Shown: positions 1 through 53,544 of the stretch, piece by piece
Position numbering within the stretch: position 1 is the first letter of the stretch
How the letters are laid out: every line of letters starts with the position of its first letter
IMG/VR virus record: IMGVR_UViG_3300035389_000027
Span: 1 to 53,544 of that record
Source: a virus
Strand: one strand, 5' to 3'
DNA: 53,544 nucleotides
Translations under genes and position numbers: made by a program
The notes under the pieces: model-generated
Told to the model about the DNA's origin: nothing
Database searches by the model: none
Seen by the model: only the letters and a program-made list of their open reading frames with translations

Positions 1-249
1 CGCCTGGATTTGAACCCGCTCACGTTATCGTTTATTGCGGTGATTATTTCGGCATATTCGACATAAAGGAATATACAAATATTTTATCCGTAGACAAAAA
101 GGCGCCACCCTAAAATTTACTATTGGCTGAAGCCACTCCTTGATTTTCTGAACGTAAGGAGCTTTATGGAACCTGATTTTTATCAGGTATTATGAGTTTG
201 TAAATTTCTGAAGCATACGTTAAGGACGTTACCCTGCCTTGAAAAGCAT
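1..249. other. Non-coding left end of the window
   Basis: I see no convincing gene here. The first 20 bases, read on the minus strand, contain GGTTCAAATCC, which matches the T-loop consensus of a tRNA. The flanking bases do not form a proper T-stem and the rest of a tRNA would lie outside the window. A 7-bp hairpin (171-177 with 182-188, loop TTTT) lies downstream of the leftward repressor gene and could be a weak terminator. TATACAAAT at 72-80 matches half of the operator-like motif seen at 51457. Confidence 0.4.
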
Positions 250-687
250 TTATTCCCCGGTGGTTCCCGATTTTTTTTCTTGCGCTTTCAAAACCATCAC
301 CATCCCCCGGATGAGCGTTTCAGCTTCCTTGAACATGTCTGGGCTTAATCGTTCTATTTCCACCAAATTAGCGTTAATCTCTTTAGCGCATTCCTTATCC
401 TCGAAATTATTGATAATACGTTCGTGTTCTATTGTTGTTATATCTTTATTTCTATGTGACTTCTCTGTGCCGGTTAAAATCCATTCAATAGAGACTCCAG
501 CTGCGCTTGCTATTTGTATTAATTTTTCAGGCCCAGGCATTGACGGGGTTCGTTTATCGTTAACGCTTTTTTTGGGCAATAAACATCTAAAACTCTGATC
601 CGACATCCCACATTTTCTGGCGAATTCAGATTTATTGTCTCCAGAAATTTTATCTATCCTGGATGATATGGCATTTTTATCAATCAT
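250..687 (-). CDS. CI-like phage repressor (HTH, no protease domain)
   Basis: DNA-binding repressor expected to hold the lysogenic state by binding the divergent control region. The N-terminal ~75 residues form an HTH of the phage CI type, with the helix region KSEFARKCGMSDQSF and the SIEWILTG ending typical of that family. The C-terminal half is short, charged and probably helical. There is no S24/LexA-type peptidase domain, so RecA-stimulated self-cleavage is not expected (inference). I chose the ATG at 687. Earlier TTG/ATG codons at 720 and 714 lie inside the operator palindrome, and no clear Shine-Dalgarno precedes any of them. It is the only leftward gene in the window, which fits the CI role. 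Confidence 0.8.
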   Translation of the reverse strand: MIDKNAISSRIDKISGDNKSEFARKCGMSDQSFRCLLPKKSVNDKRTPSMPGPEKLIQIASAAGVSIEWILTGTEKSHRNKDITTIEHERIINNFEDKECAKEINANLVEIERLSPDMFKEAETLIRGMVMVLKAQEKKSGTTGE

Positions 688-711
688 GTTTTTTTTGTTT
701 TTTAAACTTGA

Positions 712-735
712 CATATACAAAAGTTTTTGTGTATG
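712..735. promoter_or_regulatory. Operator-like palindrome between the CI-like and Cro-like genes
   Basis: Imperfect inverted repeat: arm CATATACAAAA at 712-722 and arm TTTTTGTGTATG at 724-735, with one mismatch between arms. It sits in the gap between divergent regulators, where CI/Cro operators and overlapping promoters are expected. Its TATACA half-site recurs in two palindromes far away, at 16047 and 51457. Confidence 0.65.
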
Positions 736-744
736 TTTGCCCCC

Positions 745-954
745 ATGATGATTACAGCAAAAATTTCAAAGGCTGCAAGGGGTAGATTATCCTTGTCGCA
801 AAGGCAATTTGCAATAGCCCTGGGTACCACCAGGGATGCTATCGCAGCATATGAGCGTTGTAAAGCCCGCATGCCCGGCGATGTTCTTCTTAGACTCCAA
901 ACCCTTCTTAAAACCAACGGACATGACCAGAACGCGGGAGTGTCGATTGATTAA
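745..954 (+). CDS. Cro-like XRE-family HTH protein
   Basis: Small (69 aa) DNA-binding protein, almost all of it a single HTH: LSLSQRQFAIALGTTRDAIAAYE is a standard XRE pattern (Q-x3-A-x3-G-x5-I-x2-YE). It is the first rightward gene next to the divergent CI-like gene, the Cro position, so it probably represses the lysogenic promoter. The start is uncertain. ATG codons at 733, 745 and 748 and a TTG at 727 are all in frame and none has a Shine-Dalgarno, so a very short leader or leaderless mRNA is possible. Its 3' end overlaps the next gene by 8 bases. Confidence 0.65.
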   Translation: MMITAKISKAARGRLSLSQRQFAIALGTTRDAIAAYERCKARMPGDVLLRLQTLLKTNGHDQNAGVSID

Positions 955-1177
955 GAAGAGTGTTTTTCGTGCATTATTGAATGAAGGGTGTCCGTTTGTC
1001 AAGATTTTGACGTTCTTTATAGGTTGCGCAGGCTTCACAAAAAGCAAGATTGCCGAAAAGGCGGGTGTTGATCCTTCTTTGGTAACAAAAACAATCAGTG
1101 GTGTGCGTGATTCTGAAAAAGTGAGAGATGTAATTATTTGCATCATCGGTTTCGATCCCTGGAAGGTGAAATTGTGA
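947..1177 (+). CDS. Small HTH protein, second gene of the early regulator cluster
   Basis: Predicted 76-residue DNA-binding protein. Its middle reads FTKSKIAEKAGVDPSLVTKTISG, a lambda-repressor-like helix-turn-helix in which helix 2 begins at IAEKAGV and the recognition helix is PSLVTKTI. I prefer the TTG start at 947 because a GGGAG sequence lies about 7 bases upstream. An in-frame ATG at 923 would add eight residues but has no good ribosome binding site. The start lies inside the end of the Cro-like gene and the stop overlaps the next start, so these genes are probably translationally coupled. The target is unknown; a Ner-like or CII-like regulator is possible. Confidence 0.6.
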   Translation: MIKKSVFRALLNEGCPFVKILTFFIGCAGFTKSKIAEKAGVDPSLVTKTISGVRDSEKVRDVIICIIGFDPWKVKL

Positions 1178-1386
1178 AACAAATACTTATCGCTGAAAAA
1201 CTCGATATTACGGCAAAACATTTGTGTGACGTAAAGCATGGCCGAAAGGCCTGGACGATCCCGCTGGCGAAAGAAATAGAAAAAAAATTAGGGGTGTCGA
1301 AACTCAAATGTCTTTTTCCTGATGAATACGGCACGCCCTGGCCGGAACTTTTGGCCTTACCAGATGACTTTGAACTTTCGAACTGA
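1174..1386 (+). CDS. Small HTH-type protein, third gene of the cluster
   Basis: Predicted 70-residue protein. IAEKLDITAKHLCDVKHGRKAW followed by AKEIEKKLGVSKLKCLFPDEY looks like an XRE-type HTH, including the region that usually ends in a conserved leucine-phenylalanine. The GTG at 1174 is favoured: GGAAGG lies 8 bases upstream and the GTG overlaps the previous stop codon as GTGA. An in-frame ATG at 1138 has no such support. The C-terminus (PWPELLALPDD) is not part of the HTH. Role unknown, presumably regulatory from its place among other small DNA-binding proteins. Confidence 0.55.
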   Translation: MKQILIAEKLDITAKHLCDVKHGRKAWTIPLAKEIEKKLGVSKLKCLFPDEYGTPWPELLALPDDFELSN

Positions 1387-1445
1387 TTGCAGGTTATTAA
1401 TTGTAATTTACAAACGCAAACAATTCAAATTGAGGTAAATTGAAC

Positions 1446-1694
1446 GTGAAATTCTCTGATGCAATTATCGAACTGATTGACAAACATGGCGGCAAAGTTG
1501 TGGCTGATGAAATTGGTGTCGACAACTCTGCCTTATCCCGTTTTCGTTCTGGCCACACGGGCATGACTCTCGAAAAACTGGATCGTTTACTTCAGTTTTC
1601 AGGCTACACGCTGATGACTAAAAACCACCACCGGGACACCAAGAAAGCTGTGGTAACCATTGCTGCAATGCTCAAAGAGGAAATGGGGTTATAA
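1446..1694 (+). CDS. Small HTH regulator, possibly CII-like
   Basis: Predicted 82-residue DNA-binding protein. GGKVVADEIGVDNSALSRFRSG is a clear helix-turn-helix (VADEIGV then NSALSRFR), followed by LEKLDRLLQFSGYTLM. The order of domains and the spacing resemble small CII-like activators, but I cannot assign it to that family with certainty. The GTG at 1446 has GAGGT 9 bases upstream and is preferred over an in-frame TTG at 1440, which would leave only 3 bases. A 59-base gap separates it from the previous gene, so it may have its own promoter. Confidence 0.55.
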   Translation: MKFSDAIIELIDKHGGKVVADEIGVDNSALSRFRSGHTGMTLEKLDRLLQFSGYTLMTKNHHRDTKKAVVTIAAMLKEEMGL

Positions 1695-1777
1695 GGCAAA
1701 CCCGATCTTCAATATTTTCGTTAAAAATAAAACAATTAACCGGACAAAACAACTCAAAGGCATGGAGGGTGAAGCGA

Positions 1778-2221
1778 ATGGATTATAAGGCAATCTCACA
1801 GGAACTTAAAACGGCGATACTTTACAGTGGCAGGCATGATGGTGCGGTTAAGAGAATATCCGAAATTACCGGCCTCGGGATAAGAACAATTTATAATTAT
1901 CTCGACGGTGACATCAAGATGAACCTTGATTTTATCAAGGCGGCTACATTGGCAACGGATGGAGATCCGGAAATCAAAAAGCATCTTGAACCGGAAGGGT
2001 GGGCGCTGGCGAAAAAGATTAGGGTTGTTGCGCCCATAGGGAAAATCGAAAAAGAGCTGGGGGATATTTCAATAGAGGCTTCGAGCTTTCATGCGCTTGT
2101 CAGGGCAGCTGCTGCAGACGGGAAAATATCACCCAACGAAAGGGCCAGTATCAAAAAACAGTCCATGGAGGTTCTTCAGCAAATGGAAGAGGTCATGCTC
2201 ATGGTTGAGTCTCAGTCATAA
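1778..2221 (+). CDS. Phage regulatory protein with N-terminal HTH, CII/CP76-like
   Basis: Predicted 147-residue regulator. Residues ~18-50 (GAVKRISEITGLGIRTIYNYLDG) form an HTH and the C-terminal part has HALVRAAAADGKISPNERASIKK, a helical segment resembling dimerisation regions of phage regulatory CII (CP76-type) proteins. The ATG at 1778 has GGAGGG nine bases upstream; an in-frame GTG at 1769 directly abuts that sequence. It is the last gene before a strong hairpin and the replication operon, where a regulator that decides entry into the early operon would fit. The family assignment is tentative. Confidence 0.55.
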   Translation: MDYKAISQELKTAILYSGRHDGAVKRISEITGLGIRTIYNYLDGDIKMNLDFIKAATLATDGDPEIKKHLEPEGWALAKKIRVVAPIGKIEKELGDISIEASSFHALVRAAAADGKISPNERASIKKQSMEVLQQMEEVMLMVESQS

Positions 2222-2226
2222 AAAGC

Positions 2227-2257
2227 GAAAGGCCCGGGGAAGCGACCCGGGCCTTTC
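2227..2257. terminator. Perfect 12-bp hairpin after the early regulators
   Basis: Stem GAAAGGCCCGGG (2227-2238) pairs perfectly with 2246-2257 around a 7-base loop. On the plus strand no T-run follows (AAGGAAAAAAAC). On the minus strand the stem is followed by CGCTTTTTAT. It may therefore terminate leftward transcription, act in both directions, or be a site of regulated read-through. Confidence 0.6.
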
Positions 2258-2328
2258 AAGGAAAAAAACAAGAACATGAAGCAAGACACTCACAACAAGA
2301 ACACCAAACAATAAGGAGGATAGTGTAA

Positions 2329-2400
2329 ATGGCGAGATCTGTCAAGCGGAAAAAGATAAAAAACTTTCTTTTTTTATTTAAAAAAAGGAGGCTTTCATGA
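2329..2400 (+). CDS. 23-residue basic leader peptide upstream of the replication gene
   Basis: A very short ORF starts at ATG 2329 and has an excellent ribosome binding site (AAGGAGGA, 8 bases upstream). Its stop codon overlaps the ATG of the replication gene at 2397 as ATGA, and the Shine-Dalgarno of that gene (AAAGGAGG) lies inside the leader. The peptide starts MARSVKRKK and is strongly basic. This arrangement suggests translational coupling or a leader peptide controlling the replication operon. That it is translated is inferred from the start signals only. Confidence 0.45.
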   Translation: MARSVKRKKIKNFLFLFKKRRLS

Positions 2401-3389
2401 GGGCAAGAAATGTTAAACCGGACGTATTTAAAAATGAATATCTGGCGGAATGTGACCCCCTGGCGCGGATTCTTTTTATCGGCCTGTGGTGTATGGTAGA
2501 CAGAGAAGGGTATCTTGAATATCGTCCCAAAAAGATAGGGGTCGAGATACTTCCGTACGACTCGGGAAATATCGAGAAGTTTCTCGAACAACTCAGTACA
2601 CGCGGGTTTATTAATATCTGGTGTGTGCGAACCACCCAGGGTGAGGAAACACTAAAAAAGCCTGTTGCGATTGAGGTTCTTCATTTCTTAAAACACCAAA
2701 ATCCGCACCGAAATGAAAAACCAAGTAAAATCAAACCTTTGCTTGAGTGTCCCGAGGGCTCTCGAAAATTCGAGAAACTTCACGAGTGTTCGCAGAGTGA
2801 TCCGGCTGAATCCCTCTTCCTTGAATCCCTTATCCTGAATCATGAATCAGGAATCATAAATCCTGAACAGGAACCGGATTCCCCTGCCGGGGAATTGTCA
2901 CCTGACCAGTCCGATGACGATACATCCGCTTCTGAAATTTCCACACCTGAAGGCGATTCTAAAAAAAAGTCCATCAAAGTTGATCCACCTGAAAACAAAA
3001 TCCCATCTTGCCCGCAAAAAAAAATAATCGAGCTTTATCACGAAGAATGCCCAGAGTTAAATCGTGTGAAAGTCTGGAGCGATACATCTGAATCAAGTTT
3101 GAGGTCCAGGTGGCGGCAAGATCCCGAATATCAAACCCTTGAATTCTGGCGGGCATTTTTCCGGGAAAAAATTAAAACAAGTGACTTCCTGATGGGCCGG
3201 AAAAAGAAATTTCAGGCGGATTTAGGCTGGATTGTAAAACCGAGCAACTTTGAAAAAATAATGAACGGCTTTTATCGTGAAAAAAACACCGGAGGCGGAA
3301 ACAATGGCGGATTTAGCGAGAAAGAATACACCGGGACAGACACCAAAAAAATTGGGTGGCTTAATCGCGAAAGCCAAAGTGCGGCCTAA
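2397..3389 (+). CDS. Phage replication initiation protein (O/DnaD-like organiser)
   Basis: Predicted replisome organiser that would bind the phage origin and recruit the helicase with the DnaC-like protein encoded next. Residues ~1-110 carry the common phage N-terminal winged-helix pattern, with FKNEYLA, ARILFIGLWCMVDREG and a RPKKIG...PYD segment. A variable, acidic, repeat-like linker rich in E, S, P and D covers ~115-200. A conserved C-terminal domain (~205-315, WRQDPEYQTLEFWRAFF, GWIVKPSNFEKIMNG) resembles those of proteins paired with DnaC loaders. The start has AAAGGAGG 7 bases upstream. The gene overlaps the loader gene by about 86 bases. A phage origin is often inside such genes, but I saw no iteron array. 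Confidence 0.75.
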   Translation: MRARNVKPDVFKNEYLAECDPLARILFIGLWCMVDREGYLEYRPKKIGVEILPYDSGNIEKFLEQLSTRGFINIWCVRTTQGEETLKKPVAIEVLHFLKHQNPHRNEKPSKIKPLLECPEGSRKFEKLHECSQSDPAESLFLESLILNHESGIINPEQEPDSPAGELSPDQSDDDTSASEISTPEGDSKKKSIKVDPPENKIPSCPQKKIIELYHEECPELNRVKVWSDTSESSLRSRWRQDPEYQTLEFWRAFFREKIKTSDFLMGRKKKFQADLGWIVKPSNFEKIMNGFYREKNTGGGNNGGFSEKEYTGTDTKKIGWLNRESQSAA

Positions 3390-4131
3390 AAATGTGCCTG
3401 AGACAAGGATTTGCCGTTGCGAGGCACACGGATCATATATCGCTACATTTTTGTTTTGCGCCGAGGGTCGCGCTATGTATTCCCGTTGCCCTAAGTGCGG
3501 GGACAGCTGGGAACGGTCCGGCTATACTGCGGATCAAAGAAAAAAGCGTGAAGCCCGGATAAAACGGTTATTTGATCAAAGCGGTATTGGTAAACGGTTT
3601 ATCAATGCATCGTTTGACGGTTATCAGGCCAAAACAGAACCAGCGGTCAGTGCCTTGAACATTGCTTCGACTTATTGCGATTTTTTTAAGCAAATTTCCC
3701 TAAAAGGCAGTTCCCTTATTTTTTGCGGCCGTCCCGGCACCGGCAAAACTCACCTTGCTTGCGCTATCGGGGTTTCCCTGCTTAGGCAGGCAATCAGTGT
3801 AAAATATACGACAACCTACAGAGCTATCACCGAAATTAAATCGACGTTTGGCCGCAAGGAAGGGTTGACCGAGAACAATGTTATGAAGTCGTTTGTAGCC
3901 CCGGATCTGCTGATAATAGATGAAGTGGGCGTGCAGTATGATACCCAAGCGGAAAAGGTGCTTTTTTATCAGATCATCAACGGCCGGTATGACAACCTAC
4001 TGCCGACAATTTTAATCTCAAACCTCAATGAAACCGAGTTGACCGAAATGGTCGGGGAACGATGTATTGACCGAATGCGCGAAGCTGACGGGGCGGTTGT
4101 TCCCTTCACCTGGGAGAGTTACCGTCGATGA
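3304..4131 (+). CDS. DnaC-like replicative helicase loader (AAA+ ATPase)
   Basis: ATPase expected to load the host replicative helicase DnaB at the phage origin. The N-terminal ~30-70 residues carry a zinc-finger-like cluster (CRCEAHG ... CAEGRAMYSRCPKCG), usual in phage DnaC-like proteins. The P-loop GRPGTGKT lies at ~142-149, Walker B LLIIDEVG near 203-210, and a sensor-1 type ILISN segment follows. I chose ATG 3304 because GGAGGCGG lies 7 bases upstream; an in-frame ATG at 3277 lacks one. It overlaps the end of the initiator gene, which fits co-translation of interacting partners. Confidence 0.88.
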   Translation: MADLARKNTPGQTPKKLGGLIAKAKVRPKNVPETRICRCEAHGSYIATFLFCAEGRAMYSRCPKCGDSWERSGYTADQRKKREARIKRLFDQSGIGKRFINASFDGYQAKTEPAVSALNIASTYCDFFKQISLKGSSLIFCGRPGTGKTHLACAIGVSLLRQAISVKYTTTYRAITEIKSTFGRKEGLTENNVMKSFVAPDLLIIDEVGVQYDTQAEKVLFYQIINGRYDNLLPTILISNLNETELTEMVGERCIDRMREADGAVVPFTWESYRR

Positions 4132-4307
4132 CTTGGTGCTCTATAAACTGCCCGGAAGGGGAACGGCGGATAATAAAAGACCTGCCGGTTTTGTGGTGCA
4201 GGGTAAGCGATTGCATGGTTATTGATTTGCCGAAGTGTCCACGGGGACACTGGGTAAGAAATGAAGACGGCCGGCCGGTGGATACGCCCGGCGAAAGGGA
4301 AGCATGA
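4128..4307 (+). CDS. 59-residue cysteine-rich small protein
   Basis: Short ORF joined to both neighbours by ATGA overlaps: its ATG at 4128 overlaps the stop of the helicase loader and its TGA overlaps the ATG of the antirepressor. That double coupling is strong evidence that it is a real gene. It has five cysteines (residues 4, 8, 24, 29 and 37) and a histidine at 41, so a small zinc-binding fold is likely. I recognise no family. Small zinc-ribbon proteins are common in phage early operons, and function cannot be assigned. Confidence 0.7.
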   Translation: MTWCSINCPEGERRIIKDLPVLWCRVSDCMVIDLPKCPRGHWVRNEDGRPVDTPGEREA

Positions 4308-5041
4308 ACGAATTGACGATTTTTAACTATGGCAGGAAGAAAGTCAGAACGGTGACTCGTGGTGGGGAAATTTGGTTCGTCGCTAAAGATGTTGCTGAAA
4401 CTCTTGGGTATACATGGAATGGTTCAGCGCGGGTTGAGCATGTTCCGGCGGAATGGAAAAAGGTCACATCTGTTGTGACCAGTCGCGGGGTTAAAGAAAT
4501 GCCGGTACTTTCCGAGCAAGGGTTATATTTTTTCTTGGGCAGGTCTGACAAACCGGCCGCTATCCCGATGCAAAAATGGGTGGCCGGTGAAGTCCTGCCG
4601 TCTATACGCAAAACAGGATCATACGGAAAAGATCCAATTGCCGCCCTGAACGATCCCGCCACCATGCGGGGGTTGCTTCTCACATATTCAGAAAAAGTCA
4701 TTGCCCTGGAATCCAAGGTTGAAAAGCAGGCACCCAAGGTTGACGGCTTTGACCGAATTTCAAGTGCGGACGGATCCATGTGTATCACCGATGCGGCCAA
4801 AACATTGCAGGTTCGCCCGAAGGACCTTTTCCAACGTCTGTCAGCACAAGGTTGGATATACCGTCGAACAGGGGGTAAGCATTGGGTGGGGTATCAGTGT
4901 CAACTAAAGCGCGGTGTTTTGATTCACAAAGTTACCATTTTGGCCCTGAGTGACGGCATTGAGAAAGTTACGGAGCAAGTGCGGATAACACCAAAAGGGT
5001 TGACAGAGTTGGCAGAAAATTTTTCGGCAAAAGCCGCTTAA
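4304..5041 (+). CDS. Phage antirepressor, BRO-N plus KilAC domains
   Basis: Antirepressor expected to bind and inactivate a phage repressor and so promote lytic growth. Residues 1-110 are a BRO-N domain (WFVAKDVAETLGY, KKVTSVVTSRG, VLSEQGLYFFLGRS, QKWVAGEVLPSIRKTGSY). Residues ~150-245 are a KilAC (phage antirepressor C-terminal) domain (MCITDAAKTLQVRPKDLFQRLSAQGWIYRR). Both domains look complete. It is coupled to the preceding small gene. Because the CI-like protein lacks a self-cleavage domain, this gene may be the actual trigger of induction (inference). Confidence 0.88.
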   Translation: MNELTIFNYGRKKVRTVTRGGEIWFVAKDVAETLGYTWNGSARVEHVPAEWKKVTSVVTSRGVKEMPVLSEQGLYFFLGRSDKPAAIPMQKWVAGEVLPSIRKTGSYGKDPIAALNDPATMRGLLLTYSEKVIALESKVEKQAPKVDGFDRISSADGSMCITDAAKTLQVRPKDLFQRLSAQGWIYRRTGGKHWVGYQCQLKRGVLIHKVTILALSDGIEKVTEQVRITPKGLTELAENFSAKAA

Positions 5042-5088
5042 ATAGGTAGATTTTAATTAAAAATTTTTAAAGGAGGAAAGAAAAAAAG

Positions 5089-5505
5089 ATGATCAACAAG
5101 GCAATTTTGGTAGGCAATCTGGGGCAAGATCCGGAAATTCGGTACACAAACAGCGGTACGGCGGTGGCTAATTTTAGCATTGCCACCACGGAACGGTGGA
5201 AAGATAAAAACACCGGTGAAATGCAGGATAAGACCGAATGGCATAAAATCGTAGCATGGGGTAAGTTGGGTGAGATCTGCGGAGAATACCTGTCCAAAGG
5301 CCGGCAGGTTTACATTGAAGGGAAAATACAAACCCGCCAGTGGGAAGATAAAGACGGCAATAAGCGTTATTCGACCGAAATTGTGGCCAATGAAATGAAG
5401 ATGCTGGGTTTTAAGGATTCGGGCGGCGGTCAACAGCGACCGGCCGAGAAGTCTCAATACCAAGGCCCGCCACAAGACGACCGAGACGACGAAATCCCTT
5501 TTTAA
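5089..5505 (+). CDS. ssb: Single-stranded DNA-binding protein
   Basis: Coats single-stranded DNA during phage replication and recombination. The whole N-terminal OB-fold is recognisable ([65 protein letters not shown]). The flexible tail ends DDEIPF, the acidic C-terminal tip used to recruit partner proteins. Length (138 aa) is normal for phage and bacterial SSB. AAAGGAGG lies upstream of the ATG. It follows the antirepressor after 47 AT-rich bases that could hold a promoter. Confidence 0.96.
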
Positions 5506-5531
5506 ATTATTAAACCAACAGGAGTGACGAT

Positions 5532-5870
5532 TTGGAATGTTTAGAGTGTGGTGGACAATTACGAAGCCCCGGAGTTGACGGAAAAGATAAAGACGGCAAG
5601 GCCGTTGTCCGGTGGCGTAAATGTAATGCCTGTAATGCAGGCTTTGAAACCAAGGAGACGTTTGCATGCCTTGTCAGGCAGTCTTGCGCTGGGCCGTTAC
5701 AGCATATCCGGGCGGATCTTTGCCCGATATGCGGATTTAAAACATACATTTTTCGGACAATCCCAACAGGTCCGGGGGCCGTTGTCCGGGCGCGAGTGTG
5801 TTCGAATTGCACCACCTCTTTCAACACTCAGGAAGTCGTGACCGGGACAACGAAAAAATACGAAAGGTGA
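5532..5870 (+). CDS. Tandem zinc-ribbon protein, NrdR-like ribbons
   Basis: 112-residue protein made of two similar four-cysteine zinc ribbons: CLEC ... CNAC in the first half and CPIC ... CSNC in the second. Each is followed by the aromatic F-x-T or F-N-T segment. Spacing and flanking residues (C-x2-C-G, an R-rich strand, C-x2-C-x4-F-x-T-x-E) resemble the N-terminal ribbon of the NrdR repressor, duplicated and without the ATP-cone domain. The start is a TTG with GGAG 7 bases upstream. It may bind nucleic acid; no specific function can be assigned. Confidence 0.65.
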   Translation: MECLECGGQLRSPGVDGKDKDGKAVVRWRKCNACNAGFETKETFACLVRQSCAGPLQHIRADLCPICGFKTYIFRTIPTGPGAVVRARVCSNCTTSFNTQEVVTGTTKKYER

Positions 5871-5878
5871 AAACAAGA

Positions 5879-7606
5879 ATGAAGCGAAAACACCAAGCGG
5901 ATACAGAAGTAATTTTTAAGAAGATGGCGGCCGGCGTCATTACAGACAAGTTTGTTCTTTGTAAAGTCGAACCGGGCGGGGGGAAAAGTGCCCTACCCGG
6001 TATCGCTGGCAAGGAATTGATTTACAAACACCTGACGGAAAAAGTTTGCTGGGTGGTCCCGAGAAAATCTTTACAGGATCAAGGGGAACGATCCTTTGAA
6101 GATCCCTTCTTCCGGGAAATGTTCGGGCATTTCCTTAGTGTCCGGTCGAGCACCAATGAAATTGATCCGTGTCGGGGAGAAGACGGCATTGTAACCACCT
6201 ACCAGGCTATAGGGATGGATAAAGCCGGGTTATTGCAGGCTGAATTCGCAATGCAACGGTTTATACTCATCTTGGATGAATTCCACCACGTCGAGCAAGA
6301 TGGAACGTGGCACAAGGCCCTGGCACCATTGGTTGAATCTGCTGAAAAAGTTTTGTTGATGACGGGGACGCTTGAGCGCGGTGATGGGAAAGCTATTGCC
6401 TTTGCGCCTTATCGTGATTCGGGCGGAGACTTGGTTGTTGATTTGAAAAAGCCGGGATATCAGGTTGTCAATTATGACCGGCAGGATGCTTTGATGGAAA
6501 AGGCTATTTTGCCCCTGGTGTTTCATTTGTCGGATGCAAGTGCATCGTGGTCCGACGAAAACGGCAAGATAAACGAAGTGCCAAGCCTGTCTACTGCCAA
6601 CCGGAAAGATGTCGGTCCTGCCGTGTTCACGGCTCTGAGTACCGGATTTGCGACAACTCTGTTAGAGCAAAGCATTGCGCATTGGGAAAATCACCGAAAA
6701 AAGGTGCCTCATGCAAAACACTTGGTTGTGACGGCAAATTTTGAGGCGGCAAAAAAGCATACTCAGTGGTTACGGGATCGCGGTTATAATGTGGAAATTG
6801 CCACCAGCCATGACAGCTCTGCAGCACACAAAGCGATCTTGCGGTATAAACGCTCCGAAATAGATATTATCGTCAGTATCGCCATGGCATATGAGGGCCT
6901 TGATGTTCCTGAAATAAGCCATATCACATCATTAACGCATATCCGGAGTATCCCGTGGATTATTCAGATGCTTGCAAGGGCGGTGCGGATAGATAAGATG
7001 GCCGGTCCCTATGAGTCTCAGGCCGGGTATATTTTTGCCCCTGATGACATGCTGTTTCGGAAAATTGTTTCCAGGATCAAGCGGGAACAGCTTGCAGTCG
7101 TCAAAAAGCAGAAAGAAAAAATTAAAGAAAGCGAAAAAGAAAAAAAGGAACCTCAACAGCAAGGGCTTTTTGGATCCGGGAATATTTACGGCATAAAGCC
7201 CCGTGAATCGCAGTTTACCGGTGCCCGTGAGTTGGATCTTGATGGATGCCGGCCGGAACCGGAATACATTAAGCCTGCCCTGATTAAAACCAAAACAGAG
7301 CAAGAGCGAGAATTGAAAGCCGCGATTACAAATCAGATAAACCGTTTCGAGTACATCAATTGTTACGAGTTCGGCCGGATCAACAAGGAATTGGTAAAGA
7401 AATTCGGCAAGGGCCGCGGCCGGATGACTATCACTGAGTTGAACCGGGTCTGGGCGTATGTCCGGGAGACCTACCCGTTATACAGCACCGCAAAGTATCA
7501 AAAACGGCAGGGTATAAGCGGTCCTCGTGGACATGGCCGCCGGGCACCAAAGGCGCGGGATTGGACAGGGCCTGTTAATATTCCTGTGTTTGGGGGCGCC
7601 CGGTGA
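5879..7606 (+). CDS. SF2 DEAD/DEAH-type helicase
   Basis: Predicted 575-residue ATP-dependent helicase or translocase for phage replication or repair. Motif I is EPGGGKSAL, motif II LDEFHHV (DExH), and motif III LLMTGTLERG. The C-terminal RecA-like domain has IDIIVSIAMAYEGLDVPEIS and the motif VI-like SIPWIIQMLARAVRID. A lysine/glutamate-rich linker (~395-425) leads to a separate C-terminal domain of unknown role (~460-575). I chose ATG 5879 just after the preceding stop; a longer frame starting at 5798 would overlap that gene by 73 bases. Its stop overlaps the GTG of the radical-SAM gene. Confidence 0.85.
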   Translation: MKRKHQADTEVIFKKMAAGVITDKFVLCKVEPGGGKSALPGIAGKELIYKHLTEKVCWVVPRKSLQDQGERSFEDPFFREMFGHFLSVRSSTNEIDPCRGEDGIVTTYQAIGMDKAGLLQAEFAMQRFILILDEFHHVEQDGTWHKALAPLVESAEKVLLMTGTLERGDGKAIAFAPYRDSGGDLVVDLKKPGYQVVNYDRQDALMEKAILPLVFHLSDASASWSDENGKINEVPSLSTANRKDVGPAVFTALSTGFATTLLEQSIAHWENHRKKVPHAKHLVVTANFEAAKKHTQWLRDRGYNVEIATSHDSSAAHKAILRYKRSEIDIIVSIAMAYEGLDVPEISHITSLTHIRSIPWIIQMLARAVRIDKMAGPYESQAGYIFAPDDMLFRKIVSRIKREQLAVVKKQKEKIKESEKEKKEPQQQGLFGSGNIYGIKPRESQFTGARELDLDGCRPEPEYIKPALIKTKTEQERELKAAITNQINRFEYINCYEFGRINKELVKKFGKGRGRMTITELNRVWAYVRETYPLYSTAKYQKRQGISGPRGHGRRAPKARDWTGPVNIPVFGGAR

Positions 7607-8451
7607 AAATCAGCCTATTAACAGACGCGCCTAAACATAACCTTGCACTCATGAAGGTTTCGGCGTGGCACAAGGCAAATGGTGACACCGTGTCTTTGAA
7701 TATGCCTATGTTCCCTTCCGACTATCGGTATGCGTCGGTGCTGTATGAAAAAAATGCCAACAACTTCTTTGCCGATGAATATGGCGGGCCTGTTTTTCTT
7801 GATTCGCAGTTGGCAAACGAATTTGAGCAGATGAACCCGGATTATGATTTATATCCGGTTGATTACAGCCTTGGGTACACATTCCGGCCCTGTTTTAATT
7901 CCTGCGGATTTTGCAAAGTGCCCAAGATGAATCATCCTGATGTTGAGCATCATTCAATTTGGGATTTTCACGATACCCGGTTTAATAAAATTTGCCTATT
8001 GAACAATAATACTTTCCAAGATCCGAATTGGAAGGAAACTTTTGCCGAAATTTGGGACGCCGATTTGGCGGTGGTTGACGAAAACGGGTATGACTTGCGG
8101 TTACTTACAGATGAAAAGGCGGATGCATTACACAAAACCAAATGGGCAACACCTTTGCATTTCGCTTGGGATCGGATGGTTGATGAATCGCTTATTGTCG
8201 AGGGGTTAAAGTTGTTGACCAAGTATCATTTAAGGTCAACCGCGAACGGTGTTTATATCCTTATCGGATATGACACAACACCAGCGGAAGATTTGCATAG
8301 GTGCCAAGTTGTTCACAGTTATGGGCTGACGCCGTACCCGATGCCATACGTCAAGACCGGGTACACCAGAAGATTCAAGCGATTTGTAAATCTGCATTAT
8401 TACCGGCAATACAAAACTATTGAGGCGGCATGGATGGATTATGCTGCATGA
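7603..8451 (+). CDS. Radical-SAM-type protein of phage replication region
   Basis: 282-residue protein with a CX3CX2C motif at C97, C101 and C104 (RPCFNSCGFCK), the signature that binds a 4Fe-4S cluster in radical-SAM enzymes. The first ~90 residues (LLTDAPKHNLALMKVSAWHK) look like the cobalamin-binding-like Rossmann domain that precedes the barrel in several radical-SAM families, but without a DxHxxG cobalamin motif. Start is GTG 7603, overlapping the helicase stop (GTGA). Its place between helicase and nuclease suggests DNA or nucleotide modification. The substrate is unknown. Confidence 0.75.
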   Translation: MKISLLTDAPKHNLALMKVSAWHKANGDTVSLNMPMFPSDYRYASVLYEKNANNFFADEYGGPVFLDSQLANEFEQMNPDYDLYPVDYSLGYTFRPCFNSCGFCKVPKMNHPDVEHHSIWDFHDTRFNKICLLNNNTFQDPNWKETFAEIWDADLAVVDENGYDLRLLTDEKADALHKTKWATPLHFAWDRMVDESLIVEGLKLLTKYHLRSTANGVYILIGYDTTPAEDLHRCQVVHSYGLTPYPMPYVKTGYTRRFKRFVNLHYYRQYKTIEAAWMDYAA

Positions 8452-8463
8452 AGGGGGTGCCCG

Positions 8464-8880
8464 GTGACAAAAATAACGAACATGATAACAGAACTCCCGG
8501 AATTGAGCGAATATGAAGAGCAATGCCGGGTTGTCGTCTGGAAATTTGAGAACATCGAGCGGCTGCCGGATCTGGAATGGTTGAACGCTTCCTTGAATGG
8601 CGCCCGGGTTACAATCGGGACCGCGGTAAAACTGAAAAAGGCCGGCATGAATAAGGGCGTTCCGGACTGGAACATGCCGGTGCCCAAGGGTGGCTATAGC
8701 GGGCTTTATATCGAAATGAAACGGAAACATGGCGGAGTGGTATCAGACCACCAGAAACGATGGTTGATTAAATTGACTCAAAACGGCTTTTTCGCGTGTG
8801 TCTGCGAGGGGGCCCCAGCAACGATCCGGGTGCTTGAGGATTATTTAACAGGGAGGATAAAAAAAAAGATATGGCGATGA
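8464..8880 (+). CDS. VRR-NUC domain nuclease
   Basis: 138-residue stand-alone nuclease of the VRR-NUC (PD-(D/E)xK) type, a family linked to cleavage of branched DNA. The catalytic pattern is visible as GVPDWNMP followed by GLYIEMKRK, with D and ExK at the usual spacing, then the typical helix VVSDHQKRWLIKLTQNGF. It starts at GTG 8464, close to the radical-SAM gene, and overlaps the following small HTH gene. Phage VRR-NUC proteins usually sit beside helicases, as here. Role in recombination or replication-fork processing is inferred from the family. Confidence 0.85.
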   Translation: MTKITNMITELPELSEYEEQCRVVVWKFENIERLPDLEWLNASLNGARVTIGTAVKLKKAGMNKGVPDWNMPVPKGGYSGLYIEMKRKHGGVVSDHQKRWLIKLTQNGFFACVCEGAPATIRVLEDYLTGRIKKKIWR

Positions 8881-9101
8881 CAGCGGAAAGTATTGGAATT
8901 GCAAAAATGGTCCTGTCTGGATCTGATTCTTTGGCAAAGGTCGCAAAGAAATGCGGCAAAACACGGGGCAGGGTATGGCAGATTACACGAACGTTCTGCA
9001 TGAAATATATGTTTGAGGCCGAACGCCAGGACGAAACCGGGAAACTAAAGCCCCTTGATGACTTGCGACATATCTGGCGAAACTGGAACCGGGCGGTATA
9101 G
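8871..9101 (+). CDS. Small sigma-region-4-like HTH protein
   Basis: 76-residue protein with one HTH (LAKVAKKCGKTRGRVWQITRTFC), similar to the region-4-like HTHs found in small phage proteins. It starts at ATG 8871 (or ATG 8877) behind GGGAGG and overlaps the nuclease stop. It could be a late-gene regulator, but nothing in the sequence names its target. It ends immediately before a strong 17-bp hairpin, so the early transcript may be controlled or processed at this point. Confidence 0.55.
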   Translation: MAMTAESIGIAKMVLSGSDSLAKVAKKCGKTRGRVWQITRTFCMKYMFEAERQDETGKLKPLDDLRHIWRNWNRAV

Positions 9102-9148
9102 TTACGGCTTTCCGGGCAAGGGGTCGCCTTGTGCCCGGAAAGCCGTAA
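9102..9148. terminator. Perfect 17-bp inverted repeat, probable RNA hairpin
   Basis: Left arm TTACGGCTTTCCGGGCA (9102-9118) pairs perfectly with 9132-9148 around a 13-base loop. It begins right after the stop of the small HTH gene and lies about 20 bases before the next start. No T-run follows on either strand, so it is not a classic intrinsic terminator. It could be a processing site, a protein-binding site or a conditional terminator. Confidence 0.6.
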
Positions 9149-9168
9149 GAAAAGGGGAATACAGGGTA

Positions 9169-9633
9169 ATGGCAAGTGTAGCGGTAAGAAAACAGGTAAT
9201 GATGACAGTATGGGCAGAGGCTTTTGTCGATATGCTGTGGGCGCAACGATTCGAGGGACGGAAACATAATGCCGTGTTTATGGGGATGCGGGAAAGGCTC
9301 ATCCGACAATGTGAGTTGATTGCCAATATCCTTACGAGGGAACCCAACGGGCGCCTGAATGAACGGGAACGGGAAAAGTTGTCAAAGGCGGTTGGTGATC
9401 TAAAGTGCCAATCCTTTAAGGGCGGCTTTACCCCTATGATGGCGCTGTCATTTATCATTGATCAGATTATAGAGCAGCTAACCCATGTGGGCCGGAATAA
9501 AGTCAAGAAAAAGGCCTTCGAGGGACTTCTCTTCCGGATTAAAGAGTTCGAGCGATATTTCGACCGGACCAAAACATATGAGGACCCTGCCGGCATGGAA
9601 GCGGCTGAAGCATTTAGGGCACTGGAAATATGA
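9169..9633 (+). CDS. Conserved-looking hypothetical phage protein
   Basis: 154-residue protein of unknown function. It is mostly helical and strongly charged, with long amphipathic segments such as AFVDMLWAQRFEG and MRERLIRQCELIANIL and no signal peptide or cysteine cluster. I chose ATG 9169 because of its position after the hairpin and an AGGG just upstream; a longer in-frame start at 9055 would run through the hairpin and overlap the previous gene. Its 3' end lies 10 bases before the MazG-like gene. I do not recognise a family. Confidence 0.6.
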   Translation: MASVAVRKQVMMTVWAEAFVDMLWAQRFEGRKHNAVFMGMRERLIRQCELIANILTREPNGRLNEREREKLSKAVGDLKCQSFKGGFTPMMALSFIIDQIIEQLTHVGRNKVKKKAFEGLLFRIKEFERYFDRTKTYEDPAGMEAAEAFRALEI

Positions 9634-9643
9634 AAGGGGTAAC

Positions 9644-10120
9644 ATGAAACGACCTTGTGAAACAAAGGGATGGAGTGAAGTGCATTATGTCCCTGATGAT
9701 TGTGAGAAATGTTTAGATAAATGTAAACTTTATGCCCTGGCCAAAAGCTGGGGTGCGAAAAAATGGAAAAAGGAAGATAAGATTATGGGTATGGCAGAAC
9801 TTCAGTTTGATATTCATGAGAATGCAGTAGCGCACGGGTTTCACAATACAAAACTAACATTTCCTGAGTTCATAAGTCTGATTCATTGCGAGGCATCCGA
9901 AACCTTTGAGGAATACAGGAAACACCATTCTGAAACTGAAATATATTTCAACCCTGAAGATCCGACAAAGCCCGAGGGCATCCCCGTTGAATTGGTTGAT
10001 ATCGCTATCCGGCTTATGGATTGGTTTGAAGATCGCGGCCTTGATATGGAAAAGATCATCCGGATGAAGCATGAATATAACAAAACCCGTTCCTACCGGC
10101 ACGGTGGGAAGGTCTGTTGA
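9644..10120 (+). CDS. MazG-like nucleotide pyrophosphohydrolase
   Basis: Predicted all-alpha NTP pyrophosphatase. Phages use such enzymes to cleanse or rebalance nucleotide pools or to lower (p)ppGpp-type signals. The catalytic helices are recognisable: HCEASETFEE (the ExxE metal site) and VELVDIAIRLMDWFEDRGLD (the second acidic helix, with D in place of a third glutamate), ending SYRHGGK as is usual in MazG-like phage proteins. A short N-terminal cysteine cluster (CEKCLDKC) may bind zinc. ATG 9644 has AGGGG upstream; earlier in-frame ATGs lie inside the previous gene. Chosen length 158 aa. Confidence 0.8.
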   Translation: MKRPCETKGWSEVHYVPDDCEKCLDKCKLYALAKSWGAKKWKKEDKIMGMAELQFDIHENAVAHGFHNTKLTFPEFISLIHCEASETFEEYRKHHSETEIYFNPEDPTKPEGIPVELVDIAIRLMDWFEDRGLDMEKIIRMKHEYNKTRSYRHGGKVC

Positions 10121-10121
10121 T

Positions 10122-10322
10122 ATGTGTGAATGGCAAGCCCGTCCGACAATTGTTGATCATGCCGGGCGGCGCTTTGCCGTACTTGAGGGGGCCATGGTGT
10201 TTGAATTGGTCAAAGTTTATGGTGCGCATCGGCACCGTCGGTGGAAAGTGGTCGATGGGGATATGCCGGCTGTTTGTGCTATGGCGGTCATGAAAGAATA
10301 TTTTGAACGGGGACAGCTTTGA
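10122..10322 (+). CDS. Small hypothetical protein
   Basis: 66-residue protein of unknown function between the MazG-like and cytosine methyltransferase genes. It starts at ATG 10122 two bases after the preceding stop, with GGAAGG about 11 bases upstream. Its stop overlaps the TTG start of the methyltransferase. The sequence (ARPTIVDHAGRRFAVLEGAMV) looks like a small beta-rich fold, but I recognise no family. The tight packing on both sides is the main support for its being real. Confidence 0.55.
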   Translation: MCEWQARPTIVDHAGRRFAVLEGAMVFELVKVYGAHRHRRWKVVDGDMPAVCAMAVMKEYFERGQL

Positions 10323-11317
10323 ATTACTATAACGATAACGATAGGAAAGTTGCACAATGGCTAAAAAATTTGATTTCCGGCGGCCTTATCCCACCAGGAG
10401 ATGTAGACGAAAGGAGTATCATCGATGTTGAACCGTCAGACCTTACCGGATATACCCAGTGTCATTTTTTCGCAGGTATCGGGGGATGGCCGGAAGCCTT
10501 GCGCCTTGCCGGCTGGTCATCAATTAAGCCTGTTTGGACAGGAAGTTGCCCCTGTCAACCCTTTTCGGTGGCGGGGGCTGGGAAAGGCGTTAAAGACAAA
10601 AGGCATTTGTGGCCTGAGTTCTGCCGCCTTATCTGTGAGTGCAACCCTCCAGACGTTTTTGGAGAACAGGTTGCGTCAAAACTTGGGAAAGAATGGCTCT
10701 CCGGAGTACGCCTTGACTTGGAAGAGATGGGATATGCAGTCGGGGCCGCCGATTTGTGCGCTGCGAGCATCGGTGCACCGCATATCCGCCAAAGGATATG
10801 GTGGGTGGGTCACTCCATCAAGCCGAGATTGGAAGGATTCGCCGGGGATGTCCCTCACAGCTGTGAACCCGGACGGGTCCAAGCGGTCGCGGGTGGATCA
10901 ATTGCCCAGGCAGGCGCAGTTAACCGGGTGGCCAACACCCCGAACAGTGACGGGCGGGGCGGAAAGTGCCGAACGCAAGAAGGAACTGGGCCGGGAAAAG
11001 TCCGGCGGCGGGGATCTTCAATCGGCGGCGTTAATGGCCTGGTGGCCAACACCAAACGTAATGACAGGCGGGCAGACAAGCCGAAGCGGGAAACGGAAAA
11101 ACGAGCTATTAATGGGCGGTTTGGTCCGTGGTCAGACTTCGACCTCATCCCCTGTGCGGACGGCAAAACGCGGCGTATTGAATCCGGAGTTGCCCCGCTG
11201 GTTGATGGGGTTCCGGGCCGGGTGGTCAAATTACGCGGATATGGAAACGCCATTGCCCCTCCATTAGCTGCTGAATTCATTAAGGCTGCAGGAGCGTTTA
11301 AGGGAATCGATTTATGA
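10319..11317 (+). CDS. C5-cytosine DNA methyltransferase
   Basis: Methylates cytosine C5 in a specific DNA sequence, probably to protect phage DNA from restriction. Motif I is FFAGIGGW (residues ~49-56), motif IV is SCPCQPFS with catalytic Cys79, motif VI is reduced to FGEQV, motif VIII is RQRIWWV, and motif X is GYGNAIAPPLAAEFI near the C-terminus. Motifs I and IV are unusually close, which I know from a family of phage cytosine methyltransferases. The target-recognition region (~170-260) is low-complexity, glycine- and arginine-rich, and is the part doubly coded by a second ORF. Start is TTG 10319 with GGGGAC upstream. Confidence 0.88.
   Translation: MNYYNDNDRKVAQWLKNLISGGLIPPGDVDERSIIDVEPSDLTGYTQCHFFAGIGGWPEALRLAGWSSIKPVWTGSCPCQPFSVAGAGKGVKDKRHLWPEFCRLICECNPPDVFGEQVASKLGKEWLSGVRLDLEEMGYAVGAADLCAASIGAPHIRQRIWWVGHSIKPRLEGFAGDVPHSCEPGRVQAVAGGSIAQAGAVNRVANTPNSDGRGGKCRTQEGTGPGKVRRRGSSIGGVNGLVANTKRNDRRADKPKRETEKRAINGRFGPWSDFDLIPCADGKTRRIESGVAPLVDGVPGRVVKLRGYGNAIAPPLAAEFIKAAGAFKGIDL
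10425..11267 (+). CDS. 280-residue overlapping ORF inside the cytosine methyltransferase gene
   Basis: A second reading frame fully inside the methyltransferase gene stays open for 843 bases and starts at ATG 10425 with a textbook ribosome binding site (AAGGAG at 10411-10416, 8 bases upstream). The protein is not a random shadow: it has LSLFGQEVAPVNP, LENRLRQ, YALTWKRWDMQSGPPICALRAS, repeated GW-x-TP or WPTP units and NPELPRWLMGF near the end. From memory this pattern recurs in database proteins of phages and prophages, usually annotated as hypothetical. Function unknown. It may be a partner of the methyltransferase or an independent protein. Confidence 0.6.
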   Translation: MLNRQTLPDIPSVIFSQVSGDGRKPCALPAGHQLSLFGQEVAPVNPFRWRGLGKALKTKGICGLSSAALSVSATLQTFLENRLRQNLGKNGSPEYALTWKRWDMQSGPPICALRASVHRISAKGYGGWVTPSSRDWKDSPGMSLTAVNPDGSKRSRVDQLPRQAQLTGWPTPRTVTGGAESAERKKELGREKSGGGDLQSAALMAWWPTPNVMTGGQTSRSGKRKNELLMGGLVRGQTSTSSPVRTAKRGVLNPELPRWLMGFRAGWSNYADMETPLPLH

Positions 11318-11358
11318 GATGGCTATGTGAATTGAAAGACTGTGAAAAAAGGGGATAA
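11314..11358 (+). CDS. Possible 14-residue coupled peptide
   Basis: A tiny ORF starts at ATG 11314, overlapping the methyltransferase stop (ATGA) and preceded by AAGGGA at a good distance. It encodes MRWLCELKDCEKRG and stops inside the region just before the next gene's start. It may simply couple translation to the next gene. Length gives no statistical support, so this is a suggestion only. Confidence 0.25.
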   Translation: MRWLCELKDCEKRG

Positions 11359-11362
11359 GAAA

Positions 11363-11647
11363 ATGCCAGAATCAACCAAGTCTATATTTCATGACGAAAC
11401 AAAATTACCCAAGTGGGCACAGGACAGGCTTAACGGCTTCCGTAGGGAGATCATCGGTCTGGAAGGCTTAAAAAAGCTTCATGGCTTGCTTGCCGATAAA
11501 GACCGTGACTGGTTTACCATCCCCGGCCCGATACCAAATGCCGGGAAAGAATCTATCACGCTCCATGTATTTTATCCTAACCATGCCCATCCTGTTTGTG
11601 AGCTGGGCGTGGGCGATATCCTTCATGTGGGCAGGGCAAAGAAGTAG
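11363..11647 (+). CDS. Hypothetical protein before the terminase genes
   Basis: 94-residue protein of unknown function. I chose ATG 11363, which has AAAGGGG at normal spacing; an in-frame GTG at 11342 would add seven lysine-rich residues. The N-terminal half is helical and charged, the C-terminal half beta-rich (DWFTIPGPIP, SITLHVFYPNHAHPVCELGVGDILHVG). It is the last gene before the terminase small subunit, a position that can hold HNH or DNA-maturation genes, but no HNH motif is present. Confidence 0.55.
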   Translation: MPESTKSIFHDETKLPKWAQDRLNGFRREIIGLEGLKKLHGLLADKDRDWFTIPGPIPNAGKESITLHVFYPNHAHPVCELGVGDILHVGRAKK

Positions 11648-11650
11648 GCC

Positions 11651-12643
11651 ATGACTGATAAAAAAATAGATTATCGGGCTGAAGGTTCACTTTTCCTGAA
11701 ATTAAAGGCCGATGGGGAGAAGGTGAACCATGTCAGCTTTTGTAAACGCAGGTCGGGGGAGTTGGGGGAACCCCTGTCCCTGGCGTATTTCAGAAAAGTT
11801 TTACGAAGCTTGAAAGGAAAAAATAAACCTTTAAAAAAAGGTAAAAATGCAGGAAATCTGCATAAGCGGGTAAAAAAGACAAAAGTGAACCCGGCAAAGA
11901 AAAGCACTGATGGGGTTGACTGGTCCGCACTCAAGACGGAATTCATGGACAATAGCGGTATTTCATTGGCCGCATTTGCAAGGGATCACGGGATGAACCC
12001 TGCAAGTGGGATGTTTCGCAGAAATACAACCGGGTGGCCCAAGGAACGTAGGTCAGTGATAGCGGAAACCAGCACAAAAGCCGTTCAAACCCTCATAGAG
12101 AGTAGGGCCGCGGATAAAGCCCGCGATATGTATGCTGAAATCCTGGCGTTTCAGTGGCGGTTGATGGATGCGTTGAAGGAAGCGGCTGAATCAGTTCCGC
12201 AATGGAAAACGATCAAAAGCCCATACACTGCCGGTGCGGTGGCGACCTATGCTTTGAATATGCAGGTAGCCTTTGAAAAGCTTATGCCGAACCTACAGGG
12301 TCTTGTGAAAATGGATGAAATGCGGAACATTTTTGACGGCCTGGCGGATAATACCATGGACATCGAACAGGCCGCCATTGGGTTTGTTAAGCTTGGCGTC
12401 CAAATGCCTGAGCCCTTGAAAATGATGTTGCAGAAATACGAGCCTGAAGAGCCGATGCCTGATGATAACGACGAAATTACAGAAGCCCAAATCATGGCCC
12501 GCCGAGAGGAAATGTTAAAGGAGATTGAAGTCGAACGAATTGAGTTTGTAGCCGAGCGGAAAAAGGCCGTGAAGCAAATTACACACGAGTTGGCCCATGT
12601 GGAATCTTTTACCGAGAATAGTGATGGGCCAACGGAAACATAA
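11651..12643 (+). CDS. Terminase small subunit-like protein
   Basis: Probable DNA-recognition subunit of the packaging motor. Placement directly before the large subunit, with a 47-base overlap, is the main evidence. The N-terminus is basic and low complexity. Residues ~95-135 (DWSALKTEFMDNSGISLAAFARDHGMNPASGMFRRNTTGW) look like an HTH as expected for a small terminase, followed by long helices (~140-250) and an acidic, coiled-coil C-terminus (~265-325). At 330 aa it is longer than many small subunits but close to those of some myoviruses. Confidence 0.65.
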   Translation: MTDKKIDYRAEGSLFLKLKADGEKVNHVSFCKRRSGELGEPLSLAYFRKVLRSLKGKNKPLKKGKNAGNLHKRVKKTKVNPAKKSTDGVDWSALKTEFMDNSGISLAAFARDHGMNPASGMFRRNTTGWPKERRSVIAETSTKAVQTLIESRAADKARDMYAEILAFQWRLMDALKEAAESVPQWKTIKSPYTAGAVATYALNMQVAFEKLMPNLQGLVKMDEMRNIFDGLADNTMDIEQAAIGFVKLGVQMPEPLKMMLQKYEPEEPMPDDNDEITEAQIMARREEMLKEIEVERIEFVAERKKAVKQITHELAHVESFTENSDGPTET

Positions 12644-14102
12644 AAAACGAGCAATGCTTCGGGATCCGCGGTACCTGGACTTTTGTGCCCGGTATAGGGG
12701 GGACCTGGTTGGTTATATGCTGGACCATGCGCCATATCGGTTGACTTGGCAGCAGACTGATATGTGCCGGGCAATTCAGAAGCCGGGGTGTCGGGTGGCC
12801 GTGGCGTCAGGCCATGGCACCGGCAAAAGCTGGCTATTGGCTTATATCCTTGACTGGCATCTTCGAGTTTACCCGTTTTCCAATGCCATGTTGACGGCCA
12901 CCAATATTGAACAGTGCCGGTCCGTCGTATGGAAATACTTGGATGAGGCCATATCAAACGTAGACAGGCTACATCCTTGGATGGCTGGATGGTTTGTCAA
13001 AGAAACGAAACGATATTACATGCGGTCGTTTAAAGATTCTTGGTACGCCATACCCAAAACAGCCAGCAAGTCGGCTCCTGAGAATGTGGCCGGACAGCAT
13101 AACCGGCATTATATCTGTATCGTTGATGAAGCGTCAGGCGTTATTGATGAGATTCACGGGGTATTAAGGGGGGCGCTTACCCACAAGGATAACCGGTATG
13201 TCATGACGTCTCAACCGACCAGGCCTATTGGTCACTTTGCGGATGCCTTTGGCAAACTTTCCGATATTTACACGACTTTCAATCTCAATGCCGAGCTTTC
13301 CCCGATTGTCAGCAAGGAATTTATCCGGGAAAAGCTGATTGAATATGGTGGCCACCATAGCCCGGAATATCAAATCAAGGTTCTTGGCTGCCTGCCGGAC
13401 AATCTTTCCGGGTACCTGATACCCAAACGATGGCTTGAGGTATGCCAAGGCATTGAGATCATCCATGATGAGCCCTGGGGGTGGGTGGTCACCGTCGATG
13501 TTGCAGAGGGCCTGCATAGGGACTCATCTGTTTGGACCATTGCCAAGGTGTCCGGATACTATGAAAAACGAAAAGTCGAAGTCGTTGAATGCGTCGAATT
13601 CCTTGACCTGAATGAAAAAGAGTTTGCCCGGGAATTGTATAACCGGTGCCTGAGCCTGCCTTCTGCCACGATTGCAGTTGATGGGGACGGCGCGGGCCGG
13701 ACAGTGATCTTGGAGCTTGAAGAACTTGGGATGCAGTGCGAACCGATCCACTGGGGCCTGCCCTGTCATACCGAATCGGATAAGCGGCGGTACCGGAATC
13801 AGCGGGCGTATGCATCTGTTAAGGTCCGGGAAGCTGTGTTTGAAGAGCGATTCAAGGTTGCTCAAACAAAAAAGATTGTCAACGAGGGGTCTAAAATCCC
13901 CTATGACCTTGACGACCGGGGCCGGTATTCGATCTGGACAAAAGAACGGATGCGGGGACAGGGGATCAAAAGCCCGGATGTCTGGGATACGCACTGTTTC
14001 TTTTTCCTGGTGGATTACATCCCTGTTGAAGCCGGTAGTGACGGTGGCGATGACGAAATGATAAAATGGGCAAAAGAAATACTTGAGGGGAGTGAGGCAT
14101 GA
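12597..14102 (+). CDS. Terminase large subunit
   Basis: ATPase and nuclease that cuts and pumps phage DNA into the prohead. Walker A is VASGHGTGKS (~69-78), Walker B is YICIVDEAS, and a coupling motif MTSQPTR follows. The nuclease domain shows the RNase-H-like acidic residues in VVTVDVAEGLHRDSS, IAVDGDGAGRT and SPDVWDTHC. The domains are complete and the length of 501 aa is normal. The start is uncertain between ATG 12597 and ATG 12624; neither has a strong ribosome binding site, and either overlaps the small-subunit gene. The stop overlaps the next ATG. Confidence 0.92.
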   Translation: MWNLLPRIVMGQRKHKKRAMLRDPRYLDFCARYRGDLVGYMLDHAPYRLTWQQTDMCRAIQKPGCRVAVASGHGTGKSWLLAYILDWHLRVYPFSNAMLTATNIEQCRSVVWKYLDEAISNVDRLHPWMAGWFVKETKRYYMRSFKDSWYAIPKTASKSAPENVAGQHNRHYICIVDEASGVIDEIHGVLRGALTHKDNRYVMTSQPTRPIGHFADAFGKLSDIYTTFNLNAELSPIVSKEFIREKLIEYGGHHSPEYQIKVLGCLPDNLSGYLIPKRWLEVCQGIEIIHDEPWGWVVTVDVAEGLHRDSSVWTIAKVSGYYEKRKVEVVECVEFLDLNEKEFARELYNRCLSLPSATIAVDGDGAGRTVILELEELGMQCEPIHWGLPCHTESDKRRYRNQRAYASVKVREAVFEERFKVAQTKKIVNEGSKIPYDLDDRGRYSIWTKERMRGQGIKSPDVWDTHCFFFLVDYIPVEAGSDGGDDEMIKWAKEILEGSEA

Positions 14103-14740
14103 CAGAGGCACTGAAAATATTTACAGTATCCCTTGCGGGGTTGAAAAAATATAAGGCCTATGCGGTTTGGAACGGTGAAAATCTTGCGATTACCCATGTT
14201 TTACCGCTGAAAGGGGCGTTCGGAACGTGGAAAGCATCTGTCATCGATGAGATCCAAAAGAAACAAGCAGCTGGGTTTACGTGTATTGTCGAGGAAAAGA
14301 CGGATAAAATCGCCCAGTATGCCAGTCGGTTTAACCTTGAAGACATGGACATGGAAAGCGGGCGGAGCAATTTTTACACGGCCCTGGATTGGTACTTTTC
14401 CCTACTGGAAACCGAAAGCTTGATTATGGCTAAGGATTATCAGTCTTTTGTTTTCCGGGCTGGCGGTGAGGGGCAGCGGGTTGAAAAAAAGCAGGATGAG
14501 AAAGGCCGGGTTATTTATAATATCAACTGGGAGGCCTTCACTCCCGGTCATCGATGCGTTTTATTATGTGTCGTTGGCGCTATGATTGAGCCTGTTAGCC
14601 AAAGATATTTGGAACAAATGTTGAAAGGATGGCTGACGCCCGACGGGGAAAAAGCAGGCCCGTTATCATCGTTTCACGCGATTACGGAAGGCCAAACAAA
14701 AGCGCGGCTGGAAGCCTTGGCGGCTGCCCAAAAAAGATGA
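14099..14740 (+). CDS. Hypothetical protein following the terminase
   Basis: 213-residue protein, function unknown. It is coupled to the terminase large subunit by an ATGA overlap. The first half reads like a nuclease-resolvase type fold (KYKAYAVWNGENLAITHVLP, CIVEEKTDKIAQYASRF), resembling RNase-H-like small phage proteins, but the catalytic residues are not clear enough to call it. The C-terminal half is helical. A role beside the terminase is possible from position only. Confidence 0.55.
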   Translation: MTEALKIFTVSLAGLKKYKAYAVWNGENLAITHVLPLKGAFGTWKASVIDEIQKKQAAGFTCIVEEKTDKIAQYASRFNLEDMDMESGRSNFYTALDWYFSLLETESLIMAKDYQSFVFRAGGEGQRVEKKQDEKGRVIYNINWEAFTPGHRCVLLCVVGAMIEPVSQRYLEQMLKGWLTPDGEKAGPLSSFHAITEGQTKARLEALAAAQKR

Positions 14741-14777
14741 TTGAAAACGGCGGCCATGTGTGGTTATATAAAGTTAT

Positions 14778-14789
14778 CTTTAAATAAAG
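14778..14789. promoter_or_regulatory. Recurrent motif CTTTAAATAAAG in a gene gap
   Basis: This 12-base motif lies 18 bases before the kinase-like gene. Its exact reverse complement, CTTTATTTAAAG, occurs in two other gaps, at 22135-22146 (capsid gene) and 49993-50004 (lysis cassette). It may be part of a phage promoter or a regulator site; no factor is known. Confidence 0.4.
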
Positions 14790-14806
14790 TTTAAAAGGAG
14801 AAAAGC

Positions 14807-15340
14807 TTGTACAAAGTTATTTTACTAAACGGGAGCGCGGAAGCTGGCAAGGGCACGTTTGTGGATGCGGTAAAGGCGCTTGCTGCTGAAGATGGGTTGA
14901 TAGTCTGTAACCCGTCAACTGTTAATTCTGTCAAATTGGCATGTTCCTTCATGGGGGCACAGAATGAGCCGAAAACCGATAAAAAACGGCGGCTCTGGAA
15001 CAAGGTTAAGGCGGCATGGACCGAGTTTAACGACGGGCCGTTCAGGGAGTCGTTAGTGACCATTGATGCTCTGAATAAAAGCGGGCACCATATCGTTTTC
15101 TTGGATGTTCGTGAACCGTCAGAACTTGAAAAATACAGGGATCATTTCGGGGATGAGTGCCTTGCTCTTCTATTGACCAATCCCCGGCCGCCCGTCCCGG
15201 ACAATGACGCGGATCAGCATGTAAACGATTTTCAATACGACCATACCATAGAGAACCACGGCGGCCTGAAAGCGTTAAATGAGGCGGCCCGGATCTTCTA
15301 TAATCTCTTGATGGAGAAACGCCATGAAGTCGCGGCTTAG
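14807..15340 (+). CDS. Deoxynucleoside monophosphate kinase-like protein
   Basis: P-loop kinase-like protein of 177 aa. The Walker A variant NGSAEAGKGTFVDAV at ~8-20 matches phage dNMP kinases and related nucleotide kinases, and FLDVREPSELEKY fits the second conserved segment near a lid region. Such enzymes convert host or modified dNMPs to diphosphates to feed phage DNA synthesis. Start is TTG 14807 with AAAAGGAG 6 bases upstream. A recurrent AT-rich motif and a 66-base gap precede it, so it may have its own promoter. The exact substrate cannot be read from sequence. Confidence 0.7.
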   Translation: MYKVILLNGSAEAGKGTFVDAVKALAAEDGLIVCNPSTVNSVKLACSFMGAQNEPKTDKKRRLWNKVKAAWTEFNDGPFRESLVTIDALNKSGHHIVFLDVREPSELEKYRDHFGDECLALLLTNPRPPVPDNDADQHVNDFQYDHTIENHGGLKALNEAARIFYNLLMEKRHEVAA

Positions 15341-15635
15341 TCCATACAATATCAAGGATGACCTTCACAGGGCAGAGCTTTACCGGGACATCCGGCTTGG
15401 GGCCGAGAACAAGACAGATGGCTGGACGGAATACGAGATCCAACTTGGCGAACGGTTGAATCCCGAGCTGATTGCTTACCGGTTTTACGGCACGGATGAA
15501 TTAAAGTGGGTGGTCATGATCGTTACACAGCTTGACGACATCCGGGAAGCCATGGAAGCCGGCGAAACTATTTGGTTGCCGCCTATCGTCTGGATACGGC
15601 AACGGATCAAACACCATACGGATCTGGAATCATGA
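15324..15635 (+). CDS. Baseplate wedge gp53-like or LysM-like tail protein
   Basis: 103-residue protein. The segment LIAYRFYGTDELKWVVMIVTQLDDIREAMEAGETIWLP fits the small baseplate or tail proteins that contain a LysM-like or gp53-type fold (a Y-x-FYG...WVIM...LDD...LPxG-type pattern). It would sit in the baseplate or tail tip. It is located away from the other baseplate genes, which weakens the call. ATG 15324 overlaps the end of the kinase gene and its stop overlaps the next start, so the three genes are coupled. Confidence 0.5.
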   Translation: MKSRLSPYNIKDDLHRAELYRDIRLGAENKTDGWTEYEIQLGERLNPELIAYRFYGTDELKWVVMIVTQLDDIREAMEAGETIWLPPIVWIRQRIKHHTDLES

Positions 15636-15826
15636 GCTATATGGGAACCGGGAATTTTCTTCAAAAATTCAAGAAATATTACGGTGATTTAGTGTGTATT
15701 GTTTGTGGTAAAAAATTACATTTACTTGAGGATGAAGACGGCACGGTTGTTTGCGGGGATTGTTTATGGAACCGGTCGCCTTTGTCTGAAATGGGGGAGG
15801 GTTTAAATGGCAAAATCAAGAGATAG
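15632..15826 (+). CDS. Small zinc-ribbon protein
   Basis: 64-residue protein with two CxxC pairs (CIVCGKK and CGDC), the layout of a one-ribbon zinc finger. Start is ATG 15632, overlapping the previous stop (ATGA); an in-frame ATG at 15572 lies inside the previous gene. It overlaps the following basic small gene by 20 bases. Function unknown; one of several small cysteine-pair proteins in this genome. Confidence 0.6.
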   Translation: MSYMGTGNFLQKFKKYYGDLVCIVCGKKLHLLEDEDGTVVCGDCLWNRSPLSEMGEGLNGKIKR

Positions 15827-16043
15827 CGTTCAGAATAAAATAATACGGGGCCTGGTGAAGGCATTGTCCTTGCTCCGGTGCGACAAGCGGGTGATATCAA
15901 AATACGGTCACAAGCTGAAGCCGGGGCAGGTTAAAAAAATCAGTGCCCGGCGGTATGTTAAAAAGGATGCGATCGGAAGCATCTATTTTGGGCGCTATGG
16001 CAAGCCAGTCAAGGGCCGGCGGCTATTGAGTGAATGCAAGTAG
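15807..16043 (+). CDS. Small basic hypothetical protein
   Basis: 78-residue, very basic protein (many K and R; ISARRYVKKDAIGSIYFGRYGKPVKGRRLL). ATG 15807 is preceded by GGGGGAGGG, a strong ribosome binding site. The charge suggests nucleic-acid binding, possibly a packaged or DNA-associated protein, but I recognise no family. It ends 4 bases before a TATACA-N2-TGTATA palindrome that precedes the next gene, so it may end a transcription unit. Confidence 0.55.
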   Translation: MAKSRDSVQNKIIRGLVKALSLLRCDKRVISKYGHKLKPGQVKKISARRYVKKDAIGSIYFGRYGKPVKGRRLLSECK

Positions 16044-16046
16044 GGG

Positions 16047-16060
16047 TATACATTTGTATA
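16047..16060. promoter_or_regulatory. TATACA-N2-TGTATA operator-like palindrome
   Basis: TATACATTTGTATA, with two perfect 6-base arms around TT, lies 15 bases before the start of the methyltransferase gene at 16075. The same motif (centre AA) occurs at 51457 before the DarB-like gene, and a related palindrome lies in the CI/Cro gap. It is most simply a repressor binding site. Confidence 0.55.
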
Positions 16061-16074
16061 GGGCAGGGGTGTAA

Positions 16075-17142
16075 ATGCTTTACTGGGAACAAGGCGGGAA
16101 TAAAATTTATCACGGGCATGTCCTGAATGAGCTTCGAAGCATGGAAGCTAAGTCGGTCCATTGTTGCGTGACATCCCCGCCTTACTGGGGTTTAAGAAAT
16201 TATGACACGCCGGCGCAGGTATGGGGTGATTCCGAAAAATCCGGGGCATGGTTTGGGTCATACGGCCTTGAGCCGACTCCGGAGCTGTTTGTCGAGCACA
16301 CTGTTGAAGTTTTCCGGGAAGTTCGCCGGGTACTTCGAGATGACGGCACCCTTTGGCTTAATTTGGGCGATTCTTATTTTGCTGGTGGCGGTTCAACCGA
16401 ATATGGGCAGAATACGCAAAATTTCATAGAAAAATCTTCAATCCAGGGGGGCTATACCGAGGGCCAATGCTCCCGGCCGATAAAACCTAAGAAACACCCA
16501 AACCTAAAACCCAAGAATCTCGTTGGCATTCCCTGGCGTGTTGCACTGGCCCTGCAGGCCGATGGTTGTGCAGATATTAAGGCAGTCCAGGTGCTTGAAA
16601 GAGTGATGTCCGAGATAATGAATGAATATGTTGATGAACCCATCCCGGACAAAGTTTTAATTGCGCTTGAAAGGCTAAAAGGCGAATGGACACAGGCAAA
16701 AGGCGATTCTTGGTATCTCAGGCAAGATATTATCTGGCATAAAAAGAACCCCATGCCTGAATCCGTCAAGGATCGATGCACCAAAAGCCATGAATACATA
16801 TTTCTTTTAAGCAAATCTCCTAAATACTATTTTGACGCGGATGCAATAAAAGAAAAAGCCTCTCCGGAATCACATGCCCGGTATGCCCGGGGCAGATCTT
16901 CTCACCACAAATATGCAGACGGCGGGCCCGGGAACCAGTCCATAGCAAAATCCTTCAAGCATATGCGGAAACCTGGTGTAAATCCCAAGGCGGCCATGAA
17001 TGCCAAAGGGTCAAAGCAAAACGCCAGCTTTTCGGCGGCTATAAAGGACATAGTGGAATACAGGAATAAACGATCGGTTTGGTCGATACCCACAAAAGGC
17101 GTTAAGGGCGCTCATTTTGCCACGTTTCCGACTGCCCTTTGA
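16075..17142 (+). CDS. Beta-class DNA N-methyltransferase, C-terminally truncated
   Basis: Resembles DNA (N4-cytosine or N6-adenine) methyltransferases of the beta class. The catalytic motif IV is CVTSPPYWGLRNY, followed by GTLWLNLGDSYF and WYLRQDIIWHKKNPMPESVKDR...HEYIFLLSKSPKYYFD, all family hallmarks. The protein stops at HFATFPTAL. In full-length relatives this segment is followed by the SAM-binding motif I (DPFxGSGTT type), which is missing here and not found in the next bases in any frame. It may be inactive, a pseudogene, or dependent on a partner. Start ATG 16075, 355 aa. Confidence 0.78.
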   Translation: MLYWEQGGNKIYHGHVLNELRSMEAKSVHCCVTSPPYWGLRNYDTPAQVWGDSEKSGAWFGSYGLEPTPELFVEHTVEVFREVRRVLRDDGTLWLNLGDSYFAGGGSTEYGQNTQNFIEKSSIQGGYTEGQCSRPIKPKKHPNLKPKNLVGIPWRVALALQADGCADIKAVQVLERVMSEIMNEYVDEPIPDKVLIALERLKGEWTQAKGDSWYLRQDIIWHKKNPMPESVKDRCTKSHEYIFLLSKSPKYYFDADAIKEKASPESHARYARGRSSHHKYADGGPGNQSIAKSFKHMRKPGVNPKAAMNAKGSKQNASFSAAIKDIVEYRNKRSVWSIPTKGVKGAHFATFPTAL

Positions 17143-17200
17143 GGTTACGCTACACAAAATAGAGGTTTGGCGGATCCGGGGGAACTTTTAAAAGAGTAAA

Positions 17201-17404
17201 ATGAAACACGGTAAAAAAGAAACAGCGCTACAGGCACCTGCCCGGGTGGTAAAAACGAGGCGCCGTAAGCCGTCTTGTCTGTATCCGAATCTTGAATGCA
17301 GCCGTCAATATGATGCAGGAGATATCAACGAAGGGTTGTTCGGTAGCAAAGCTCTATCTGAAACCGAATATTTAGATTCATGGTTCGATCATTTGGGTGA
17401 ATAA
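17201..17404 (+). CDS. Small hypothetical protein
   Basis: 67-residue protein of unknown function. It has a basic N-terminus (RVVKTRRRKPS), two cysteines and an acidic C-terminus. The ATG at 17201 is preceded by AAAAGAG. It lies between the truncated methyltransferase and another small zinc-type protein, in a run of short accessory-looking genes. No family recognised. Confidence 0.45.
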   Translation: MKHGKKETALQAPARVVKTRRRKPSCLYPNLECSRQYDAGDINEGLFGSKALSETEYLDSWFDHLGE

Positions 17405-17407
17405 GGT

Positions 17408-17653
17408 ATGCCGAAAACAATATTTGATGTTGATCCGGAACCCGAAAGCGTTGACGGTCAAAAAAAAGTGCAGCGGGTGGCATGCTGCGGGAAGGAAACA
17501 TCCCTGTATGAGCAAGATCGTATGCAGTTTTGTCTTAAATGTGGTCATCAATATGACCTGAACGGCAAGGATATCGGGATATATGGAACGGGCTGCATGA
17601 CTCTTGAAGATTATGCGGCCCGGTGTTCTAAGCGTCGCAATATGAAAAAGTAG
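17408..17653 (+). CDS. Small cysteine-rich hypothetical protein
   Basis: 81-residue protein with several cysteines (VACCGKE, FCLKCGHQYDL), including one CxxC pair that fits half of a zinc ribbon, the other ligands being the CC pair upstream. It starts four bases after the previous stop. It ends inside the first unit of a tandem 19-base repeat. Function unknown. Confidence 0.5.
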   Translation: MPKTIFDVDPEPESVDGQKKVQRVACCGKETSLYEQDRMQFCLKCGHQYDLNGKDIGIYGTGCMTLEDYAARCSKRRNMKK

Positions 17654-17682
17654 TTTTGTTCGTGAAAAGTAGTTTTGTTCGT
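17646..17682 (+). repeat. Two tandem copies of an 18-base sequence
   Basis: AAAAGTAGTTTTGTTCGT occurs at 17646-17663 and again at 17665-17682, a period of 19 bases. The first copy includes the stop codon of the preceding gene, and the second lies in the short gap before the SWIM-type protein gene. Probably a small duplication; a regulatory role is possible but not shown. Confidence 0.75.
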
Positions 17683-17703
17683 TGCTCTTTGAGAGGTTAA
17701 AAA

Positions 17704-18888
17704 ATGGGGAAACAAAAGAACTCACAGGCGGAGTTTAAGCGGTTCGAGAGGCTTTTTAACCAGGTCTACCGTGAAAAGGCCGAAAAACGCCAGGGTGCTA
17801 TTGGAACCATGACGCCCGAGGTTATGAGGAAACACCTTGCATCCGGGGCGCCTATGAGTCTTTTGTATGGCGGGACCTGGCAGGGTGACAAGATCGTTCC
17901 GTTTACCCGTGATGACCTGATACGGTTTGGCAAGGCGGCAAAGGCATCAAAAAAGCAGTTTGGGTCCTCAAAGCGGGGTGTGACCGCCCGGCAACTGATT
18001 GGCGCGTCATTATCCATTGATATTATGCGGGCAAAGTCACAGATCCGGTCTGCAATCTTGTACCGAATGTTTAACGGCAAGGATGGGATGATACTCCGGT
18101 TTCGTGTGACTGCAAGCCCGGAAAGTGAATTTCAGTATCACCAGGTTAAAATCCGTCTTGACGAATGGTCCGATTCCATCACCACTACAAAATCATACCG
18201 AAAAATAGCTAAAAAAGTTCTTGAGGGGCGCATTTCCATTGAATGCGATTGTGGCCGGCATCAATATTGGTTCCGGTATATCGCCACCATCGGCGGCTTT
18301 GCTATCCATCCCCTGGAACATTCCTACCCTAAAATCCGAAACCCTAAATTAACAGGTTCTTGTTGTAAGCACGTTTTGAAAGTGTTTGCAGCCATGCGCG
18401 GTGCACAGGTTTACAACAAGGTCCTGAAGGAAATCGAGGTACAGGCTAAGGCTATTGGCTATGGTGATGACAAGACCGGCCGATTCTTGAAAAAAGACGA
18501 AATCGACAAGCTTGAAAAGGAAAGCAAGCAGGTTAAGGCGGTTGAAAAATCCTTGGCGTCAAAGGCTTTCGGCCTGTTTCGTCGGGCAGAGAGGGGGATT
18601 AAACAAAAAATGGCTGAAACGAACGTGGCAAAGGCCCTTTCCAAATTGAGAAACCAAAGCACGGCCTACAAACAGATTGCAAAAACCGAGCGTAAGGTAA
18701 GGGAAAAGGCCGAAAAACAAAATCAGAAAATGTCAAAAGACCTGGTGAAATCGAAATTACACGCGGCGTTGCTGCAGGCAGAGTACAAGGATAAAATCCC
18801 CATCAAAAAAGCGATCTCAAAATTCGCAAAAACAAACGACCTGAGCGTGAAGGACGTTGAGGCAATGGCAAAGGATATAAACATATGA
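17704..18888 (+). CDS. Phage protein with SWIM-type zinc finger
   Basis: 394-residue protein. Residues ~178-222 hold a CxC...CxH array (ECDCGRH ... GSCCKHVLK), the SWIM zinc-finger pattern, embedded in a segment (IATIGGFAIHPLEHSYPKIRNPKL) that I associate with structural-region proteins of large phages. The N-terminal ~150 residues form a globular domain; the C-terminal ~150 are a long lysine/glutamate-rich coiled coil. It is the first gene of the virion block and is preceded by a short gap with a tandem repeat. Possibly a head-associated or DNA-binding virion protein; not a recognisable portal. Confidence 0.55.
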   Translation: MGKQKNSQAEFKRFERLFNQVYREKAEKRQGAIGTMTPEVMRKHLASGAPMSLLYGGTWQGDKIVPFTRDDLIRFGKAAKASKKQFGSSKRGVTARQLIGASLSIDIMRAKSQIRSAILYRMFNGKDGMILRFRVTASPESEFQYHQVKIRLDEWSDSITTTKSYRKIAKKVLEGRISIECDCGRHQYWFRYIATIGGFAIHPLEHSYPKIRNPKLTGSCCKHVLKVFAAMRGAQVYNKVLKEIEVQAKAIGYGDDKTGRFLKKDEIDKLEKESKQVKAVEKSLASKAFGLFRRAERGIKQKMAETNVAKALSKLRNQSTAYKQIAKTERKVREKAEKQNQKMSKDLVKSKLHAALLQAEYKDKIPIKKAISKFAKTNDLSVKDVEAMAKDINI

Positions 18889-19370
18889 TGACTCCACGGG
18901 ATTTAAGGCCCCTTCTGGGGGGTGTGGCCGGGGACCTTGATGTTTTTCTCAAAAATTCCCCGGATGCTTTTGACGCGCTTCTTTTCCGGGCGTTGCGGGA
19001 TGATGTCGAAACGATAACGGATGTGGTGGATGAGGTCGGTTCGATGGAGGCCAGCGAAAAGATAATCAACTATGCGGATCCGGTAGACGCCCGGGCGTAT
19101 GAGTTGCCTATTGAATTCCCCGTCCTGGTGGATGATTCGGGCGATACGACGTCGGGGTTTGCGGATCAGCCGGTGGCATTACTTATCAGCGGCGGGGATA
19201 TCCCCAAAGCAAGTGTGCTTGTATATGACGAATACAACGACCTTTCCGGGGATACGACAAGGCGAATGCTTTATGTCGAACGGATTGAATCCATTTCCAA
19301 GAAACCCGGGGCAGGCAATTTATATTACATGCTGCCCTTCTTTGATTATGACGCGAGGTTTATCGTATGA
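18885..19370 (+). CDS. Hypothetical virion-region protein
   Basis: 161-residue protein without a recognised family. It is coupled to the SWIM-type gene by an ATGA overlap and to the next gene by another. The C-terminal half looks like a small beta-rich domain (AYELPIEFPVLVDD, PVALLISGGDIPKASVLVYD, MLYVERIESI). Size and position before the baseplate-hub gene fit a head-completion or tail-connector protein, but this is only positional. Confidence 0.5.
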   Translation: MMTPRDLRPLLGGVAGDLDVFLKNSPDAFDALLFRALRDDVETITDVVDEVGSMEASEKIINYADPVDARAYELPIEFPVLVDDSGDTTSGFADQPVALLISGGDIPKASVLVYDEYNDLSGDTTRRMLYVERIESISKKPGAGNLYYMLPFFDYDARFIV

Positions 19371-20077
19371 GCGTTGAATATTCAGAACTTCACGCGATTG
19401 ATATTGCTTTTGGTTCTCATATCCTGGCGGCTTTTTCCGGCCTGGCGATGGACGGGCCGGCAGAATTCCAAGAATTTTTGGCCCGGGACCCCAAGAAGCA
19501 GGTCTTTCGGCATGATGCAGCGGATGTACAGGGCTTTTTAAAAAGTTATATGGCGTCCGGTGAGTCGGTGTCCAGCATCGGCACAGACAAGGCAATCCGT
19601 ACAACAAAGATACCGGTTGTGAATTACAGCCGGCAGCCGGGCCTTGTAAGCGATGATGAAAATATGGGCGGGATACATAATAAGCTGAAGGTCCTGTTTT
19701 CCGGTGATCTGGTCGGGTTAAATATCCGTGTTTTGAGCGTTGTTTTAACCTATAGACTTGTTTTTATCACACGCGATAAGCCCGCCCTGGATAAATTTGC
19801 TTTAGCGTGGATGGCCCACACCAGCGACACCAGCAACCAGAAACATCGGTTTGAGTCTCATTACACCATCGGCGGTGAAGTGCTGCCGATCCGGGCCATG
19901 ATCAAAAACCCGAAAATGTGCTCATTTGATAACGAAAGTATCACGTCTGAAACCGGTCATTTCTATGCACTGGGTACCACGGTTGAAGTCGAAACCCCTG
20001 TATTATTCGGGGCGGCGGTGGCCATCCATGATCCACTTCGGATAGAATATATAGGGGCGGTGATGCATGGCGCTTAA
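19367..20077 (+). CDS. Hypothetical structural-region protein
   Basis: 236-residue protein, function unknown. It contains alternating strands and short helices with no cysteine clusters, signal or membrane segments. It overlaps both neighbours by a few bases, and the next gene is a baseplate hub protein. By position it may be a baseplate or tail-tip component. I do not recognise the family. Confidence 0.5.
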   Translation: MSVEYSELHAIDIAFGSHILAAFSGLAMDGPAEFQEFLARDPKKQVFRHDAADVQGFLKSYMASGESVSSIGTDKAIRTTKIPVVNYSRQPGLVSDDENMGGIHNKLKVLFSGDLVGLNIRVLSVVLTYRLVFITRDKPALDKFALAWMAHTSDTSNQKHRFESHYTIGGEVLPIRAMIKNPKMCSFDNESITSETGHFYALGTTVEVETPVLFGAAVAIHDPLRIEYIGAVMHGA

Positions 20078-21053
20078 TCAAGAGGGGTTGTTCATTCAGC
20101 GGATGGTCGTTGACGGGGAAGATATCGACCTATCTTTTTTGCAAACGTGCGTCCTTGTCGAAACCCTGGACCTGTCCGGACCGAAGTTGATTGCCACGTT
20201 TCATGATCCTGATTCGATCTTGCGGGATGATCTGGGCGTGGGGTCCTTGAGTGAAATAGAAGTGACGTTCGCGGATTATTGGAATGATAACAGTGATGCC
20301 GAATTGAAGGACACTTTTACGGTTTTGACCATGCCTGTAAAAAATGAGTCCGTCACGCTGAATTGTTTACAAAAAGACGTGCACGCCCTGAAAACACCGG
20401 CTTTAAAAGCCCAAATGTTTGTAAACAAGCCGGTGACCACCATCGTGCGGGCGCTGTCTCCCGGGGTGCCTTGTTCCGCCGGCGGGTTTCCTGTTGGTGC
20501 GGATTATCATCTTTTGCCTGGGGAACGGCCGTCTGTTGTTTTAAGGCAAATGGCCCTTGAGCTGGGGGGTAAATTCTATTATCAGCGTGGAAAATTTTAC
20601 ATGGGTAGGGTGGCCACCATGCTTTCACAGGATGCAGCCATGGCCTACGCCTATGAAAACATGCAGGCTAAATATCAGATTATCCATTATTCCCGTCCGA
20701 ATGCCGGGTACATGGTTAAGGATGCCCTCTTACATGATTACCGCGGTTGGAACATGACAAATGGATTTATCAGCGCACTGAAACACGCTGACCGCCCGGT
20801 TGAATTTGTATCAAATGATACCATGAGTGCCTTGAAAAACCTTACCGTAACCAGCTTGCCCGAGGTTGATTTCGTGACCCATGGCCACGGTATGTTGCGC
20901 CCCGGGATATCACTTGATCTTGAATGGAATCTGCTTAGGAATGATTCGCCCATTGACGAAAGTTTGCCGGGTAAGATTGTCATTGGAACGGCTGCCCATT
21001 TTTACAGTGCTCAAAAATATTTTGTCCGGACAAAGGGGATTTTACCGGTATGA
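20067..21053 (+). CDS. Baseplate hub protein (gp27/gpD-like)
   Basis: Probable hub subunit at the centre of the baseplate that holds the spike. The pattern VETLDLSGPKLIATFHDPD, then a barrel-like LSEIEVTFADYW, and the later GERPSVVLRQMALELGGKFYYQRGKFYMG resemble gpD and gp27 type hub proteins with their split tube domains. The length of 328 aa is typical. It overlaps the spike gene that follows (ATGA), exactly the pairing expected for hub and spike. Family assignment is from pattern and context. Confidence 0.7.
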   Translation: MALNQEGLFIQRMVVDGEDIDLSFLQTCVLVETLDLSGPKLIATFHDPDSILRDDLGVGSLSEIEVTFADYWNDNSDAELKDTFTVLTMPVKNESVTLNCLQKDVHALKTPALKAQMFVNKPVTTIVRALSPGVPCSAGGFPVGADYHLLPGERPSVVLRQMALELGGKFYYQRGKFYMGRVATMLSQDAAMAYAYENMQAKYQIIHYSRPNAGYMVKDALLHDYRGWNMTNGFISALKHADRPVEFVSNDTMSALKNLTVTSLPEVDFVTHGHGMLRPGISLDLEWNLLRNDSPIDESLPGKIVIGTAAHFYSAQKYFVRTKGILPV

Positions 21054-21805
21054 AAAGTATCATAAAGCAACCACCGCGGAAAAAATATGACGGTCAGTAC
21101 ATCGGGGTGGTCGAACTGTTAAGCGATCCTGAAGAGTTGATGCGCGTTAAAGTCCGGGTTTTTCCGATATTCCCATCGGGCCTGCCAGTAGAAGGGCTGC
21201 CATGGGCTGAGTACCTGCTACCAGTTGGGGCCCGGGCCGGTGATGGTGTGTTTATCCCCGTCAAGGTCGGTGATTATGTGTGGGTGGATTTTCCCTATAA
21301 CGGGGATACACGGCGGCCCCGGGTGATCGGATCAGCGCATTATTGTCCTGCCGGCGTGCCCAACCTGCCCGAAGAGGCGTGGGCCGGGCCTGGGGCCTTC
21401 ACGCATACGCGGGATGGAAAAGAACCGGCACCGGTGAGCCCGGCTTACCATGACGGATCTGTCATTGTGTCCGAAAACGGGGCTTTGATTGAGATCCGGA
21501 ATGATAAATCAATCTGTGTTTCTCAAAAAGACACGGGAACGGCTATTGAAATCACGCCCGGCGGAAAAATAACAATCCATTGTGCATCTGAAATCAATGT
21601 ATCTTCTGCCGAGGACACAAATGTTATTGTCCATGGCAATACAAATGTCGATTGTGACGGCAAAACGATCATTACCAGTGCCGGGTCTGTCGAGATCGAT
21701 GGCGGAAGCGGTTCCGTCAAGGGTGTTGTCCAGGGGGATTGCATCTGTGCCTTTACGGGGCGTCCACATATCATGGTCTCATCAAATGTGAAAGCGAGTC
21801 AATAA
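21050..21805 (+). CDS. Baseplate spike protein (gpV/gp5 type)
   Basis: Membrane-piercing spike of the contractile tail. The N-terminal ~110 residues form the OB-fold of the gp5/gpV group (KYDGQYIGVVELLSDPEELMRVKVRVFPIFP, PVGARAGDGVFIPVKVGDYVWVDFPYNGDTRRPRVIG). The rest is a beta-helix-like run of repeats (IEITPGGKITIHCASEINVSSAEDTNV...), as in spike shafts, ending in a hydrophilic tip. There is no lysozyme domain. Start ATG 21050 overlaps the hub gene. Confidence 0.88.
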   Translation: MKSIIKQPPRKKYDGQYIGVVELLSDPEELMRVKVRVFPIFPSGLPVEGLPWAEYLLPVGARAGDGVFIPVKVGDYVWVDFPYNGDTRRPRVIGSAHYCPAGVPNLPEEAWAGPGAFTHTRDGKEPAPVSPAYHDGSVIVSENGALIEIRNDKSICVSQKDTGTAIEITPGGKITIHCASEINVSSAEDTNVIVHGNTNVDCDGKTIITSAGSVEIDGGSGSVKGVVQGDCICAFTGRPHIMVSSNVKASQ

Positions 21806-22020
21806 TGGCAATGACAAAAGAGGGTATGGCCGCGGCTATTCAATTACGCTTGGATGCTCTTGATCATACACAGACAACCAGCGCGACCACGGCCCAAGGT
21901 TACCAAAACAATATGCTTCTTGCTTTATGCCAAGGGATTATTGACCACATGGCGGCGGCCGCCCGAGTATACACCACGTCCGGTGCCCCAGATAGCGAGC
22001 ATGAAGGTAAAATCGAGTAG
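21805..22020 (+). CDS. Small hypothetical baseplate-region protein
   Basis: 72-residue protein starting at ATG 21805, overlapping the spike stop (TAATG). Mostly helical (KEGMAAAIQLRLDAL, NNMLLALCQGIIDHMAAAARV). Its size and position just after the spike suggest a small baseplate or structural protein, but no family is recognised. It is the last gene before the capsid leader. Confidence 0.5.
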   Translation: MAMTKEGMAAAIQLRLDALDHTQTTSATTAQGYQNNMLLALCQGIIDHMAAAARVYTTSGAPDSEHEGKIE

Positions 22021-22110
22021 CAGTGCCAGTCTCTACCCCTGCATGTTAAACCCGCCTATAACTGTTAGTCTCTGTCCCTGACCGGCCCGCCTTTACATTT
22101 ATTTGGATTT

Positions 22111-22172
22111 CTCTCCATAAAGTAAAAAAGATTACTTTATTTAAAGACATTTTTGTCAACTTTTATGGAGAG
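22111..22172 (+). promoter_or_regulatory. Alternative hairpins over the capsid ribosome binding site
   Basis: CTCTCCATAAAGT (22111-22123) can pair with 22159-22172, which contains the Shine-Dalgarno GGAGAGG of the capsid gene (one bulged base). A second hairpin, TAAAGTAA (22118-22125) with TTACTTTA (22132-22139), uses part of the same left arm, so the two cannot form together. The CTTTATTTAAAG motif lies at 22135-22146. This looks like a translation switch or promoter region; no T-tract. Confidence 0.5.
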
Positions 22173-22179
22173 GTTACGA

Positions 22180-23790
22180 ATGAAAGCAAAATACAAAAAA
22201 AGAATGGAAGATATCGAGCGTCGGTCCAACGAAATGAAAGAGACCTTGCTTGACCCTGTTGTTGATGACTCGACCGGTAAATTCATCGGTGAATCCGCTA
22301 CCCGTAACGAACGGCTTGAAGCGGTGACCGAGAATTCTGTTTTTGAGAGCGCCGGCAAAGGCGCGGCCACGATTCAGGGGACCGCTTCCAATGCCCTGCG
22401 TAAATACTGTAACACCTATGGTGCCATGCCGGGTGCAGACCTGCTGGCATCCGCCCATATGGCCATCGAGCAAGGCCTTGCATGTACCTCTGAAAATGGA
22501 AACCGTCCTGATGGGCTAGTGCTTGAGTCCGCCTTATCCACCACTGAGGGCATTTTGATGCGTGACCGGATGGTTGCCCTGGTGTTACCTGTTTTGCTTC
22601 ATTCCATCACGTCCAGAATGGTTACCCATATTCCCGGGACCTTTAACCAGTCCGAGATTTTTAAAATCAGGCGGATTGCAAAAAGCGCGTTCGGCGGTGT
22701 CTCCATCGGTGATGAGATCGGTTACGACTTTTCCGGACAGTACGGCAGCATGGACCAGCGTTACGAGGTCAAAGCCGGAGATGGTATAGAAGTCGGCGGC
22801 GCGGCCAGTACCACGGCCGACTTTTTCCAATGGGATTCGGAAGCTGTACTGGGTGTTGTCACGCCCATGAAGAAAAAAAGAACCAAGATCATGCATGACA
22901 ATGACATCGTTGCCGTGGATGACGGCTCCGGTAACCTGTACGGCACCTTTCTTGTCGGGGAGACCACCGTTACCGTGACCGGTACGGTTAACAATGCCAC
23001 CGGTGTTGTGAATCCTGTTTTTTCGACTGCCCCGGCAGCTGGAATCAAAATTGCCGTTGCCTTCGATGTCGATATTGAAGCCAAGCCGGCCCTGATACCG
23101 ATCACTGATTACGAAATGGACAGCGGTGTTCTGTATCCCCACGAATCCGCCATTTCCTGCGGTGTAACGCTTCAGTCCCTCTGGGCCATGCGTCGGGAAT
23201 ATAACCTGAACATGGAATCCATGGCAATGACCGACCTGCGAAACCTTATTGCTACTGACAAAGATCGTAAAATCCTTTCGGATCTGCGGTATTTTGCCAA
23301 GGGTAGCGCATCTTGGAACGTCACCGTGCCCGAGGGCCTGTATTTTCAGGAACATTATGAAACCCTGCGGAAAAAGCTGATTGAAATCGATGCCACTATG
23401 ATGAACCGTACCGGTAAGGCTGGTTTGTCCGGGGTCGTTTTTGACAAGAACTCCGCTACCATTGTCAAGGCCATAAAAGCCCCGCATTTCGTACCGGCCC
23501 CCGGTTACAGGCGTTTGCCTTATCCGCATTACATTGGTCGACTGTTCGGCATGTGGGACGCTTACGAAGACCCCCAGGGAACCGCAAACACAAACCTGTG
23601 TTACGGCGTTGGTAACAGCGTTGGGGAAGCCGGTTATGTTGCCGGTGATTGTGTCCCGGCCCTGCCTTTCAAACATCCGGTCCTTGGTGATCTCAAATAC
23701 TCCAGTACCCTCTGGAGCCTGGGCTATCGTGACCTGAACCCCTTTGACGGTCGAAACTATTTCATGGAACTGCTTTTTACAACCTCCTGA
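22180..23790 (+). CDS. Major capsid protein
   Basis: Main shell protein, 536 aa. The conserved core is recognisable (DGLVLESALSTTEGILMRDR, HIPGTFNQSEIFKIRRIAKSAFGGVSIGDEIG, a D-S-G-V-L-Y-PHESAISCGV segment, and a C-terminal PHYIGRLFGMWDAYEDP) and matches a family of phage major capsid proteins. A threonine/valine-rich insert (~260-300) looks like an Ig-like or decoration insert. I chose ATG 22180 with GGAGAGG upstream; a TTG at 22153 lies further back in the leader. The N-terminal ~70 residues may be a removable scaffold, but no protease was seen in the window. Confidence 0.88.
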   Translation: MKAKYKKRMEDIERRSNEMKETLLDPVVDDSTGKFIGESATRNERLEAVTENSVFESAGKGAATIQGTASNALRKYCNTYGAMPGADLLASAHMAIEQGLACTSENGNRPDGLVLESALSTTEGILMRDRMVALVLPVLLHSITSRMVTHIPGTFNQSEIFKIRRIAKSAFGGVSIGDEIGYDFSGQYGSMDQRYEVKAGDGIEVGGAASTTADFFQWDSEAVLGVVTPMKKKRTKIMHDNDIVAVDDGSGNLYGTFLVGETTVTVTGTVNNATGVVNPVFSTAPAAGIKIAVAFDVDIEAKPALIPITDYEMDSGVLYPHESAISCGVTLQSLWAMRREYNLNMESMAMTDLRNLIATDKDRKILSDLRYFAKGSASWNVTVPEGLYFQEHYETLRKKLIEIDATMMNRTGKAGLSGVVFDKNSATIVKAIKAPHFVPAPGYRRLPYPHYIGRLFGMWDAYEDPQGTANTNLCYGVGNSVGEAGYVAGDCVPALPFKHPVLGDLKYSSTLWSLGYRDLNPFDGRNYFMELLFTTS

Positions 23791-23810
23791 TAAGTAGCCG
23801 TGTGTCAGTG

Positions 23811-23838
23811 ACGGGGGCCGAGCGATATCGGCCCTCGT
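23811..23838 (+). terminator. 11-bp hairpin after the capsid gene
   Basis: Stem 23811-23821 pairs with 23828-23838 (one G-T pair), loop GCGATA. It lies 21 bases after the capsid stop. No T-run follows, only CCTCCCCTT. It may stabilise or process the capsid mRNA 3' end, or be a factor-dependent terminator. A similar hairpin follows the sheath gene. Confidence 0.55.
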
Positions 23839-23868
23839 CCTCCCCTTAAACATCACAGGAGAAAATCC

Positions 23869-24273
23869 ATGGAAAAAATTAAATTGAAGATCATAAACCC
23901 CTCATCGAGTGGGTTTAGTTATACGGCGCGACAGTTCGAAGCGGTTATCCCCGGGCACCGATTTTTTGACAATCCTGTCGAAATCGAGATTCCCGTGGAT
24001 TTAGAGGAAAACTTCACGTCGCTTTTGCGGGAGAAATTCCCTCACATGGTTATCAAAACAGTCGAGCCCGAAGTGCCCGAAGTGCCTAACCCGGCCGGGC
24101 CAATCCCTGAAAAGGATAATTTTTTTGCAGGATGCACGGCGAAAAAAGAAGCCGATGACGTGTGGGTTGTAACCGTGCCCGGTGGCGAAGCGCTCCGGAT
24201 TGAAGGCGTTACTCATCACAAACAGGCAAAATTGGCAGCGTATGAAAAGCTGTATGGGAGTGACGACAAATGA
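23869..24273 (+). CDS. Hypothetical protein between capsid and sheath
   Basis: 134-residue protein of unknown function, mostly beta-rich at the N-terminus (KIKLKIINPSSSGFSYTARQF) with a proline- and acidic-rich linker (EPEVPEVPNPAGPIPE) and a small C-terminal domain. Start ATG 23869 with CAGGAG upstream. Its stop overlaps the sheath start. Might be a head or tail accessory protein by position. Confidence 0.5.
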   Translation: MEKIKLKIINPSSSGFSYTARQFEAVIPGHRFFDNPVEIEIPVDLEENFTSLLREKFPHMVIKTVEPEVPEVPNPAGPIPEKDNFFAGCTAKKEADDVWVVTVPGGEALRIEGVTHHKQAKLAAYEKLYGSDDK

Positions 24274-25871
24274 AAAATATAATCACAAATGCCGCTGATA
24301 TTACCGTTTTGGCACCCATTGACAATACCTATAAGACCGGCGGCGGCCTTGTTTCTGTTGGCGCCACGGCTGTCCGTGCCTCAAAGGGGCGGCCCGGGGA
24401 AATTCTGAAGGTTTACGATTCTACCTGGGAAGATGTTTTAGGCAAGCCCCTTTCCAAAAAAGTCGGTACCCACATGGAAGGCTTGCGCCACCTTGCCGAT
24501 GCGGCAAAGGATTGCAACTATGTCAATGTAGTCCGGGTTGTCGGGGTAGATTACAAGTTCCCGAGCATGGCCCTGGATGACACCGTCGATACAATTTCTG
24601 TCCTAAAGGTGGGGAACGCGGCGGGTGAGGCTATGGCCTGCGCGGTAACCGAGCTTTTAAAATTGTGGGTGATTGATGGTGATGCCAGTGTAAACCGTAC
24701 TGTCGCAATTACCGATGCCATCGATGGTGATATGTCCGGTGAAACCGCCATTAACGGCACGTTTACAATCACGTTCACCGACAAGGATGAGAACGGGGAA
24801 AGTTATACGCTGGAATCTTATGTCGTCAGCACTAAGGAAAATGGCCTTGATGATATGGGCCTGCCTGCCTTTATTGAAACCGTCCTTGAAAACAACAGTG
24901 ACCGTTTTAGATGTGACATAGATACATCGGTATCCTGGGTAGATCTCAAGGCGGCTATCGCTGATGTTGCTGGTTTTGCGACGGCTCAGGCTTTCACCGG
25001 CGGTACCGAGGGTGCCACAGAACCGACAGCGGAAGAATGGGACGATGCGTGGGACCTTTTCCGGAATGAATCCGTTAACTGTGACCTGATGTTTGCAGCT
25101 GGCAACCTTGATGAGGACGTTCTTGAAAACTGTATCGAAATTGCCGAATTACGCCACTGTTCTTTTTTCTTTGATGCGTCACCAGCTATCAAGCATGACG
25201 CGGCCATTACATGGTTGACCACGGCCGGTCTGGAAAGCAGGCAGGCGGCTTGCTACCATGCCCCGTTTGCGGCCAAAGATAAATATTATGGCGGGAAAAC
25301 AGTCTGGGGCGTGTCCGGGGAAGTCGCGGCGGCCTGCGCCCGAGGGGATGCCATTATGACCGGCAGTGTCCCCGGTATCCATTACGCCCCTGCCGGTGGG
25401 AAACGGGCAAAACTCACCAGAACCGGCGTAACACCTTTGTATCCGGATGACATTCTTGACCGGGATGCGTTGTACACGGCCCGGATTAACCCCGTCATTG
25501 CCTCACAAAGCGGCGGCGCGGTGGTCGATGACTGCCTATCCCTGCATTATAAGACCAATTATAGCCGTTTTGTATGGGTCAACCGTATCCTGAATTACAT
25601 TGATCACCGGTTTGTCGAAGCGGCCGGCCTGGCCAAGTTTGAGCCCGACGGCCTGACCTATGACATCCTGTATCGTCTGTGCAAAACGATTATGGATGAC
25701 CTTGTTACTTCGGGCGCCCTGGTCGAGCCACGAGATCCGGACACCGATGGAACGGAACCCTACATTCTGACTATCGAACAGCAAGAAATCGACTTGTGGT
25801 TGGTGACATGGGAAGTGTGCCCGACCGGTGCCGCCCGGCGTATCGCTGGACAGCCCAAACTGATTAAATAA
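24270..25871 (+). CDS. Tail sheath protein
   Basis: Contractile sheath of the tail, 533 aa. The N-terminus (TVLAPIDNTYKTGGGLVSVGATAVRASKGRPGEILKV) and HMEGLRHLADAAKDCNYVNVVRVVG match myovirus sheath proteins. The C-terminal domain has the usual SRFVWVNRILNYIDHRFVEAA and a final beta segment (IDLWLVTWEVCPTGAARRIAGQPKLI). It overlaps the previous gene (ATGA). It proves that this phage has a contractile tail. A strong hairpin follows the stop. Confidence 0.92.
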   Translation: MKNIITNAADITVLAPIDNTYKTGGGLVSVGATAVRASKGRPGEILKVYDSTWEDVLGKPLSKKVGTHMEGLRHLADAAKDCNYVNVVRVVGVDYKFPSMALDDTVDTISVLKVGNAAGEAMACAVTELLKLWVIDGDASVNRTVAITDAIDGDMSGETAINGTFTITFTDKDENGESYTLESYVVSTKENGLDDMGLPAFIETVLENNSDRFRCDIDTSVSWVDLKAAIADVAGFATAQAFTGGTEGATEPTAEEWDDAWDLFRNESVNCDLMFAAGNLDEDVLENCIEIAELRHCSFFFDASPAIKHDAAITWLTTAGLESRQAACYHAPFAAKDKYYGGKTVWGVSGEVAAACARGDAIMTGSVPGIHYAPAGGKRAKLTRTGVTPLYPDDILDRDALYTARINPVIASQSGGAVVDDCLSLHYKTNYSRFVWVNRILNYIDHRFVEAAGLAKFEPDGLTYDILYRLCKTIMDDLVTSGALVEPRDPDTDGTEPYILTIEQQEIDLWLVTWEVCPTGAARRIAGQPKLIK

Positions 25872-25875
25872 AAGC

Positions 25876-25905
25876 CCGGTGTCTCCCTTTGCAGGGCGAT
25901 ACCGG
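25876..25905 (+). terminator. Hairpin after the sheath gene
   Basis: CCGGTGTC (25876-25883) pairs with GATACCGG (25898-25905, one G-T) and, after a one-base internal mismatch, CCCT (25885-25888) pairs with AGGG (25893-25896), loop TTGC. No T-run follows. Like the hairpin after the capsid gene, it may end, process or protect the mRNA of a highly expressed virion gene. Confidence 0.55.
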
Positions 25906-25941
25906 CCCAAACAAATAATTTTCCTTTAGGGGGTATTTTTT

Positions 25942-26595
25942 ATGTTTTTTAAGAATCCGGATAAAGATGTTTTTTCCATGGGGTTTGGCAAACCTGCCAA
26001 ACTTGATGGGGAAGAGGATATTTTCGAAGCGGCAAGCAAAGATGCTGGCGGTTTCGCCGGTCAACAGCTGCGGGCCATGGCCATGTCTACCGCCCTTACT
26101 TGGCTGGACGAAAAGGATTATTCTTTTGAAGCCCTGGACGTTCTTACCGTTGGTATGGTTGACGTTGATGGTGACAAGGAAGTCGATGACGACGAAGAGC
26201 AGGACTATAACGAACTGCTGGCCGGTGTCGGTGACGCCCTGGTTAAACTGGGCGGATCGAGTGAGAACGTAACGGCTTTCATTGACGGCGAAAGTGACGA
26301 ACAGGGCGGAAAGCTTGGAAAATTCCTGGGTAAAAAGCTGGATGGATCGGCCATTGATGATAATCAGCTGGTTACCAGGTACGCAACCGTATCCGGGTCT
26401 GAATCCATTTTTGAATCTGTCAAAAAGGTCGTGCGAAACGGTAAAATCGTGCTGAAAAAAAAGCGCGTAAAAAAATACCGTATGACGGCGGCTCAACGGC
26501 AGGGGCTTAAAAAAGCCCGGCGGAAAAGTAACACGGCGGCTGCCCGGCGGAACCGTGCAAAGTCAATGCGAACCAGAAAAAAAAGAGGCATTTAA
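25942..26595 (+). CDS. Hypothetical virion protein with acidic middle and basic tail
   Basis: 217-residue protein. The middle is strongly acidic (VDGDKEVDDDEEQDYNELL) and the last ~70 residues are extremely basic (LKKKRVKKYRM, KKARRKSNTAAARRNRAKSMRTRKKRGI), a design seen in proteins that bind DNA or the capsid inside the virion. The N-terminal domain resembles a small tail or head protein. The ATG at 25942 has AGGGGG upstream. No family recognised; the position between sheath and tube is odd for a DNA-binding protein. Confidence 0.5.
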   Translation: MFFKNPDKDVFSMGFGKPAKLDGEEDIFEAASKDAGGFAGQQLRAMAMSTALTWLDEKDYSFEALDVLTVGMVDVDGDKEVDDDEEQDYNELLAGVGDALVKLGGSSENVTAFIDGESDEQGGKLGKFLGKKLDGSAIDDNQLVTRYATVSGSESIFESVKKVVRNGKIVLKKKRVKKYRMTAAQRQGLKKARRKSNTAAARRNRAKSMRTRKKRGI

Positions 26596-26598
26596 TCC

Positions 26599-27192
26599 GT
26601 GGCGTTTATTTGGAAATCAGGGCTCACAATTGTGGGGAATAATGACCCGAGTGTGAGCCCTTATCTCAAAACCTGGATTAAACAGGGCAATGTACTTGTT
26701 TGCGGCGTCACCGGTGAGGGAACCAGTAAGGAAATTACTGCCAACTGGAATAGCCCGTTTGAAGAGGATTCAATTGGCGGGCATTTTCAAAAGGTCGGCG
26801 GGTTATTGCAGTATAAAACCGGCCGAACCAGTAAAAGCAAACTTGCAAGTGTGCAGATATGGGAAGGCAACCGGCCGCATATGTTTAGTTTGGTTCTGCG
26901 GTTTTATGCCCTGGCCGATGCAAAGGCCGAGGTTATGGACCCGCTTCGAGAACTTGAAAAAATGCTTTCTCCTGATGTTAACCCGATGGCACCCGCCGGC
27001 CGGATACCGCAACCGGTATGGCTAAATATCGGCCGGAACGCGATTTACGGGGATTGTATCCTTGCAAGTATGTCTGTGCCCTTGGACAAAGAAAAAACCC
27101 GGGAAGGCTATTTGGTCCGGGCTGAAACCACGTTGCAGGTTGAAACGAAGACCATGATGAACCGGTCTGAAATTGACGCTACCTACGGATAA
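26599..27192 (+). CDS. Putative tail or baseplate structural protein
   Basis: 197-residue protein starting at GTG 26599. It sits between sheath and tube genes. SPFEEDSIGGHFQKVGG, SLVLRFYALADAKAEVM and a C-terminal LVRAETTLQVETKTMMNRSEIDATYG resemble tail-tube-associated or baseplate proteins of myoviruses, but I cannot name the exact one. Likely a tube initiator, terminator or related tail protein. Confidence 0.6.
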   Translation: MAFIWKSGLTIVGNNDPSVSPYLKTWIKQGNVLVCGVTGEGTSKEITANWNSPFEEDSIGGHFQKVGGLLQYKTGRTSKSKLASVQIWEGNRPHMFSLVLRFYALADAKAEVMDPLRELEKMLSPDVNPMAPAGRIPQPVWLNIGRNAIYGDCILASMSVPLDKEKTREGYLVRAETTLQVETKTMMNRSEIDATYG

Positions 27193-27204
27193 GAAAGGCA
27201 AAAT

Positions 27205-27726
27205 ATGGATTCTTTTGGATCGGCCAATGTCGCATTGGTCAAAAAATCTTTAAATAAATTTCTCTCCATGGGGGAAAAGGCCACATCTGATGATTTCAGG
27301 ATGACAGTGGAAGGATACTCTGAGCTTGAATTCTTGATTCAAACCGGACAACTTCCCCCGATCAAACGTGAAATGGTCGAAATTGTGGGGCCCCATGGCA
27401 TGCAGGTGCAGCAACAGGGCAAAATTATCAATGCCCATGAAGTGCCTATCACCTTCATTGAAACCGTTTCAGGCGCCGTACTGGGTGTCTTGCGGGACTG
27501 GGTGAAAAACAAGAGGTATCTGACTGTCACGCTTGCCATGCTGTCTGAGGGCGATACTCAGTCCAGTAAAGCCGCTACGGTGCGGTTTGAAAACTGCTGG
27601 ATCGAATCGGATGCCATTGAATTCTCAGTTGAAGACAACACGCCTTTAAAACCGGCGGCTACATTGCATGTCAACTGGGTGTCCTATTTTGATGAGGACG
27701 GCAACACGCTGAACTGGGGCGTTTAA
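27205..27726 (+). CDS. Tail tube protein
   Basis: Inner tube of the contractile tail, 173 aa. The pattern SELEFLIQTGQLPPIKREMVEIVGPHG, then HEVPITFIETVSGAVLGVLRDWVKNKRYLTVTLAML and the C-terminal CWIESDAIEFSVEDNTPLKPAATLHVNWV is characteristic of gp19-type tube proteins. Its size fits. The ATG is preceded by AAAGG. Its stop overlaps the next start. It is one of the best-supported virion genes after sheath and terminase. Confidence 0.82.
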   Translation: MDSFGSANVALVKKSLNKFLSMGEKATSDDFRMTVEGYSELEFLIQTGQLPPIKREMVEIVGPHGMQVQQQGKIINAHEVPITFIETVSGAVLGVLRDWVKNKRYLTVTLAMLSEGDTQSSKAATVRFENCWIESDAIEFSVEDNTPLKPAATLHVNWVSYFDEDGNTLNWGV

Positions 27727-28262
27727 TGACTCCTGCCGAGATCATAGATCGGGCAAAACTCAAGTTTGATGTTCTGTATCATAGCAATCCTGCTAAATTG
27801 ACGGCTATGATGCAGGACACCCTTGGCGTGTTTGAGGACAAAGCGGGCGCTATCCGATCCGTCCAGATTGCATCCCCGGAGACCAGTATTGAAAAGCCGG
27901 CGGATATGCTTGCGGTGTGCTGCGTGCATGATGGCAAGGGAATGTTTGTCGAGAGCACCACAACTGCAACGGATATTGTGATATCCGGGATTGTGGCGTA
28001 TCCGGTGACCGTCAAGTACCTGGTTAATTTTCGGGATATGGAATTTAGTGTCAACCTGCCGGCCGAAAGTGTCGGGTTGATACAATCCCATTTCACGGCT
28101 CAATTGACTGTCCGGAACACGCGGCGGGAACGGGCGGTGGCGGTGGCCGCCGGATTACAGGTTGAATTGCCTTCAGAAGAGTCCTTGACGGCTAAGGTCG
28201 AAACAATCGAGACGGCCATGGAAGAAACGGCGGCTATCATCCCCATGATTACGGTGGTGTGA
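27726..28262 (+). CDS. Hypothetical tail protein
   Basis: 178-residue protein, start overlapping the tube stop (TAATG). Beta-rich core (ADMLAVCCVHDGKGMFVESTTTATDIVISGIVAYPVTVKYLVNF) followed by a helical C-terminus (TAKVETIETAMEETAAIIP). Its place between two tube-like proteins suggests a tail-completion or tube-accessory role. I recognise no family. Confidence 0.5.
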   Translation: MTPAEIIDRAKLKFDVLYHSNPAKLTAMMQDTLGVFEDKAGAIRSVQIASPETSIEKPADMLAVCCVHDGKGMFVESTTTATDIVISGIVAYPVTVKYLVNFRDMEFSVNLPAESVGLIQSHFTAQLTVRNTRRERAVAVAAGLQVELPSEESLTAKVETIETAMEETAAIIPMITVV

Positions 28263-28750
28263 TGGAAGATTTTAATAAATTGCGGTTGATGGCCGGGCGG
28301 CTGGTCGAAACCCATTTTCGGGAACCCTGGCAATTCCGGATTGAGATAGATCAGTATCCTCATGATGATTTTGACCTGTATGTCCGTGAAATATCCTATG
28401 GGCCTACCGAGATTGAAACGGATCAGGAAAAGGCCGGTATTCAAACCTTGACTTATCCCAGCGGTACGGCGCCCGTCACTGTCTCAATGACAATGCGGGA
28501 TCATGAGGATATGCGGGTTTCAGATTGGTTTAATGCCCTGATAAAAAAAGTGATCAATTCAGACGGTACCGTAAATTTGCCGATTGATTATTGTGTCAGC
28601 TTCAAACGATTTTCCCTTTTACACGACAATACTGAAACCGAAACCGATAAATGGATGGTTTATCCTACTCAAATTGGGGATATCACCGAATCCAAGGACG
28701 GTGACGGGGTTTTGGAATTTCCAATAACTTTTATTCAATTTAGGTCTTGA
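28262..28750 (+). CDS. Second tail tube-like protein
   Basis: 162-residue protein (GTG 28259 directly before ATG 28262; either may start it). YVREISYGPTEIET, GTAPVTVSMTMRDHEDMRVSDWFNALIKKV and the final EFPITFIQF resemble tube or tube-initiator proteins of contractile tails. It overlaps the previous gene and lies before the tail chaperone. It may be a tail-tube initiator at the baseplate. Confidence 0.6.
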   Translation: MEDFNKLRLMAGRLVETHFREPWQFRIEIDQYPHDDFDLYVREISYGPTEIETDQEKAGIQTLTYPSGTAPVTVSMTMRDHEDMRVSDWFNALIKKVINSDGTVNLPIDYCVSFKRFSLLHDNTETETDKWMVYPTQIGDITESKDGDGVLEFPITFIQFRS

Positions 28751-28751
28751 T

Positions 28752-29519
28752 ATGATTTCACCTTTTAATTTACCCAGCAACCCGGAAAAAGAAATCCACT
28801 TGCGTGAGGCCACCGTGGGTGATGCTATGGATTTTTCAGATGTGGACGCGGCCCGGGAAGAGGCGGCCACCACGTTATTTTTAAATACTATCCAGGATAA
28901 GGCCACGTTTTACGATTCAAAATACTGGACCGGTGAGGATCGGCGGTTTGCCCTGGTATGGTATTACATGCATACCGAAAAAGACACCACCCTATCTGTG
29001 TCATACGATTGCGGGGCCTGCAGCAAAGAACATTCGTTTTCTTTTGATGTGAAGGATATAGCGGCCGAATATTCTGACATTAGGGGCAAGTCGGAGCGCG
29101 ATATTGAGTTTGAAGGACAAAAGGTTATTGTCCGACCATTGAACGGCATATCCCTTGAAATGCTTGAAATTGAACGAATAGCCCTTGCAGATGCGAAGGC
29201 GCGTGCCGGGGAACAATCCGGCGGATATCGCAAGCAGGCGGCCCGGATTAAGTTGAAAAGCCTTCTCTGGTGTTGTGAATTTCCCGGCATGACCGGTGAT
29301 GAAAAAGAACGGCTGGTCTTTACCTTTGGGGTAAAGAAACTTGAGCGTTTTCTTGATGCCGTCGGGGAACAATTGGTCGATATGCGCCATGGATTATTGA
29401 CCGAATACGAAAACGGCAAGATTTTTCTGGTGTCCCCTACTCATGCCTGCCCTGAAAAGGAGGTACTGACCCGGGTTCGGGTCCCGTTTCGGCCTGGCGA
29501 CTACATTCCCGAACTATAG
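28752..29519 (+). CDS. Tail assembly chaperone or gp26-like baseplate protein
   Basis: 255-residue protein just before the tape measure, the usual place for the chaperone that coats it. Features: an early CGACSKEH cysteine pair, helices AARIKLKSLLWCCEFPG and GVKKLERFLDAVGEQLVDMRHGLL, and a C-terminal tail TRVRVPFRPGDYIPEL. Such genes often have a programmed frameshift near the 3' end, and here a second frame continues to the tape measure start. The start is ATG 28752 immediately after the preceding stop, with AGGT upstream. Confidence 0.65.
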   Translation: MISPFNLPSNPEKEIHLREATVGDAMDFSDVDAAREEAATTLFLNTIQDKATFYDSKYWTGEDRRFALVWYYMHTEKDTTLSVSYDCGACSKEHSFSFDVKDIAAEYSDIRGKSERDIEFEGQKVIVRPLNGISLEMLEIERIALADAKARAGEQSGGYRKQAARIKLKSLLWCCEFPGMTGDEKERLVFTFGVKKLERFLDAVGEQLVDMRHGLLTEYENGKIFLVSPTHACPEKEVLTRVRVPFRPGDYIPEL

Positions 29520-29649
29520 TCGGGACGGCTGGACTATTATTATCAATAATCTTTGTTTGCACGCCCGGCAAACGATCCGGGGCGTGCTTGATTCCCCCAA
29601 AGATATTGCGCTGGCGTTGCATCGTGAAATAGAAAAGGCGAACCGGTGA
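29470..29649 (+). CDS. Candidate +1 frameshift extension of the tail chaperone
   Basis: The frame one base ahead of the chaperone frame is open from 29470 to the stop at 29647-29649, which overlaps the GTG of the tape measure (GTGA). It has no ATG or GTG in the overlap. The product would add about 52 residues, ending RGVLDSPKDIALALHREIEKANR. A strong internal AAAAGGAGGT (29455-29464) precedes it, and UUU-C at 29487-29490 and CCC-G at 29508-29511 are plausible +1 slip codons. Translation by a frameshift is inferred. Confidence 0.5.
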   Translation, partial: PGFGSRFGLATTFPNYSRDGWTIIINNLCLHARQTIRGVLDSPKDIALALHREIEKANR

Positions 29650-31445
29650 AAGATCTAAAATCAATTTCCCTTCTAAAGAGTATCGACACGCGGCTTGACA
29701 AGCTTCTAAATGCTGTCATGTCGAGTTCAAAGGCCACTATCGGCCATATTCAAAAAGCTACCAAAAAGAGTGGACCATCGACCCGGCTTGCACGGAAAAA
29801 GCCCGTGACGGCCAAACTGAAGCGATCCACGGCCAAAAAATCGACCATTGTCATATCGATTGATGAGGTTGATAAGGTGTCCACAAAAAAGGTCGTTGCT
29901 AAGGCGGTCAAAAAAGTTGAACCCCTGCAAAAAAAGCAATCCACCGCAAAGAAAATATCGAAAAAGCCTATTGACCGGCAGGGCATTAAGCCCGTGCCGG
30001 CCGTAAAAAAAGCCTCGTCTGCAAACATTAATCAGGACCGGCAGGAAAAGACACAACAAAAAGCGAACAACAAGGGGTTTTTCAAATCCCTGGCCGCTTC
30101 GTTTTCGTCGGTCACCGGGAAAATAACGGGGCAGGTTAGGGAATTGACCGCCGGAAAGGGCGGCGTCGAACAAGGCCGGGATGCGGTGGGTATGGCTGCC
30201 GGCGGGCCGGTGTGGGGCGCAATCAAAGAAATGACCGAGTTTGTTTCTGATGTCCGGGGCGAACGGAGCATGACCGGGCGGATTGTCGGGAACCTGTTTA
30301 AACGGTTTGCCGGTAGGAAAGCGGCCGCCGATACTCCGGAAGGGTATAAGCCGGATAAAAACGGGAAACTTCGAGATAAAAAGGGGCATTTCCTGAAAGG
30401 GTCGGGAACTGTCGAGAAATCACCGGACAAAAAACAGGATAATAATGCCCTGTTCGATGATCTGTTCGGCAATGATGGACAAAAGGGCAAACCGGCCGGC
30501 CACCTTACCCGGAAAAGCAAAAAAAGAAGTGCCGAACAGCTGGGAACCGTCACAGACTCCATGAAGGTCAGTGAAAAGGCGGAGAAAAAACGGCATAAGG
30601 AACTTTTAAGCGCGGTCAAGGGAATCGATGCCGACGGGGACGGCGGCCTTCTAGGTAATTTGAAGGGCGGCAAGGGTATCTCCGGAAAAATAAAAGGCCT
30701 GCTGGGGCTGGGGGCTGCCGGCGGGGTGGCTACAAAGGGCGGCGGCATCCTGAGCAAGGTCCTTGGCGGTGGCAAAAAAGCCATGGGCGCAGTGAAGGGG
30801 CTGGGGGGCAAAGCGCTTGGGAAAGTCGGGGGCAAGGGGGCCTTGAAGGGGCTGGGTAAGGCTGGCGGCAAGTCGTTATTGAAAAAAATCCCTGTCTTGG
30901 GTCTTTTGGCGGGCGGTGGGTTTGCCATACAACGTCTGATGAAAGGGGACATGGCCGGTGCCCTTGGTGAATTAAGTTCAGGAGCGGCCAGCATGGTCCC
31001 GGGACTTGGAACGGCGGCATCTGTGGCTATTGATGCCGGACTCGTGGCGCGTGATCTGAAAAACGGTGAGGCAGATGAGACTGTAACGCCTCATGGACCG
31101 GATACCCGGGCCGAGATTGAACAGATCCGGGCGGCCAAGAAAAACAAATCTTTAAATAAAGGCAAAAAGAAAACATTACAAGCAGGGACAGTATCAGGCA
31201 AAAAAAGCAGTACGGTTCCCGGTAAAATTGGTAAGACAGTGTTACCCGTGTCGCCGATTAAGGCCCCGGCCGTGTCAAAAGCACCGGCTACGCAGTCTCA
31301 ACCGGCGGCGGCGAAGCAACAACAACCGGTTATTGTGATAAAAAACGCGGAAAGAGAAAAAGAAAAAAAGAAATCTTTACCGCATAATATTCCAACTGAG
31401 TATGACGATACCGTTTTGACGCTAATGGCGCATGACCGATTATGA
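29646..31445 (+). CDS. Tape measure protein
   Basis: 599-residue protein that would set tail length and help eject DNA. It has a basic N-terminal part (~50-140, rich in K, S and A), a glycine- and alanine-rich hydrophobic region (~335-470, GLLGLGAAGGVATKGGGILSKV, KSLLKKIPVLGLLAGGGFAIQRLM) and a basic, proline-rich C-terminus, as in many tape measures. GTG start overlapping the chaperone extension. It is short for a phage tape measure and lacks clear long coiled coils, so some uncertainty remains. Confidence 0.65.
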   Translation: MKDLKSISLLKSIDTRLDKLLNAVMSSSKATIGHIQKATKKSGPSTRLARKKPVTAKLKRSTAKKSTIVISIDEVDKVSTKKVVAKAVKKVEPLQKKQSTAKKISKKPIDRQGIKPVPAVKKASSANINQDRQEKTQQKANNKGFFKSLAASFSSVTGKITGQVRELTAGKGGVEQGRDAVGMAAGGPVWGAIKEMTEFVSDVRGERSMTGRIVGNLFKRFAGRKAAADTPEGYKPDKNGKLRDKKGHFLKGSGTVEKSPDKKQDNNALFDDLFGNDGQKGKPAGHLTRKSKKRSAEQLGTVTDSMKVSEKAEKKRHKELLSAVKGIDADGDGGLLGNLKGGKGISGKIKGLLGLGAAGGVATKGGGILSKVLGGGKKAMGAVKGLGGKALGKVGGKGALKGLGKAGGKSLLKKIPVLGLLAGGGFAIQRLMKGDMAGALGELSSGAASMVPGLGTAASVAIDAGLVARDLKNGEADETVTPHGPDTRAEIEQIRAAKKNKSLNKGKKKTLQAGTVSGKKSSTVPGKIGKTVLPVSPIKAPAVSKAPATQSQPAAAKQQQPVIVIKNAEREKEKKKSLPHNIPTEYDDTVLTLMAHDRL

Positions 31446-31792
31446 GCGAACTTAAAGAATATAACTGGTTGATGGTGTCATCCCCAAGCGAGGGGGTAAG
31501 TACCCACGATGACGGCGCGGCCATGGCCCAGCGGATTCTTGAATGGTTGGGCACTCCGGAGGGCAGCGTCGCGGACCTGCCGGACTGGGGCAATACGCTT
31601 TTTACGCTTAAACACGAGCCGACCGGTGTGGATCTTCAGGTATTTGCTGAAATGACCATTTTTGAGAAACTTATCAAAGATGTCGAGGATATTGATATTC
31701 GAAAAGTGAGCGTCGAATTTCCTGATATCGACATGGCCAAGGTTACCATTGCGTATGGTACCGAGACTCTTGAAGAGACGGTGATATTATGA
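31442..31792 (+). CDS. Baseplate wedge protein, gp25/gpW family
   Basis: 116-residue protein of the gpW/gp25 family, the lysozyme-like but non-catalytic wedge piece that starts sheath assembly. AMAQRILEWLGTPEGSVADLPDWGNTLFTLKHEPT followed by VEDIDIRKVSVEFPDIDMAKVTI matches the family well, and the length is typical. ATG 31442 overlaps the tape measure stop (ATGA), and its own stop overlaps the next start, which is the order seen in many myoviruses. Confidence 0.85.
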   Translation: MSELKEYNWLMVSSPSEGVSTHDDGAAMAQRILEWLGTPEGSVADLPDWGNTLFTLKHEPTGVDLQVFAEMTIFEKLIKDVEDIDIRKVSVEFPDIDMAKVTIAYGTETLEETVIL

Positions 31793-33186
31793 TCAGTAAA
31801 ACCGAGGCAATAGCCAAGTTTAAGGAAATAATCGGCACAAAAGGGACATGGGGCCAGCTGGCTGCATCTCAATTTGTCGAACATCTTGCTATTTTTATGT
31901 CCTGGGCGCTTCGGCAAGCATTGTGGGCTATTGAAAGGGCCTTTCAGGAGTTTTTCAGATCCACAGCTATGAACCGGTCAAGCATTCTGGCCCACGTTGA
32001 GGATGAAAACTACATCCCTTTGAAAGCAACCCCGGCCACGGGGACATGCAGCATCACAAATAACGGAGCGGCGGCGGTGTCGCTGGATCTTTACCAAGCT
32101 TTCCTGTCATCCACACAGGAGGATTACATTTTAAACGAGGTTGTCGCCTTGGCTGCGGGCAGTACCGCTGCAGTCGAATTTAAGCAGTTTGAAAAAATGA
32201 TCCTTCTGTATGCCGTTGATGAGGAAAAAGCCTTTTACGAGATCCTCTTCGATAAGGTGCTGTCCGGCACCATTCACAGCATGACCGTGTATGTGGATGA
32301 CGTGGAATGGACGCTGGATAGTAAATTCCGAAACGCTTATTCAGACTCAAAATTTTACGATGAATTCTATTCACATACGGATCAAGTCGGCATCCGATTT
32401 GGTAACGGCATATTCGGACAGGTCCCGGCCCTTGATAGTGTGGTCCGGGTAGAATTATGGCTCACCAATGGCGATACCTACCTTGCGGAAAATCAGGCGC
32501 TTACTATTGTCGGTGAGGTCCTGGACGTTGCCGGGGACGCGGTTGACTTGGCCGTCATGAGCACTACTGCCCTGACTGGCGGCACTGATATGGAAGATAC
32601 CGAAAGCATCCGGAGAAACCTTCAATATTGGCCCATCTATAATGATCAACTGGTTTGGGATAACGATTACATCTATTTTGTGAAACGAAGTGTGTCCGAT
32701 ATTATATGGATGAATGTTTGGGGTGAAAAAGAAGCCGAAGCCGAAGCGGGCGCGGCAAGTCTGGCTTTTATCAACACCATTTTCGTTTCAGCGTACCAGG
32801 CGGGCGGGGCCGCTATCGAGGGCACCGTCATTGATCTGCTGGAAGGCGCGGTTGAAAAGCTTAATCGCAAATTTGAATGGGTTGCCCCTTCTTTTGTAAC
32901 GTTCACCGTATCGGTCACCGCAAAAGTCGGCAAATCACGCAATACGGCCGATGTCGAAACCGCTATTACTGAAATTCTTGCAACCAATTACGACAAGGAC
33001 TCCGCAAACCGAAAAGACTTGGTTCTGCTAAGAGAGATTTACGCATTGATCGAGGGTACCGGCTATTTTACTGGCGTTGGGGAGTATTTTGAAGTCACGG
33101 CGGCCGGGGACACGACGGCGGATCTTCTCAAGGAAATGGTTTGTATTGATCTGGGCACTTCAACTTTTACAATCGGGTATTTATGA
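31789..33186 (+). CDS. Baseplate J-like wedge protein (gp6 type)
   Basis: 465-residue baseplate wedge protein of the J/gp6 group. Early FRSTAMNRSSILAHVEDENYIPLKATPATGTCSITN and the middle QVGIRFGNGIFGQVPALDSVVRVELWLTNGD are characteristic, followed by GGTDMEDTESIRRN and the C-terminal arm domain. The length is normal. It follows the gp25-like gene with a 4-base overlap and precedes the I-like gene, the canonical baseplate order. Confidence 0.9.
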   Translation: MISKTEAIAKFKEIIGTKGTWGQLAASQFVEHLAIFMSWALRQALWAIERAFQEFFRSTAMNRSSILAHVEDENYIPLKATPATGTCSITNNGAAAVSLDLYQAFLSSTQEDYILNEVVALAAGSTAAVEFKQFEKMILLYAVDEEKAFYEILFDKVLSGTIHSMTVYVDDVEWTLDSKFRNAYSDSKFYDEFYSHTDQVGIRFGNGIFGQVPALDSVVRVELWLTNGDTYLAENQALTIVGEVLDVAGDAVDLAVMSTTALTGGTDMEDTESIRRNLQYWPIYNDQLVWDNDYIYFVKRSVSDIIWMNVWGEKEAEAEAGAASLAFINTIFVSAYQAGGAAIEGTVIDLLEGAVEKLNRKFEWVAPSFVTFTVSVTAKVGKSRNTADVETAITEILATNYDKDSANRKDLVLLREIYALIEGTGYFTGVGEYFEVTAAGDTTADLLKEMVCIDLGTSTFTIGYL

Positions 33187-33845
33187 TTGACTGGTTAAAA
33201 AAACGATTGGTCCCGGCTAAAGGGGATACCTCAAGATGGTCGGAACTTGCGGAAGCGTGTCAAACGTTTTGGGAAACGTATTTTGACCCTTATGCACAGC
33301 GGTTACTTGATCTGAGGTCAATTTACACGGCATGGGGCGATGATCTTGAAACGATCATGACCGAGCTGGGGGATTATTTCCGGGCGGATATCGGGGAAAG
33401 CGTCGACAGGCCTATTCAAATTGTGTGGCGACGGCTGGAATTACAGGGGAAAGAGACTAAAAACCTTGCTCATATGACTTTGAGGCGTAAGTTTTTAGGC
33501 CTGGATATCGAATGGGTGCCGCTTTATCACGAAAAAACCGCCGAGTACGGTACCGCTTTTAAAAAGCTCGAAGAGATAGAGTTCGCCGGGCTGGATGTGG
33601 CCGATTATTTTTTAACTTCTCACGGCAAGATTCAACTGGCATCCAAATCTTTGAATCAGCAAAATTTATCTTTTGCCGATTTCCTGGCGGCGGTCAAGGA
33701 AGAGCTTGAGCGTTTTTTACCAACCCATATTGTTTATGATGGGGCTGAATTAACGTCGGAGGAATTAAATTTGCCGATTTATTTTGGCGGGTTTGTGGTT
33801 GAAGGCGTCACAACTGAAATAGAAATGGATGCTTTTGTTTATTAA
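33183..33845 (+). CDS. Baseplate-to-fibre protein (P2 I-like)
   Basis: 220-residue protein directly after the J-like wedge and before the first tail fibre, the position of gpI-like connector proteins. It contains the early ETYFDPYAQRLLDLRSIYTAWGDDLETIMTELGDYFRADIGE and a middle KNLAHMTLRRKFLGLDIEWVPLYHE segment, similar to the region linking fibres to the baseplate. ATG 33183 overlaps the previous stop. The exact family is not certain. Confidence 0.7.
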   Translation: MIDWLKKRLVPAKGDTSRWSELAEACQTFWETYFDPYAQRLLDLRSIYTAWGDDLETIMTELGDYFRADIGESVDRPIQIVWRRLELQGKETKNLAHMTLRRKFLGLDIEWVPLYHEKTAEYGTAFKKLEEIEFAGLDVADYFLTSHGKIQLASKSLNQQNLSFADFLAAVKEELERFLPTHIVYDGAELTSEELNLPIYFGGFVVEGVTTEIEMDAFVY

Positions 33846-33854
33846 GGAGTAACA

Positions 33855-35120
33855 ATGTCACAGTTTGGCAATTTTTTTATAACCGATGCCGGCGCGGACC
33901 TGCTGTCAAAGGTCCAGGCAGGCGGAACGCTTCAGTTCAATCGTTTGGCTATAGGGGATGGGACATGGCCTGATGCCGGCGCGGACAATTCGGCCATGAC
34001 CGGCCTTTTAAGTGAAAAGGTCACCATGGGCATCCAAACCCTGACGGCGATAGGCGGCGGAAAGGCCAATTTAGCCTCTATTATGATGTATGCCGACCTG
34101 CTGTCTACCGGTTTTTATGGCCGTGAATTGGGGTTATTTGCTCAAGATCCGGACAATGGAGAAATTCTATTTTCGGCGGCTTATTCCGGGGATCTATCCG
34201 ACTGGATACCGGCCACAACTGAGGTCCCGGCCTATGAGCATGCTTATAACCTGGGAATTGCTATAGGAAGTGCGACTACATTGACCGTACAGGTCGACCA
34301 GACGATTGTTACCGCTACGGTACAGAATCTTAACGATCATGCTGCCCTGACAGACCCGCATAGCGCAACCAGCGCGGCCACAGCCAGTCGCCTTGTTCTC
34401 AGGGATACAAACGGCCGGGCGCAGGTCAATGCGCCTGCTGTTGCGGCGGATATTGCACGTCTGGCCGAAGTGGACGCGGAAGCTACGCTCAGGGGTAATG
34501 CCGATAGTGCAGAAGCTTCCACACGGCAATCCGCTGACAGTACGCTCCAAGAAAATATTGATTCGGAAGCTACGCTCAGGGCCAATGCGGACATTGCCCA
34601 TGCTGCTTTAACCCACCTTGCGTTGGGGGAGACTTCCGCTATGGCCTACAGGGGCGATAGAGGCAAGGTAGCTTATGACCATCGCGCTTTAACGAATAAC
34701 CCGCATGCTGTGACGGCTGCGCAACTTGGAGCGGCTGCGATTCTTACACAAATCAAAACCGTTGATGGCCCTGGTACCGGCCTGGATGCTGATTTGCTGG
34801 ACGGAAAACATGCAAGCGAATTCTGGGATGATGCCGCCGGGGTATGCAGCCTTGCATCTAATGGCTACCAGAAATTTCCCAGCGGACTTATTCTCCAATG
34901 GGGTGTAAAAGATTATGTCCATTACAGTACTGATGAGGAAGTAACTTTCCCAATCGCCTTTCTTAATGCTTGTTTACAGGGCTTTACGGTACAAGGGGCA
35001 AAGGTTGGTATCGAGACGTTTTTCGGTGGGGCTGTTTATAATTTGACCAAAACTCAAATGACGCTTTTTAATATGGCAACCACCAACGTGATAATGCGTT
35101 GGTTTGCAATTGGTTATTAA
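33855..35120 (+). CDS. Tail-collar fibre protein
   Basis: 421-residue tail fibre. The N-terminal ~150 residues are a tail-collar fibre domain (FFITDAGADLLSKVQAGGTLQFNRLAIGDG, GKANLASIMMYADLLSTGFYGRELGLFAQD) that attaches to the baseplate. The middle is low-complexity and repeat-like (EATLRGNADSAEAST, ALGETSAMAYRGDRGKVAYDH), and the C-terminal ~90 residues (FPSGLILQWGVK to IMRWFAIGY) resemble a gp53-type fibre tip that contacts the receptor. AAGGAG precedes the ATG. The AYRGDRGK segment recurs in the second fibre. Confidence 0.88.
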   Translation: MSQFGNFFITDAGADLLSKVQAGGTLQFNRLAIGDGTWPDAGADNSAMTGLLSEKVTMGIQTLTAIGGGKANLASIMMYADLLSTGFYGRELGLFAQDPDNGEILFSAAYSGDLSDWIPATTEVPAYEHAYNLGIAIGSATTLTVQVDQTIVTATVQNLNDHAALTDPHSATSAATASRLVLRDTNGRAQVNAPAVAADIARLAEVDAEATLRGNADSAEASTRQSADSTLQENIDSEATLRANADIAHAALTHLALGETSAMAYRGDRGKVAYDHRALTNNPHAVTAAQLGAAAILTQIKTVDGPGTGLDADLLDGKHASEFWDDAAGVCSLASNGYQKFPSGLILQWGVKDYVHYSTDEEVTFPIAFLNACLQGFTVQGAKVGIETFFGGAVYNLTKTQMTLFNMATTNVIMRWFAIGY

Positions 35121-35135
35121 AAAAGAGAGGGTTTG

Positions 35136-35705
35136 ATGGGACAAAAACACGCTACATTCAACGACAATGGGGTTCCGGTGGCTTTTTACAGCACGGAAGT
35201 CCATGGGGAACTCAATGCGCCCGGATGCATGATCCCGGATAATGCCGAAGCTATCACTACCGGCGATTGGAAAAAATATATATCCGGTAATTATTACCAG
35301 TCGAAGGGTGCGTGTACGCTTATTCCGGCTCCGGTTGAAAGCCTGGAAGATACCAAGAGTGCGGCATACCAAAGGATCAACATAGCCCGTCTTAAAGTGG
35401 TGGATGGGGGCGTCGAGTGGAATGGCTATATCTGGGATTCTGACGAAACCAGCCGAAACAACTTGACCGGTTCGATTTCCGGGTTTCAAGCGGGATTGTT
35501 CGCGGCCGATCCGGAGACAGGCATCGTCATTACCTGGCGGACAGCGGATAATCAGGATATCGAATTAACTGCGGTTGAATTGTTGGGCATGGCGGGCGCC
35601 ATGCTGAACCACGTAAACACTCAATACCAAAGATCATGGGTACTGAAACAACAAATAAATGCCGCGACCACGGTCGAAGCGGTGGCGGCGATCATCTGGA
35701 CCTAA
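35136..35705 (+). CDS. DUF4376-type tail fibre assembly-like protein
   Basis: 189-residue protein following the first fibre. Its C-terminal half (INIARLKVVDGGVEWNGYIWDSDE, SRNNLTGSISGFQAGLFAA, WRTADNQDIELTAVELLGM) is a DUF4376 domain, which commonly sits next to fibre genes and is thought to aid fibre folding or attach to it. Start ATG 35136 behind GAGAGG; a TTG lies just before it. A second, divergent protein of this kind follows the second fibre (42911). Confidence 0.75.
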   Translation: MGQKHATFNDNGVPVAFYSTEVHGELNAPGCMIPDNAEAITTGDWKKYISGNYYQSKGACTLIPAPVESLEDTKSAAYQRINIARLKVVDGGVEWNGYIWDSDETSRNNLTGSISGFQAGLFAADPETGIVITWRTADNQDIELTAVELLGMAGAMLNHVNTQYQRSWVLKQQINAATTVEAVAAIIWT

Positions 35706-35732
35706 AATCAATGTGCATGAAAGGACGTTTTT

Positions 35733-36338
35733 ATGAAAACAATCGGTTTTGTAAATTTTAACCCCAAGGGCCTGAAACCCTTGACGGATGAGCTTGAAAA
35801 GAAACACAAGCTGCCCGTTGTCGATGTGAAGGCGCCCAACATGCCAAAGCGTGAGGACGGGTTCCAGGTCAAGACGGCCACCTTTACTTTTGAGAGCGGT
35901 CAAAAAATGGTCCTGAAGATCAAGGCGAACGGTACTATTTTTCAGGTCCGGCTTAACGGTAAGGTTATTCCGGTGAAAAACTCTGAAGACTTGCACGTTC
36001 CCCAGAATTTCAAAAAAGCCGTCAAGGAAATGGCGAATTTTGTCAAGAAAAACGAGCCCGCCTACACAAAACAGAAGGCCAAGCGATTAAATAAGGCGGT
36101 GGGCCCCAAACCGAAGCGGGTTAGCGCGAGTGTAGCCAAACAACTTTCTTTCAAGAAATCTTTATTGGAAGATTTAAAGGCGGAGGCCACCGAACTGGGG
36201 CAGGAATTGACGGAACAAAAAGGCGTTGCCGACACAAAGACGTCAAACCTTGAAGCCTTGAAAGCCGAACTTAAAACCGAACAGGACCGTAACGAGGCCC
36301 TGCAAACCGAATACAATCAACTGTTGGAGGCAGCATAA
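35733..36338 (+). CDS. DarA-like small protein (defence against restriction)
   Basis: 201-residue protein. VKTATFTFESGQKMVLKIKANGTIFQVRLNGKVIPVK resembles the N-terminal domain of defence-against-restriction proteins, followed by a lysine-rich stretch and a C-terminal coiled coil (~150-200, LSFKKSLLEDLKAEATELGQEL and the repeats after it). In P1 and similar phages such proteins are packaged and injected to block host restriction. It precedes the large DarA-like gene, whose start overlaps its stop. Family recalled from pattern; not certain. Confidence 0.6.
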   Translation: MKTIGFVNFNPKGLKPLTDELEKKHKLPVVDVKAPNMPKREDGFQVKTATFTFESGQKMVLKIKANGTIFQVRLNGKVIPVKNSEDLHVPQNFKKAVKEMANFVKKNEPAYTKQKAKRLNKAVGPKPKRVSASVAKQLSFKKSLLEDLKAEATELGQELTEQKGVADTKTSNLEALKAELKTEQDRNEALQTEYNQLLEAA

Positions 36339-39300
36339 TGAATAATCCCTATGCCGATGGCACAAAAGTTACCCTGGGGCTGGATCTGTTCGCCCGTGGG
36401 TTCTCTCAAAAAGAACTGGATGCCGCTTATTATGATTTAACGGCGGATCCGGATCAAGAAAGCCTGTTGTTTGAAACCGCTTCTTTTCAGGACATCGATG
36501 ACGAATACAACCCGGGCGAACTGGAAATGATTCTTGAATCGATTCGGGTTAAGAAATTCTCACAGACCGCTTCAAAAATGAAAGCCCTGGTACGGGTTCT
36601 GAATAAAAACGCCAAAAAAGAGATTACGGCGGAACCGGCCATGATCGGAAAGCCCCGAAAGTCGGGTATGTTTGCGACTGTCACGGTGCAAATTCCTTTC
36701 ACTGATGGGCAGGTCCTCAGTATTGTTTTTCATAGCCCCGGCGGTGATGAGCGCAAGATCCTGGCTGATGACGCGATTATCGCTTTTCGCTGGTTGCTGA
36801 ACAAAAGGGATATCACACACGCGGTATCACCGGAAAAGGGCCAGAATGTAAGCCTGGAAAAGATCAGTAAGCGGATAATGCAGATCACGGCCAAAAACTC
36901 CGAGATATTCCAGAAAAAACAGTCTGAAATCAAGGCACAAAAAACGGAACTGGCCGAAACGACCACGGCTATTGATACGCAGGAAAAGCAGAAACAAGAG
37001 ACCCTGGCCACGATCACCGAAGTTAAGGCGCAGGCCGAAACCGCTGATGAGGATATTGGTGTCCTGCAGGCCCGTATTGAAAAGCTCAAAGAGGACAATG
37101 CCGACCTTGAAAACTCTCTTGAGGCTTTAAAAAAGAAACGGGCCGAAGAAAAAGTGAGAAATGACGCGATTGATGAAACGAAACGGCTACAGGCATTGGG
37201 CGCAGAGCATGTCCCGGGCCTTCGCTTTCAGGATACGGAAGATGCCGGCCGAACATGGGAGTATTTTCAGTCGGGCAATCTGACGCAGGACCAGTGGGAC
37301 AGCTATGTCAAGGATTTGTATAAATCCGGAAAAGCTACGGAACCTGAAATTGAAAACATCGATGATATTAAATGGGATGATCTAAAAGAACTCTTTACCT
37401 CCGCAAAAACAGAGGCAAGGCGTGAGGTCATAAGGGGTGAAATAAAAAAACGTACTGAAAATCTTGGCGGTTTATCCTTGGCGGAACTTCGGACGCTTTA
37501 CAAAAGCACTGAATCCCGGGACAAACAAGATGCGGTGCTTCAGGAAATTGAAAAACGTGTCGCTAACGGTGAAGATGATGTGTCGGAAACCGAATCAAAT
37601 GCCGATAAAATAAAAGGCATTCTCATCCTTGGTGACCGTCCCACCGAGGCACCTGTCGGCAGTCTGATTTTTAATGCCCCCCGGCCCATTGTCGGGCATG
37701 AAGAGTGGCAGGGTGACTTTGCCCATGGCCGTTTCTATACCGCCGTCGATCCCAAGGGGGACCGGGCGGATTGGATGATTGAAGAGAACCGCAAGATGGA
37801 CGCCTATGTCGCTGAATTTCGAAATAAGGCGGAAACCTTGGCACTTGCAAAGGCCTGGTTCCGGGCAGAATATCCGCAATATGCCGACAAACAAGAGGCC
37901 CGGGAAGATTCAGATGAAGATTATATCCGGTCTTTCCATGCGCGTATGGAAAAAATCAAGACATACGGGGAACTCAAAAAGGTACTTGCTATATACGGTG
38001 CCATGGTCGGCAAAACGGGCACCGAACCCGAGCCCGAAAAAGAAACGGTCTCAATCCTGCCGGCAAAAGAGCAGAAGGGAAACCCGGCAAAGCGGGCGGC
38101 CAGAATCCTGCATAAGCTGAAGCTGGAAGCCCGGGCCATGAAAAACGACTTTCATGTGAAGCTGAAAAACGGGGCCTGGATGGATTTATCCATTGAAACC
38201 CATGATACCGACTCCATGGATGGTGACGGCGGCAAGCGGATCTATTTCACTCAGTACATAAAAGAGGGCGGTGACCTGATTATTGATTCTGAAATGGTTT
38301 TTGTCACCAATGCCTATACCGGATACCTGAAGCTTGCGGAGATCGGTTATCGGGGACCCATGGGCGAAGTCAGAAAAACCAATATCGGGCGGCCGGAAAG
38401 CAGCTGGGCAAACATGTTCTCAAAAAATTTGATTGATCAGGGGTATGACAAAGCGTCACCGGCCGAAGTCGAGACTGAAACCAAAAATCTGAAGCAACTC
38501 ATTGCCAAAATAAAGGAAGAAAAGGATCAGAACAAAAAGGCTGACCTTTGGTATGACGCCGATCTGAACACTTCCGAAGGCAATCAGGCCGTCAGGGAAA
38601 TGGTGATGTCGCTTCCGGCTGGACAGTACAAGCTACACAGCCGGGAATATGGCACAAATCTCGTAGACCTTATGTATGAGCTTTACGGAAAAATGCCAAG
38701 TAATATGGTTGATGAGCCGTTGCTTTTAGGGTTGACAACGACAAATCCCGAAAAAGTGAATGCTACATTCACTCACGACATGGATTCGGTGACCATAAAT
38801 AGCGACAAAGCCAATGCTCCGACGATTGATGATGTCAAGGCATGGATGCGGACAAATACCAGCCTTGACCTTGACACCGAGGACCCTGAAAACGGTGAAA
38901 TAGCGTATTCCACCAGGCAAAGTGGTGATGTCGGCAACGAGACACCGGGAAAAGGCGACATCGAATATGTAGGTAAAATAGCCAAAAAGCTTACAGCGCA
39001 ATTCCCTGGTGTACAGACTTCTCGGGAAACGGTTGATGAGTATGTGATACTTACCATTTCCGGTTGTAAGCCCGAAATCGGCACGGGGACCGACCCCGGG
39101 CCTGATACCAAGATCGATCCCCCCGATATCCCTGAAAAAATGGTGTCAATTTTAAACGCTTTCGATGCCGGTAACATGGGTGAAGCTGATTATTCGGAAG
39201 CTTCGTACCAAATCGTGGATGAATTCACGGCGGATGAAGTCAAGGATGCCAGCGGGATATTGAAAAATTACACTGAATCCGATTCCTACCGGGCCATGTC

Positions 39301-39601
39301 TGAGCCAGAACAAGACAAGTACAACCACTGGGCGCAGGTTTTATTTATGGCCATGGTCGCTATGAATAAAGACATAAATAAACCGGATCCTGAACCTGAA
39401 CCCGGCCCGGACCTGGACGAAGGCACTTTGCAAATAGCGGATGATCTTCTGTCCGGCGCATATGATGACATCCCCATGGACGAGCTGTCAGACCTCATTG
39501 AGCCGATCTTCGACCTTGACGAAGGTAAGTATATGGACCTGATGGAAAAAGTTGATTCTTACGCAACTGAGCTAACCAAAAAGAAAGCGCAGGCCGCATA
39601 A
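36338..39601 (+). CDS. Large DarA-like protein, packaged anti-restriction candidate
   Basis: 1087-residue protein. Residues ~95-190 (FATVTVQIPFTDGQVLSIVFHSPGGDE, IAFRWLLNKRDITHAVSPEKGQ, RIMQITAKNSEIFQKKQSEIKAQ) match DarA-type N-terminal domains. A long coiled coil (~190-290) and several globular domains follow, separated by proline- and glutamate-rich linkers (for example PDPEPEPGPDLDEG). Injected internal proteins of this group protect DNA from type I restriction (P1). AGG-rich ribosome binding site at 36326-36330; coupled to the previous gene. A strong hairpin follows the stop. Confidence 0.7.
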   Translation: MNNPYADGTKVTLGLDLFARGFSQKELDAAYYDLTADPDQESLLFETASFQDIDDEYNPGELEMILESIRVKKFSQTASKMKALVRVLNKNAKKEITAEPAMIGKPRKSGMFATVTVQIPFTDGQVLSIVFHSPGGDERKILADDAIIAFRWLLNKRDITHAVSPEKGQNVSLEKISKRIMQITAKNSEIFQKKQSEIKAQKTELAETTTAIDTQEKQKQETLATITEVKAQAETADEDIGVLQARIEKLKEDNADLENSLEALKKKRAEEKVRNDAIDETKRLQALGAEHVPGLRFQDTEDAGRTWEYFQSGNLTQDQWDSYVKDLYKSGKATEPEIENIDDIKWDDLKELFTSAKTEARREVIRGEIKKRTENLGGLSLAELRTLYKSTESRDKQDAVLQEIEKRVANGEDDVSETESNADKIKGILILGDRPTEAPVGSLIFNAPRPIVGHEEWQGDFAHGRFYTAVDPKGDRADWMIEENRKMDAYVAEFRNKAETLALAKAWFRAEYPQYADKQEAREDSDEDYIRSFHARMEKIKTYGELKKVLAIYGAMVGKTGTEPEPEKETVSILPAKEQKGNPAKRAARILHKLKLEARAMKNDFHVKLKNGAWMDLSIETHDTDSMDGDGGKRIYFTQYIKEGGDLIIDSEMVFVTNAYTGYLKLAEIGYRGPMGEVRKTNIGRPESSWANMFSKNLIDQGYDKASPAEVETETKNLKQLIAKIKEEKDQNKKADLWYDADLNTSEGNQAVREMVMSLPAGQYKLHSREYGTNLVDLMYELYGKMPSNMVDEPLLLGLTTTNPEKVNATFTHDMDSVTINSDKANAPTIDDVKAWMRTNTSLDLDTEDPENGEIAYSTRQSGDVGNETPGKGDIEYVGKIAKKLTAQFPGVQTSRETVDEYVILTISGCKPEIGTGTDPGPDTKIDPPDIPEKMVSILNAFDAGNMGEADYSEASYQIVDEFTADEVKDASGILKNYTESDSYRAMSEPEQDKYNHWAQVLFMAMVAMNKDINKPDPEPEPGPDLDEGTLQIADDLLSGAYDDIPMDELSDLIEPIFDLDEGKYMDLMEKVDSYATELTKKKAQAA

Positions 39602-39612
39602 AAGAACCTTAA

Positions 39613-39643
39613 AAGGTGCCCGTGGATTATTCCCGGGCACCTT
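39613..39643 (+). terminator. 10-bp hairpin after the DarA-like gene
   Basis: AAGGTGCCCG (39613-39622) pairs perfectly with CGGGCACCTT (39634-39643), loop of 11 bases. No T-run follows. It separates the anti-restriction genes from the next small gene and the second fibre. Same style as the hairpins after the capsid and sheath genes. Confidence 0.55.
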
Positions 39644-39667
39644 ACCCGGGATAAAAGGAGTATGAGA

Positions 39668-40003
39668 ATGGCGTTATCATTTAAAGAACGGAACAAGATC
39701 CGGAAACAGATCGGACAGCAAACAGCACAGCTTGAAGGGGCCGAAGGGCTTACTTTCAAGGAAAAAAACCGTATCCGGAAAGAAATAGGCCAATTGCTTG
39801 CACAGCTGGAAGCTGAAATTGACAAAAAACCCGAAGTCAAAAACGAAAAACTGACGGCCCTTATCGCCGGCAAGTATAATACCGAAAAGCCTGAGCGTTT
39901 CTTGGTCATTTTGCAGGAAATCGTTGACGAAATACAGGACATCGAGCCCGTAAAAGAACCTGTCATTCAGTACATCGAAAAATATGAAGAGAAAAAAGAA
40001 TGA
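39668..40003 (+). CDS. Small protein with an internal duplicated helical motif
   Basis: 111-residue, highly charged protein. The N-terminal half is a tandem duplication: LSFKERNKIRKQIGQQTAQLEG and LTFKEKNRIRKEIGQLLAQLEA are two copies of one helical unit of about 25 residues. The C-terminal half is acidic and helical. ATG 39668 has AAAAGGAG at ideal spacing, better than ATG 39662. Its stop overlaps the fibre start. It lies beside the DarA-like genes and may belong to the injected set, but no function is known. Confidence 0.5.
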   Translation: MALSFKERNKIRKQIGQQTAQLEGAEGLTFKEKNRIRKEIGQLLAQLEAEIDKKPEVKNEKLTALIAGKYNTEKPERFLVILQEIVDEIQDIEPVKEPVIQYIEKYEEKKE

Positions 40004-42903
40004 AACGATTTTTTGCCGCGGCGTCCATAAACTCCACCGATGCTGATTCCATTCAGAAAGTACATGTTGATCCGGTAACCATCCTGATAGACGGGGATGT
40101 TTGCCTGGTCGGCACGTCTTCTCAGTTTGAAACTTATGTACTGGATGCGGATTCGGGGCAAGCGGAGTCGTCACAAGACGTTCTATTGCCCTTTGGTGAA
40201 ACTGGGCCCAAACGCTGGATACGACACGTTGACGCGGATATTGTCGATGCCGTGTTGAAAAAGCATGAGCATGCCAACAAAGCCCTTATCGACACCTATA
40301 GCCAGACCAATGCCAATATAGGCGATGCTATCACAAAGAAGCATGCACAGCTTTGTGCATCTGCCGATTTCACCAAGCTTGGTGGTATTGAGGTGGGGGC
40401 CAATAAATACGTCCATCCGGCTGCCCATGTGATTACAGAAGTGACAGGCCTTCAAACGGCTTTGGATGGAAAATCTGATGATGGTCATATCCATGATGGC
40501 CGATATTACACCGAAGCCGAAACAGACCAGAAGATTGCAGCCCTTGTCGAATCCGCACCGGAGACCCTGGACACTCTAAACGAGCTGGCCGCGGCACTGG
40601 ACGATGATCCAAATTTTGCAACCACTGTTGCTACCCAGATCGGGACAAAGGTTGATAAAGTCGCTGGCAAAGGCTTGTCTACAAACGATTACACGGACGC
40701 TGAACAGACAAAGCTTACGGGGATTGCGGCGGGCGCCCAGGTTAACACAATCGATGCCGGTGGCGGTTTGGCCGCTTTGGACGCCACGGCCGATACAAAG
40801 CTTGAGGGGATTGAAACGGGGGCTAACAAATATGCTCACCCTGTAACCCATCCGGCCGGTATTATCGTGCAGGATGCGGCCAACCGATTCTTTACTGACA
40901 CTGAGCGAACAAAGCTTACAGGGATAGCGACGGGCGCTAATAAGTATGTCCACCCTACCGCCCATACTATCGCGGAGGTAACCGGGCTGCAAGGTGCCCT
41001 GGATGGCAAATCTGACACGGGACACGGTCATGCTATTGGAGACACATCCGGGTTACAAACAGCCCTAGACGGGAAGTCTGCTACGTCTCACAACCATGAT
41101 AGCAAATATTTAGGGATATCGGCAAAGGCCGCTGATTCGGAAAAGTTGGATGGAGTTAACGGGGGTGATTTCCTTAAAAAGTCGGAGGATTACGTCGCTG
41201 GCCACCATGCTGAAGGTCGGGCGCTAATAAGTGCATCTCTTACCAATGATTTCGGCAACCTTCGACATAGGGGCGGTGAATTTATTTTCACGAATATTTC
41301 CCCCGGTGACAATACAATTGATTATATGTTTGATGGGTTGTCTACTTTTCTTTCTATGGCAGTGGCTTCAACCACCTTCCCGGTTGTCATTGAGTTTACG
41401 TTACCAAGGAAATTAACATATAGTGCTTATATAGGTATCGGCTTCGGCAGCACCAGTTGGAGGACCAACGGTGTAAAAATAGAAGCCTTCAGTGAAGGTG
41501 GCTGGGTCACGGTGGTGGACACTATAACCAATTCTTCAGAAGATATCTTCGCACAGATTCCAGGGAATTCCAGCATAGGCACAACCAAAGTCCGATACAC
41601 GTTGACCGACCCAAACACAACGTCAGTTCGCATCTGCCACTTGTGGGGCTATAACTATAATTCGGCAATGTGGTCAGAGCTTCAGATGCCCCGCGTTGGT
41701 GGTAAAATGTATGGCAGTCTGGAAGTGGAAGGGGATGTAACGCTATCAGGCACCGTTGATAGTCGAGACCTTACCGCAGATGGCACAAAGCTTGATGGCA
41801 TAGCGACCAGTGCCAATCTTTACACACACCCAGCAAATCACCCTGGATCAATCATAACCCAGGATTCAACTCACAGGTTTGCAACGGATACGGAAAAAAC
41901 AACCTGGAATGACAAGAGCAATTTAGCCCTGGGCGAAACGTCAGTTACAGCATATCGAGGTGATAGGGGCAAGACGGGATATGACCATTCCCAGGTTGCA
42001 CACGCACCGACAGGCGCCCAGGTTAATACCATTGACGCTGGTGACGGCTTGGCGGCGTTAGATTCGGCGGCCGATACCAAGCTTGACGGGATTGCGACCA
42101 GTGCAAATAACTATTCTCACCCGGCAACCCATCCGCCGTCAATCATTGTTCAAGACATAACGAACCGATTTGTAACAGATGCAGAAAAGGCAGCGTGGAC
42201 AGCTAAAAGCGATTTAGCTTTGGGAGAGACTTTATCGACCGCTTACCGTGGGGATCTTGGTAAACTTGGGTACGATCATTCAAAGATACTCCATGCCCCC
42301 AGTAACGCCAATTATTACGAGCATCCTGCAACTCACCCAGCAAGCGTTATCGTACAAGATGCCAGTAATCGGTTTTTTACGGATACTGAACGGACCAAGC
42401 TTACGGGCATTGCAACCGGCGCTAACCTTTATTCTCACCCGGCGAACCATGCAATCGCAGTTATTACCGGCCTCCAAACGGCCTTGGACGGTAAGTCAGC
42501 TACAACCCACGTCCATGATAGCAGGTACTATACGGAATCAGAGGTAAATGCCCTTTTGGCTGGTATTGGTGGGGGCGCTAAGTTTAAAACAGGTCAGTAC
42601 ACGGGTAATGGGTCTACCAGTCAAGCCATCACGGGGGTTGGGTTTACTCCAAGATACGTGGCCATTAGATACCGAACAACGAGCTCAGCTGACGGCGCTT
42701 ACTTCATCCGCACCGATCAAGAAATAACTGATTATTGTATGGTGATTAAAGGAGAAATTGATGCCCTGGAAGTTCCTTTAACTCAAATGTTAGACGACTG
42801 TATCATTTCTTTGGATGCTGATGGCTTTACAGTGGATGATATTGGCAACCCTGGTGACCCCAACTACTCCGGCAGAACATACATTTACGTTGCTATAGGA
42901 TAA
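40000..42903 (+). CDS. Large repeat-rich tail fibre protein
   Basis: 967-residue fibre. The middle consists of repeats of the type KLTGIATGANKYVHP, LQTALDGKS, GYDHSQVAHAP and LALGETSVTAYRGDRGK, arranged in several divergent copies, as in phage fibres with triple-helical shafts. The N-terminal ~100 residues (ILIDGDVCLVGTSSQFETYVLDADSG) look like an attachment domain. The C-terminus (GQYTGNGSTSQAITGVGFTPRYVAIRYRT) is a receptor-binding tip. It shares the GDRGK segment with the first fibre, a sign of recombination between fibre genes. Confidence 0.82.
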   Translation: MKRFFAAASINSTDADSIQKVHVDPVTILIDGDVCLVGTSSQFETYVLDADSGQAESSQDVLLPFGETGPKRWIRHVDADIVDAVLKKHEHANKALIDTYSQTNANIGDAITKKHAQLCASADFTKLGGIEVGANKYVHPAAHVITEVTGLQTALDGKSDDGHIHDGRYYTEAETDQKIAALVESAPETLDTLNELAAALDDDPNFATTVATQIGTKVDKVAGKGLSTNDYTDAEQTKLTGIAAGAQVNTIDAGGGLAALDATADTKLEGIETGANKYAHPVTHPAGIIVQDAANRFFTDTERTKLTGIATGANKYVHPTAHTIAEVTGLQGALDGKSDTGHGHAIGDTSGLQTALDGKSATSHNHDSKYLGISAKAADSEKLDGVNGGDFLKKSEDYVAGHHAEGRALISASLTNDFGNLRHRGGEFIFTNISPGDNTIDYMFDGLSTFLSMAVASTTFPVVIEFTLPRKLTYSAYIGIGFGSTSWRTNGVKIEAFSEGGWVTVVDTITNSSEDIFAQIPGNSSIGTTKVRYTLTDPNTTSVRICHLWGYNYNSAMWSELQMPRVGGKMYGSLEVEGDVTLSGTVDSRDLTADGTKLDGIATSANLYTHPANHPGSIITQDSTHRFATDTEKTTWNDKSNLALGETSVTAYRGDRGKTGYDHSQVAHAPTGAQVNTIDAGDGLAALDSAADTKLDGIATSANNYSHPATHPPSIIVQDITNRFVTDAEKAAWTAKSDLALGETLSTAYRGDLGKLGYDHSKILHAPSNANYYEHPATHPASVIVQDASNRFFTDTERTKLTGIATGANLYSHPANHAIAVITGLQTALDGKSATTHVHDSRYYTESEVNALLAGIGGGAKFKTGQYTGNGSTSQAITGVGFTPRYVAIRYRTTSSADGAYFIRTDQEITDYCMVIKGEIDALEVPLTQMLDDCIISLDADGFTVDDIGNPGDPNYSGRTYIYVAIG

Positions 42904-42910
42904 AAATATT

Positions 42911-43453
42911 ATGAAAGCATTTATCAGAGTAAACCAGGACAACGAAATAGTCTGTAGAGCAACTGAAACGTGCAATCTGCATGGCGAAGGCACAGATTAT
43001 CTTGTTGCCGATGAATCGGCAAATCCCGGGTATTCATGGACTCCCGAGTATGAAGATCAAGGTGTCACCGTGGGGGTTTTAGGCCCTGACCCTATGGAAA
43101 TTGTTTTGGCGAAGAAAGCAAATGAAATTAAAACCGCCTTTTATACGGCGGCTGCGCAGCCGGTACCCATTGAGGTCAACGGAATCACATTTCAAATGGA
43201 TGGCAAAAAAGACAGTGGGCGGCTCCTGAATGACGGTATTACGTTGGCTGAGTTGGCCGGAGAGACTACCATTGACGTCATTGATTATTACAATGTGCCG
43301 CATTTCGGGATTTCCCTGGTTGATGCTAAGGAGATCGCTAAACAACAAGCTCTTGCGTTCAGAGCTAATTATTACATTCGCGCAGGTTTGCGTTATCAGG
43401 TTGAGGTCGCGCCTGATGTTGCTACATTGACTGCGATAACCTGGCCTACCTAA
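42911..43453 (+). CDS. Second DUF4376-like fibre-associated protein
   Basis: 180-residue protein placed right after the second fibre, as the similar protein at 35136 follows the first one. The C-terminal ~100 residues (IEVNGITFQMDGKKDSGRLLNDGITLAELAGE, ATLTAITWPT) fit the DUF4376 pattern at low similarity. Probably a fibre assembly or attachment protein. Start ATG 42911. Confidence 0.55.
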   Translation: MKAFIRVNQDNEIVCRATETCNLHGEGTDYLVADESANPGYSWTPEYEDQGVTVGVLGPDPMEIVLAKKANEIKTAFYTAAAQPVPIEVNGITFQMDGKKDSGRLLNDGITLAELAGETTIDVIDYYNVPHFGISLVDAKEIAKQQALAFRANYYIRAGLRYQVEVAPDVATLTAITWPT

Positions 43454-43475
43454 TTAGCCAACGTAAAGAGGCTCC

Positions 43476-45110
43476 ATGACAGTCACATTTAAAGATACCG
43501 CATCCACCATATGGCAGAATCAGGAGGTTACATTCTATGGCCGTCAGGTTGATATTGAGGGTTCTGGTAGCTGTTTGGATTTTTGCACAAGTTTGAGTGA
43601 TATCAGTAAGGTTACAGGCTTGATAATCGAGAATTCCCAGTTTGATTTTCAAGCAGACATAAGCGCTTTGACGAAACTGGTAGACCTCACGGGGGCCGCA
43701 AGTCAGCTTGATCTGCAAGCCGATACGAGCGTTTTGACGAAACTGGTAGGCCTGGCAGGTGGCGCAAACCAGTTTAGCTTTCAAACCGATACGAGCGATT
43801 TGACTAAGCTGGTAAGCTTGGTGGGCGGCGCAAGTCAGATTGGTTTTCAAACAGGTGTGAGCGATTTAACAAAGCTGGTGGACTTGGCGGGATCTGCATG
43901 CCGGTTTGATCTCCAAACAGGCATGAGTGCTTTAACAAAGCTGGTAGATTTGACGGGATATCCAAGTCAATTTGATTTGCAAACCGATATAAGCGCCCTC
44001 ATAAAGCTGGTGGACATGGTAGGCGATCCCAGCCAGTTTGATTTCCAAGCCGGCATAAGCGTTTTGACAAAACTGGTGGACCTGGCGGGCAGTTCGATCC
44101 AGTTTGATTTTCAAGCAGGCATAGGCGTGCTCACGAAGTTGGTGGACATGGTGGGCGATCCAAGCCAGTTTGGTCTGCAAGCCGGCACGGGATCACTCAC
44201 GAAGTTGGTGGACCTTGCGGGCAGCTCGAACCGGTTTGATTTCCAAACAGGTATGAGCGCTTTGACGAAGCTGGTAACTTTGACGGGGGGTTCAAGTCAG
44301 TTTGATTTCCAAGCAGGTGTAAGCGCACTCACGAAACTGGTAGCTTTGGCGGGGGATGCGAGTGTATTCGGCCTGTATGCTGGGCCGAGCGGGTTGGTGC
44401 GTATCCGTTCCATAACGGGTGGCGCAAGCTTGTTTCAAAATGAGATCAGTGGAAGCGTACTTACCTTATTGTGCAACGTGACAGGCGGAGCCAACAAATT
44501 CGATTTTTTTGCCAGTCACAGTATGTTGACAAAACAGGTCGCTTTAATAGGTGCCCCTAATATATTTAATCTCCAGGGCAGTGTATCGCCCTTAACGTTC
44601 GTGGGGAATCTTTTAGCGGGAGATGGGCACTTTGCCTTTGCATCCGAGGAAAGCACTCTCAGTAAGCTTGTGGAGCTTGTGGGCGGGGGTTCTTGTATTG
44701 ATTTCTTGGGCGATACTTCGCGCGTAACGGCTTTATGCAATATCGTGCCCGGGTTGTCGGTTTTGGAAATGGGTTTGAGTGCCGGCGAAGTGGCAAAAAT
44801 GGCACTTATTTACCCGGATTCGTCAGTTTTTAACATGCTTTCGGGCTCAAGCGCATTGTCCGCGCTCAAGCCGATTTTCCCCGGCAATAGTTGTTTTAAT
44901 TTTGAAGGCAAGGGCAGCAATATCATATTTTGGTCATATCCGCTCAATGCATTTGTTGCACAGCAAGGGGTTTATGCTTTTGTTTCAATAAAAAATAGTA
45001 TTTTTCAGCATACGGCTACAGCGCCAGGCATTTTTGTGTTCACGGCTAATACTGAAAATTTTAATAGAGTAGGTAATTTAATCAATTTTTGTCGTAAAAT
45101 TAGGAAGTAA
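43476..45110 (+). CDS. 544-residue protein of 22-residue solenoid repeats
   Basis: After ~42 residues of N-terminal sequence the protein consists of 20 consecutive repeats of exactly 22 residues with no insertions (consensus LTKLVDLAGSASQFDLQAGISA). The repeats are nearly identical in the centre and diverge to both ends. L1, L4, L7, N/S12 and F14 match the spacing of 22-residue leucine-rich repeats, though position 9 is Gly rather than Leu. A beta-helix is the alternative. The end (~460-544) is a different domain. It sits after the fibre genes and may bind the host surface. Family not recognised. Confidence 0.7.
   Translation: MTVTFKDTASTIWQNQEVTFYGRQVDIEGSGSCLDFCTSLSDISKVTGLIIENSQFDFQADISALTKLVDLTGAASQLDLQADTSVLTKLVGLAGGANQFSFQTDTSDLTKLVSLVGGASQIGFQTGVSDLTKLVDLAGSACRFDLQTGMSALTKLVDLTGYPSQFDLQTDISALIKLVDMVGDPSQFDFQAGISVLTKLVDLAGSSIQFDFQAGIGVLTKLVDMVGDPSQFGLQAGTGSLTKLVDLAGSSNRFDFQTGMSALTKLVTLTGGSSQFDFQAGVSALTKLVALAGDASVFGLYAGPSGLVRIRSITGGASLFQNEISGSVLTLLCNVTGGANKFDFFASHSMLTKQVALIGAPNIFNLQGSVSPLTFVGNLLAGDGHFAFASEESTLSKLVELVGGGSCIDFLGDTSRVTALCNIVPGLSVLEMGLSAGEVAKMALIYPDSSVFNMLSGSSALSALKPIFPGNSCFNFEGKGSNIIFWSYPLNAFVAQQGVYAFVSIKNSIFQHTATAPGIFVFTANTENFNRVGNLINFCRKIRK
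43602..44921 (+). repeat. 20 tandem 66-bp coding repeats
   Basis: Repeating coding units of 66 bases without gaps. Copies 2 to 11 are closest in sequence (for example LTKLVDMVGDPSQFD occurs twice), and the outer ones are diverged. This pattern is expected from expansion and contraction by recombination between copies, which could vary copy number between strains. Copy number here, 20, is counted from the protein. Confidence 0.85.
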
Positions 45111-45132
45111 ACAACTTTAAGGAGTGTCAATT

Positions 45133-45504
45133 ATGGGACGTTGGGCATCAGATTCAGTTATAGACGCATCTTTGGACAAAATGTCAGAGGCAAACCTTTT
45201 GATCGCCTGTTCGCAGCAACCGGCTAATCGCGTAGAAGCGGTAGGCACATATGCTATTGCCGATGTCGTATTAGCCGCCGAGGATTTCAGCAAGGCGAAT
45301 GATACCAGCGGTAGGATATTGACAGTCGCAGGGAAGGCGCTGGTCGATGTTGATACAGACGGGACAATTACGCATCTGGCTCTTTGTGACGAAACCGAAT
45401 TGCTGTATGTCACGACCACCAACAGCAAAATCGTTGAAATTGGTGATAAGGTTAATATTGGCGCCTTCACCGCAAACCTCAAAGACCCTGTAGCGATTTC
45501 ATAA
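45133..45504 (+). CDS. Hypothetical fibre-region protein, likely beta-rich
   Basis: 123-residue protein of unknown function after the repeat protein. ATG 45133 has AAGGAG upstream (GTG 45124 overlaps it). The second half (GRILTVAGKALVDVDTDGTITHLALCDETELLYVTTTNSKIVEIGDKVNIGAF) looks like a small beta-sandwich, suggesting a tail or capsid decoration protein. No family recognised. Confidence 0.5.
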   Translation: MGRWASDSVIDASLDKMSEANLLIACSQQPANRVEAVGTYAIADVVLAAEDFSKANDTSGRILTVAGKALVDVDTDGTITHLALCDETELLYVTTTNSKIVEIGDKVNIGAFTANLKDPVAIS

Positions 45505-45513
45505 GGTGACGTG

Positions 45514-45870
45514 ATGGCTGATTTTCCGCAGGACATAATCGAGTTACGGTATTTTTCCGATAATTGGGGGCCGTTCTCGTTCGATTTTGGCAATCACTTG
45601 CCGCCGGGATCGAATCTTAGCCATGTTGATCTAAAGGCTTATGCCGGTGCTGTCAATCCGGCGTCGGATTTGTCTGAAGCTACTGAGATCACGAGCGAAA
45701 TTATTGATAGCGATATGTTACCGCTAATCGACAAGAACACTGTGCTGGTGTATTTCAAATATCCGACATTGGGCGAATTGAAAGGGATAAAAGCTACATT
45801 GTTGTTCGAATTTACCCTGGATACGACTGCCCGGCATGTGGCTTATTTCCAGTATGTCAAAATAATATAA
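45514..45870 (+). CDS. Hypothetical fibre-region protein
   Basis: 118-residue protein, starting at ATG 45514 (GTG 45511 directly before it), with AAGGTGA upstream. Beta-rich (IIELRYFSDNWGPFSFDFGN, ATLLFEFTLDTTARHVAYFQYVKII), typical of small adhesin or capsid-associated domains. Function unknown. It is the last gene of the fibre block before the polyvalent proteins. Confidence 0.5.
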   Translation: MADFPQDIIELRYFSDNWGPFSFDFGNHLPPGSNLSHVDLKAYAGAVNPASDLSEATEITSEIIDSDMLPLIDKNTVLVYFKYPTLGELKGIKATLLFEFTLDTTARHVAYFQYVKII

Positions 45871-45872
45871 AT

Positions 45873-46004
45873 GTGGAAAACGTGAAAGCCAAAGCCGGTT
45901 ATAAAAAACAAAAGTCTGAAAGCTCAACCGGCAAATGGTTGAAACGATATTTTGAAAAACGAACTTGTCGGAAAAGAATAGGAATTGGTGTAAATGCCGC
46001 TTAA
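45873..46004 (+). CDS. Possible 43-residue basic peptide
   Basis: A short ORF in the gap before the metallopeptidase gene, starting at GTG 45873 and ending by overlapping that gene's start region in another frame. It is lysine- and arginine-rich. No ribosome binding site is visible, so it may not be translated. Listed because it is the only coding possibility in this 123-base gap. Confidence 0.25.
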   Translation: MENVKAKAGYKKQKSESSTGKWLKRYFEKRTCRKRIGIGVNAA

Positions 46005-48099
46005 ACTCAAAACGATTTCCCCCCGAAATAGAGTGGAAAAAGCAAAAGGTTTCCCGGATATCCGAAGGATTATCTGCCAGCGTTTTGAAATCAATGAAAA
46101 TATGTGGCAACTTTCCGCCGATGCCGGTTTGAGGGCTATCCGGGGGCTAAAGCGGGCGGAACAAAGCACAGACCCCCTTGATAGGGCCTTGCAAGGGGAA
46201 AGCTTGTTCCGGGCAATGCCAATGCCGGATACGTTTGAAAATATGGGCGTCGATATTGACGACTTCAAGCACAGGGCAAAAGCCCTTTACCCCAAGGGTG
46301 AAAAAAACGGTATAGAATCGGATATTGGGACTATCGCTTACCAGCATTACACCGAAGCCGGGGCACTGCCAGGGGATGTTTTAAGTCTTGTCGACACGAT
46401 TAAGGCGGCGGATAAACAGACCAGCGACAAGATAAAGGAACAAGGGGAATTAGTTAATAAAAATTACGGAAAACTGAATGCGGCTATCGCAGAATACCGC
46501 CGGGATGCAGGGTGGGACCGAGAACGGGCGAAATTCTACAAGGTACACAGCGAGGATGTGGCGCCCCGGGCGGATGCCGGCACCGAATTTCAGGATGGCC
46601 GGATAGATAGAATCGAGTTTAATAAAAAAATAGCGGCCCTTAACGAAAAACTCCGAGCGGCGACCCGTGCATGGAACGAATTTGCTAATAAAGTACAGGC
46701 ACACGAAATAGGCCTACATAGTAAATACGTTGGGAATAGTGAACATGTGCAACAAGAAACCGATAACAAGGAAATGGATGCAGCATTACAGGCGTTTTAT
46801 GCTAAAACGGTATCCGTGGCCTTAGAATCATCCCCCATATCTGAAAAAGACGCGCAGGACTGGGCCGGAAAGCAAGTGATCGCTCCGGCCTTGAAAAGCA
46901 GGCTCAAAAAGTCGGGTTATGGTGAGGCACAATTTAAGGATGATACGGCTGAATTTTATCGGTTGTGCGGCGGCCGGGTTGGGACAATCGAGTTTAAAAC
47001 AACCAGGAAAAAGCGGTCATTTGCAATGGTCGAAAGTAACCAGGTCCATTTAAGCGCAAAGTCCGATAAGCGGACCATCTTCCATGAAATGGCCCATCTA
47101 CTTGAAAACCAGCCAGTTGTTAAGGCGGCTAATAACCGTTTTATAGATAAAAAAACAGGCGGTCGTCAAAAAATGGCGTCGCTCCGGTCGTTAACCGGGA
47201 ACCGGGGGTATAAGTCGAACGAAAAGGCGTTTGTTGATCATTTCTTTGATCCGTATGTCGGTAAATATTACCCGGGCGGAATAACCGAAGTGGGTAGCAT
47301 GGGGTTCCAGATGTTTGCAGACCCTAAAAAAATGGCAATGCTTTATGACCAGGACCCGGAAATGTTCCAATACATTTTAGGGGTGGTTCGTAGTCCGATG
47401 ACCAGCGTCGAGAAAGAAGCGGTTGACCTGATGGTAACGAAACGTCAAGAAAATATTGACGCGGTTGCGGTCGGTAAAAAGTTTTATGCGGCACTGGATA
47501 AAAAAAGTAAGAACATAGATAAAATAATCGAGGGGTCGTATTATCGGTTTGAAGGAACGTTGAGCCGGTTCAGGGTGATGTTTAAGGATGATTATATACT
47601 GGCTGCCACGGTTACCAAGAAAATAGCGCAGCAATTTTTATATATGTACTTGTGGCAGCTGTCTATATCCCCAAGGGTAGGCAGGCCAACTGACTCTAAT
47701 TTGGAATATTGTATTAAAAACAATATCATCCCCCATACACTCAAGATCGATGACAGATACAAAACAATCCCAGATATCACCGTCTTGGACGTGGATAAAA
47801 TGCCAAAAGATTTGGCTGAATTTACTGCCGGGGCTGATGAATTTATCAAATGGTTGAAGGGCAAAGCGTTCAGTCTTTCCCCGTATTCGTATGATACCGA
47901 GAATTATGAATATTCCAAGGGCGGCAAATCCATCATGGCTAAAGTGCGGCGGGGGGAACACGGAACCGTTTTAATAGAAGATAGAACGGACTTCGAGAAT
48001 TTAAGCGTGGACTCTTTGTATCGATTTAGAGAAAAATCCGTAAAAGAAATATTCAAATCGGCCAGGGCTGATATCCAAAAGATAATAGGGGACGAATAA
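45994..48099 (+). CDS. Large polyvalent-type protein with HExxH metallopeptidase
   Basis: 701-residue protein with a zincin motif HEMAHLLE at residues 364-371 and a glutamate in the GGITEVGSMG segment (~E432) that could be the third zinc ligand. The flanking context (FADPKKMAMLYDQDPEMFQYILGVVRS) resembles metallopeptidase domains of phage head or polyvalent proteins. The first ~300 residues are long helices and low-complexity, as in injected internal proteins. Its stop overlaps the next gene. A role in processing or in the injected defence set is inferred. Confidence 0.65.
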   Translation: MPLKLKTISPRNRVEKAKGFPDIRRIICQRFEINENMWQLSADAGLRAIRGLKRAEQSTDPLDRALQGESLFRAMPMPDTFENMGVDIDDFKHRAKALYPKGEKNGIESDIGTIAYQHYTEAGALPGDVLSLVDTIKAADKQTSDKIKEQGELVNKNYGKLNAAIAEYRRDAGWDRERAKFYKVHSEDVAPRADAGTEFQDGRIDRIEFNKKIAALNEKLRAATRAWNEFANKVQAHEIGLHSKYVGNSEHVQQETDNKEMDAALQAFYAKTVSVALESSPISEKDAQDWAGKQVIAPALKSRLKKSGYGEAQFKDDTAEFYRLCGGRVGTIEFKTTRKKRSFAMVESNQVHLSAKSDKRTIFHEMAHLLENQPVVKAANNRFIDKKTGGRQKMASLRSLTGNRGYKSNEKAFVDHFFDPYVGKYYPGGITEVGSMGFQMFADPKKMAMLYDQDPEMFQYILGVVRSPMTSVEKEAVDLMVTKRQENIDAVAVGKKFYAALDKKSKNIDKIIEGSYYRFEGTLSRFRVMFKDDYILAATVTKKIAQQFLYMYLWQLSISPRVGRPTDSNLEYCIKNNIIPHTLKIDDRYKTIPDITVLDVDKMPKDLAEFTAGADEFIKWLKGKAFSLSPYSYDTENYEYSKGGKSIMAKVRRGEHGTVLIEDRTDFENLSVDSLYRFREKSVKEIFKSARADIQKIIGDE

Positions 48100-49937
48100 T
48101 GGAATCTGAATTTACAGACGGCTTTTCGTACCAGTTTGAGTTAAAAACCCTGGCAGGCCCTGGGGTGATAACAGTTGCCCCGACACAATGGGATGAACCG
48201 GGGAAAATCACCATTGAAGATTATGGGTCCAGTGACATCCATTATTGTATTTCGAGCCTTTTTGACAAACACGGTTTCGGCATGACCGGTGTTTGTATGC
48301 AGATGGGTACTGAATCCCCTGTTGACATCAACCGTGTGTTGCAGATGTACGCGGGAAAAGAAGGGGAAATGGTCCTTTCTTACGATTTAATCGGGTTTAA
48401 TCCTGATGAAATGGCCGAAGGTGGCAGCGTTCTTGAAAGCGCGGTCACTTTCAAAGAGAAAAAATTCACACTGCAGGACCGGTATCAATTCCAGGGCCTG
48501 CCCATTTCCATTGAAAATAAAAAAGGATCGTATCGAACCGGTATGTATCCGGACGGCCATGAATGGAAAACCTTCATGTATTTTGATTATGGGTATATCC
48601 GGAAAACCAAGGGTGAAGACGATGAAGGCATTGACGTGTATGTGGGTCCGGACCGGACGGCAAAACACGTTTACATCGTGAAACAGCATAAAATTGAAGC
48701 GGTCAAGAAATGGGAGGGCGCCTATTGCCCTAAATGCGGTGAGCATGCCCGGGATTGCGCCTGTAAAGAATTTTTCGACGAAGATAAGGCGTTTGTAGGC
48801 TTCGGGAATAAAGAGGCCGTTATCAGCGCATACGGCAAGCAATACGACTCCCCTCTTTTTATCGGGCCGATATCCACCATGACGGTCGATGATTTTAAAA
48901 AACTGATGACCGGGCCAAAAGAAAAGGTGAAAGTCCCTTTGCAATTTGTGTCTGAATCAGCTGGGGATTGGCGGAGCGTCATAAGAAACGCGGAGACGTT
49001 CTCTTCCATCGTGGCCGTTTTTAAAGATAAAATGATTGGCCCGGCGCCCGAGCAAGAAAACACATCCGCCGAGGAAAGGGCAATAAACCGGCCGATCCTG
49101 AACAACTTTTTCAAGGGCGTGAAGCTGAAAAAGGCTGAATACAAGGTGTTTGAAATTGGTGAAGACAATAAACCCGCGTATCGGCCGGTAACCGGTTGGC
49201 GGTATGGTCATTTTGCGACACAAAAGGTCGACGGAAAATGGGTAACGACACATATCAAGACAGGGCAGGGCGTGGGGAGAGTCCAGGGGAAAAAGCTTGA
49301 TGCCGTCGAACACATGTGGCGCCTTGAAAAGCTGGGGTCTGAATGGGATTTCGATAAGTCTGAAGATATGCCTGAAGACCTAGCCCAGCACGCCATGGAA
49401 ATCCGGGATGACATCGAAAATGTTAGGTTGCCGGCCGAATTGATACCGGCTGAAACACCAGCACCGGCACCGCAGGGGAGCGAGACCCCCCTGTATCACG
49501 GCAGTCCGGTAAAAGACCTGAAAACGATACAGGCGGGTTCATGGTATAGCCCGGTAAAGGCTTTAGCGGCGGCGTTTGCCCGGGGCAGGGGAAACAAAAA
49601 AGATCCTGGGCAGATATACGGCGTCAATATGGACCTGGGCGGCTACCAATGGGCCGATTTAACGGCTTTTGGGATGGATGAGTATGTCACACCAAAACAA
49701 ATGGCCGTTGCCACTGGTGTTGACCTGGCGGAACTCATGCAGGCATTTCAAAAAGAATCCACATTGAAGGATACTCTTGAAGATGGCCTTATCGCATTGC
49801 GCCATCTTGTTGACCAAAAGCCGATTATGGACTTTTACAAGGCAAAGGGCTTTGATGGATTCAAGGCAAAGGAAGGGTTAAAGTCACCCACTGATTATAT
49901 CGACACCTATAAATTGTTTTTCAGCCAAGCTTTATAA
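48099..49937 (+). CDS. Polyvalent protein: pyrophosphatase-like plus ART-like domains
   Basis: 612-residue fusion. Residues ~123-270 resemble an inorganic-pyrophosphatase-like domain of polyvalent proteins (FQGLPISIENKKGSYRTG, DYGYIRKTKGEDDEGIDVYVGP, FFDEDKAFVGFGNKEAVISAYG, PISTMTVDDFKKLM). A small zinc knuckle (CPKCGEHARDCAC) is inserted near 210-222. Residues ~464-612, starting LYHGSP, look like an ADP-ribosyltransferase fold. Such proteins are injected by some phages and mobile elements. Enzyme activities are inferred from folds. Followed by a hairpin with a T-tract. Confidence 0.7.
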   Translation: MESEFTDGFSYQFELKTLAGPGVITVAPTQWDEPGKITIEDYGSSDIHYCISSLFDKHGFGMTGVCMQMGTESPVDINRVLQMYAGKEGEMVLSYDLIGFNPDEMAEGGSVLESAVTFKEKKFTLQDRYQFQGLPISIENKKGSYRTGMYPDGHEWKTFMYFDYGYIRKTKGEDDEGIDVYVGPDRTAKHVYIVKQHKIEAVKKWEGAYCPKCGEHARDCACKEFFDEDKAFVGFGNKEAVISAYGKQYDSPLFIGPISTMTVDDFKKLMTGPKEKVKVPLQFVSESAGDWRSVIRNAETFSSIVAVFKDKMIGPAPEQENTSAEERAINRPILNNFFKGVKLKKAEYKVFEIGEDNKPAYRPVTGWRYGHFATQKVDGKWVTTHIKTGQGVGRVQGKKLDAVEHMWRLEKLGSEWDFDKSEDMPEDLAQHAMEIRDDIENVRLPAELIPAETPAPAPQGSETPLYHGSPVKDLKTIQAGSWYSPVKALAAAFARGRGNKKDPGQIYGVNMDLGGYQWADLTAFGMDEYVTPKQMAVATGVDLAELMQAFQKESTLKDTLEDGLIALRHLVDQKPIMDFYKAKGFDGFKAKEGLKSPTDYIDTYKLFFSQAL

Positions 49938-49938
49938 C

Positions 49939-49970
49939 CCGGGCCCGGATCGTGGGCAGGGCGGTTTTTA
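49939..49970 (+). terminator. Possible intrinsic terminator before the lysis genes
   Basis: A weak GC-rich stem (GCCC 49944-49947 with GGGC 49955-49958 plus outer CCC/GGG pairing) is followed by GGTTTTTAT. This is the only hairpin in the gaps I examined that is followed by a T-run on the coding strand. It separates the polyvalent proteins from the lysis cassette and is followed by the CTTTATTTAAAG motif. Confidence 0.45.
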
Positions 49971-49992
49971 TCAAAAAAATGTATCGTTTTAA

Positions 49993-50004
49993 CTTTATTT
50001 AAAG
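49993..50004. promoter_or_regulatory. CTTTATTTAAAG motif before the lysis cassette
   Basis: The same 12 bases occur before the capsid gene (22135) and, in reverse complement, before the kinase-like gene (14778). Here they lie 24 bases before the first lysis gene. A GTTTAAAAGG shared with the 14778 site follows. Suggests a promoter element or regulator site. Confidence 0.4.
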
Positions 50005-50028
50005 AAAAAAAGTTTAAAAGGGAGTACA

Positions 50029-50280
50029 ATGCCTAAAATAAAAGGTTTTTTCCAGGATGCGGTTGGCAATTTTTCAATGATGCGGCTTTTGTCCTTCATT
50101 ATCACGATCACGGTAATGTTGATTTGGGCCGTGGAATGTTTGCGTAAAAATGAATTTCTTGGATGGGGGGACAGCCAAGTTTACATACTTATCGCGTGTA
50201 TCGTTCCCACTGTCCTACAAAAGCTGGTGGAATCCGGCGGGCTGCAGTTCCTATTCGGCAGCAAAAAGGCGACTAAATGA
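50029..50280 (+). CDS. Small membrane protein, holin candidate
   Basis: 83-residue protein with two predicted membrane helices (MRLLSFIITITVMLIWAVECL and SQVYILIACIVPTVLQKLVES region) and a short charged C-terminus. Located just before the endolysin candidate and overlapping it (ATGA), the usual place for a holin. AGGGAG upstream of the ATG. The family is not recognised. Confidence 0.65.
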   Translation: MPKIKGFFQDAVGNFSMMRLLSFIITITVMLIWAVECLRKNEFLGWGDSQVYILIACIVPTVLQKLVESGGLQFLFGSKKATK

Positions 50281-50879
50281 AAATCCCATCTGTACCAGAC
50301 ATTATTAAGGCCATGAGGAACAAGGGCTATACCGTCTACAGCGATCCGGACGGTTATGACCTGAATATAGTAGGCATCCGGGCAAAAAACATTTTTGCAA
50401 ATCGGTTTGATGATCTGCTGACGGTGTTTTATCGGTTTCAAGATCAGTGGGGTTATGTAGCTTTCCCGGCAACGACCGACCCGGGAACATATTGGTTGGA
50501 AAATCCCATGGTGAAACTGGGCACCGCCATTCTTGCCCCGGGACAATACCGAGCTGCATACAAAATAGGAAAACACCATGGCAAATATGATGCGTTGGTA
50601 CAGACCAAGCCTGTCACGGTTTTTAGGGACCGGAACCGGGATAATAGGTTGGATGTCAAGGACGCCATCACGGATACCGGCATGTTCGGTATCAACATTC
50701 ATCACGCTACACGAAAAGGCAAATCGAACAATGTCGAAAAGTGGTCGGCTGGTTGTCAGGTGATCCAAAATTCAAACGAATTTGAAGTTCTCATGTCATT
50801 GGCCCGGGTTGGCCGGGAACGCTTCGGGAATTGCTTTACATACACTCTACTGGACGAAAAAGACATTAAGGATTCTTAA
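50277..50879 (+). CDS. Endolysin candidate with L,D-transpeptidase-like motif
   Basis: 200-residue protein. The C-terminal half has FGINIHHATRKGKSNNVEKWSAGCQVI, with His142/His143 and Cys160. This HxxN...SAGCQ pattern resembles the active site of YkuD-type L,D-transpeptidase and related peptidase folds that act on peptidoglycan. No signal peptide is visible. Position between a small membrane protein and a larger one fits a lysis cassette. Cell-wall cleavage is inferred from context. Confidence 0.65.
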   Translation: MKIPSVPDIIKAMRNKGYTVYSDPDGYDLNIVGIRAKNIFANRFDDLLTVFYRFQDQWGYVAFPATTDPGTYWLENPMVKLGTAILAPGQYRAAYKIGKHHGKYDALVQTKPVTVFRDRNRDNRLDVKDAITDTGMFGINIHHATRKGKSNNVEKWSAGCQVIQNSNEFEVLMSLARVGRERFGNCFTYTLLDEKDIKDS

Positions 50880-50881
50880 CG

Positions 50882-51421
50882 ATGATTTCAATTTTTTCCT
50901 CATTAGCAAGCGGCGGCATTCTGGGCGCCATTGGCAGTGGCATTACAAACCTTTTCGATTTCCTGAAACAAAAGCAGGCCAACAAACAGGCGCTTGAAGT
51001 CCGAAAGCTGGAGATTGCAGTTACCAGTAAACGCCATGAGCACGAATTGGCCCTGGCCGGCATGAAGCAGACCATGGACATGCAAAAAGGCGCGGATAAG
51101 ATCCAATCGGCCAGTTATGAAATGGATAAGGCCACATATACGGACACAAAAAGTGCAAACTGGGTTTCACAGATCCTTTTGACGACTGTTGATGTACTTC
51201 GGGGGTTGGTCCGGCCGGCGATGACCGGCTACATGGTCTGGGAAGTCCATGTTTTGCGAACATCGGTTGAAGCGATATTGACCAGTTCCGGTGTTACGCT
51301 GATTTCAGCACCGCAGGCATTGGCAATCTATAGCGATATAGTCAACATGATTCTATTTCTGGCATCAGCGTCTTTTTCATGGTGGTTCGGTACAAGAATA
51401 AAAAACAAAGCCGTTGCATAA
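50882..51421 (+). CDS. Membrane protein of the lysis cassette, possible 3-TM holin
   Basis: 179-residue protein. N-terminal hydrophobic segment (SLASGGILGAIGSGITNLFDFL), a charged coiled-coil middle (~30-90) and two further hydrophobic segments near the C-terminus (PAMTGYMVWEVHVL and YSDIVNMILFLASASFSWWFG). Resembles phage 3-TM holin-type or lysis-associated proteins. ATG 50882 lies 3 bases after the preceding stop. Confidence 0.6.
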   Translation: MISIFSSLASGGILGAIGSGITNLFDFLKQKQANKQALEVRKLEIAVTSKRHEHELALAGMKQTMDMQKGADKIQSASYEMDKATYTDTKSANWVSQILLTTVDVLRGLVRPAMTGYMVWEVHVLRTSVEAILTSSGVTLISAPQALAIYSDIVNMILFLASASFSWWFGTRIKNKAVA

Positions 51422-51456
51422 CCTGTATTACCAGCGGTTTAAAGATATTTAAGCAC

Positions 51457-51470
51457 TATACAAATGTATA
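51457..51470. promoter_or_regulatory. TATACA-N2-TGTATA operator-like palindrome before DarB-like gene
   Basis: TATACAAATGTATA is the reverse complement of the motif at 16047-16060. It is flanked by GCAC (51453-51456) and GTGC (51472-51475), extending the symmetry. It lies 30 bases before the ATG at 51500, so a bound repressor could block transcription of this gene. Confidence 0.55.
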
Positions 51471-51499
51471 AGTGCAAACCAGTTAAAAAGGATTGTAAT

Positions 51500-53544
51500 A
51501 TGGGTAATCAAGTGTCGTTATTTGGAGATGATTTGATTCTGGAACGGGCGGCGTTGCCGGCAGAGCAGATCCGGGAAGCAACCTCTTACAAAGAGATTGC
51601 CACGGTGTTTGCAAAAATCTTTAACCTATCGGATGTCCCGGGAGTGGTTGGGCCAACGGCTTACAAAGATCCCAAAAGCGATTTTGGGTTGAAGGTCCGG
51701 GGCGTAAAAACACGGGAAAAGATTAACGAACAGGCAAAGGCAATATTGAAAAAGGCTGATTCCTTAAAAGATTTGTCTGAAGAGGATGTCGACTTTTTGA
51801 AACAATATTCCGGCCGGGGCGGTTTGACAGAGAATTCACAGTTCGAATATTACACGCCTACACCCATTGCAGAAGGCGTTTGGGATGTTCTTAAACTCCA
51901 CGGTTTTGAAAACGGCAACGTCCTTGATCCGTGTACCGGCGCTGGCGTATTTCCCACCACGAAACCAGACGGCGTTTTAATGACCGGCGGTGACATCGAT
52001 CCGGTTGGATCCAAAATAGCGGCCCTGTTTAACCCCGAAGATTCGATTAAAAACCGTTCATTCGAACAAATTGCGGTGGCAACCGAGGATAATACTTTTG
52101 ATTCGGTCGTTGGCAATGTGCCTTTTGGGGATGCCCGGGGAAAGGCTATCTTTGATGACCCGGCATATAAAACTGAAAAACGGATCGAGCGATATTTCCT
52201 TCTCAGGGCCATGGACAAACTTAAACCCGGGGGGCTGGCCTGCCTGGTGGTGCCGATTAACATTGTCGGGGCAAAAAACGACAAATGGAAACGCTTTCGA
52301 ATTGCCATGAGCAAAAAGGGTGAATTCCTTGGCGCCCATAAACTGCCGTCCAAGTCCTTTGGTGGTCAGGGCACTGATACTGTGGTTGATATCGCCGTGT
52401 TTAAGAAACATCCCCAGGACCTTCTTGAAAAAATCGACAATCTTGAATTCGAAACCCTGCAGGAAACCAATGTCATATGGGATGAGTTCATTGACGGCCG
52501 ATACTGGCTGGGTGAAGGAAAACGGTTCATTCAGGGTAAGTATGTCCCGAAAACGGCCGGGGACCGGTGGAGCCGGGAAACAGTTGACGGTGACATCGAT
52601 CCTATCACGATCAAGAAAAAACTGGCCGTGCATTTCGCTTCCCGGATTGACTGGGATGCACTGGAAACCGCCGAGGCTGAAGTTAAGAATTACGCGGAAG
52701 GTGACCGCAATATTATTAACGGCATCGAGTATGAATTCGTTGACGGCGATTGGCAACGGGTTCACCAGACCGAAAAAAATGATATCCGGATTGATGAGAA
52801 TAAATATGGTGCTGGCACAATGGCAGAATTAAAGGCACTCTTATCCTCTCCGGAAGGCGCCCTGCAGCTAACTGCAAAACAGTTGTTCGCTATCTATAAA
52901 ACGTGGCCGGACCTGCTTTCCCCGCTTCAAAAGGATGCGGTTGAATTTTCCATGAGTCAATCTGATGAAAAATTCCATGAACAGGCATGTAGGGGTACGA
53001 TTATCGGTGGTCTTCTGGGCCGGTTGAAGGCGAATCCGGATGAAAACGAAAGAGCCCGCCTGCAAGAAATGATGGCCGCTGAAATTGATAAGTACGGACA
53101 CCCGAAAAACAATAGTCATTTGTGCTTGACGGGGTCCTCTTCACGGCAGTTTGGGCTTTTCCTGAATTCGGTTGATGAGAAAGGGCAGTTTTCCGACTTC
53201 CTGGCCGGCACTCAGGATACTGAGAAAAGCGAATTTGACCCGACAAACATTCAATCTATTGTGGAACATCTTTTTGTTCGTGAAGGTATCCACCAAATCG
53301 AGCTTGAAGATATCAAAAAGCTTTATTCCGGGAAAATGGGTCTTGATTCCCTGGGGGATCTGGCACAGGTCGACAACATTGCCATTACCGCAGATGGCAT
53401 GATCATGCCTTTTGGTCGATACACGGCCGGCAACATATACACAAATATTCAGGCAATGACCGATGCCATGGCCGATGAGGAAGATGACCGCCTGAAAGCC
53501 AAGTGGATGCAGCAAATTGAGGCCATTAATAAAAAGCGGAAAAT
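51500..53544 (+). CDS. DarB-like N6-methyltransferase protein (5' part)
   Basis: Partial, 681 codons visible, running off the window. After a short N-terminus (NQVSLFGDD) the region GGLTENSQFEYYTPTPIAEGVWDVLK leads to motif I NVLDPCTGAGVF and motif IV GNVPFGD (NxPF type, as in many such plasmid and phage proteins), then RAMDKLKPGGLACLVVPINIVG. This is the methyltransferase domain at the front of DarB or strawberry-notch-like proteins, which usually continue into a helicase. AAAAAGGA precedes the ATG. The helicase part, if present, lies outside the window. Confidence 0.78.
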   Translation, partial: MGNQVSLFGDDLILERAALPAEQIREATSYKEIATVFAKIFNLSDVPGVVGPTAYKDPKSDFGLKVRGVKTREKINEQAKAILKKADSLKDLSEEDVDFLKQYSGRGGLTENSQFEYYTPTPIAEGVWDVLKLHGFENGNVLDPCTGAGVFPTTKPDGVLMTGGDIDPVGSKIAALFNPEDSIKNRSFEQIAVATEDNTFDSVVGNVPFGDARGKAIFDDPAYKTEKRIERYFLLRAMDKLKPGGLACLVVPINIVGAKNDKWKRFRIAMSKKGEFLGAHKLPSKSFGGQGTDTVVDIAVFKKHPQDLLEKIDNLEFETLQETNVIWDEFIDGRYWLGEGKRFIQGKYVPKTAGDRWSRETVDGDIDPITIKKKLAVHFASRIDWDALETAEAEVKNYAEGDRNIINGIEYEFVDGDWQRVHQTEKNDIRIDENKYGAGTMAELKALLSSPEGALQLTAKQLFAIYKTWPDLLSPLQKDAVEFSMSQSDEKFHEQACRGTIIGGLLGRLKANPDENERARLQEMMAAEIDKYGHPKNNSHLCLTGSSSRQFGLFLNSVDEKGQFSDFLAGTQDTEKSEFDPTNIQSIVEHLFVREGIHQIELEDIKKLYSGKMGLDSLGDLAQVDNIAITADGMIMPFGRYTAGNIYTNIQAMTDAMADEEDDRLKAKWMQQIEAINKKRK

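Follow-up and report, generated by a model that had tools for sequence, protein, structure and literature searches.

Two overlapping frames in a phage methyltransferase gene

The window, which is the whole 53,544-nucleotide stretch of DNA analyzed here, is a virus record with terminase, anti-repressor and helicase genes. Within it we examined a C5-cytosine methyltransferase (MTase) gene, the frame of which we call alpha, and a second long open reading frame (ORF), beta, that is nested inside it (Table 1). The initial annotation had described two overlapping ORFs at this position and both are indeed present, with the nested ORF in the +1 frame, starting at an ATG with the Shine-Dalgarno (SD) sequence AAGGAG 8 nt upstream.

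Table 1. Coordinates in the window of the alpha and beta frames and of their features.
Feature	Position	Strand	Match or basis
Alpha, C5-cytosine methyltransferase frame, 332 aa, TTG start	10319..11317	+	PF00145, phrog_363
Beta, nested ORF, +1 frame, 280 aa, ATG start	10425..11267	+	phrog_1008, open in 279/281 loci
Shine-Dalgarno AAGGAG for nested ORF, in codons of alpha motif VDERSI (AGG Arg codon)	10411..10416	+	
Beta W-x-TP unit 1 (GWVTP)	10803..10817	+	
Beta W-x-TP unit 2 (GWPTP)	10926..10940	+	
Beta W-x-TP unit 3 (WWPTP)	11040..11054	+	
Beta motif-IX-like element, VLNPELPRWLMGFRAGW	11175..11225	+	
Alpha residues 187-267, predicted disordered linker; same DNA as beta W-x-TP region	10877..11119	+	pLDDT
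Alpha motif X (GNAI)	11243..11254	+	

The same phage encodes another DNA methyltransferase (window 16075-17142; PF01555, N6/N4 type). Elsewhere in the window there is a radical SAM family protein (phrog_9298, 7603-8451) directly after the helicase gene, and a 423-codon open frame on the minus strand (22585-23856) that is antisense to a 545-codon ORF without a Pfam match on the plus strand (22153-23790).

Conservation of the nested frame and selection on both frames

We gathered several hundred loci from viral, phage and genome collections and found the nested ORF uninterrupted, and spanning the family profile, in 279 of 281 distinct full-length MTases; in all 279 it was in the +1 frame. The two exceptions were L049, whose nested frame is split by an insertion, and L280, whose nested frame is broken by a single stop. 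This openness is not due to loci having been selected by their nested protein, because all 80 of the viral loci that were picked by their MTase alone have beta. That MTase-selected set is the unbiased one; the other 80 viral hits, which are real loci but beta-selected, were retrieved with a nested-type query sequence that was composed for the purpose. A +1 ORF that matches the nested profile, 190-685 codons long, is also present in more distantly related C5 MTases (L214-L256; Alphaproteobacteria, Firmicutes, Bacteroidetes and others), at G+C contents as low as 41%. When 299 genomes were drawn evenly, they gave 23 beta matches (some of them pieces of one gene), every one of which overlapped an MTase in the +1 frame; none was a stand-alone beta.

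Several individual loci deserve mention. The insertions in L049 (1052-2645) and L057 (1145-2648) both follow the PCQ region and stay open in the alpha frame, and the nested-frame translation of that in L049 resembles a zinc-binding endonuclease-type domain (CSDCG...CKVCRNK) with no Pfam match. L205, from an Arsenophonus endosymbiont, L202 and L201 are degenerate: frameshifts have broken their alpha and beta frames or swapped them. L091 and L102 each have a single in-frame stop in alpha (TAG and TAA, respectively) with beta intact, which may reflect sequencing error, recoding or decay. The nested ORF is present in gene 58 of Escherichia phage N15 (L015, 1684-2410), for which the record annotates the MTase frame only; the match of this ORF sets in about 28 positions into the profile, and its start differs. 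A match in a Klebsiella aerogenes plasmid was considered as a possible EaeI locus and rejected, as it looks like a prophage remnant.

How likely is it that a frame of this length would be open by chance? When codons were shuffled synonymously within each MTase, 676 stops were expected in the +1 frame of 215 sequences and none was seen, in a set that counts the window twice (as W and as L016) and was chosen for an open nested ORF, a choice that excluded only two of the 281 MTases. For the +2 frame the same shuffles gave 2470 expected stops and slightly more, 2815, were seen. For the MTase of the window alone, 4.7-4.8 stops were expected in the +1 frame, none was observed, and none of 300 shuffles was open. 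As a control, stops were counted in the +1 frame of 23 ordinary C5 MTases that carry motif IX themselves: there were 232, with 231.6 expected, and the frame was open in none; Streptococcus phage MTases with motif IX in frame also have many +1 stops. The openness of the nested frame is far beyond chance.

The initial annotation had raised dual coding for the case that both frames are under selection and had suggested an overlap-aware comparison of substitution rates, and the outcome strongly supports dual coding. By an OLGenie-like count over 68 independent pairs of 72-97% identity, the nested frame had a dNN/dNS of 0.69 (0.66-0.72) and a dSN/dSS of 0.30 (0.24-0.37), and the MTase frame in the same pairs gave 0.55 and 0.24. 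The corresponding controls were about 1: 0.98 and 0.82 for the non-overlapping ends of the MTase, and 1.08 and 1.05 for 22 pairs of flanking genes, as expected of a meaningless frame. The constraint is unevenly distributed, in that the MTase frame is the more constrained in the first third of the overlap (0.20/0.09 vs 0.78/0.33 for the nested frame) and the nested frame is the more constrained in the middle third (0.57/0.18 vs 0.88/0.29 for the MTase). Neither of the outcomes that had been named beforehand as speaking against dual coding, a nested frame broken beside an intact MTase and a lack of synonymous constraint, occurred; the nested frame is nearly always intact and the synonymous constraint on it is strong. 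That purifying selection acts on both frames is thus strongly supported.

The start of beta is also strongly selected. A nested-frame start codon preceded by an SD sequence was present in 66% of 214 loci, with 27% expected, and for an SD with ATG specifically the frequency was 63% vs 17% expected (3.6-fold, z=18.6). In the alpha frame the SD falls within the VDERSI motif, where the rare Arg codons AGG/AGA account for 41% of usage relative to 19% elsewhere.

Probable division of methyltransferase motifs between alpha and beta

The initial annotation had credited the MTase frame with motifs I, IV, VIII and X. Alignment confirmed these, with motif IV as PCQ, and also identified motif VI, as GEQV instead of ENV; the point that requires correction is that the MTase frame has no motif IX. 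The match of alpha to PF00145 (4e-16) covers only profile positions 66-165 of 324, corresponding to motifs IV-VIII, and phrog_363 matches alpha over its length. A structural model of alpha matched M.HaeIII and M.HhaI in Foldseek (E about 5e-8) and was confident for about residues 1-170, with pLDDT below 50 nearly throughout residues 187-267. The small domain of C5 MTases is made up of the variable region and motif IX (PMC3404938). In alpha, the place where one would look for a recognition domain and motif IX is taken by this predicted disordered gap. Classical motif IX was not found in any of 84 alpha frames of the family or of 43 distant ones. Among the genome MTases checked, motif IX is in frame in the four that have no beta match and is lacking from the two that have beta.

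Beta has its best profile match to phrog_1008. Sequence searches with beta of Pfam, NCBIfam, PADLOC and the PDB returned nothing significant, and Pfam does not call it PF00145. The AlphaFold2 model of beta alone was poor (pLDDT 60, pTM 0.31), and a Foldseek search with it likewise gave nothing significant. Beta has W-x-TP units, and its C-terminus has the motif-IX-like form LNPxxxxWLMGFPxxW, the LMGFP element of which was detected by regular expression in 85 of 100 family beta frames and 36 of 43 distant ones, with several of the misses carrying a variant on inspection. In a first hhalign comparison with few ordinary MTases the match fell exactly on motif IX (P 0.045), and it held with 23 ordinary MTases and permutations, the beta C-terminus aligning to their motif IX LTPRECARLMGFP with a score of 20.1 relative to at most 17.4 in 300 column permutations. 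Beta does not retain the R and E that are invariant in the classical motif.

Actinophages have a second gen­e, with 550 phage records matching, whose single product contains LPTP units, the same IX-like element (e.g., FAEWMMGxPxGW) and, after it, motif X. Getalong apart, this gene is read in +1 with respect to alpha, and alpha in most of these phages ends soon after motif VIII. Beta is homologous to this recognition/IX part: hhalign to the actinophage betas scored 66.3 for the window family (at most 19.9 in 200 permutations) and 123.4 for the distant nested set (at most 20.3 in 200 permutations). Furthermore, in Gordonia phage Stultus and the Mycobacterium abscessus prophage prophi104-2, the catalytic motifs, LPTP units, IX-like element and motif X are all in one chain. 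The nested module of the window is therefore, elsewhere, the recognition/IX part of an enzyme. In the single-chain form a remnant of the beta N-terminus is still readable in the +1 frame, which fits a later fusion as well as it fits a single-chain ancestor. In another actinophage, Gordonia phage Bibwit (L490, 845-1300), a LAGLIDADG endonuclease gene is annotated in the +1 frame inside the MTase gene gp4 and alpha is open through it.

A probable methyltransferase in two polypeptides

Phage orphan MTases protect phage DNA from host restriction. What is the function of beta at the locus in the window? We consider it very probable that the locus encodes one phage C5 methyltransferase as two polypeptides: alpha, with motifs I-VIII and X, and nested beta, with the recognition region and motif IX. 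Alpha, which lacks motif IX, would contribute motifs I, IV, VI and VIII, for catalysis and AdoMet binding, together with motif X, and would have no folded recognition domain. Beta, translated from its own internal ribosome-binding site in the +1 frame, would contribute motif IX and the recognition region with the W-x-TP units. The two are predicted to associate into an active enzyme that would methylate its target sequence and, during infection, probably protect phage DNA from host restriction. We infer that target recognition is on beta because the gap in alpha is predicted to be disordered, because beta is the more constrained frame there, and because of the actinophage series.

The initial annotation had suggested that beta might modulate the MTase or be an independent anti-restriction protein. 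More generally, beta could be a separate protein, such as an MTase regulator or an anti-restriction or host-takeover factor, whose overlap with the MTase is incidental, and its own selected start and its assignment to a separate PHROG family, with no match in Pfam, are in keeping with this. However, among the 23 matches from 299 genomes beta was never found away from an MTase, the overlapping MTases that were checked lack motif IX, and its actinophage homologs are the recognition/IX/X part of an enzyme, in some cases fused to motifs I-VIII in a single chain; nor would one expect a regulator to stand in for a part that the catalytic fold lacks. We accordingly regard such roles as unlikely. Because beta was always found to overlap an MTase, the MTases checked are without motif IX, beta itself has a IX-like element and its homologs in actinophages are part of the enzyme, beta looks like an obligatory subunit and not a protein with a separate function.

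A different route to one enzyme would be programmed +1 frameshifting that joins motifs I-VIII to the recognition/IX region, such that the functional product is a fusion and not a separate beta. Single-chain versions do exist in some actinophages, and in the window family +1 is the only frame in which beta occurs, but the internal SD and ATG are strongly selected and a fusion of the window type would lack motif X, which would be left on alpha, making this explanation very unlikely. That the nested frame merely arises from codon usage and the conservation of MTase motifs, and is untranslated, is scarcely credible, since even though high G+C makes stops rarer and conserved motifs can make shadow-frame translations look alike, it is contradicted, as far as selection is concerned, by the shuffles, the dN/dS values with their two controls, the stop counts in ordinary MTases and the start-site enrichment.

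If the locus does encode one enzyme in two polypeptides, how widely does this hold? With moderate confidence, and as a joint reading, we propose a very old and widespread class of C5 MTases that consist of reciprocally overprinted alpha/beta pairs, in which the N-terminal part of beta would lie over the catalytic frame of alpha and the alpha linker to motif X over the recognition region of beta. The class would range across phages and the genomes of Proteobacteria, Firmicutes, Bacteroidetes and cyanobacteria, actinophages would have forms of it that overlap in part or are fused, and many "single-subunit" methylases in databases would be incomplete without their hidden frame. Many phage "cytosine methyltransferases" may then be inactive if the annotated frame is cloned alone; beta, where it is annotated at all, appears under vague names. 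There are few documented cases of long same-strand overlaps in which selection on both products has been demonstrated, and an overlap of 280 codons in hundreds of phage loci and in distant bacterial phyla offers a quantitative test bed for the evolution of overlapping genes. In addition, a split enzyme with its recognition part on a separate polypeptide would be a natural start for the engineering of methylation specificity.

Existing records touch on this pair of proteins. Alpha corresponds to phrog_363 and beta to phrog_1008, and both PHROG labels are DNA methyltransferase. The "putative Mte8-like protein" of K1-type phages involves the same two proteins, with both frames annotated in some records. 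The annotations in the records we inspected give no role for beta and do not state that the overlapping frames are one enzyme, and our literature search, which lay mostly outside subscription journals, found no paper on this overlap in phages.

Among known enzymes, the closest in architecture is M.EcoHK31I, the small subunit of which is read from another frame inside the large-subunit gene, much as beta is in another frame within the alpha gene. The large subunit of M.EcoHK31I (YGGCCR) has motifs I-VIII and X, with motif IX alone reported on the small polypeptide and the recognition region placed on the large subunit (PMC3404938). Alpha in the window likewise has I-VIII and X and no IX, a likeness by architecture only, and beta has a IX-like element, albeit one that does not keep the classical R and E. 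The pair in the window differs in being encoded by a phage and in that no restriction enzyme was identified next to it; in addition, its recognition region is probably on beta instead of the large subunit. In M.AquI (CYCGRG), the catalytic half and the recognition/IX half are on two polypeptides (PMC3404938), a layout shared by the two-gene actinophage forms (alpha with I-VIII, beta with IX-X). The window differs from it too, as its beta does not carry IX together with X, motif X being on alpha, and is wholly nested. C5 methyltransferases made of two polypeptides are thus a known kind; it is the breadth of the nested arrangement, and the evidence for selection on both of its frames, that look new.

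Follow-up and report, generated by a model that had tools for sequence, protein, structure and literature searches.

A leader helix predicted to mask the Shine-Dalgarno sequence of a P1-like major capsid gene, and its resemblance to the read-through locks of phage T4

In bacteriophage T4, upstream-initiated RNAs of genes e, soc, 49 and I-TevI carry a leader helix that hides the Shine-Dalgarno (SD) sequence (PMC3014915). The late promoter is located within or close to the 5' arm of this helix, so that late RNAs, which begin within the hairpin, lack that arm and escape the masking (PMC3014915). The locus described here, the leader of a major capsid gene in a virus record of 53,544 bases (hereafter, the window), resembles these T4 genes in several respects. 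The capsid SD is predicted to be masked in upstream-initiated RNA, the gene is of the same kind (a late structural or lysis gene, here the major capsid gene), and the homologous gene 23 of phage P1 has a predicted -10 box and an inferred start at the 5' arm, as in T4. The differences lie in the phage family, in the late activator, which is Lpa in P1, and in the putatively locked gene being that of the major capsid protein. With P1 gene 23 and its predicted late promoter LP23, the window shares a homologous gene, the order of capsid and then sheath gene, and an SD-matching anti-SD arm about 50 nt upstream of the start codon. However, the two leader sequences are unrelated, the helix is 11 bp long in the window and 7 bp in P1, and neither a recognisable LP23-type promoter nor an Lpa homologue was found in the window.

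The features of the capsid gene and of the helix over its SD (helix A) are as follows.

22180-23790, + strand: gene for the major capsid protein (536 amino acids), homologous to P1 gene 23 (phrog_1014 match and similarity to P1 gp23)
22167-22173, + strand: SD sequence GGAGAGG, six bases before the ATG at 22180; unpaired probability of 22167-22172 in the free ensemble, 0.00-0.004
22111-22123, + strand: anti-SD arm CTCTCCATAAAGT, the 5' arm of helix A; its SD-covering part is 22111-22117
22159-22172, + strand: ACTTTTATGGAGAG, the 3' arm of helix A, which holds most of the SD

The identification of the downstream gene as a capsid gene in the initial annotation was borne out by a profile match of the 22180-23790 gene to phrog_1014 and by full-length similarity of its product to P1 gp23 (99% coverage, about 30% identity, E 2e-59). 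A tail-sheath gene at 24270 lies 3' of it, and this capsid-sheath order is that of P1 and D6. Judged by full-length similarity and sheath synteny, the gene belongs to the P1 gp23 major capsid family. The preceding gene ends at 22020, leaving a 159-nt leader that is exclusive to the capsid gene. The open reading frame called mechanically begins at 22153, at an in-frame TTG, whereas the SD indicates the ATG at 22180 as the start; a further in-frame ATG at 22165 overlaps the SD region.

Helix A has as its core a perfect inverted repeat of 11 bp (22111-22121/22162-22172), followed by two more base pairs beyond a one-U bulge. Its seven outer pairs, CTCTCCA/TGGAGAG, cover the SD, of which GGAGAG is paired. 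In predicted folding the SD was paired with P > 0.99 in the free ensemble, and the 96-nt leader folded at -18.9 kcal/mol, compared with -10.7 ± 2.9 kcal/mol for shuffled sequences (z = -2.85). When 22111-22117 were deleted in silico, opening the SD cost 1.3 instead of 7.8 kcal/mol.

A purine-rich SD close to a pyrimidine-rich leader might be complementary to it by chance. The duplex between SD and leader (-15.5 kcal/mol) gave a shuffle p of 0.0003 for the leader range -75 to -22 (10,000 shuffles), a value that is good rather than strict, as the boundaries of the range were picked once the hairpin was known; with the range -110 to -22, p was 0.0024. The capsid gene ranked first of 50 genes in the window in this respect (p = 0.015 after correction for the 50 genes), and a signal in the family remained when the window was left out. 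Against this stand two other window genes that also reached p < 0.05, the sister phage L002, in which the helix is not kept, and several further relatives without it. We consider chance quite unlikely. The proposal of the initial annotation that the leader is able to hide the capsid SD is thus supported above chance, for the window as well as across the family, and the masking of the capsid SD by a leader helix is probably real.

The initial annotation went further and proposed a switch, in which helix A and a second hairpin (hairpin B) would be mutually exclusive and hairpin B would free the SD, possibly in response to RNA processing or a bound protein. The arms it named, CTCTCCATAAAGT at 22111-22123, ACTTTTATGGAGAG at 22159-22172, TAAAGTAA at 22118-22125 and TTACTTTA at 22132-22139, were all found in place, and a third small hairpin was identified.

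22118-22139, + strand: hairpin B, TAAAGTAA/TTACTTTA, AU-rich and local; in constrained folding it can coexist with the outer half of helix A
22146-22157, + strand: small hairpin C, GACA-TTTT-TGTC, just 5' of the SD, -3.8 kcal/mol

The leader does share with attenuation and riboswitch-type leaders a pair of possible helices with a common strand, as the 5' arm of hairpin B has six bases in common with the arm of helix A. Hairpin B would also be the first to form during transcription, and without its 3' arm the predicted cost of opening the SD rose from 7.8 to 10.2 kcal/mol. However, the conflict between the two helices is restricted to six A/U-rich inner pairs of helix A (22118-22123). The seven SD-covering pairs can form around hairpin B and, as a result, its formation does not free the SD. 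With hairpin B enforced, the outer helix had a probability of 0.98 at 37 °C (0.80-0.99 between 20 and 60 °C), and 22167-22172 were unpaired at just 0.002-0.009, so that SD accessibility was not raised. Hairpin B by itself contributes only -4.6 kcal/mol, far weaker than helix A, and had a probability of 0.13 in the free ensemble. The seven outer pairs of helix A together with hairpins B and C amounted to -17.8 kcal/mol, the 13-bp helix A with hairpin C to -15.8 kcal/mol, and the minimum free energy (MFE) structure to -18.9 kcal/mol. Constrained folding therefore rules out mutual exclusivity, and the geometry of a two-state RNA switch is unsupported. Conservation of both pairings had been suggested as a check, and at the aligned position L002 lacks helix A as well as the complete hairpin B. 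Unlike attenuation and riboswitch-type leaders, this leader combines compatible helices with no known ligand, aptamer or terminator; a search of the leader against Rfam families returned no match, and a consensus scan at the site returned no intrinsic terminator and no sigma-70 promoter. A ligand would have to open the outer seven pairs as well, and we regard such a switch as very improbable.

Predicted accessibility of the SD depended instead on where the RNA begins. With a first base at 22090 or earlier, opening the SD was predicted to cost 7-9 kcal/mol; with a start at 22116-22144, the figure was about 1 kcal/mol. This fall to about 1 kcal/mol with a start downstream of 22111 is a more economical way of releasing the SD than hairpin B. 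An mRNA begun upstream of about 22110 would carry the anti-SD arm, which would fold onto the capsid SD, and such read-through mRNA would be translated poorly. A late transcript begun within the leader, past the arm, would have its SD free, and capsid protein would be made solely from this transcript, whose promoter would place the start between about 22112 and 22165. Hairpins B and C would then lie within the loop of the lock and would not act as its antagonists. A consensus scan yielded no convincing promoter at the expected place in the window. For the window, the analysis shows that the arm and the SD are complementary, that this goes beyond random expectation and that predicted access to the SD varies with the 5' end of the RNA; we infer that the helix forms in cells, that the window holds a late promoter and start site, and that locking is the purpose. 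We lean, tentatively, towards the capsid leader being a lock like that of T4 e and soc, which silences upstream-initiated mRNA and is opened by a transcription start inside the leader.

The same stretch of DNA holds repeated motifs that could act as DNA, and these bear on the interpretation of the leader.

22135-22146, + strand: palindrome CTTTATTTAAAG; paired palindromes are found at the same place in sister phage L002
22028-22095, + strand: two degenerate direct repeats (AGTCTCTNNCCCTG ... CCCGCCTWTA) with spacings of 39 and 35, intergenic, just 5' of the anti-SD arm

Four copies of the 12-bp palindrome CTTTAWWTAAAG are found in the window, compared with 0.03 expected. Three of them (14778-14789, 22135-22146 and 49993-50004) lie just 5' of the gene starts at 14807, 22180 and 50029, which appear to be those of late operons, and the fourth (31150-31161) is intragenic. 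The gene at 14807 is dNMP-kinase-like and stands ahead of a baseplate wedge gene, that at 22180 is the capsid gene, and the start at 50029 precedes a gene with similarity to endolysins. The palindrome is a candidate operator or late-promoter element. In the capsid leader of L002 (2923-2958), the palindromes CTTTTTAAAAAG and CTTTTTTAAAAG are exactly 24 bp apart and are the sole CTTTWWWWAAAG sites in its 27-kb contig; the anti-SD arm and the palindrome of the window are likewise 24 bp apart. A DNA palindrome may explain the conserved part of hairpin B in the sister phage equally well. The direct repeats at 22028-22095, of which there are no further exact copies in the window, are possibly an activator or promoter region.

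It could be argued that AAAGTAA/TTACTTT and CTTTATTTAAAG bind a late activator or repressor, and that complementarity to the SD is partly a by-product. The number of copies of CTTTAWWTAAAG, the position of three of them right before gene starts and the 24-bp distance common to L002 and the window all speak for this explanation. However, helix A fits the SD base for base and ends at the SD edge, its 40-nt spacer would be unusual in an operator, and relatives of unrelated sequence show masking again. A role of CTTTAWWTAAAG as a late -10 box was rejected, as one copy of its core ends almost at an SD, a position that does not fit a promoter. Action as DNA sites in place of a lock is, in our estimation, unlikely.

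The closest relative with a capsid leader is L002, whose capsid protein is 77% identical to that of the window; none closer was found for direct covariation. Its base-aligned arm, CTTTTTAAAAAG, is a poor match to the SD, and helix A is degraded there, which leaves helix A of the window without direct covariation. L002 has an alternative, weaker pairing of its SD, TTCTTTTATGG with CCATGGAGAA (p = 0.09). A further contig that is identical to the window (L146/G001) begins inside the sheath gene and so does not include the capsid leader.

Masking was also compared at the level of the gene-23 family. In 23 gene-23 leaders, the duplexes between each SD and its own leader were stronger than those with shuffled leaders (Fisher 3.6e-6, KS 0.0007), while 92 control P1 genes without an annotated late promoter showed no bias (Fisher 0.30); the two groups differed with a Mann-Whitney p of 0.005. 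A set of 29 gene-23-like leaders, from which near-duplicates had been dropped and to which seven new leaders had been added, was used to compare own with foreign pairing. Each SD paired better with its own leader (p = 2e-5, and again 2e-5 with the window excluded), and the seven new leaders alone gave p values from 0.014 to 0.054, varying with leader length. Masking at the start of gene 23 is recurrent but limited to roughly a third to half of the leaders: many gene-23 leaders (e.g., L003, L004, L134 and L142) have no masking above chance, and several SDs are open. A pattern scan across phages with the SD arm was unspecific.

Several clusters of leaders show how masking is built in different sequences. 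JK004 (Cronobacter) and related Salmonella phage-plasmids have the same -22 box as P1 and nearly the same -10 box. Their arm, TCGTCCT or CCGTCCT, is as far from promoter and start codon as the P1 arm and forms 5-6 of 7 pairs with the SD AGGACAA, compared with 4 in P1/JK004 hybrids. As column-based covariation counts vary with the alignment, the P1/JK004 pairs were counted at a fixed distance from promoter and start codon. The resulting covariation, between only two haplotypes (p about 0.02-0.07), is suggestive. In D6-type leaders, down to Pantoea, the SD lies within GCCC/GGGC and the GTG start within TTCAC/GTGAA; all cells of these helices (100%) are paired, with one compensatory pair. In Aeromonas leaders, TTCCCTTGG is paired with CCAGGGGAA, including G-U pairs and matching changes, and in Vibrio leaders an arm near -95 pairs with the SD (100% paired, one compensatory change). 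Control shuffles reached the covariation score in 83/500 cases for Vibrio, 25/500 for D6 and 108/500 for Aeromonas, so that each cluster alone is statistically weak. A separate observation concerns a P1-like phage-plasmid of Alteromonas macleodii (L135 1000-2618), which encodes a diversity-generating retroelement (Avd and reverse transcriptase) 5' of its tail genes.

In P1 itself, the gene-23 arm CTCTTCC is complementary to the SD GGAAGAG over 7 bp. It lies directly 3' of TAAAAT, the -10 hexamer of LP23 (this promoter is itself a prediction), and before the inferred start. A start seven bases past the -10 hexamer would fall on the last base of the arm, and late transcripts would consequently lack the arm. 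The gene-23 SD had an unpaired probability of 0.00-0.01 in RNAs from 2926/2935 versus 0.78 in RNA from the inferred late start at 2941. In longer P1 read-through RNAs, a further hairpin, AATCTCTT/AAGGGATT, competes with this pairing and weakens the effect, so that the difference between read-through and late RNA was not significant against shuffles (p = 0.25).

The layout of P1 also bears on whether the leader serves as a translational operator, that is, whether a phage or host protein binds the three-way junction formed by helix A and hairpins B and C and stabilises or opens it, for example in autogenous control by a capsid-assembly protein. The structured three-helix leader of the window lies within 1.1 kcal/mol of the MFE, and T4 gp32 and gp43 provide precedents for protein-bound leaders (PMC3014915). 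However, the P1 arm is upstream of the inferred late start, and an operator on late mRNA would be missing there. Across the gene-23 leaders, moreover, no sequence or loop motif is conserved and masking alone recurs. We therefore think a protein-bound operator unlikely.

The lock reading was extended to other P1 late genes. Nine P1 late promoters were testable for loss of masking in the late transcript, with a combined Fisher p of 0.054, and a general lock at all P1 late promoters is thus unsupported. Individually, only LPsit/pmgC was significant (p = 0.01), and LPdar/lydA was borderline (0.07). LPsit/pmgC has the same layout as gene 23. The pmgC leader of P1 (L156 46576-46626, minus strand) has a hairpin over the translation start, GTAGAATC/GATTCTAC, that includes the LPsit -10 box. 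In the pmgC leader of D6 (L144 11719-11818), the ATG is covered by a different helix of 14 bp, CATTGTTTACAACT/AGTTGTA-GGC-AACAATG, and that of JK004 (L145 11310-11439) has a GCTATT/AATAGC hairpin over the translation start. At the P1 holin gene lydA (L156 31183-31230, minus strand), CCTCCT stands right after the LPdar -10 box and is complementary to the SD AGGAGG; the opening cost there was 10.3 for read-through RNA versus 4.5 for late RNA.

The lock mechanism itself is already known from T4; its new setting would be the P1-like phage family, for which no earlier report of such a lock was found in the open-access literature, in a search that did not include the main P1 genome paper, where a prior mention is possible. 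On the evidence from these leaders, it is possible, though we hold it rather doubtfully, that in P1-like phages and phage-plasmids the read-through RNA commonly has a locked translation start at the major capsid gene and at certain further late genes, pmgC being one. A late start inside the lock would remove it, and the lock sequence would turn over fast, with masking being repeatedly re-made. If so, a device known mainly from T4 would have arisen or persisted in an unrelated phage family, retaining its effect despite this turnover of sequence. Capsid protein would stay off where its gene adjoins genes that are expressed in the lysogen, as in P1, where gene 23 is downstream of parAB. P1 serves as a model phage, and phage-plasmids of its kind are common among enterobacteria. 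The lock would give these elements a second layer of lysogenic silence beside the repressor C1 and the activator Lpa, one that is testable in E. coli K-12.
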